A stretch of 27,027 nt of DNA, from IMG/VR virus record IMGVR_UViG_3300033996_001720, positions 1-27,027 of that record. One strand, written 5' to 3'. Below the pieces are notes generated by a model. That model was not told the DNA's origin and made no database searches. It saw only the letters and a program-made list of their open reading frames with translations. Made by a program: the position numbers and the translations under genes. The stretch's first letter is position 1. The number at the start of each line of letters is the position of its first letter. The stretch comes from a virus. Shown one piece after another: positions 1 to 27,027 of this stretch.

Positions 1-95
1 TAATAATACAGCGTACTACCAAACCGGACTTTTTCGTTGAGTACTAAGTACTCAGCCGTTCGGCCAGATTTAGCCGTGTACTGTACTTTTTTCAT
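1..95 (-). CDS. N-terminus of a small unknown phage protein (cut by window edge)
   Basis: An ATG at 93-95 on the minus strand opens a frame that runs without a stop off the left end, giving 31 codons that start MKKVQYTAKSGRTAEYL. The upstream sequence AATGAAGGAACAATC supplies a strong AAGGA ribosome site at good spacing, and the same leader pattern precedes other minus-strand genes here. It is therefore probably the next gene of the leftward operon. It is too short to assign a family or function. Confidence 0.6.
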   Translation of the reverse strand, partial: MKKVQYTAKSGRTAEYLVLNEKVRFGSTLYY

Positions 96-114
96 GATTG
101 TTCCTTCATTGGTT

Positions 115-172
115 TTTAATCGTTCAAAGATCCCCTAGCTATAATCGGCCAAGGGACCATTCAGGGATTAAA
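115..172 (-). repeat. Nested hairpin element A (copy 1 of 5)
   Basis: The outer arms TTTAATC (115-121) and GATTAAA (166-172) pair over 7 bp. The inner arms GATCCC (129-134) and GGGACC (153-158) pair in the minus-strand RNA with one G-U pair. The conserved CGTTCAA and ATTCA flanks match the other four copies. The right outer arm contains the TAA stop of the gene at 168-881, so the element sits exactly at a gene end. It could be a terminator, a processing site or an mRNA-stabilising structure. No long U tract follows. Confidence 0.6.
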
Positions 173-881
173 TAAACATCGGATTTTTAATCTTCTTATT
201 CGCACTACCAACAATCTGTACAAGATCATCGGTTTTCTTCATGATCACGGCATTTTTTTCTTTTAGCCCGACGACACAAGGATTCGGATCTAAAAAGCGT
301 AGATCTGTATCGGTTCCATCGATTACCGGGTACTCCCAGAAGGATTCGGGTAAATCTTTTTTAAAGACGACGGCGACGTTAACGCCGTGGGCTAGTGCCG
401 TTTTGCATTCCGATTCATTGTACCCGCTATAACTTAGCGTGTGGTGGTAGTCTTGCCTTAATGCCTTGACTAAACTCTTAGTGTAATCATATAGCGTAAC
501 CTGAGGAAATTTTAATTTAATCTCTGCAACCAGTCCGGTGCTGGTATGATCTAGATCACTAAAGGTATTCAGTCTCAAACAAACGTTGGAATATAATCGG
601 GTCGCTACACTCAGATCGGCTAGTAGTAATACCCGAAATGTCTCATAATCGGAAACATATAGTTGCGAACGCCATAGTCTCTTATTATAGACATTCCCAA
701 ATCGACCATTACCGCTAAAAGCGAGGCAAGTGGTCCGGCATTCAGGAGTAGCAAAACCAGAACAAAAATCTTTTCCGGTTTTAGAAAATGTCGTAGGCAA
801 AAACTCTAAGCTGAGGGAATGATACCCCAAGGATTCGCCCAGTTTTAGCTTAGGGTTGGAAGCAGTTAAAATATTATACAT
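168..881 (-). CDS. gp88-like phage protein with CX7CX3C motif
   Basis: The 237-residue protein starts MYNILTASNPKLKLGES and carries C40, C48 and C52 followed by a GNGRF segment. This resembles the conserved N-terminus of the phage 'gene product 88' family (asparagine-lysine start, cysteine cluster, then a glycine-arginine stretch). The biochemical role of that family is unknown to me; the clustered cysteines suggest metal binding, which is inference. The ribosome site is weak (AGAAAAT before the ATG at 879-881). It belongs to the leftward small-gene operon and is bounded on both sides by nested hairpin elements. Confidence 0.75.
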   Translation of the reverse strand: MYNILTASNPKLKLGESLGYHSLSLEFLPTTFSKTGKDFCSGFATPECRTTCLAFSGNGRFGNVYNKRLWRSQLYVSDYETFRVLLLADLSVATRLYSNVCLRLNTFSDLDHTSTGLVAEIKLKFPQVTLYDYTKSLVKALRQDYHHTLSYSGYNESECKTALAHGVNVAVVFKKDLPESFWEYPVIDGTDTDLRFLDPNPCVVGLKEKNAVIMKKTDDLVQIVGSANKKIKNPMFI

Positions 882-911
882 AGTTTATTTTCTGTTTATT
901 CATTGTTTGTA

Positions 912-956
912 AGCGTTCAATAAGGGGCCGGTATATCCGGCCCACGGTTCAACGCT
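912..956 (-). repeat. Nested hairpin element B (copy 2 of 5)
   Basis: The outer arms AGCGTT (912-917) and AACGCT (951-956) enclose a 7-bp inner stem, GGGCCGG (925-931) with CCGGCCC (937-943), and a 5-nt loop. Conserved GTTCAA segments lie inside the outer arms. The last base overlaps the TGA stop (956-958) of the upstream minus-strand gene. A terminator or RNA-processing role is inferred from this placement. Confidence 0.7.
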
Positions 957-1195
957 CAATCAATCATTATCGCCTCAACGCACTCGGTAAACAGGCCCCG
1001 AAATTCCCGTAAATGTTTGATTGGGTATCCTTCATCATCATCGACCGTGCCTAAGACTTTACGCTTGCTGATGAATTTATCTATGGCCTCTATTTCATCA
1101 TCTGTATAGCCGGAATGGTCGCCGTTGATGAGGTAGCATAGCCAATATTCCGGGATGAGAATTTCGTGAAATTCTATAGGATCTAATAATTTCAT
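956..1195 (-). CDS. Small unknown phage protein, DUF6926-like
   Basis: The preferred start is the ATG at 1193-1195, because GAAGGAAC lies about 10 nt upstream of it; an upstream GTG at 1211-1213 would add six residues and would place that ribosome site inside the gene. The 79-residue product contains PEYWLCYLINGDHSGYTDDE, a pattern I recognise from small phage and plasmid proteins of the form 'xPxWxxxYLINGDxSGLxDEE' (DUF6926-like). That match is from memory and no function is known for it. The protein is acidic and probably cytoplasmic. It lies between hairpin elements B and C1 in the leftward operon. Confidence 0.7.
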   Translation of the reverse strand: MKLLDPIEFHEILIPEYWLCYLINGDHSGYTDDEIEAIDKFISKRKVLGTVDDDEGYPIKHLREFRGLFTECVEAIMID

Positions 1196-1217
1196 AATGG
1201 TTTGTTCCTTCACTTGT

Positions 1218-1273
1218 TTAATCGTTCAAGGATTCCCTAGCCTGGTATGACTAGGGAACCGTTCAGCGATTAA
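1218..1273 (-). repeat. Nested hairpin element C1 (copy 3 of 5)
   Basis: The outer arms TTAATCG (1218-1224) and CGATTAA (1267-1273) pair over 7 bp. The inner stem TTCCCTAG (1233-1240) with CTAGGGAA (1251-1258) is a perfect 8 bp with a 10-nt loop. The GTTCAA and GTTCA flanks are conserved, although the inner stem sequence is unrelated to those of elements B and D. It abuts element C2 and shares base 1273 with it. Confidence 0.7.
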
Positions 1274-1316
1274 GCGTTCAATAAAGGGCCGGATATACCG
1301 GCCACAGTTCAACGCT
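1273..1316 (-). repeat. Nested hairpin element C2 (copy 4 of 5)
   Basis: The outer arms AGCGTT (1273-1278) and AACGCT (1311-1316) enclose a 6-bp inner stem, GGCCGG (1287-1292) with CCGGCC (1298-1303), and the loop ATATA. It begins immediately after the TAG stop (1317-1319) of the upstream minus-strand gene and is nearly identical to element B. Confidence 0.7.
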
Positions 1317-1625
1317 CTAATGGTTATCGACTATCGCACCGGCACCAACTTTGATGACGGTATCAACGTCGCCAGAGTCCTGCAATTCGTCAAAGTTCTG
1401 AAAGTCTGAACCGTAGGCTATGTTATATTCTTCGATGTTTTTGTATTGTGTGTATTCGCAGCACAACGCTATTACGTCCAACTCAATTTCGGGCACACCG
1501 CAAACCTGTTCAAGCTCCTCAAGGTAATCAAAAAGTGCCTCACGAGCGTATGGAGTAAATTGATCTTCACGGTTCATGTCGTCAAATGCGCGCACAAATT
1601 CGTTTTTAGTGATTGTCTTTTTCAT
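1317..1625 (-). CDS. Small conserved phage protein of unknown function
   Basis: The 102-residue product has an acidic helical N-terminal half, with the stretch DQFTPYAREALFDYLEELEQ, then LDVIALCCEYTQYKNIEEYN. I recognise this arrangement ('...LYDYLEExE...ELDVIAICCEYTEYESxEE...') as a family of small hypothetical proteins common in tailed phages and their hosts; its function is not known to me. The start at 1623-1625 is set by GAAGGAATAAATT upstream, one of the best ribosome sites in the window. The gene lies in the leftward operon between elements C2 and D. Confidence 0.75.
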   Translation of the reverse strand: MKKTITKNEFVRAFDDMNREDQFTPYAREALFDYLEELEQVCGVPEIELDVIALCCEYTQYKNIEEYNIAYGSDFQNFDELQDSGDVDTVIKVGAGAIVDNH

Positions 1626-1653
1626 AATTTATTCCTTCATTGTTTGTTTGTTA

Positions 1654-1695
1654 AACGTTCAAGAAGCCCCCACATATGGGGGCCAATTCAACGCT
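1654..1695 (-). repeat. Nested hairpin element D (copy 5 of 5)
   Basis: The outer arms AACGTT (1654-1659) and AACGCT (1690-1695) pair in the minus-strand RNA with one G-U wobble. The inner stem GCCCCCA (1666-1672) with TGGGGGC (1677-1683) is a perfect 7 bp with a 4-nt loop, again different in sequence from the other copies. It follows the TAA stop (1699-1701) of the upstream gene by 3 nt. Confidence 0.7.
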
Positions 1696-1698
1696 CGT

Positions 1699-2136
1699 TT
1701 ATTCGGATTCAATGGGCGGTTCTCCCATGTAGAAGTCAAAAAGTTTTAACGCGCCTTTTGGGAGCGCCTTAACCACTTTTTTTAGAATCTCATCTTGTGC
1801 TACCAGCTCAAGAGCTGAGGTCAACGCTTGTCGTCGCATCGTTAGGGGCAACACGTGTTCTTTGCGGTACGCATCACGCGCGTCACGGTCTGCGGGATGT
1901 AGCTCGTAAGCTAAGTTGTTCAAACGCCGTTCTTCGTCACATTCTCCAACTCTCAGATAAAGGTAGGGGGCATCAGGTTTCCGGTATTCGTCGTTTCGGA
2001 TGTTTTCACATAATGTCAGCGTCCCGCTCACGGTACGACCTTCGACTTGATCAACTACGTCAAAATCGATCTTAAGTTTCCAAAAATCCCGGTAGCTTTT
2101 GGCGAAAGAAAAGTCTGTAATCGGTTTTATTTTCAT
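1699..2136 (-). CDS. Unknown protein, first gene of the leftward operon
   Basis: The preferred start is the ATG at 2134-2136 (MKIKPITDFSFAKSY), which has AAAAGGAAAAAACA directly upstream. An in-frame ATG at 2155-2157 would add seven lysine-rich residues but lies inside a tandem repeat and would bury this ribosome site. The 145-residue product has a beta-rich, charged N-terminal half (KLKIDFDVVDQVEGRTVSGT) and a helical C-terminal half. I do not recognise a family. It is the gene nearest the divergent control region, so it is probably transcribed first in this operon. Confidence 0.6.
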   Translation of the reverse strand: MKIKPITDFSFAKSYRDFWKLKIDFDVVDQVEGRTVSGTLTLCENIRNDEYRKPDAPYLYLRVGECDEERRLNNLAYELHPADRDARDAYRKEHVLPLTMRRQALTSALELVAQDEILKKVVKALPKGALKLFDFYMGEPPIESE

Positions 2137-2155
2137 TGTTTTTTCCTTTTTTTTC

Positions 2156-2194
2156 ATTCGTTGTTTTAATTCGTTGTTTTCATTCGTTGTTTTA
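2156..2194. repeat. Three tandem 13-bp repeats upstream of the leftward operon
   Basis: ATTCGTTGTTTT followed by A or C occurs three times head to tail at 2156-2168, 2169-2181 and 2182-2194. On the minus strand the middle of the array reads as a tiny frame, ATG AAA ACA ACG AAT TAA (2183 to 2166). The array lies between the divergent control region and the first leftward gene, in the leader of that transcript. It could be an operator array or a leader element. Confidence 0.7.
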
Positions 2195-2506
2195 ATAAAT
2201 ACCAGACAACCGATGTTTTAATGTACACCAGCTATCCGCTACTTACTTACAGTAACTTCGAGTGACTTTTTTCTTTCCGTCTCGACTCCGGAATCTCTAC
2301 CCTACCAAGTTGTTTGTCGTTGTTTCATTTCCAACTCACAATAAGATATTAGCATGATCTCTAATGTACTATCAATGTTGTTTAAGTATATTTTCAATAT
2401 ATTTTTACTTTTATTCTCTTTTTATACCTTTTATTCTTTTTTTTGATCTGATTATACCCAGGTATACCCTGATTTTTTAATATAACTTATGGTGTTTCCT
2501 TAATAA

Positions 2507-2602
2507 CAACACACGCTTACGAGGTTTTTATGCTTTTATACCTCTTTTTTTTACAAGGAGTTAAGATAATTGGAGACAAGAGGAGCTGGAGAGCGTGTGT
2601 TG
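2507..2602. repeat. 11-bp inverted repeat with arms 74 bp apart
   Basis: CAACACACGCT (2507-2517) and AGCGTGTGTTG (2592-2602) are perfect reverse complements. Their midpoint, about 2554.5, is where the orientation of the surrounding GGTATAA motifs switches. The arms could be paired binding sites of a regulator or the base of a long RNA hairpin. Confidence 0.65.
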
Positions 2603-2712
2603 CTACCAGCTACAGAGAAAAGAGAGAGGAGAGAGAGTTTAGAAAGGTTTAGAATAAAAACGGTATAACGGTATAAAAACGATGTAAGAGCATGAAAATA
2701 CTCAGTTAGTTT

Positions 2713-2721
2713 TGGTATAAT
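2713..2721 (+). promoter_or_regulatory. Extended -10 promoter candidate
   Basis: TGGTATAAT matches the extended -10 form (TGnTATAAT) exactly. No good TTGACA-like hexamer lies at the usual spacing, so it would depend on the TG extension. It would read rightward toward the putative small terminase gene at 2971. Confidence 0.4.
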
Positions 2722-2757
2722 GTAAATTATATTGGAGGATAAGAACACTGTTTACTG

Positions 2758-2786
2758 GTATAAACAAGCGGTTTTATACTCTTTTT
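2758..2786 (+). terminator. AT-rich hairpin followed by a short T run
   Basis: GTATAAA (2758-2764) pairs with TTTATAC (2773-2779) around an 8-nt loop, and TTTTT follows at 2782-2786. As RNA it could act as an attenuator downstream of the TATAAT site at 2716, but the stem is short and AT-rich and overlaps a GGTATAA motif. Confidence 0.25.
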
Positions 2787-2970
2787 GAGTGAAAACCATG
2801 TTATTTTTGAAAGAAAGTGTAAAGGTTTCAAAAAAAAATTCGGTTGTCCTTAATATCCGCAAGACATTCTAAAAGTATAAAGAGCGGATTCAAACATCAT
2901 AATGATGAGAACACACGTGTTGTGATATGCTATTGGTTGTGGATTAGGAATGTATTGATTGGGGGAAATT

Positions 2971-3546
2971 ATGGGCAGGACACTGTTAAAGAATTATACA
3001 GACGATCTGATGGTTCAGATCAAACTTGAGCGAGCTTCGGGACTCACCTACAAAGATATCGCGGAAAATCACGGTGTTGAAGTGCGATCTTTGATAAATG
3101 CCGTGAAAAAATTTGATAAAAAGATCACTCGGATGGAGCCGGCATTGAAAGAATACTTCAATGCATTGGATGTTGTTTTAAGTCAAAAAATAAAAATGGT
3201 TCTTGACTCCATAACACAAGAAAAATGCTCCCAGGCATCACTTCCTCAACTCACTAACTCACTTAATAACCTAAATAATATACGACGATTGGAGAGAGGC
3301 GAGGCGACTAGTCAGAGCGAGGTAAAGTATACAAGCGTAGACCTCACAGAGCACCTAAAACCGATTGACATCACTCCAAAAGACCCAAAAAAATTACCTG
3401 ACATCTCTCCCAGTATGAACCCGTTCCCTTCCTCTTTCGATCCTGCTGTATATAATAGCGCGCCAATCATCCCCAAAAAAGAATACGAACCCGAACCGGT
3501 ATGGTCAACGGATGAGCTTGACGAGGAAGAAACCTTCGACTTTTAG
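2971..3546 (+). CDS. Putative terminase small subunit
   Basis: The 191-residue protein has a helix-turn-helix-like segment at about residues 14-48 (ERASGLTYKDIAENHGVEVR), then a predicted helical middle (about 50-110), a proline-rich linker and a very acidic tail (DELDEEETFDF). DNA-binding N-terminus plus helical oligomerisation region plus acidic tail is the usual layout of small terminase subunits, and the large subunit lies downstream. These subunits recognise the packaging site and load the large subunit. The ATG at 2971 has GGGGGA 4 nt upstream; a TTG at 2959 is the less likely alternative. The call rests on position and layout, not on a family match. Confidence 0.55.
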   Translation: MGRTLLKNYTDDLMVQIKLERASGLTYKDIAENHGVEVRSLINAVKKFDKKITRMEPALKEYFNALDVVLSQKIKMVLDSITQEKCSQASLPQLTNSLNNLNNIRRLERGEATSQSEVKYTSVDLTEHLKPIDITPKDPKKLPDISPSMNPFPSSFDPAVYNSAPIIPKKEYEPEPVWSTDELDEEETFDF

Positions 3547-3553
3547 CCGGTAA

Positions 3554-3733
3554 ACTATATAGTGCCTATATTAAAAAAAAATTTTTTTTTGGCGTAAAGT
3601 TTCTTCAGTATGTAACTATCATCTTGATGTACAGCCATGCATATGGATCTTGATACTATATATATAGTGCATAGAAAAAAGTGCCTATATTAAAAAAATT
3701 TTTTTTTGGCGTAAAGTTTCCTCAGTATGTAAC
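3554..3733. repeat. Duplicated AT-rich element with internal palindromes
   Basis: A unit of about 55 bp occurs at 3561-3616 and again at 3680-3733. Each copy contains AGTGCCTATATT, an A-tract/T-tract palindrome (A9T9, then A7T9) and GGCGTAAAGTTTC followed by TCAGTATGTAAC. Each is preceded by a perfect palindrome, ACTATATAGT (3554-3563) or ACTATATATATAGT (3655-3668). The copies differ by one substitution (T/C) and by A-tract length. ATATAG/CTATAT around TGC (3557-3571) could form a weak hairpin after the small terminase gene. Possible roles are a replication or packaging site, a pair of phage-specific promoters, or terminators. Confidence 0.7.
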
Positions 3734-3808
3734 GTTCTTGGTTTGGGTTACATCCTACCAATAGAACATATGGTCTAAAGTTTTTTGTTTTTTGATTTCG
3801 GATCAATG

Positions 3809-3855
3809 GATGGGGGGGGGTGTGCCCCCAAGGGTAGGCGCGAAAGATCCCCATC
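3809..3855 (+). other. G-rich branched hairpin candidate
   Basis: GATGGGG (3809-3815) pairs with CCCCATC (3849-3855), and inside it GGGGG (3816-3820) pairs with CCCCC (3825-3829) around TGTG. A run of nine G spans 3812-3820. It lies in non-coding sequence between the putative small terminase gene and the next gene. Confidence 0.4.
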
Positions 3856-3880
3856 ACCTATGCTTAACCCCACACGAGTT

Positions 3881-3916
3881 GTAGCGCATTTTTTGTTTTA
3901 GGCTATAATGATGTTT
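3881..3916 (+). promoter_or_regulatory. Promoter-like repeat, copy 1 (TATAAT)
   Basis: This 36-nt unit runs from GTAGCGCATT to ATGATGTTT and includes TTTTAGGC followed by TATAAT (3904-3909). It recurs as a 34-nt unit at 3958-3991. The -10 matches consensus; no -35 hexamer at proper spacing is clear. It would read toward the gene at 4024 and the large terminase. Confidence 0.45.
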
Positions 3917-3938
3917 TACCACACGAGTTGGTAAAACA
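3912..3938 (+). other. 9-bp hairpin between the two promoter-like repeats
   Basis: TGTTTTACC (3912-3920) and GGTAAAACA (3930-3938) form a perfect 9-bp stem with the loop ACACGAGTT. The sequence CACACGAGTTG occurs at 3871-3881 just before promoter-like copy 1 and again at 3920-3930 across the loop. It starts within a few bases of where a transcript from copy 1 would begin. Confidence 0.5.
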
Positions 3939-3957
3939 GGGTTTGCTACCGTAGGCC

Positions 3958-3991
3958 GTAACGCATTTTGTTTTAGGCCATAATCTTGTTT
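3958..3991 (+). promoter_or_regulatory. Promoter-like repeat, copy 2 (CATAAT)
   Basis: This is the second copy of the unit at 3881-3916, two T shorter, with CATAAT (3979-3984) in place of TATAAT. It lies about 35 bp before the ATG at 4024 and overlaps the palindrome at 3986-4000. Confidence 0.4.
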
Positions 3992-4000
3992 GACAAACAA
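3986..4000. promoter_or_regulatory. Operator-like palindrome TTGTTTGACAAACAA
   Basis: Two perfect 7-bp arms flank a single central A. It lies just after promoter-like copy 2 and 23 bp before the ATG at 4024, a typical place for a repressor site. A small RNA hairpin (TTGTT/AACAA) is the alternative. Confidence 0.4.
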
Positions 4001-4023
4001 TATATCTTTAATAGTGTTTTAGT

Positions 4024-4290
4024 ATGAAAGACAAGCTAATAAAAAAGTCCGACCTTAAAAATATCGCTGTCGATGGAGTTAAAGCTGACAAGGCAATCCT
4101 CGACGCAGCGTACGAGCAGATAACAAAAGAGCTTATCGTTGCACGAAAAGCAGGAAAAGACTCTACTAGAATCAAGATTACCAAGTGGAAACCGACATCC
4201 TTGGAGTTGACGAACTCTCTGATAGATCAGGGGTATAACGTAGCTGAACAATTAGTAGGAACAGACAGATTCCTTGTTATTGACTGGTAG
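4024..4290 (+). CDS. Unknown 88-residue protein between the terminase genes
   Basis: The protein begins with a lysine-rich helical half (MKDKLIKKSDLKNIAVDGVK) and ends in an apparent beta-alpha-beta half (STRIKITKWKPTSLELTNSL, then FLVIDW at the terminus). I do not recognise the family. No clear ribosome site precedes the ATG (GTGTTTTAGT), so it may be weakly expressed or start in an unusual way. Its placement between a putative small and a clear large terminase gene, behind its own promoter-like repeats, suggests a packaging or regulatory role, but only by position. Confidence 0.6.
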   Translation: MKDKLIKKSDLKNIAVDGVKADKAILDAAYEQITKELIVARKAGKDSTRIKITKWKPTSLELTNSLIDQGYNVAEQLVGTDRFLVIDW

Positions 4291-4295
4291 GGTTG

Positions 4296-4347
4296 GCTAT
4301 CGCCGACTTGTACTGATAGCACTGCAAAGCAGGGATGGCAAAAGCCG
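4296..4347 (+). other. Chain of short hairpins in the large terminase leader
   Basis: GCTATC (4296-4301) pairs with GATAGC (4315-4320), CTGC (4322-4325) with GCAG (4329-4332) around AAA, and GGC (4338-4340) with GCC (4345-4347) around AAAA. Together with the missing ribosome site before the large terminase gene, this may be a structured leader. The stems are short enough to arise by chance. Confidence 0.3.
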
Positions 4348-4378
4348 TTTCGTACATACAATTTAACATAACTTATTT

Positions 4379-6034
4379 GTGTCACAACATACATTAAAAG
4401 ATAAAAAAGGGTTGACGTTGAACGGAATGAAGTTCGACCCTATTCCTGATGCAAAGTACTTGTATGACTATGAGGAGATACTAAGTAAGGTTAAGGAAGG
4501 AACCTATAACGAGCTTGACACATATAGAGAATTATTCTTTAACGACTTATGGTTTGTCGTTTATTTTATACTAAAAGTTCCCCCTGCTAATCATCCATGG
4601 GTAGTTGATGTCTGTAAGGAAGTGCAGCAAGGTCCTAAGAATAGGACGTTAGACTTATGGGCAAGAGAACATTTTAAGACGACCATCCTTACCACGGCAG
4701 AGCCTATCCAGAATAGAATCAAAAGGGCTATCCTAGAAGGGTTTGAAGAAACTACTGGTATTTTTGCCTACAATAGACCAGTAGCAAAGGCTTTCTTAAG
4801 AGGGATCAAGAACATTTTTGAGCAGTCAGATCTACTAAAGGATATGTTCCCTCAAGTGTGCTGGAAAGAACCCCACAAGGAAGCCCCTAAGTGGTCAGAG
4901 GATGATGGCTTGGTGTTGAAGCGAACGGGGATGCAAAAGGAAAGTTGCTTTGAAGCCTATGGGCTAATTGAAGGTATGCCTACCTCTAAGCACTTTTCGT
5001 ATAGAATCTATGATGATATCTCAACACTGGACCTTGTTGAGACTGAAGCCTCAGTAGCCAAGGTCAAAAGTCGGTTCTACATGAGTGCAAACTTAGGAAC
5101 CATGACCGGAAAGCATAGGGTGACTGGAACGATCTATGATTTCAATGACATTCTTGTCGAGTTGTTGAATAAAAAGGACACGTCTGGGAATGATTTGTAT
5201 CATGTAAGAAAAAAACCAGCGACCCATGATGGGGAGTTTAATGGAGAGCCTGTGCTGTTGCCTCACGAAAGGAATGAGGAACTTAAAGTTGACCCGATTG
5301 CTTACGCAACACAGCAACTTATTGACCCAAGGCGTACTGGAGAGATAAGGAAGATCACCTCAGAGCTACTCGAGGAGGTGTTGCCCCACGATTTGCCTAA
5401 ACATTTGTTCAAATTTTTCACTATCGACCCTGCAGGTGACAAAAAGACCATCAAAAGAGCAAGGGATAGTTGGGCTATGATGATTTGTGGGGTGAGACCC
5501 TACATGGATGAGCTTGGACAGAGTGATTTGTACATTCTGGACATGATTATTGAGCCCATGGCCTTTGATGATGCCATGAAAAACATTGTCGACATGTTCC
5601 TTCGCAACGGAATTGTCTACCGGGTGGGAATAGAGAGCATCGGAAGTAGTATGATAGACATCCATGTAGCTAATGCTCTTCGCGCCAAGGGTAGGATTGT
5701 TACTTTGGAGAATGAGAACCTTGTAAAGCTCCATCCCGCTGGCAGGAAGAAGGCGTATCGGATAGAATCGGCGTTAAGTTGGCCCTTGAGTAACGGGAAA
5801 ATCAAAGTCTCGAAGGGGATTCCTGAAAACTACCGTAAGCGATTAAAAGAAGAGATGGACAAGTTTCCCTTTTGGCACGATGATGCTTTGGATGCGTTGT
5901 CGTATCAATATGATCTCTTTAAGGACTTTCGGTTTGCCCTCTTTAAGCCCCAAGAGTCTAAAGAGGATGCCTATGAGAGGAAGTATCAAGAGATGTTGCA
6001 AGCTAATTCTGGACATGGATGGATGACCGTATGA
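4379..6034 (+). CDS. terL: Terminase large subunit (packaging ATPase and nuclease)
   Basis: This is the motor that drives phage DNA into the prohead and cuts it. The ATPase half has a variant Walker A, WAREHFKTT (residues 94-102), and a Walker B, RIYDD (209-213). The nuclease half has the three acidic sites: D350 in FTIDPAGD, E419 in GIES, and D501/D502 with D505 in FWHDDALDA. The length of 551 residues is normal. The start is uncertain: GTG at 4379 has no ribosome site, and an ATG at 4427 (MKFDPIPDAKYL) would remove 16 residues. An in-frame TAA at 4364 rules out any start further upstream than that. The gene ends in an ATGA overlap with the portal gene. Confidence 0.93.
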   Translation: MSQHTLKDKKGLTLNGMKFDPIPDAKYLYDYEEILSKVKEGTYNELDTYRELFFNDLWFVVYFILKVPPANHPWVVDVCKEVQQGPKNRTLDLWAREHFKTTILTTAEPIQNRIKRAILEGFEETTGIFAYNRPVAKAFLRGIKNIFEQSDLLKDMFPQVCWKEPHKEAPKWSEDDGLVLKRTGMQKESCFEAYGLIEGMPTSKHFSYRIYDDISTLDLVETEASVAKVKSRFYMSANLGTMTGKHRVTGTIYDFNDILVELLNKKDTSGNDLYHVRKKPATHDGEFNGEPVLLPHERNEELKVDPIAYATQQLIDPRRTGEIRKITSELLEEVLPHDLPKHLFKFFTIDPAGDKKTIKRARDSWAMMICGVRPYMDELGQSDLYILDMIIEPMAFDDAMKNIVDMFLRNGIVYRVGIESIGSSMIDIHVANALRAKGRIVTLENENLVKLHPAGRKKAYRIESALSWPLSNGKIKVSKGIPENYRKRLKEEMDKFPFWHDDALDALSYQYDLFKDFRFALFKPQESKEDAYERKYQEMLQANSGHGWMTV

Positions 6035-8253
6035 CGAAATTCACTAAGACAACCCCTAATCCAGTAATAGGGCACGACCATATTGTTTTCCTTGATAATG
6101 ACAACCAGATAGCCCTCACCTCTGTTGATGATGGTCATAGCCACTCGGTTATGTGGATGAGCCCTTCGCTCGACCCTACGACCGGCCAGCCTGTTGGAGA
6201 AGGGTACTGGTATGTGGACTTAGCAGTGGATAAGGATGGTCAGGCGCATGGGCATGATCTTCTGCAGGAGTACCCTAAAGTCTTTGAACCCCAAGATAGG
6301 GATGAGGATGATCCTTTATTTGATGATGACACTTCCAAAGTTGCCGAAGTCGTTAACATCTATAGGGACTTAATGGCTCAGACCGAAGAGTCTTATGAGG
6401 AGTTTGATAAGGCTGAAGAGTTTTATTGTGGACAACAATGGGACGAGGAGGTTAAGCAAAAGCTCAATTCAACCAGTAGGGCCGCTCTCACTATCAACAA
6501 GATAGAGACCGGCATAGATGATTTGTGTGGGTTTCAACGGCAGAATAGAAGTGATTTCAGATACACACCACTAGAAGATGGAGACCAAAGGAAGGCGGAT
6601 ATCCTTAACATTGTGGCAAAGGATATTTGTAGTTTTAGCAACTTCCAAATGGTTGAGAGTGAAGTCTTTCTCGATATTTGTATCGGGGGTTTAGGCTTAT
6701 TCCACGTCAAGGTGGACTTTTCTAACAATATCGAAGGGGATGTGGGGATTACTCGATTCCCTTGGGAAAGAGCAAGGTTAGGTCCACACGATGAGTTGGA
6801 TGGTTCTGATAGAGAGGTGGATACCAAGCATCAATGGCTTAGTTTATCTCATGCAAAGGCAAGGTTCCCTGAATATGCCGAAGAGATTGACACCTATTGG
6901 GATGCCCTTCAAGAAAAGCCAAACGAAGAGTCCTTCCTTGCCGACATCAAAGACCCTTACGCCCATGGCACTCAAAGCTCAGTGGATTTAAGCGCGACCG
7001 ATTTGGTGAACGTTTCCCGCAGAGAGGTGTTGCTATTGGAGATGCTTCGAAAGGAATACTTCTATGCTCCTGCCATGGTATATGAACCAACCTCCGGGGT
7101 GTACGATGGTTTGGGGTGGTCAAAGAAGGATGTCAAAAGAGCTGCGACTATTCCCGGAGTAATTACCGCTCCAAGATACTCTCCAAAGATGCGAAAGACT
7201 GTCATCGTAGGTGGTGTGTTGGTATATGATAAGTCTCCTGCTCCAGTACCCGGAGACACTTTTAATCTCATCCCTGCCTATGGCAAGAGGCGTAGAGGCA
7301 GGTTCTGGGGGAAGGTCAGGTCCGCCATGGACCCTCAGAGGGAATTGAACAAGAGAACGAGTCAAACGATTGATATCGTTAATAGAATGATATCTGACAT
7401 CACCTACTATGATGATTCAACGTTTCCTGATGAGCATGACAAGAACCAGTTCATCAGAAACTCATCGACTCCCGGTTGGACTCAAAGACTTACCGATGTT
7501 AATAAGCGTCCGGTAAGAGAATCAGGTACCCAGTTCCCTGCCGAAGTTGCTCAGTTGATTGCAATGGCTGATGCTCAGTTGACGGCCATAATGAATATAA
7601 AAGCTCAGCCTGTAGCTACTGGCACCGATGGGGCTATATTGATGCAGCAAGTTAGAATGATGCTTGCAGGAAATGAGTATTTGTTTGATAATCTAATTAA
7701 GGCTAAGAAACAGTTAGCCAAATTGCTCATTCATTACATCCAAAAGTATTATACTCCTAAGAGAATCGTGAGACTGATCAGGAAATCTGCAGCGAAACAA
7801 CAAGGGTCTATGATCGGAGGCCAACCGGCAGAGACGTATTCCGATGAGGAAATACAAGCTCTATTCGAAACCTCTGATTTGAGTAGGTACGATGTAGATG
7901 TAAGTGAGAGCGCTTTCAGTCCGACTATGCGTGTAGCTACTCTTTTGGTGTTAAAAGAACTTGCGCAGCAGGGGCAACCCGTTCCCTTCCCTGTTATCAT
8001 TGAGTACATGGATATTCCGCAGGAAGCGAAAGACAAGATGTTACTTGCCTATAGCCAACAGCAACAAGCTCAAGCCTCTGCTCAGGAAGCTACTTCCGAG
8101 ATGGAGACAACTAAGACGGCTCTTGCTCAAGGCATTGTTCCTCCGAAATTCCGGTACCAGATGGAGCAACAGCAGAAGGAAGTTGATCAACTAAAAGCAC
8201 AAGAACAGCAGCAACAAGGGCAATTCCCCGCACCGGGAATCCTTAACCAGTAA
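6031..8253 (+). CDS. Portal protein, P22 gp1-like
   Basis: The 740-residue product matches the P22-type portal size (about 725) and contains the family-like stretch EEFYCGQQWDEEV followed by LNSTSRAALTINKI and GFQRQNR. It forms the dodecameric DNA channel at one capsid vertex. The ATG at 6031 overlaps the terminase stop (ATGA), which is why I prefer it; an in-frame ATG at 6019 would add four residues. The first 80 residues are an unusual histidine-rich extension with HDH, HSH and HGH pairs (H15/H17, H36/H38, H73/H75). The C-terminus is glutamine-rich (about residues 670-740), like the helical barrel end of P22-type portals. Confidence 0.9.
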   Translation: MTKFTKTTPNPVIGHDHIVFLDNDNQIALTSVDDGHSHSVMWMSPSLDPTTGQPVGEGYWYVDLAVDKDGQAHGHDLLQEYPKVFEPQDRDEDDPLFDDDTSKVAEVVNIYRDLMAQTEESYEEFDKAEEFYCGQQWDEEVKQKLNSTSRAALTINKIETGIDDLCGFQRQNRSDFRYTPLEDGDQRKADILNIVAKDICSFSNFQMVESEVFLDICIGGLGLFHVKVDFSNNIEGDVGITRFPWERARLGPHDELDGSDREVDTKHQWLSLSHAKARFPEYAEEIDTYWDALQEKPNEESFLADIKDPYAHGTQSSVDLSATDLVNVSRREVLLLEMLRKEYFYAPAMVYEPTSGVYDGLGWSKKDVKRAATIPGVITAPRYSPKMRKTVIVGGVLVYDKSPAPVPGDTFNLIPAYGKRRRGRFWGKVRSAMDPQRELNKRTSQTIDIVNRMISDITYYDDSTFPDEHDKNQFIRNSSTPGWTQRLTDVNKRPVRESGTQFPAEVAQLIAMADAQLTAIMNIKAQPVATGTDGAILMQQVRMMLAGNEYLFDNLIKAKKQLAKLLIHYIQKYYTPKRIVRLIRKSAAKQQGSMIGGQPAETYSDEEIQALFETSDLSRYDVDVSESAFSPTMRVATLLVLKELAQQGQPVPFPVIIEYMDIPQEAKDKMLLAYSQQQQAQASAQEATSEMETTKTALAQGIVPPKFRYQMEQQQKEVDQLKAQEQQQQGQFPAPGILNQ

Positions 8254-8279
8254 TCATAACCATAAAAGGAATTCCAACC

Positions 8280-9158
8280 ATGGAACCAACCGAAACAGAT
8301 ACCCTTGAGACAACCGGAGATTCCGAAACTCAAGAGCAGGAATACATTGATTTATACGAAGCCAGTGATGAGGATCTTGATGCTTTCTTAGATTCGTCTG
8401 ATGAGGACTATCAAGAAGAAGGCATCGATGAGCCAGAGGAAGAACCTGTAGATGAGCAGGCTCCAACAAAACAGCAAGGCGAGAGCATCGAGGCAAGGCT
8501 TGCCAGACTTGAAGCAGAGAACGCCAATCTCAAGAATCAAAGGCGCGATACCCAAAGTTTTTTGGGGCGCAGAGCAACGGAGATCGGCGAACTACGAGCG
8601 CAATTAAGGCAAGCTCATTCACAACTTGAAGCCAAGTTGACTGAAGAAGAAGACACTCTCCCCCCAAGGGAAGTGGCTAAACTTCAGGGACAGATTGAAC
8701 GAATCGAAACCAGAGATAGGGAACTCCAAGGCGAGCACGCCATGGAAGTCGCTAAGGATACGGTAAGAAAGCACGTTCAGCCTTGGCAAGAGATGAACAA
8801 TGATATTGCTTCCGTGTTGTTATCCGATGGAATTCCGGAAGAGAAGGTAATTGCTTTTATTCAAGACCCCTATCAGTATGCATCAGGAACGGAGATCGTT
8901 CACCTTGCAAACAGGGCTAAGGCGGTACGAATAGCGACTATCCTGCTAGAAGAGAATAAGGCTTTAAAAGCCCAGTTAGCTGGAAAACCTCAAAAGCCCT
9001 CACCTGCCCGTAAGGTAGTTGAGAATCTTTCTCAAGCAAGTCAGCCCGGAGTCAATGGAGTACAACGTGGAAGAGTGCCTCAGTCTCGTCCGGTTTCCCG
9101 TGAAGATGTTGCGGGACTTAGTGATGCAGAGATCGATAGGATCTTAAAGAAAAAGTAG
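8280..9158 (+). CDS. Capsid scaffolding protein
   Basis: The 292-residue protein has a strongly acidic N-terminus (about 1-65), a long charged coiled coil (about 68-160), and a basic C-terminus with SREDVAGLSDAEIDRILKKK. This layout, between portal and coat genes, is that of a P22-type scaffold, which directs coat assembly and leaves before packaging. A lysine-rich C-terminal helix binds coat in P22, and the same role is inferred here. AAAGGA at 8264-8269 is a good ribosome site for the ATG at 8280. No protease-like motif is visible. Confidence 0.85.
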   Translation: MEPTETDTLETTGDSETQEQEYIDLYEASDEDLDAFLDSSDEDYQEEGIDEPEEEPVDEQAPTKQQGESIEARLARLEAENANLKNQRRDTQSFLGRRATEIGELRAQLRQAHSQLEAKLTEEEDTLPPREVAKLQGQIERIETRDRELQGEHAMEVAKDTVRKHVQPWQEMNNDIASVLLSDGIPEEKVIAFIQDPYQYASGTEIVHLANRAKAVRIATILLEENKALKAQLAGKPQKPSPARKVVENLSQASQPGVNGVQRGRVPQSRPVSREDVAGLSDAEIDRILKKK

Positions 9159-9170
9159 GCACCACTAATT

Positions 9171-9192
9171 CTCGTTTCTAATTTTTAACGAG
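9171..9192 (+). promoter_or_regulatory. Hairpin overlapping the coat gene ribosome site
   Basis: CTCGTT (9171-9176) pairs with AACGAG (9187-9192) around a 10-nt loop. The right arm overlaps the GAGG of the coat gene ribosome site (9190-9193), so folding could affect translation or mark an mRNA processing point ahead of the most highly expressed gene. Confidence 0.4.
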
Positions 9193-9202
9193 GATTATAA
9201 AA

Positions 9203-10231
9203 ATGTCAGATACGTCGGTTTCTACCAGTAACAACCTACGAAAATTAGCGTGGGAAGAGAAGCTATTTCGCGACTCTATGAAGGAGAGCTATTTTGCTCG
9301 ATTTCTAGGGAAGGATGAGGGTTCTGTTCTCCAAGAAAAAACACAGCTTGAAAAGCAAAAGGGTGACAAGATTACCTTTGGTCTTATTCAGCGGCTTGAT
9401 GGTGCAGGGGTTACCGGCACTCAACCGCTAGAAGGGAACGAAGAAGAACTAGAAACCTACGATTTTAACGTAGAGTTAGAGCTCTACAGGCACGCAGTAA
9501 GAACCAGAGGTTCTTTGGATGAAAAGCGGCCAGTTTGGGATATGCCAAGCGAAGCGCGTTCAGCATTGAAAGTTTGGGGAACAGAGAAGATCGATGCTCT
9601 TACTTTTGCAGCTCTGCAACTAGCTCCTTCTAAAATATTCTACAACAACTCCTCCGCAGTCCTAACAGCCACAACAGTTGAGGCTACCGCTAAGTCTGCT
9701 CTTACTAACGCCACGAACTCATTGTTGACACTCGATACTATTACCAAGATCAAGACTTGGGCAAGGACTGGGGGTAACAGAACTCAGACTCCAATAAGAC
9801 CAGTTCGGATTGATGGTAAGGAGTTTTATATCATGCTCGTGCATCCCGATGTATTTGCTGATATCAAAATGACTTCCGAGTACAAGCAAGCTAACCGAGA
9901 AGCTCGTGAGCGTGGCCAAGACAACCCATTGTTCCGTAATGCTGACTTTGTTTGGGATGGTGTAATCGTGCATGAGCATGAGAACGTTTCTATTGCTACG
10001 GATGGCGGTGCTGGCTCTCAAGCGTTTGCCAGAAACCTTTTTCTAGGTGCTCAAGCAGGGTGTTGGGCATGGGGCAAGCGTCCTTACACCATAGAAAGAG
10101 ATTTCGATTATGGTGAGAAGAAGGGGTACTCGTGGAACATGATGGCTGGTGTTAAGAAGTCAACGTTTAACTCCAAGGATTATGGAGTGTTGAGCGTTTA
10201 CTCTACTAGAACAAACATCTCTGGACTGTAA
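9203..10231 (+). CDS. Major capsid protein, N4-gp56-like
   Basis: The 342-residue product begins with LRKLAWEEKLFRDSMKESYF and FARFLGKDEGS, followed by EKQKGDKITFGLIQRL and a VELELYRHAVRTRG segment. I recognise this pattern from the N4-gp56 family of major capsid proteins (HK97-like fold). It is shorter than N4 gp56 (about 400), so an insertion domain may be missing. GAGGA at 9190-9194 is the ribosome site for the ATG at 9203. Position directly after the scaffold gene supports the call. The coat polymerises around the scaffold to form the head. Confidence 0.85.
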   Translation: MSDTSVSTSNNLRKLAWEEKLFRDSMKESYFARFLGKDEGSVLQEKTQLEKQKGDKITFGLIQRLDGAGVTGTQPLEGNEEELETYDFNVELELYRHAVRTRGSLDEKRPVWDMPSEARSALKVWGTEKIDALTFAALQLAPSKIFYNNSSAVLTATTVEATAKSALTNATNSLLTLDTITKIKTWARTGGNRTQTPIRPVRIDGKEFYIMLVHPDVFADIKMTSEYKQANREARERGQDNPLFRNADFVWDGVIVHEHENVSIATDGGAGSQAFARNLFLGAQAGCWAWGKRPYTIERDFDYGEKKGYSWNMMAGVKKSTFNSKDYGVLSVYSTRTNISGL

Positions 10232-10290
10232 TTCCTACTTAGGGATTTGGTACTTTACAGATATAAATTTTTAGAAAGGAATTATAAGAC

Positions 10291-10773
10291 ATGCCTACAT
10301 ATCAAGCTGGCGGACAAACCGCTTTTAATGCCAAGCAAGGCAAGGGACATATCACGGGGACTAGGAGAGTTAGCGGTCTATTCACAATAGGAACCGATAA
10401 TTCCGCTACCCTTGCGAACAACGATGTGTTGCAGATGGTGAAGATTCCAGCCGGAGCAAAGATCGTTGACATGTATCTTGCTTGTTCGGACATAGATAGT
10501 GGTGCCAATACTATTACGCTCGATATTGGAGATAGTGATGATGTTGATAGATTTTTCGATGGTAGTACCTTAGCTCAGGCGGGTGGTCACTTCGGAACTT
10601 CAGCTCAAGCTCGACTCGGTGCGAACATCACTGCAGCCAACTTTTTCGCTAATCCCTGCTGTAAGCTGTTCACAGTAGCGGATACAATCGATATCTTGCT
10701 TTTAACTATTGGTACTGCAGCAACTACCGGGTTTATTCAGTTGGATGTTGAGTATACTTTTGACACGGTGTAA
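10291..10773 (+). CDS. Putative capsid decoration protein
   Basis: The 160-residue protein follows the coat gene and is rich in beta-forming, alanine and aspartate stretches (MVKIPAGAKIVDMYLACSDI, TLDIGDSDDVDRFFDG). Small beta-rich proteins with an 'IPxGAxI' strand and a 'DIGD' motif next to phage coat genes are often head decoration or cement proteins, so that is the likely role by position; I cannot name a proven family. AAAGGA lies about 10 nt before the ATG. The next gene starts 2 bp after its stop. Confidence 0.55.
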   Translation: MPTYQAGGQTAFNAKQGKGHITGTRRVSGLFTIGTDNSATLANNDVLQMVKIPAGAKIVDMYLACSDIDSGANTITLDIGDSDDVDRFFDGSTLAQAGGHFGTSAQARLGANITAANFFANPCCKLFTVADTIDILLLTIGTAATTGFIQLDVEYTFDTV

Positions 10774-10775
10774 TC

Positions 10776-11471
10776 ATGGCGCTTGGGTACAGTTGGACAT
10801 TAACCAGAGACGATATTATTAAGTCGGCACTTCGGAAGATCGGAGTGTTAGGCATTGGTGAAACCGCCGAAGCAGAGATGATAACCAACGGTGCCCAAGC
10901 TCTCAATGGTGTCTTAAAGGAGTGGAGTGGAGCGCATACTTCCCCTTGGAGGTTCACTAATATCTCGGTCCCTACCGTAGCCTCTCAGAACTATGTGTCC
11001 CTTACAGGTAGTGGTGTTACAAACATAATGGCCATATTAAAAGCCACAATAGCTACGGTAAGTACTAGATCGGATGTCATTCCTTTGGAAATAAAGGAAT
11101 CTACCGATCATTTTGAACTGCAAAACGACACTACTGATATTGGCAAGCCTGTTTATGGCGCTATCCCCAGTGGAGGATCTTCTGATATTCAATCTCTGTT
11201 GTTAAGTCCAATTCCAGATAAGGTTTACTATATCGATGTTGAAGTGTTGCGACCTTTTCAGGATTTTGGAGCCGGAACAGATGCTATGCAAATGTCTAGC
11301 ACGTGGGGCAGTGCGCTAATTTATGCTACTGCTGCAGAACTATGCCATGAATATTCTTGCCCGATGAATGAACGACAAACCATGAGGCAGGAAGCAATTA
11401 GAACGCTCAAAATTGCCAAATTAAGTACTCGTGAACGGCCTACCAACCCCGTCAGATCGGGGTATTATTAA
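10776..11471 (+). CDS. Head-to-tail adaptor, P22 gp4-like
   Basis: The 231-residue product begins with YSWTLTRDDIIKSALRKIGV and continues with EMITNGAQALNGVLKEWS, the helical start typical of P22 gp4-type tail accessory factors. A beta-rich insert follows, then a helical stretch (WGSALIYATAAELCHEYSCP) ending in an arginine-rich tail. It is longer than P22 gp4 (166 residues). Such proteins bind under the portal after packaging and begin to close the channel. It is placed just before the gp10-like gene, as in P22. No clear ribosome site is visible; translation is probably coupled to the gene upstream. Confidence 0.85.
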   Translation: MALGYSWTLTRDDIIKSALRKIGVLGIGETAEAEMITNGAQALNGVLKEWSGAHTSPWRFTNISVPTVASQNYVSLTGSGVTNIMAILKATIATVSTRSDVIPLEIKESTDHFELQNDTTDIGKPVYGAIPSGGSSDIQSLLLSPIPDKVYYIDVEVLRPFQDFGAGTDAMQMSSTWGSALIYATAAELCHEYSCPMNERQTMRQEAIRTLKIAKLSTRERPTNPVRSGYY

Positions 11472-11474
11472 CCA

Positions 11475-12983
11475 ATGCCAACCTATCCAATACCCCACAA
11501 CGCTCCAAGTATTCCAGATCCTAAGCCGACTAGCGATCCTAAGTTCATGGGGCCTAAACGGAATATGTATGTGGATATTACTGGGACAATCCGCTCCAGA
11601 CCGGGAGTAAAGGCTACTGAAAATGTGGGCTTGGCGGGTTCTATTGTTGAAGGTATGGTTCAAAGGACCAATGGGACCAATAAGATACTAACTTGCTCCA
11701 GAAATGGAGCAACAGTCTACTGGGATGAGCTGAATATAAATAGCGGACCTACCTCTATTACGACAAATAGAGAGTTGACGACGACTCTAACGTTGGGATT
11801 ATCAATTAGTCAGAAGCCAAGCATAATTTCTTACACGGCTTCCTCTAAATTATTCCTTAGTTATCCTTCTGCCCAGAATATAAATACCTATATAAACCCT
11901 ACATCAGAGACAAATTTTAATCTAACCAGCGCAGGATTCACTCCGGCATGGGGCTCCACAAGGATTGGAAAGGCCGTATACTTAAATAATATGATCGTTG
12001 CGTCTGAAACCATTCCAACTGGAGTAAGCACCGATATTGTTCGATTCTCCAATGTGGGAGATCCTCTTACTTGGACAGCAGGAGATTTTTTTACTGCCGA
12101 ATCTAGTGGTGATTACGTTACAACGTTAGAAACTCTAAACGGAAATCTGTTGGTATTTGGGCCACAGAATATAGAGATTCGAGAATACGACGGGAGTTCA
12201 TTCCCCTTAGTTCCCGGAGGGATTATCAATGTTGGCGTAGCCGCAGGGGGGAGTGTTTGTAAGTTTGACGATGCTCTTTACTTCATCGATTACCAAAAGA
12301 GGTTATTTACTTCTGATGGAAGGCAGGTTCAGCTTTTGCCATTCTCCTACAATGCTTACCTGATGGAGAATCTTTCTTATCAACTTGGCAGCTTTACTCA
12401 AATGTATGCCGTTATGTATCGAGGCAAGAGACTCTTATTCATAAATGATAGGGCGAATCCTGGAACTAAAGCGTTAGTTTATGACTTGGACAATCAAGAC
12501 TCTTATGAGTGGGACTGGGGCACTACTTCCAGCATAGGATTAGGATGGAGCTGTTTATTGAGCTTTCCTTATATTGAGAAAGAAACCTTAATAGCGGGAA
12601 GTGCTGATTCAGTAAAAGTTGGTGTTCTTGCTGAAGATTACCACTCAGGATTTGCAGGAACGGAAACCCAAAGAAAAGGGATTACCACTGGATGGATAAA
12701 TCACGGCACTAATAAGGTTAAAAAATCGACTGAATTAAGAATCTATGTTGAGCAACAACCCATTTCGGGTCAGTATCCAGTAGTTACCGTTCGTTATAAG
12801 AACAACGGGAGCACTTCCATCACAGCAACGAGAACTCTAACTCCTTCAGCCGCGACTTATCAGTATGCTTGTTATCGATTAAAGGCTTTAGGCCACTATC
12901 GAGAACGTCAGTACGAAATATTTACCGACAGTGCTGCAGCATTTAGGATAGCTCGAATAGAGGAGGATGTAACCTTTTTATGA
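11475..12983 (+). CDS. Packaged-DNA stabilisation / tail hub protein, P22 gp10-like
   Basis: The 502-residue beta-rich protein starts with short linear segments (YPIPHNAPSIPDPKP) and RSRPGVKATENVGLAG, then has repeated strand pairs (TLETLNGNLLVFGPQNIEIR, LYFIDYQKRLFTSDGRQVQ) that suggest a beta-propeller. The RSRPG start and the FSNVGDPLTWTAGDF segment resemble P22 gp10-type proteins (P22 gp10 is 472 residues). These proteins form the tail hub or nozzle below gp4, which seals the head and holds the tail fibres. It overlaps the next gene by 4 bp (ATGA). Confidence 0.85.
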   Translation: MPTYPIPHNAPSIPDPKPTSDPKFMGPKRNMYVDITGTIRSRPGVKATENVGLAGSIVEGMVQRTNGTNKILTCSRNGATVYWDELNINSGPTSITTNRELTTTLTLGLSISQKPSIISYTASSKLFLSYPSAQNINTYINPTSETNFNLTSAGFTPAWGSTRIGKAVYLNNMIVASETIPTGVSTDIVRFSNVGDPLTWTAGDFFTAESSGDYVTTLETLNGNLLVFGPQNIEIREYDGSSFPLVPGGIINVGVAAGGSVCKFDDALYFIDYQKRLFTSDGRQVQLLPFSYNAYLMENLSYQLGSFTQMYAVMYRGKRLLFINDRANPGTKALVYDLDNQDSYEWDWGTTSSIGLGWSCLLSFPYIEKETLIAGSADSVKVGVLAEDYHSGFAGTETQRKGITTGWINHGTNKVKKSTELRIYVEQQPISGQYPVVTVRYKNNGSTSITATRTLTPSAATYQYACYRLKALGHYRERQYEIFTDSAAAFRIARIEEDVTFL

Positions 12984-13459
12984 CAATCTTAGGATTACCC
13001 AGAGAGGGACGCTTTGATTTTAGAATGAAGTCGTGGCTTGAAAACCTGGCTAAAAAGTCAGTGGTCGCCCCTCCTACAAAAGTGATAGTTAATGCAGATA
13101 TCACCATGGTGGGTGGTGGGACGGCTATAACTGGAGGTGGCGAGATCATAGAGATGCCCCTTGGTGATTCTGGGATTATATTTGTTTGGTGTTGGTTCAC
13201 AGTGAACCTTACCTCCGTAGCAGGAACTACAGGGATCACTCTACCCATAAGCGAAGTAGCTGCAGCACTTCCCAATGCAGCATGTTTCCCTTTTTATAAT
13301 GGAGTAGGTACGCGATTAAGGTTCCTACGGGCACAAGTAAACACAGGTTTAGCTACCTTTACTATTGCACCGATATCTTATGATGATGTGCCGAACAACT
13401 ATGCGTTCTACACAGGATCTCAATCCTTTAATGGTAACTTTTGCTATAAGGTGGCTTAA
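12980..13459 (+). CDS. Small unknown structural protein
   Basis: The 159-residue product starts MTILGLPREGRFDFRMKSWLENLAKKS, an amphipathic N-terminal helix, then turns beta-rich with KVIVNADITMVGGGTAITGG and GIIFVWCWFTVNL. It starts in an ATGA overlap with the gp10-like gene, so the two are translationally coupled. In P22 this position holds the tail needle, but no trimeric coiled coil is visible, so I do not assign that. A tail-tip or fibre-attachment role is possible. I do not recognise the family. Confidence 0.6.
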   Translation: MTILGLPREGRFDFRMKSWLENLAKKSVVAPPTKVIVNADITMVGGGTAITGGGEIIEMPLGDSGIIFVWCWFTVNLTSVAGTTGITLPISEVAAALPNAACFPFYNGVGTRLRFLRAQVNTGLATFTIAPISYDDVPNNYAFYTGSQSFNGNFCYKVA

Positions 13460-13462
13460 GAG

Positions 13463-14260
13463 ATGGGCTTTTTTAAAAAGGTAAAGAAGTTTGGTAAGAA
13501 GGCGCTAGGGGAGGTGTTGAACAATGTTCAGATGGGTGCTCCTGTCGCTGATTTTTTCTATCCCGGTTCTGGCCAATATATCTCTGCAGGAGCAAATATA
13601 GTAGGAAAGAAGACCGGACTGGACGATGAGGGATTTTTTAAAGAGACTGATAAAGCGGCGGATGCAGTTGATAAGTATATAACCCCAATAATGTCAGCGT
13701 ATACATCAGGAGGATCTAGTATGCTACCAACACCACAAGTACTGGGAGCAAATCGAGTTGAAGGAAATGGCCTCGGCTTTGGGGACATCGGTAGCATCAT
13801 TCAAGGACTGGGAGGATTGCAAGACATCTTCTCTGGTGGTACCTCCGGAAGACTAGAAGATTACTATGATGCTCAAGCTCAAGCCAACCAACTTGTTGTT
13901 GACGCTGCAGGAAAACAAGCAGAGAAAGACTACGCGCTTGCCTTACAAGAGCACGCAGCACGCAGTGCCTACGCCGCATCCTCCAGAGCTAACGCAGCAA
14001 GAGCAGCTTCAGCAAAAGCAGCAGCAGCAAGGCAAGAGGAAGAGAATCGCTTAAAAGCTGCAAGAAGAAGTCTACGGGTACAGAAGAAAGCAAGAGCCGG
14101 TGCCCGTGATATGTATGCTCCTTATGTGGCTACTGGACATAGGGCATTGGCTACGAGTGAGTCTTTATTTAATGCCGGAGCAGGGATGTTGGGAGATATT
14201 CAGAATCTAATAAATTCTGCTCCTTCAGGGATGTCTCTTCTAAACAAAGTAAGCAAGTAA
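13463..14260 (+). CDS. Putative ejection (injected virion) protein
   Basis: The 265-residue protein has a basic, phenylalanine-rich N-terminus (MGFFKKVKKFGKKALGEVLN), a glycine-rich segment, and a long alanine-rich charged helix at about residues 135-215 (RAASAKAAAARQEEENRLKA). Small alanine-rich helical proteins after the tail-hub genes are typical of P22-type ejection proteins (gp7, gp20, gp16), which leave the particle with the DNA and help it cross the envelope. The call rests on position and composition. The start follows the previous stop by 3 bp. Confidence 0.55.
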   Translation: MGFFKKVKKFGKKALGEVLNNVQMGAPVADFFYPGSGQYISAGANIVGKKTGLDDEGFFKETDKAADAVDKYITPIMSAYTSGGSSMLPTPQVLGANRVEGNGLGFGDIGSIIQGLGGLQDIFSGGTSGRLEDYYDAQAQANQLVVDAAGKQAEKDYALALQEHAARSAYAASSRANAARAASAKAAAARQEEENRLKAARRSLRVQKKARAGARDMYAPYVATGHRALATSESLFNAGAGMLGDIQNLINSAPSGMSLLNKVSK

Positions 14261-14278
14261 AAAAAGGGGTGATTTGAT

Positions 14279-15031
14279 ATGCCAGATAATCGAATGGGAC
14301 CATCAGCAAGTCCTGATATGTTCAAAAGCCTTTTGAATTTCATGAGCCAGTATGGTCAGCAAATGGGAAGCATGGGGAACATGGGGGACATAGCGGCACA
14401 ACTTGCTGGGAAGCAAATGGGAAGCATGGGGAACATGGGGGACATAGCGGCACAACTTGCCGGGATGAATGGTAATATTGACCCCGGCTTTAATTATACC
14501 CCCGGCCAGAATATTGATCCCGGATTCTTTCGACCTCAAGGTAGCTTAGGGGCCGACCCCGGCTTTAATTATATTCCCGGTAGCTTATTAGGGGCCGGTA
14601 TTGGTGCAGCTCAAGGCTTGCAAAAGCCTATGGTTGGGCAATCAGTACCCGGAATACCTAACCAGAATCGCAATCCTGCTCAAGCGAATCTTAATCAGGG
14701 TATGCGGGCAGCTCAAATGGGAGACTTCCGGAACAACTGGCTCCAAGGCAACGGACAGCCAAGGATTCCAGTAGTCCACGATAGAACCGGAGCCTCGGCC
14801 AATACCCTTTCTAAAGGTCAGCGAATGAGGTTTGACAATATTCGCAACCTGTACGGCGGGGAAAGAGCTGCAGAGGCGCGAGCCAACATGTTGATGCACA
14901 ATGCCCGTAAGATGGTTCCTGCGGTCCCTACTGGAGAGCCAGATTCCGGTATGCTGGCAGCTATGAGACGAATTAGAGCCATTGAAGCACGACCAGAGAT
15001 CCCAAGGGCAAGACGAGGAAGAAGAAAGTAA
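14279..15031 (+). CDS. Putative ejection protein with internal tandem repeat
   Basis: The 250-residue protein has low-complexity methionine-, glycine-, asparagine- and proline-rich sequence. QMGSMGNMGDIAAQLAG occurs twice in tandem (54-bp DNA period), and DPGFNYTPG, DPGFFRPQG and DPGFNYIPG form a looser repeat. The C-terminus is strongly basic (RRIRAIEARPEIPRARRGRR). AAGGGG lies before the ATG. Its place among the putative ejection genes and its disordered composition suggest an injected or internal virion protein. The last base of its TAA is the first base of the next ATG. Confidence 0.5.
   Translation: MPDNRMGPSASPDMFKSLLNFMSQYGQQMGSMGNMGDIAAQLAGKQMGSMGNMGDIAAQLAGMNGNIDPGFNYTPGQNIDPGFFRPQGSLGADPGFNYIPGSLLGAGIGAAQGLQKPMVGQSVPGIPNQNRNPAQANLNQGMRAAQMGDFRNNWLQGNGQPRIPVVHDRTGASANTLSKGQRMRFDNIRNLYGGERAAEARANMLMHNARKMVPAVPTGEPDSGMLAAMRRIRAIEARPEIPRARRGRRK
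14359..14466 (+). repeat. 54-bp tandem duplication within a coding gene
   Basis: Bases 14359-14412 are repeated at 14413-14466 with a difference in the last few bases (CTGGGAA against CCGGGAT), so the two copies are almost identical. The unit is 18 codons long, so the frame is kept. The near identity points to a recent duplication or ongoing slippage. Confidence 0.9.
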
Positions 15032-16266
15032 TGGCAAAAATCCCTAAAAAGAAGAAGTCAGATCGTGGTCGTAATGGAGATGGGGACGGCAAGGAGAACG
15101 AGCAAGGGGGCGAGACCCCCATGCCCGGTAACACCGCTGCGCCTGCTTCTGTTCAGGAACGACTTAACGAGCGCCAGAGAGCGCAGTTCAAGAAGATTCA
15201 GAAAGCTCAAGGAGAGAAGGCAGCTTCAGAGTACCGGATAAAGAAATTAGCGGTGAACCGAAGAAGGTCGGCAGCTCCTTCGCAAGCCCCACAAGCTCCT
15301 TCGGAACCTCAATATCCTGCCGAGACTAGCCCAACAAAGGGTTATCCACAGGGTATGCCCACTGATTCAGGGGGGGTTGACCCCAATGGGGGCTTGAATA
15401 ATCCAGATTTCTGGTACCCTGGACTAGGAGACACTCCAGAGAATCTGGCAGGTGGGATGCCAGACTTTCTTGGTCTAGGCAATATTAAAGACCTTGTAAA
15501 CCAGCTCAATCCAGACTTGTTTGCAATGGGGCCGGACAACTACACACCTTCAGCATACTACGACCAGATGCAGAAGACAGGTAGTGAGCAGCTCGATAAA
15601 GCCTATGCTAAGCGTGGGCTATTTGGATCGGGTGCTGCAATCCAAGGCCAGTCAGATCTTACCCAAAAGCTCTTAGCTGATGATGTTGAGCGAGCTAAAG
15701 CCTTACATGCAGAAAGGCAAGGCAACCTCATGAGCGGTCTAACCAACCTCATGGGAACTTACTCCAATAACTTGAATAACTTCTATGGTTTGAAGCAGGG
15801 GTATGATACCAGTGCAGCAAACATGGGATTGAACTTAGCGGAGTTCGACAACAAAACCAGACAGCAAGGTATCGATAACAAGATGAACCTGTTTCGAGAA
15901 CTTTTGGGTATGAATCCATTAGGAACTGCAGCTACTATGTCAGGCCAAGGGGCAGGGATAGATCAAGGATATGCTGGCGGAATCGCGGATGCCACAGGGA
16001 ACATCTTCAATAGACCAACTCAGACCTCTAACTTCGGTGGTGGTAGTGGTCCTTATGTCGCTCCTCCTCCCGGAGGACCAGACTATACCGCCAGAGACAG
16101 GGCAGCACTGCAAGCTCAGATAGCAAATATCATGGGACCAGCAACAGCGAATTGGTATGGCAGTGGTCAGGGTGGGACACAAGGATCTGGCAACTCTCTC
16201 TCTCAGATAGGTAATACTATATCTGGTTTGGGTAACGTGTGGAAGGGAATACGTAGTTTATTTTAA
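15031..16266 (+). CDS. Putative ejection protein
   Basis: The 411-residue protein has a very basic N-terminus (MAKIPKKKKSDRGRNGDG), a proline-alanine-glutamine linker (SAAPSQAPQAPSEPQYP), a helical centre with KAYAKRGLFGSGAAIQGQSD and a long helix LADDVERAKALHAERQGNLM, and a glycine-rich C-terminus. The 'KRGLFGSGAA' segment within long helices recalls internal virion proteins of short-tailed phages, so a role in the ejectosome is inferred. It is translationally coupled to the gene before it (TAATG). A family name cannot be given with confidence. Confidence 0.55.
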   Translation: MAKIPKKKKSDRGRNGDGDGKENEQGGETPMPGNTAAPASVQERLNERQRAQFKKIQKAQGEKAASEYRIKKLAVNRRRSAAPSQAPQAPSEPQYPAETSPTKGYPQGMPTDSGGVDPNGGLNNPDFWYPGLGDTPENLAGGMPDFLGLGNIKDLVNQLNPDLFAMGPDNYTPSAYYDQMQKTGSEQLDKAYAKRGLFGSGAAIQGQSDLTQKLLADDVERAKALHAERQGNLMSGLTNLMGTYSNNLNNFYGLKQGYDTSAANMGLNLAEFDNKTRQQGIDNKMNLFRELLGMNPLGTAATMSGQGAGIDQGYAGGIADATGNIFNRPTQTSNFGGGSGPYVAPPPGGPDYTARDRAALQAQIANIMGPATANWYGSGQGGTQGSGNSLSQIGNTISGLGNVWKGIRSLF

Positions 16267-16276
16267 GTGATAAAAC

Positions 16277-19200
16277 ATGGCAGATTTCTATTCTAGTCTT
16301 ATCCAAAGTCCAAACTTTAATCCAATAGATGCGATCTATAAGGATGATGCTGCGCGTATACAGAACGAGCAGAACCGTAGAGCTGCAGAAAAACAAGCGC
16401 AAGACTTAGAGAATGAAGCCAGACAACAAGATCGTGCCGACCAGTACCTAAAAATAAATAAAGATCAGAACCAACGGAACTATGAGAAGTACCAACGAGA
16501 GGTTGAAACCAACCGTTCTGTAAGAAACCTGTACAACGAATATCGAACACAGAACAAGCCGATTGATGTTCTTGGCTCGTTTGGGGATGACTTAGGAAGA
16601 ATCTTTGTTGAAGGTGGCCTTTATTCTCCTGCTATGTCGTTGGCTAACGCTAGGGCCACAGCATATGACAAACAAGCAACAAAGGAAGCTAAGAGACTAG
16701 AGGATGCTAACGATGCTATTCTCAAAGCAATGGACGAAAGTTCCAATAATGCTCAAGGCATTACTAACATAAAAAGAGGGAGAGGAAGGTCCGATCCGAC
16801 TACAGGATTTAAAGGAAAGGACAAAACTCCTGTTCAGTTGAATCCAGAGACTAACCAATGGGAGCCTATTCCATTAAAAGAAAAAAGTTCTTCGTCTGGT
16901 TTCTGGAGTCTCTTTGGGATGGGAGGAGATTCTTCAGAACCTGCTCCTGCTCCTTCGCAAGCTCCTGCTCCTGCCAGACTCAATAATCAGAGTAAGCTGG
17001 ACATCCTGCAATTGAGAGCACAAGGGGTTCCAGAAGAACAAATCAATGAAGTTCTAAACTATTCGCTGGAAGATCCCAGTAGTATTCCTATTCAAATACC
17101 AGAGGGTGATTCTGCTCCTGTGTCTGCTTCTGCTCCTATCCAAGCTCCTAGAAGCGATGGCGGTCTCTATGACACTTTAGCATCGACCGCTGGCGGCATA
17201 GCTTCAGGTATGGATAATTGGTTTGGTAGTCAGCTCAGTGGGGCCTCCAGACTCGCAGGTGATACTATCCAAGCATGGGCCGGAGAGAATCCTCTCAGCA
17301 GAGGGTTAAACAGCTACGCCGATATCGCTGAATCCTTTGGTCGTGGTGGCAACAAAAGGTTTGGAGTTGATACTCCGGCTGAGCAGTTTGTCGCAGACTT
17401 GACTGGCGCAGGGCTTGGAACAGCCAAGTCCGTAGCTGCAGGTCTCACCATGGGTGCGCCCGGATTGGCTATGTCTCTCCTTCCTGAAATGAGAAACAAG
17501 GCTACCGAGGTTGAGCGAGCCGGAGGTGATATCGCACAACAGGGATATGGTGCAGTAGCGCAAGGTGGTATCGATCTTCTTGGAGAAACGATTGCTAACA
17601 GGTTCTTCGGACCCGGAGGGACTATCATCAAGAAAGCCCTTGCTGAAGGTGGTACTGAATTTGCTCAGGAAGTTGCCTCTATTATTGGGGTTGACCTTCT
17701 AACAGCCATTAAAGATCCTACCCTACCAGAAGCAGCTCAAAGGGCTGGATACGCTGGATTGCTTGGGACCATAGGCGGTGGTGTTGTTGGTTCTGTGACA
17801 GGAAGATCTCCTAGAAATTCTTCTACTCCCGGAGACCCTAACGCTACAGATACAGGCGGCATTGTTGATGCAGTAGACCCTAATGATGGTCAACCTACCC
17901 TTAGTGACAACACCGTAGGTGCTGGAGATAAAACGCTTGTCGTTAAAGATGGTATCGCCAGTAAGGTAGCAAGCGATTACTACGAGTCCTTTGGGTACGA
18001 GGAAGATGCTGAAGATTTGAGCAACTTCTACGAACCAACAAAGTCGACTCCTTCCACTCCAATAGCAGAAGAGATCCTTACCGTAAATAAGACAGACGCT
18101 CCTGCCAAGGTGGAACCTTCTCTTATTCAGGACGCTCCTCAAATAGCTCCTCAATCTCCTTCGTTGTACGAGACGGTTAACGCCGTCCCTACTACGTACA
18201 GTCAGGAGTTCTCTCAAGGCTTGTACTATCCTACTCCTGAAGAGAATGATGCCTATCAACCTGCCGATGGACCAAAGCTCTATGAGCGTAGTGATGCTCC
18301 AATAACGTTGCCTAGTTTAATCAATCCTTCTCAAAGCGTTGTCAACGATATCAATCACCTTCATGAGCTATCAGATTACTACGAGGAGAAACCCCTTGGA
18401 ACGCTCAATCAATCCATAATCTCAGGTGGGGAAATACTCCCTAGTAAAATTGGCGGATTTGATTTCTCAGGGAACAAGATCTCTAAAGGCGGTATTCTTA
18501 CTCCTGAAGTCAAGATTGATATGCAAGTTGGTCCAGTGGTAGCCATAGACCCAAGTGGTGTTGAGCTACGATTGCCTCCTTCGCCAGAAGGGACTGCCAC
18601 CAGAGCAGAGATAGATAAATTCTTCAGAGGTAGATTTGGGGGCCAAAGAGGTGCGGTTCGACTCCCCACCAATGTAGCTTCCAGTTCTGCAGGTAAGTTG
18701 GTAGTAAATAATCAGAAACATAACCAACAAGCTATTCGAGCTGGCATAGATAGGTTCTGGAATACTAGCTATGCTCCTGAAGGACTAAACAATGCTTTAA
18801 AGAAATTTTCTCAAGCGACTGTATTTGGCACTACAGTAAGAGAGGATTTGAATCAAATGGCATTGGATGACAGCCAAGCCCCTGCAAACAGATACTATGC
18901 TACAACTGGACGGGACGCTCTCGACATTGTCCTTTCTACTCAGGATGCCTACCATTCAGCCCTTGCAGATTTAGAGCCTCAAGCATCAAAATATGCTCAG
19001 TATAGTGAGAAGGAAGCCGCAGTTGCTTTTGGAGCATTGTCGCGAGCGCAGACAGCTAAGAACACTCAACCTAATTTCAACGAGCAAGCGTTTTATCAGA
19101 ATTACAAAGTTCCAGTAGGCCCTAACCAGTTCCGACCTCTTACTCCAAAAGAGATGCAAGCTATCAGCGACCACAAGACGGCGACCGATGCAACAGCAGA

Positions 19201-21415
19201 CCAACTTGTTGCAACTCAGATAGCAAGAAAAAAGCATGAGATAACTATTGAGGGAAGAAAAATAGTTCGTTCTCTGAGTCGAGAACTCGACTCTTCAATT
19301 GGACAGCTCTACTTCGATAAGACTCAAGGGAATCCGCTACCTGCAGTTCTTACTCCCGGTCAGCAAGTAGGATTGAAAGTTCTGGATATGTGGGAGCAAA
19401 GTTCTAATAATGCTTTAGCTACTTATACTCAAAAGCTCAATGATCTGGGAACCAGTCTGAAAAATTCTCCGTATGCTCCTTTGATTCGACAAGGGAAGTA
19501 CTCGGTGGTAATGACCGACTCCAAAGACAATCAACTCCACTTCTCTCTTCACAAGACCACAAAAGAAGCTCAGAGAATGGAGGCGACCTTAAAGAAAGCC
19601 TATCCTTCAAGGAAGGTAGAGAGAAAAGTTCTTTCAGAGTTCTTAGGCCAAAGAGCGCAGTATACTTTAGGAAGTCTAGAAGGGGCTATTGCCAGAGCAG
19701 AGCAGGAATCAGGATTCAAGCAAATAGTTGAAGCTATCGCTAAACAGCCCGGAACAAAGAGTTATGCTCCTGCAGATTTGGAATCGGTCGCAACTAGTGT
19801 TAAGGACTCTCTAGCTGCGTTAGGGAATGAGTTGGGCGTGAGCGGACAAGGAGTGTTGACCAACCTTCTTGCCAGAGACAACCTCATCAGGATGAAGAAT
19901 CCGATATCAGGCAACATAGAAGTGGTTCCTTTGCCGGGGTATGAAGCGGACTCTCGAAAAGCGTTAATGACCTTTGTTCGAAAGGCAGCGTATTTCAATA
20001 CTCAAACAATGGTGGACGCTTCTGCAAGAGCCAAGATTGAACAACTTCCGCAGAATAGCCAGACGACAAACTTCCTTCGGGAGAAATTGGCCCTGCAGTT
20101 AGGACAACCAACCGCGACAGACAGGTTTGTTTCTGGAGTACAACAAGTTCATGTGATGTCCACGTTGGCAGGAAGAGTCTCTTCGGCCCTTAACAGCGCC
20201 ATTGGAGCAACACTTGTTACCTATCCCAATATTTCCTCGCTAAACAGTTTACGAAGAAAGAAAGGTTTGAGGCCAGTTAGCCCTGAACTGGCTATTGGAA
20301 ACAGTGCTCGACTCGCAGCAACCCTTTCGTTGCCGGGCGGAAATAAGCTCGTAGAAAAATATGCAAAGAGTAACGACCCTAAAAAAGCTCGATTGGCTCA
20401 AGCATTAAAGTTGGCAAACAAGGAAGCAATTTTTGGGTTTGATGCCAGTACTGAATGGGAGGCTAATGCTTGGGCGGACAAGGGTGGACTGCAGAAAACA
20501 GCGGAACAAACCATGTTCATGTTCACCATGGCAGAACACTTGGCTAACCGGACATCGTTCATTGCCCACTTCAATGCCCTAGATGGGGTGCATAACAACT
20601 TCGCAGACCAGTACAATGGTGCAAAGAATTGGATGCGGTCGGTAAACCCTTACAACACCAAAGGAAATAGACCAACCTTCTCTAGTGGGTATATGAGAAT
20701 CCCGACAGCCTTTAAGATGTACCAAGGCCAACAGCTAAGGTTGTGGCGCACATGGTTGAGCCTGGCGGCTAAAGGGGATAGAGATGGTGTTGCTGCAGTG
20801 GCTAGAGCATTTGGTGGCATCATGACGATTGTTGGAGCTAACGGAATCCCGTTTGTTCCAGATGCTATCAAAATGGCGCAAGCCTTTGGGTATAGTCTCA
20901 GAAAGGAACTCGAAGATGCCACCGATGAAATGGTTTCCGATATCGTAACCTATGGAGCCTTGGCGAGTTTGGTCCCTGAAGCTCCAACACTTGCGGGATC
21001 TCTAAGTGCAGGGGAGTTTCTCCCTCAATCGGGTGATGTCGCAAGGAACCTAGCAGATCCTAGCAAGGGAGGACTTGGACAAGCCTTTGCCGATGCAACC
21101 ACAGGGGTGGTCTTTGGAAGTTATATGCGGTACGGCGGTTTTGGAAACGCATTGACTGAGTTCAGTAAAGGCAATTACGAACAGGCAGCACAAGATTTTA
21201 TCGGCACAGTCAATGCTGCAGCAGGTAGTGTCTATAAGGCAGGTCGAGCGGTAAGTGAAGGACAGTTTACTAACCGTCGTGGGGACGCAGCAATCGATAG
21301 GGACGGTAATATTATTCGACCTAACCCGATAAATATCGCAAGTATGGCCATGGGGATGAATCCTAAAGACGTGGCTTTAAGTAATCAACTGGACTTTGAA
21401 GATAGGATTTTATAA
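16277..21415 (+). CDS. Giant injected virion protein, PLxRFG-like
   Basis: At 1712 residues this is the largest protein in the window. Order: charged helical N-terminus (1-120); proline-alanine linker near 220-235; glycine-rich, partly hydrophobic block (about 300-515), with AEGGTEFAQEVASIIGVDLL and GTIGGGVVGSVTG; acidic spacer; long helical region; PLIRQGKYSVVMTDSKDNQL at about 1068, a variant of the PLxRFG motif of giant phage proteins; then a helical C-terminus, including SGYMRIPTAFKMYQGQQLRL near 1470, like large polyvalent-protein domains. No transglycosylase or protease site is visible. Its place after the smaller ejection genes suggests it enters the cell with the DNA. A promoter is not evident; the ATG follows 10 bp after the previous stop. 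Confidence 0.7.
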   Translation: MADFYSSLIQSPNFNPIDAIYKDDAARIQNEQNRRAAEKQAQDLENEARQQDRADQYLKINKDQNQRNYEKYQREVETNRSVRNLYNEYRTQNKPIDVLGSFGDDLGRIFVEGGLYSPAMSLANARATAYDKQATKEAKRLEDANDAILKAMDESSNNAQGITNIKRGRGRSDPTTGFKGKDKTPVQLNPETNQWEPIPLKEKSSSSGFWSLFGMGGDSSEPAPAPSQAPAPARLNNQSKLDILQLRAQGVPEEQINEVLNYSLEDPSSIPIQIPEGDSAPVSASAPIQAPRSDGGLYDTLASTAGGIASGMDNWFGSQLSGASRLAGDTIQAWAGENPLSRGLNSYADIAESFGRGGNKRFGVDTPAEQFVADLTGAGLGTAKSVAAGLTMGAPGLAMSLLPEMRNKATEVERAGGDIAQQGYGAVAQGGIDLLGETIANRFFGPGGTIIKKALAEGGTEFAQEVASIIGVDLLTAIKDPTLPEAAQRAGYAGLLGTIGGGVVGSVTGRSPRNSSTPGDPNATDTGGIVDAVDPNDGQPTLSDNTVGAGDKTLVVKDGIASKVASDYYESFGYEEDAEDLSNFYEPTKSTPSTPIAEEILTVNKTDAPAKVEPSLIQDAPQIAPQSPSLYETVNAVPTTYSQEFSQGLYYPTPEENDAYQPADGPKLYERSDAPITLPSLINPSQSVVNDINHLHELSDYYEEKPLGTLNQSIISGGEILPSKIGGFDFSGNKISKGGILTPEVKIDMQVGPVVAIDPSGVELRLPPSPEGTATRAEIDKFFRGRFGGQRGAVRLPTNVASSSAGKLVVNNQKHNQQAIRAGIDRFWNTSYAPEGLNNALKKFSQATVFGTTVREDLNQMALDDSQAPANRYYATTGRDALDIVLSTQDAYHSALADLEPQASKYAQYSEKEAAVAFGALSRAQTAKNTQPNFNEQAFYQNYKVPVGPNQFRPLTPKEMQAISDHKTATDATADQLVATQIARKKHEITIEGRKIVRSLSRELDSSIGQLYFDKTQGNPLPAVLTPGQQVGLKVLDMWEQSSNNALATYTQKLNDLGTSLKNSPYAPLIRQGKYSVVMTDSKDNQLHFSLHKTTKEAQRMEATLKKAYPSRKVERKVLSEFLGQRAQYTLGSLEGAIARAEQESGFKQIVEAIAKQPGTKSYAPADLESVATSVKDSLAALGNELGVSGQGVLTNLLARDNLIRMKNPISGNIEVVPLPGYEADSRKALMTFVRKAAYFNTQTMVDASARAKIEQLPQNSQTTNFLREKLALQLGQPTATDRFVSGVQQVHVMSTLAGRVSSALNSAIGATLVTYPNISSLNSLRRKKGLRPVSPELAIGNSARLAATLSLPGGNKLVEKYAKSNDPKKARLAQALKLANKEAIFGFDASTEWEANAWADKGGLQKTAEQTMFMFTMAEHLANRTSFIAHFNALDGVHNNFADQYNGAKNWMRSVNPYNTKGNRPTFSSGYMRIPTAFKMYQGQQLRLWRTWLSLAAKGDRDGVAAVARAFGGIMTIVGANGIPFVPDAIKMAQAFGYSLRKELEDATDEMVSDIVTYGALASLVPEAPTLAGSLSAGEFLPQSGDVARNLADPSKGGLGQAFADATTGVVFGSYMRYGGFGNALTEFSKGNYEQAAQDFIGTVNAAAGSVYKAGRAVSEGQFTNRRGDAAIDRDGNIIRPNPINIASMAMGMNPKDVALSNQLDFEDRIL

Positions 21416-21787
21416 ATGGCAAATTCGAGTACTTTATACACAGGCGCGGGGAAAATAACTTTCTGGAATGTCAGCCTTGATACTGAAGATACCAGCATAA
21501 CTATTGATGGTGATAATAATACGGGAGTCGTTGACCATGTGTGTTGCCTAGTGTTTGCTATGTCGTACAACAACATTGCACATACTCTTACCTTTGAAAG
21601 TTGGAATGGCACAATAGCAACAGCGTTGCCGATGTTGGAGTTTGATGGTTCTATCGGAATGTTGGAGCGGATTGGAAGCGCGTTTATTCCTTCCAAGTTT
21701 GGACAAGCCTTGCGAGTGAAGTCTACAGTGGTGCCGGTACAGTATCTCTTTGGAATCTCATATGACCGAGAGTTTTTAAGAAAATAA
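21416..21787 (+). CDS. Small unknown protein before the fibre genes
   Basis: The 123-residue product is beta-rich (GAGKITFWNVSLDTEDTSIT) with an internal DHVCCLVFAMSYNN. Its ATG directly follows the TAA of the giant gene and its TAA is directly followed by the next ATG, so it is coupled on both sides. A structural or fibre-adaptor role is plausible by position only. I do not recognise the family. Confidence 0.55.
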   Translation: MANSSTLYTGAGKITFWNVSLDTEDTSITIDGDNNTGVVDHVCCLVFAMSYNNIAHTLTFESWNGTIATALPMLEFDGSIGMLERIGSAFIPSKFGQALRVKSTVVPVQYLFGISYDREFLRK

Positions 21788-24634
21788 ATGAAGATCACTT
21801 TTACAGAGAAAGAAAGGGAAAGCCTGATTGAGGCATTACAAAATAGCGGAGAAATTGATATGGCTAAGTGGTGGTCGATTTTTGGTAGTGGGACTGTCGT
21901 ACCACCAGTGGTTTCTTGGGTGCCTTGGACGGATGCCATAAGCACAGCGACTTTTGAGACTAACACCGGGCTAACTGTTTTGAGCGCAATCAACCCTCAA
22001 GATAGTAGCTCTGTTACCCTTGGAGTCCCTGATGTAGCACAAGTAATTACTAGTAAGGGTGGTTTGTTTAACGGAGATATGGCCTTTGATATCTTCGATA
22101 ACGATGCGCGATTGGTCAATCTAGGAACTACTAACGGAATCAAAGCAAACTCAAGTATCGGGCTTATTTCTGCGCTTGGAGCTGATTTTGGATCAGGACC
22201 TTTCTCTAGTCCCATAATCGTATCCTACTGTTTCGATATCACTAGGCTACCAGTATCCAATGAGACCTTATTCTCATTTGGAAACGCTACTGTGACAGGA
22301 TCCTTTATTACGGTTGATATCACCTCTAGTGGGTTCATCCAGTACAACTACAAGAACGCTTCTGCTCAAACCATCACAAATACTTCGTCAACCGCAATCC
22401 CATTAGATACCAAACTGTGTCTGACAGCGTTGTTTGAACGGTCAAAGGTTCGAATAATTCTCCATGGAGGATCGTTTAATATCTCCACTCAGATTACTGC
22501 AGAGGGTGCTTTTAATACCTCTTTAGGGAATTTGTTGTTTGCGGTCAATGCCAAATACATGGACAACACCGTTACGCAGCCAAGGACTAGTGGCTCATTC
22601 TATGGAAGTATTATTGCATCAGGAATCACCACTAAGAGCTTCGATGTAGTAACTAACTCATGCTTGTTCTTTAAGGTGCCCAATACGTCAACAGATATTT
22701 CCACTCTCGACAATGGGTTAATCTCACTCATTCAAGGGCCGGGAGCGGGCGGTTTAGCAACTCCAAGAGCCGATGTTGTTGATCTTATAGCGGGTACGGT
22801 ATTTACCGCTACCGGCACTCAAGCAGCAACAGTAGCAGGGAAGTTTCATAACGCCCTACCTTTGACCATGACACCTAGCACTGTGTATCTTAAGGGCACA
22901 GTTCCAGCGTCGTGGGATATTTACTCAGGTAGCTATGGTAATTATACCGTTTTCGCTCGACACAAAACAGGGACGATTGACGCATCGACTAGAAACATCT
23001 TTTGTTTGAATACTACAGGCGCTCCATCCACTCAAAACGTCAGGTTACAGCAGAGCACGACTAATAAGTTTGAGTTAGTGGTAGATAACGCTATCAAGGC
23101 TACCTCTACAATAACCTGCACTAGCAATACTTTCTACGACATCGTATTCAAAGGTTCTGGCGGCACACACACCTTTAGTGTCAACGGAGAAACTCCTATA
23201 GCATTTACCCCCGGAACAAGATCTGCCGTAGGAGGGTACTTTGGTCTAGGCGGGCACTTTACCGCAGCAAACACAATCTTACATCCCGGTAGGGGACATC
23301 TGGATGTTCTGGCTTTATGGAATAGGGCGCTAACAGCAGATGAGATAGTGCAGCTTCGTAAGGGCGGAGATGGCCTTGACGGCATGTTCAACTACTTGAC
23401 GCAATACGATGATATAATCGATCCCCCTACCGTAGTAAATGAGAATCGGGGAACGCAACTTCTTTGTACTAATAACAACAATATATTCTTAACTTCAGGG
23501 GCTACCTCAGGGCCGACCGCTACCTACTTATCGTTTGTCCCTCCTAGAAGTGGAAGGATTCGAAAGGTTTCTTTATGGTGGAAGGGCAATAATGCAGGGG
23601 GTTACTCAGCAGGTAACGGAGGTACTTACACTCTATCGATAAGGACTGATAACGGAAGTGGTGCTCCATCGGCTACGGTGGTAGCAGAACAATCTGGCAT
23701 AACAGGGTGGACTCTATCAGGAACTGCTGCACAGATGAACGCTGCAAATATTCGAACAACAACGTTAACAGTCCAGAACGCCCTTGTCACAAAAGGCGTT
23801 CAGTATCACATGTTAATCACCAACACGAACGGCTCTCCTGCAGCAAACTATATCTCTCTAAACACTTCTGATCTATATGCAAAGAATAGATCTCTCTCAA
23901 CTCCAACTATAGGGAACACAAACATCTTTACCATCTTTGCAGGTACAAATAAGGGAGGAACCTCCATTGCCCCTAACCAACGGACTCAGTGGCAGGGTGC
24001 TCCCAACGTAGTATTCCACTTAGACAAAGACGACAATGGAACCACTGACTTTTGGTGGGGGTTTCCTTCGTCCTCATGTTTTAGCGCAAACACAAACGAA
24101 AAGTCTACGCCATTCGGCGGATCTACGAGGATTCGACAAGTATTACCAATCGAGTTTGGCGACAACTTTACTATTAAAAAAATTTGGTTCGCAGGGAACA
24201 GACAGGGATCTCCGGGAGACTTAACCGCTAGAATCTTGGCATCGAACCAAGTCACTGTGTTAGGGACAACAACAATCTCTCAAACACAATTCTCCAGCAT
24301 CACTCCGGGGACTGGAACAATTCCAGAATGGGGAAGTGGGGCCTTTTCAAGTCCTATCGTCATTACCGGAGGATCTACCTACTACCTAGAACTTTATAGT
24401 GCTACAGGAGGAACGTCTAATCAGTGGTGGCCGTCAACAATCCAAGACTTGCATACATGGATGATTATCAATGCTTCTGGTACAGACTTGGGATTCTCAG
24501 GGATATCGGGTGTCTTAGGGGGGTGGTATGGGACAACTGGACTTCTACAAATTTCCACAAACAGCGGGTCGAGTTATAGCACCTATTCTAACGGCCATGA
24601 TTTAGGGTGGTATTTCGAAGTAACAGTTCCATAG
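21788..24634 (+). CDS. Putative tail fibre / receptor-binding protein with lectin-like modules
   Basis: The 948-residue protein has a short helical N-terminus, then a concanavalin A/LamG-like module (about 50-290) and a second one ending near 500-520 in GHLDVLALWNRALTADEIVQ, the classic closing strand and helix of LamG-type domains. The C-terminal half has two related beta-sandwich-like modules, starting near RIRKVSLWWKGNN (about 590) and IKKIWFAGNRQGS (about 796), each with a 'YxLxI' strand (VQYHMLITNT, STYYLELYSA). Such modules usually bind glycans, so host attachment or decoration is likely. No depolymerase active site is apparent. Confidence 0.7.
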   Translation: MKITFTEKERESLIEALQNSGEIDMAKWWSIFGSGTVVPPVVSWVPWTDAISTATFETNTGLTVLSAINPQDSSSVTLGVPDVAQVITSKGGLFNGDMAFDIFDNDARLVNLGTTNGIKANSSIGLISALGADFGSGPFSSPIIVSYCFDITRLPVSNETLFSFGNATVTGSFITVDITSSGFIQYNYKNASAQTITNTSSTAIPLDTKLCLTALFERSKVRIILHGGSFNISTQITAEGAFNTSLGNLLFAVNAKYMDNTVTQPRTSGSFYGSIIASGITTKSFDVVTNSCLFFKVPNTSTDISTLDNGLISLIQGPGAGGLATPRADVVDLIAGTVFTATGTQAATVAGKFHNALPLTMTPSTVYLKGTVPASWDIYSGSYGNYTVFARHKTGTIDASTRNIFCLNTTGAPSTQNVRLQQSTTNKFELVVDNAIKATSTITCTSNTFYDIVFKGSGGTHTFSVNGETPIAFTPGTRSAVGGYFGLGGHFTAANTILHPGRGHLDVLALWNRALTADEIVQLRKGGDGLDGMFNYLTQYDDIIDPPTVVNENRGTQLLCTNNNNIFLTSGATSGPTATYLSFVPPRSGRIRKVSLWWKGNNAGGYSAGNGGTYTLSIRTDNGSGAPSATVVAEQSGITGWTLSGTAAQMNAANIRTTTLTVQNALVTKGVQYHMLITNTNGSPAANYISLNTSDLYAKNRSLSTPTIGNTNIFTIFAGTNKGGTSIAPNQRTQWQGAPNVVFHLDKDDNGTTDFWWGFPSSSCFSANTNEKSTPFGGSTRIRQVLPIEFGDNFTIKKIWFAGNRQGSPGDLTARILASNQVTVLGTTTISQTQFSSITPGTGTIPEWGSGAFSSPIVITGGSTYYLELYSATGGTSNQWWPSTIQDLHTWMIINASGTDLGFSGISGVLGGWYGTTGLLQISTNSGSSYSTYSNGHDLGWYFEVTVP

Positions 24635-24671
24635 AAATGTGACAGGATATTTATGAGAGAGGAAATGTTTA

Positions 24672-26699
24672 ATGGCATTTAGACAGGTACGCAGAGATAG
24701 TGGCGGTGTGAACCTCGACACAGTAGAGTGGCAACCCGACTCTACGGCCGCAGGATTGCAATATATTCCCTCGATGACGACCGGGAATTGCATGATGTAC
24801 GTTGTAGCGCGGTCTACTAAGGTTGCAAGTCATTATATTGCAAACATTGATAATCATTTGGGCATAAATCATCCGGGTCTATCCTTGCGATACTGGCAAC
24901 CTACGGACTCTTGGTTCGCGTATAGTAGTGTTGTCGGAACGGGCGGAAGTGTGTCGAACTCAGCAGTTAGTTATACAGCCGGGACGAAAGTGTTATTAGG
25001 TGTCCGAGTTAGCGGGACATCCCTCAGTATGTCAATAAACGGTGCAATTACGACTGGCGGAACCGCAGTCCCCTTCACGGCAGCCAGAGCAATCTTAAAT
25101 AATGGAAATTCTGCTGACTTAATAGCAGTAGACGATAGCTATACGGTCGTCGGCTACAGCGATTCTTTAGCACAAAGAATCGAGGGGTTCCTTGCATGGA
25201 AACACGGTATCACGCTTGCAGCCGGACATCCATATAGAACGGCTACGCCTACCTACGAGTGGAAACCTAGCGACGATCCGGATTTGAAGATTTGGTATGA
25301 CTTTGCTGATAGCAGCACCGTGACTATAACAGGTGCGGGAATCTCAAACCTAACTAACAAAGCGATATCTGGCGGGTATACACTAACACAAGGCACAGAT
25401 ACAGACCGTCCATCATGGGATGGGTCTAAGGCAACAGCAAGGTGGTCTAGTGGGAGTAGCGTAGGCTTAAATATAACAGCATCTATCCCGTGGACTAACT
25501 CCGCCTATACAGCCTTAATGACAGCCGATCCCACAACAGGTAATACGACCTCTGGGCCTAGAGTTTTCGCGGCAAGAACTTCAACTACGGTAAATCATGC
25601 GGTATTTACTAGTGCGGCATCCTTACTCAGTTATAGAGCTTCGACAACAACTCTTGGTGGACAAACTCTTTTATCAGGATATTCGAGAGGAAGTCTTCGA
25701 CTTATCACGACTCAATTTGATGGTGCTACAAACAAGAAAGCGTGGATAGCTGGAAATTCAGTTATGAATCACACATCTGCCGATAACGGCCCAAAACTTT
25801 GTGATAACTTTCAACTTCTTTCGGCTGATGGAAACAACATTCTTGGTGACTTTATTGTAACCTCGAGCATATCCACATCAACCCGACAACGGCTGGAAGG
25901 GTATCTTGCTTGGAAGCGAGAACTTCAGACCAGTTTGCCGAGTGACCACCCTTACAGATCTAGGAGACCCATCTATCAAGAATGGGAACCTAGTAACGAT
26001 CCGGGATTGCTCATTTGGTACGACTTTGCTGATGCTTCTACTATCACGATCGCTGGTGCGGGGATATCGCAGATCACAAATAAAGCGGGAGCTGGTGGAT
26101 TTACTCTAACGCAGAGCACAGATGCAGATAGGCCAACATGGAATGGGACTAAGGCTACGGGTAGAGGGAGCGGTGGGACCGGGCTACGATTTGTAGGCAC
26201 TGTTAACTTTACAAATGCAGCATATACGGCGTTAATTGTCGCCGAGTATCCAACTCCGAACGCAAACACCCAGCGACTTTTATCGATGACTGACAATGCG
26301 AACTTCCCTCAACATTTTATCTCGTCTAATCCGTCAACCTCTGACTTGTCATATAGGGCGTCTAACACTGGTGCAGGGGGATCCGTTGCTGGTACATACA
26401 CTGCCGGGGTTCCCTTGTTGATGACATGTCAATTTGATGGAGCGGCGAACAAAAAGGCATGGAAGGACGGGACGAGTACTTTAGATAGTAGCGTAAATAA
26501 CGGGCCTATAGTACTTGATGACATCCGAACGTTAAACTCGGCCACAACAGCATCGGCGTTTAGTATCGTCGTTACCTCTAGCACAACAACTGCCTTGCGC
26601 CAAAAGCATGAGGGATTCCAAGCTTGGCAAAAGAACCTAGTCGGCAACCTTGACGCCTCGCACCCCTACAAAACACGACCACCTTTAACTACGGATTAA
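24672..26699 (+). CDS. Virion protein with three tandem lectin-like repeats
   Basis: The 675-residue protein is built from three repeats, about 1-191, 192-432 and 433-675. Repeats 2 and 3 open with EWKPSDDPDLKIWYDFADSS and EWEPSNDPGLLIWYDFADAS. All three close with the same helix motif: IEGFLAWKHGITLAAGHPYR, LEGYLAWKRELQTSLPSDHP, HEGFQAWQKNLVGNLDASHP. The closing motif '(R/K)xEGYLAxKxG...LPxxHPYK' is familiar from concanavalin A-like modules of phage structural proteins. GAGAGGAAATGTTTA precedes the ATG. The role is probably glycan binding on the tail or head surface; the protein may sit beside the 948-residue fibre-like protein. Confidence 0.75.
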   Translation: MAFRQVRRDSGGVNLDTVEWQPDSTAAGLQYIPSMTTGNCMMYVVARSTKVASHYIANIDNHLGINHPGLSLRYWQPTDSWFAYSSVVGTGGSVSNSAVSYTAGTKVLLGVRVSGTSLSMSINGAITTGGTAVPFTAARAILNNGNSADLIAVDDSYTVVGYSDSLAQRIEGFLAWKHGITLAAGHPYRTATPTYEWKPSDDPDLKIWYDFADSSTVTITGAGISNLTNKAISGGYTLTQGTDTDRPSWDGSKATARWSSGSSVGLNITASIPWTNSAYTALMTADPTTGNTTSGPRVFAARTSTTVNHAVFTSAASLLSYRASTTTLGGQTLLSGYSRGSLRLITTQFDGATNKKAWIAGNSVMNHTSADNGPKLCDNFQLLSADGNNILGDFIVTSSISTSTRQRLEGYLAWKRELQTSLPSDHPYRSRRPIYQEWEPSNDPGLLIWYDFADASTITIAGAGISQITNKAGAGGFTLTQSTDADRPTWNGTKATGRGSGGTGLRFVGTVNFTNAAYTALIVAEYPTPNANTQRLLSMTDNANFPQHFISSNPSTSDLSYRASNTGAGGSVAGTYTAGVPLLMTCQFDGAANKKAWKDGTSTLDSSVNNGPIVLDDIRTLNSATTASAFSIVVTSSTTTALRQKHEGFQAWQKNLVGNLDASHPYKTRPPLTTD

Positions 26700-26701
26700 T
26701 C

Positions 26702-27027
26702 ATGCAAACATTAACACGCAGCGAATTATCACAATTGATCACCGGCGGTATCGAAATGACCGAAGGGCCAATAGAGGACGGCAAGCGTATCGTGACCTAC
26801 AAAAACTTAGAAACCGGCGATACTTTTGTGCAAGTCGTAAAAGAGCACGAGTGCTACCAAGTAGAGCCAGCTTTTGCCGAAGAGTTAAAAGCAGACTTAG
26901 AAGCCGGCTTAAGCGTTTCAGACTTGGAAGCTAAGCTCGAAGTCGAAAAGCTGAAACCTTTTGTAGCAGACTGGAAGGGTATCCGGGAAACTAAAAAGCA
27001 AAAAGAGATATTGGCTCTTAAAGCCAT
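26702..27027 (+). CDS. N-terminus of an unknown protein (cut by window edge)
   Basis: An ATG two bases after the previous TAA (26697-26699) opens a frame of 108 codons that is still open at the right end. The product starts MQTLTRSELSQLITGGIEMT and becomes a charged helix (EELKADLEAGLSVSDLEAKL). Glycine is mostly GGC here, unlike the GGA and GGG preferred in the genes before it. No ribosome site is evident, so coupling to the gene upstream is likely. A fibre-chaperone or assembly role is possible from position, but no family is recognised. Confidence 0.65.
   Translation, partial: MQTLTRSELSQLITGGIEMTEGPIEDGKRIVTYKNLETGDTFVQVVKEHECYQVEPAFAEELKADLEAGLSVSDLEAKLEVEKLKPFVADWKGIRETKKQKEILALKA

Follow-up and report, generated by a model that had tools for sequence, protein, structure and literature searches.

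An AT-rich gap separates the leftward small genes from the rightward packaging and structural genes of an uncultured podovirus-like phage, and the heptamer GGTATAA is repeated in it on both strands. Are these copies promoters, and if so for which polymerase, or are they operators of a switch between the two clusters? We analyzed the entire virus record (27,027 bases, a fragment of the phage genome), referred to below as the window.

GGTATAA copies in the divergent gap

Counted on both strands, the window contains 10 copies of GGTATAA. Seven of them lie within 2422-2763, three on the minus and four on the plus strand, at the positions given in the original prediction (see the table). By chance 3.1 copies are expected in the whole window, which agrees with the few that had been estimated, and the remaining three, inside coding regions (4232 +, 14494 -, 22942 -), are close to that rate; the motif is not equally common elsewhere. 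Dinucleotide shuffles of 2422-2763 (n=2000) held a mean of 0.09 copies and a maximum of 3, and none of them reached seven. When any 7-mer was allowed, seven copies were reached in 0.35% of the shuffles.

Each site is directed toward its adjacent gene cluster, so that all seven point away from a centre near 2555, as had been proposed. The strict mirror arrangement proposed with it is not borne out: the distances among the sites show no mirror symmetry, and the palindrome GGTATACC, in the left half, holds a rightward-pointing GGTATAC. The outward orientation alone is weak evidence, because with a free breakpoint it is found in 8/128 patterns (~6% by chance) and because the plus strand is pyrimidine-rich left of ~2555 and purine-rich to the right, a bias that favours the same directions and that our test somewhat overstates, since the shuffled halves keep the motifs.

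An array of this kind might also have no function and have arisen by chance or drift, as A/T-rich words were duplicated locally in an AT-rich gap. The 2662 and 2670 sites form a tandem 8-bp duplication, the flanks of the 2422 and 2662 sites have AGAATAAAA in common, and strand composition explains the direction. Given the shuffling result, and a -35 signal that appears at a single spacer (see below), we find this explanation hardly credible.

Table. Features of the control region and of the genes on either side (positions in the window; spacers in bp).
Feature	Position	Strand	Basis and details
Gene product 88 family, leftward small gene	881-168	-	family match
DUF6926, leftward small gene	1213-956	-	family match
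Leftward small gene	1625-1317	-	ORF map
First leftward small gene, 152 aa	1699..2157	-	ORF map
AT-rich divergent intergenic region, 32% GC	2158..2970	.	ORF map and GC; between leftward small genes and rightward TerS-like gene
GGTATAA	2422-2428	-	A-rich surroundings; -35 match 0; no TG
GGTATAA	2452-2458	-	-10 TATAAT 2451-2456; -35-like TTAAAA 2475-2480; spacer 18
GGTATACC palindrome beside 2452 site	2461-2468	.	sequence; TATACC-CA-GGTATA dyad at 2453-2466
Inverted repeat TAACAACACACGCT / AGCGTGTGTTGCTA	2504..2605	.	13/14 complementary; arms 74 nt apart; centre ~2555
GGTATAA	2536-2542	-	-10 TATAAA 2535-2540; -35-like TTAACT 2559-2564; spacer 18
GGTATAA	2662-2668	+	-10 TATAAC 2664-2669; -35-like TAGAAA 2640-2645; spacer 18
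GGTATAA	2670-2676	+	-10 TATAAA 2672-2677; -35-like TTTAGA 2648-2653; spacer 18
GGTATAA	2714-2720	+	-10 TATAAT 2716-2721, TG upstream (extended -10); -35-like ATGAAA 2692-2697; spacer 18
GGTATAA	2757-2763	+	TG in front (TGGTATAAA), extended -10 like; -35 match 0
TerS-like gene, 191 aa, first rightward gene	2971..3546	+	position before terL and alignment; ORF finder start: TTG at 2959
88-aa gene	between TerS-like gene and large terminase	+	ORF map
Large terminase	4379..6034	+	phrog_38, E=3e-32
P22-like portal	6019..8253	+	PF16510, E=1e-75

A -35-like signal 18 bp upstream of the -10-like hexamers

The sites had been described as -10-like elements of a divergent control region, without clear -35 boxes. 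The description of the -10 is upheld: every site contains a TATAAN hexamer close to the sigma70 TATAAT (TATAAT in 2/7, TATAAA in 4/7 and TATAAC in 1/7), in the gap between the two clusters. Hexamers resembling a -35, however, can be recognized at most of the sites. Keeping the spacer constant across the sites, we looked for TTGACA-like hexamers ahead of TATAAN and tried each spacer from 6 to 35. Exactly 18 bp before TATAAN, within the 16-18 bp of sigma70-type promoters, a hexamer matching TTGACA at 4/6 positions occurs at five of the seven sites (2452-, 2536-, 2662+, 2670+ and 2714+), the exceptions being 2422 and 2757. The summed -35 score is 23 at this spacer and does not exceed 16 at any other; 23 was reached by 0/3000 dinucleotide shuffles and at 0/112 slid positions. 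In the same stretch and strands 17/411 hexamers (4.1%) match TTGACA at 4/6, and against this background the binomial P is 2.4e-6 at one spacer and 1.2e-5 when five spacers are allowed for. Of the 54 other TATAA sites in the window, one is preceded by a match of this quality at that spacer. The sigma70 -35 test was picked after the sites had been seen, and an unguided column-information search for a conserved upstream element found nothing significant, so that the support for the -35 depends on the prior choice of the sigma70 consensus.

In our reading, to which we give a probability of roughly 0.6, the array consists of sigma70-type promoters, tandem and divergent, placed between the leftward small genes and the TerS-TerL-portal-capsid cluster. 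GGTATAA would provide the -10 hexamer with a GG just upstream that works like an extended -10, and five or more of the seven sites would have a weak TTnAnA-like -35 at 18 bp upstream. The host RNA polymerase, carrying its main sigma factor, would initiate at two to three leftward and three to four rightward starts and transcribe outward from the centre. With 10/12 matches to the sigma70 consensus each, 2452(-) and 2714(+) are the best candidates for a leftward and a rightward promoter, respectively. The GG may reflect a preference of the host sigma factor or form part of an overlapping operator. Promoter activity, reading by the host enzyme and any timing or repression are what we infer from this layout.

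Several promoters packed where opposite clusters meet are reminiscent of the lambda-type divergent region and of the tandem T7 promoters A1-A3, and the sigma70 early promoters of lambda and T7 likewise combine a TATAAN -10 with a -35 at a near-standard spacer. In contrast to these, the window has weak -35 hexamers (4/6), a spacer of 18 rather than 17, a GG before every -10 and a rightward cluster that starts with packaging genes. Several observations count against sigma70 promoters. Two sites have no -35 and the others match at only 4/6 positions, the array is missing in the nearest relative, and the final T of the -10, among the most conserved positions in sigma70 promoters, is absent in 5/7 sites. 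The GG is invariant in the array, which is stricter than sigma70 alone requires, and host promoters without regulation would make the packaging genes early, an unusual timing. A divergent promoter cluster is a common phage arrangement that requires no new polymerase, and the region, although neatly built, is ordinary for phage control regions. Its interest is that the phage's likely control region can be placed on the map, and that several ordinary bipartite promoters account better for a motif that had seemed polymerase-specific.

The original prediction had offered promoters for an altered polymerase. With a -35-like hexamer at 18 bp, neither an altered polymerase nor a special sigma factor is necessary. 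No match to RNA_pol (PF00940) was found in the window and nine related records (three of ~41 kb), an absence that is uninformative alone since the profile matched none of its controls either. Sigma70_r2 (PF04542) had no match in the same ten records and did match its positive controls, although such sigma factors are divergent and the window is a fragment. Together with the -35 signal these searches disfavour an altered polymerase. In the literature we found nothing specific on GGTATAA phage promoters.

A phage-encoded sigma factor that needs just a -10-like motif is a related proposal, for which phages 7-11 and phiEco32 are the precedents. Phage 7-11 carries a TATA-containing motif four times at its divergence point, within the first intergenic region of the structural cluster (PMC4331800), and the layout of the window is the same. 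The motif of these phages, TGATGT-TATA / TAATGTATA, is read by a phage-encoded sigma factor, and in phiEco32 it stands upstream of several genes (PMC4331800), whereas the GGTATAA array is restricted to one gap. The window motif also differs in its accompanying -35-like hexamers, present at 18 bp in 5/7 sites where a -10-like motif without a -35 would be expected, and 0/10 records matched Sigma70_r2, so no such factor was found in the relatives. We consider this proposal improbable.

The same gap in related phages

Searches with terminase, portal and capsid sequences yielded dozens of contigs, among which L059 is the nearest relative by terminase (TerL 69% identical). The original prediction had suggested a search for the same arrangement in related phages. 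No GGTATAA occurs upstream of the TerS-like gene of L059, where the sequence is not AT-rich, and no cluster of the motif was found in the other related loci tested. The array is not conserved. Scans with a single portal sequence, a TerL pair or the TerL family detected no near twin of the window. A prophage scan of bacterial genomes returned one contig, from a Kaiserbacteria MAG, whose upstream part was too short to inform. Exact GGTATAANGGTATAA occurs in about 120 stretches of viral contigs, apparently unrelated, which is the chance expectation because the collection is so large.

The first rightward gene of the window is called TerS-like from its position and from alignment, because no protein family matched it; the protein aligns with those encoded at the same place in L059 (35%), L022, L023 and L015. 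After the portal gene follow a gene in the scaffold position, the major capsid gene and further virion genes. The TerS-like gene starts ~207 bp right of the last GGTATAA site, and the array could accordingly be imagined as a packaging start (pac or cosB-like) bound by the product of that gene. In lambda cosB and SPP1 pac, repeated TerS-binding boxes lie near the TerS gene, a likeness that favours this idea, as does L015, which likewise has an array before TerS. However, L059, whose TerS is most like that of the window, has no such array, and neither the outward orientation nor the -35 spacing is predicted. A packaging role is possible but less likely, and as an explanation of the array we regard it as very unlikely.

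The relatives bear more directly on regulation. In L022 and L023, which are related to the window in TerL, portal and capsid and are temperate, with an integrase further left, a Cro/CI-type HTH gene (HTH_3/HTH_26) lies at the right edge of the gap, which has two short dyads and no GGTATAA array; the first leftward gene of L023 encodes an ArdC-type antirestriction protein. L064, with a related TerL, has the same layout with a Cro/CI-type gene in the gap, as judged by inspection of open frames and sequence. These switches occupy the same place as the array, between leftward small genes and a TerS-like gene. L015 (capsid 46-49%) shares the divergent layout, and its gap before TerS holds a different, highly significant array, of AAAAGTATCATT. 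From such comparisons the gap looks like a control region of variable content in several members of the group.

The presence of Cro/CI-type regulators in the gap of L022 and L023 keeps regulated switching plausible, and by analogy a phage protein may regulate the array. A repressor or activator encoded by the phage might then recognize GGTATAA, with the array as its operator set; where operators overlap promoters, one protein would switch both clusters together. This tentative alternative is in line with the invariant GG, with the 8-10 bp steps between GGTATAA/GGTATAC copies at 2452/2462 and 2662/2670, with the GGTATACC palindrome, whose dyad is a possible operator, with the HTH genes and short dyads of L022 and L023, and with the ~20-bp steps of the AAAAGTATCATT array. 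It is weakened by irregular spacing (starts 8-126 bp apart), by most sites not being dyads, and by the 18-bp -35 signal, which an operator model alone does not predict. Unlike L022 and L023, the window has no HTH_3 match, and no regulator gene adjoining the array was seen in the 27-kb fragment. Ribbon-helix-helix arrays such as pSM19035 omega/parS, with 7-10 consecutive heptads (PMC9499535), differ in their spacing, and no leftward protein matched an RHH family. The proposed switch between the clusters is neither demonstrated nor excluded: this gap carries a regulator gene or a repeat array in relatives, but no cognate regulator was identified in the window.

Somewhat less likely again is a combination of the two, in which GGTATAA serves as -10 and as operator alike, and a single phage regulator flips the seven-promoter bank between the clusters. 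If so, the same gap, with unrelated repeats in L015 and a Cro-type gene in L022 and L023, would be a hot spot for wholesale swapping of switch systems. The sigma70-type promoters that we prefer would, if regulated, make a compact switch between small leftward and packaging genes, with other regulators at the same place in relatives of the group.

Further elements of the window and its relatives

The inverted repeat TAACAACACACGCT / AGCGTGTGTTGCTA is centred within the array; exact inverted repeats of at least 11 bp were present in 7/300 shuffles. Two overlapping putative short open frames, 2530-2652 and 2570-2668 (+; 40 and 32 aa), lie in the middle of the control region with Shine-Dalgarno-like sequence upstream. 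No RNA families or tRNAs were found. We rejected a DnaA-box origin for the gap: the exact box occurs in the window solely at 15342. DnaA-like boxes are found near TerS in L059 and L015. In L059 they are tandem TGTGGATAA repeats (465-512), ~190 bp upstream of the TerS-like gene, which may be an origin marker in the group; in L015 they accompany the AAAAGTATCATT array and a 34-nt inverted repeat (3900-4540). The terL of L059 (2282-4936) contains an in-frame insert, probably an intein, that carries LAGLIDADG homing-endonuclease domains; the terL of the window lacks it.

On the minus strand, nested RNA hairpins recur in the spacers of the leftward small genes (882-958, 1199-1262, 1262-1320, 1626-1700, and also 95-170), mostly immediately ahead of a Shine-Dalgarno sequence and start codon. 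An outer stem GCGTTGAA/TTGAACGC surrounds a GC-rich inner hairpin; two copies have AATCG/CGATT instead, preserving the pairing, and the folding z-scores range from -2.7 to -5.7. In viral contigs the exact outer stem turned up as single, chance-like matches only. In a non-coding 478-bp stretch after the TerS-like gene (3560-3990), GTGCCTATATTAAAAAAA...GGCGTAAAGTTTCYTCAGTATGTAAC occurs twice, as does a promoter-like unit, GTTTTAGGCYATAAT. Within a gene of the virion cluster, a 54-bp tandem duplication (14358-14465, 98% identical) encodes a repeated KQMGSMGNMGDIAAQLAG peptide.
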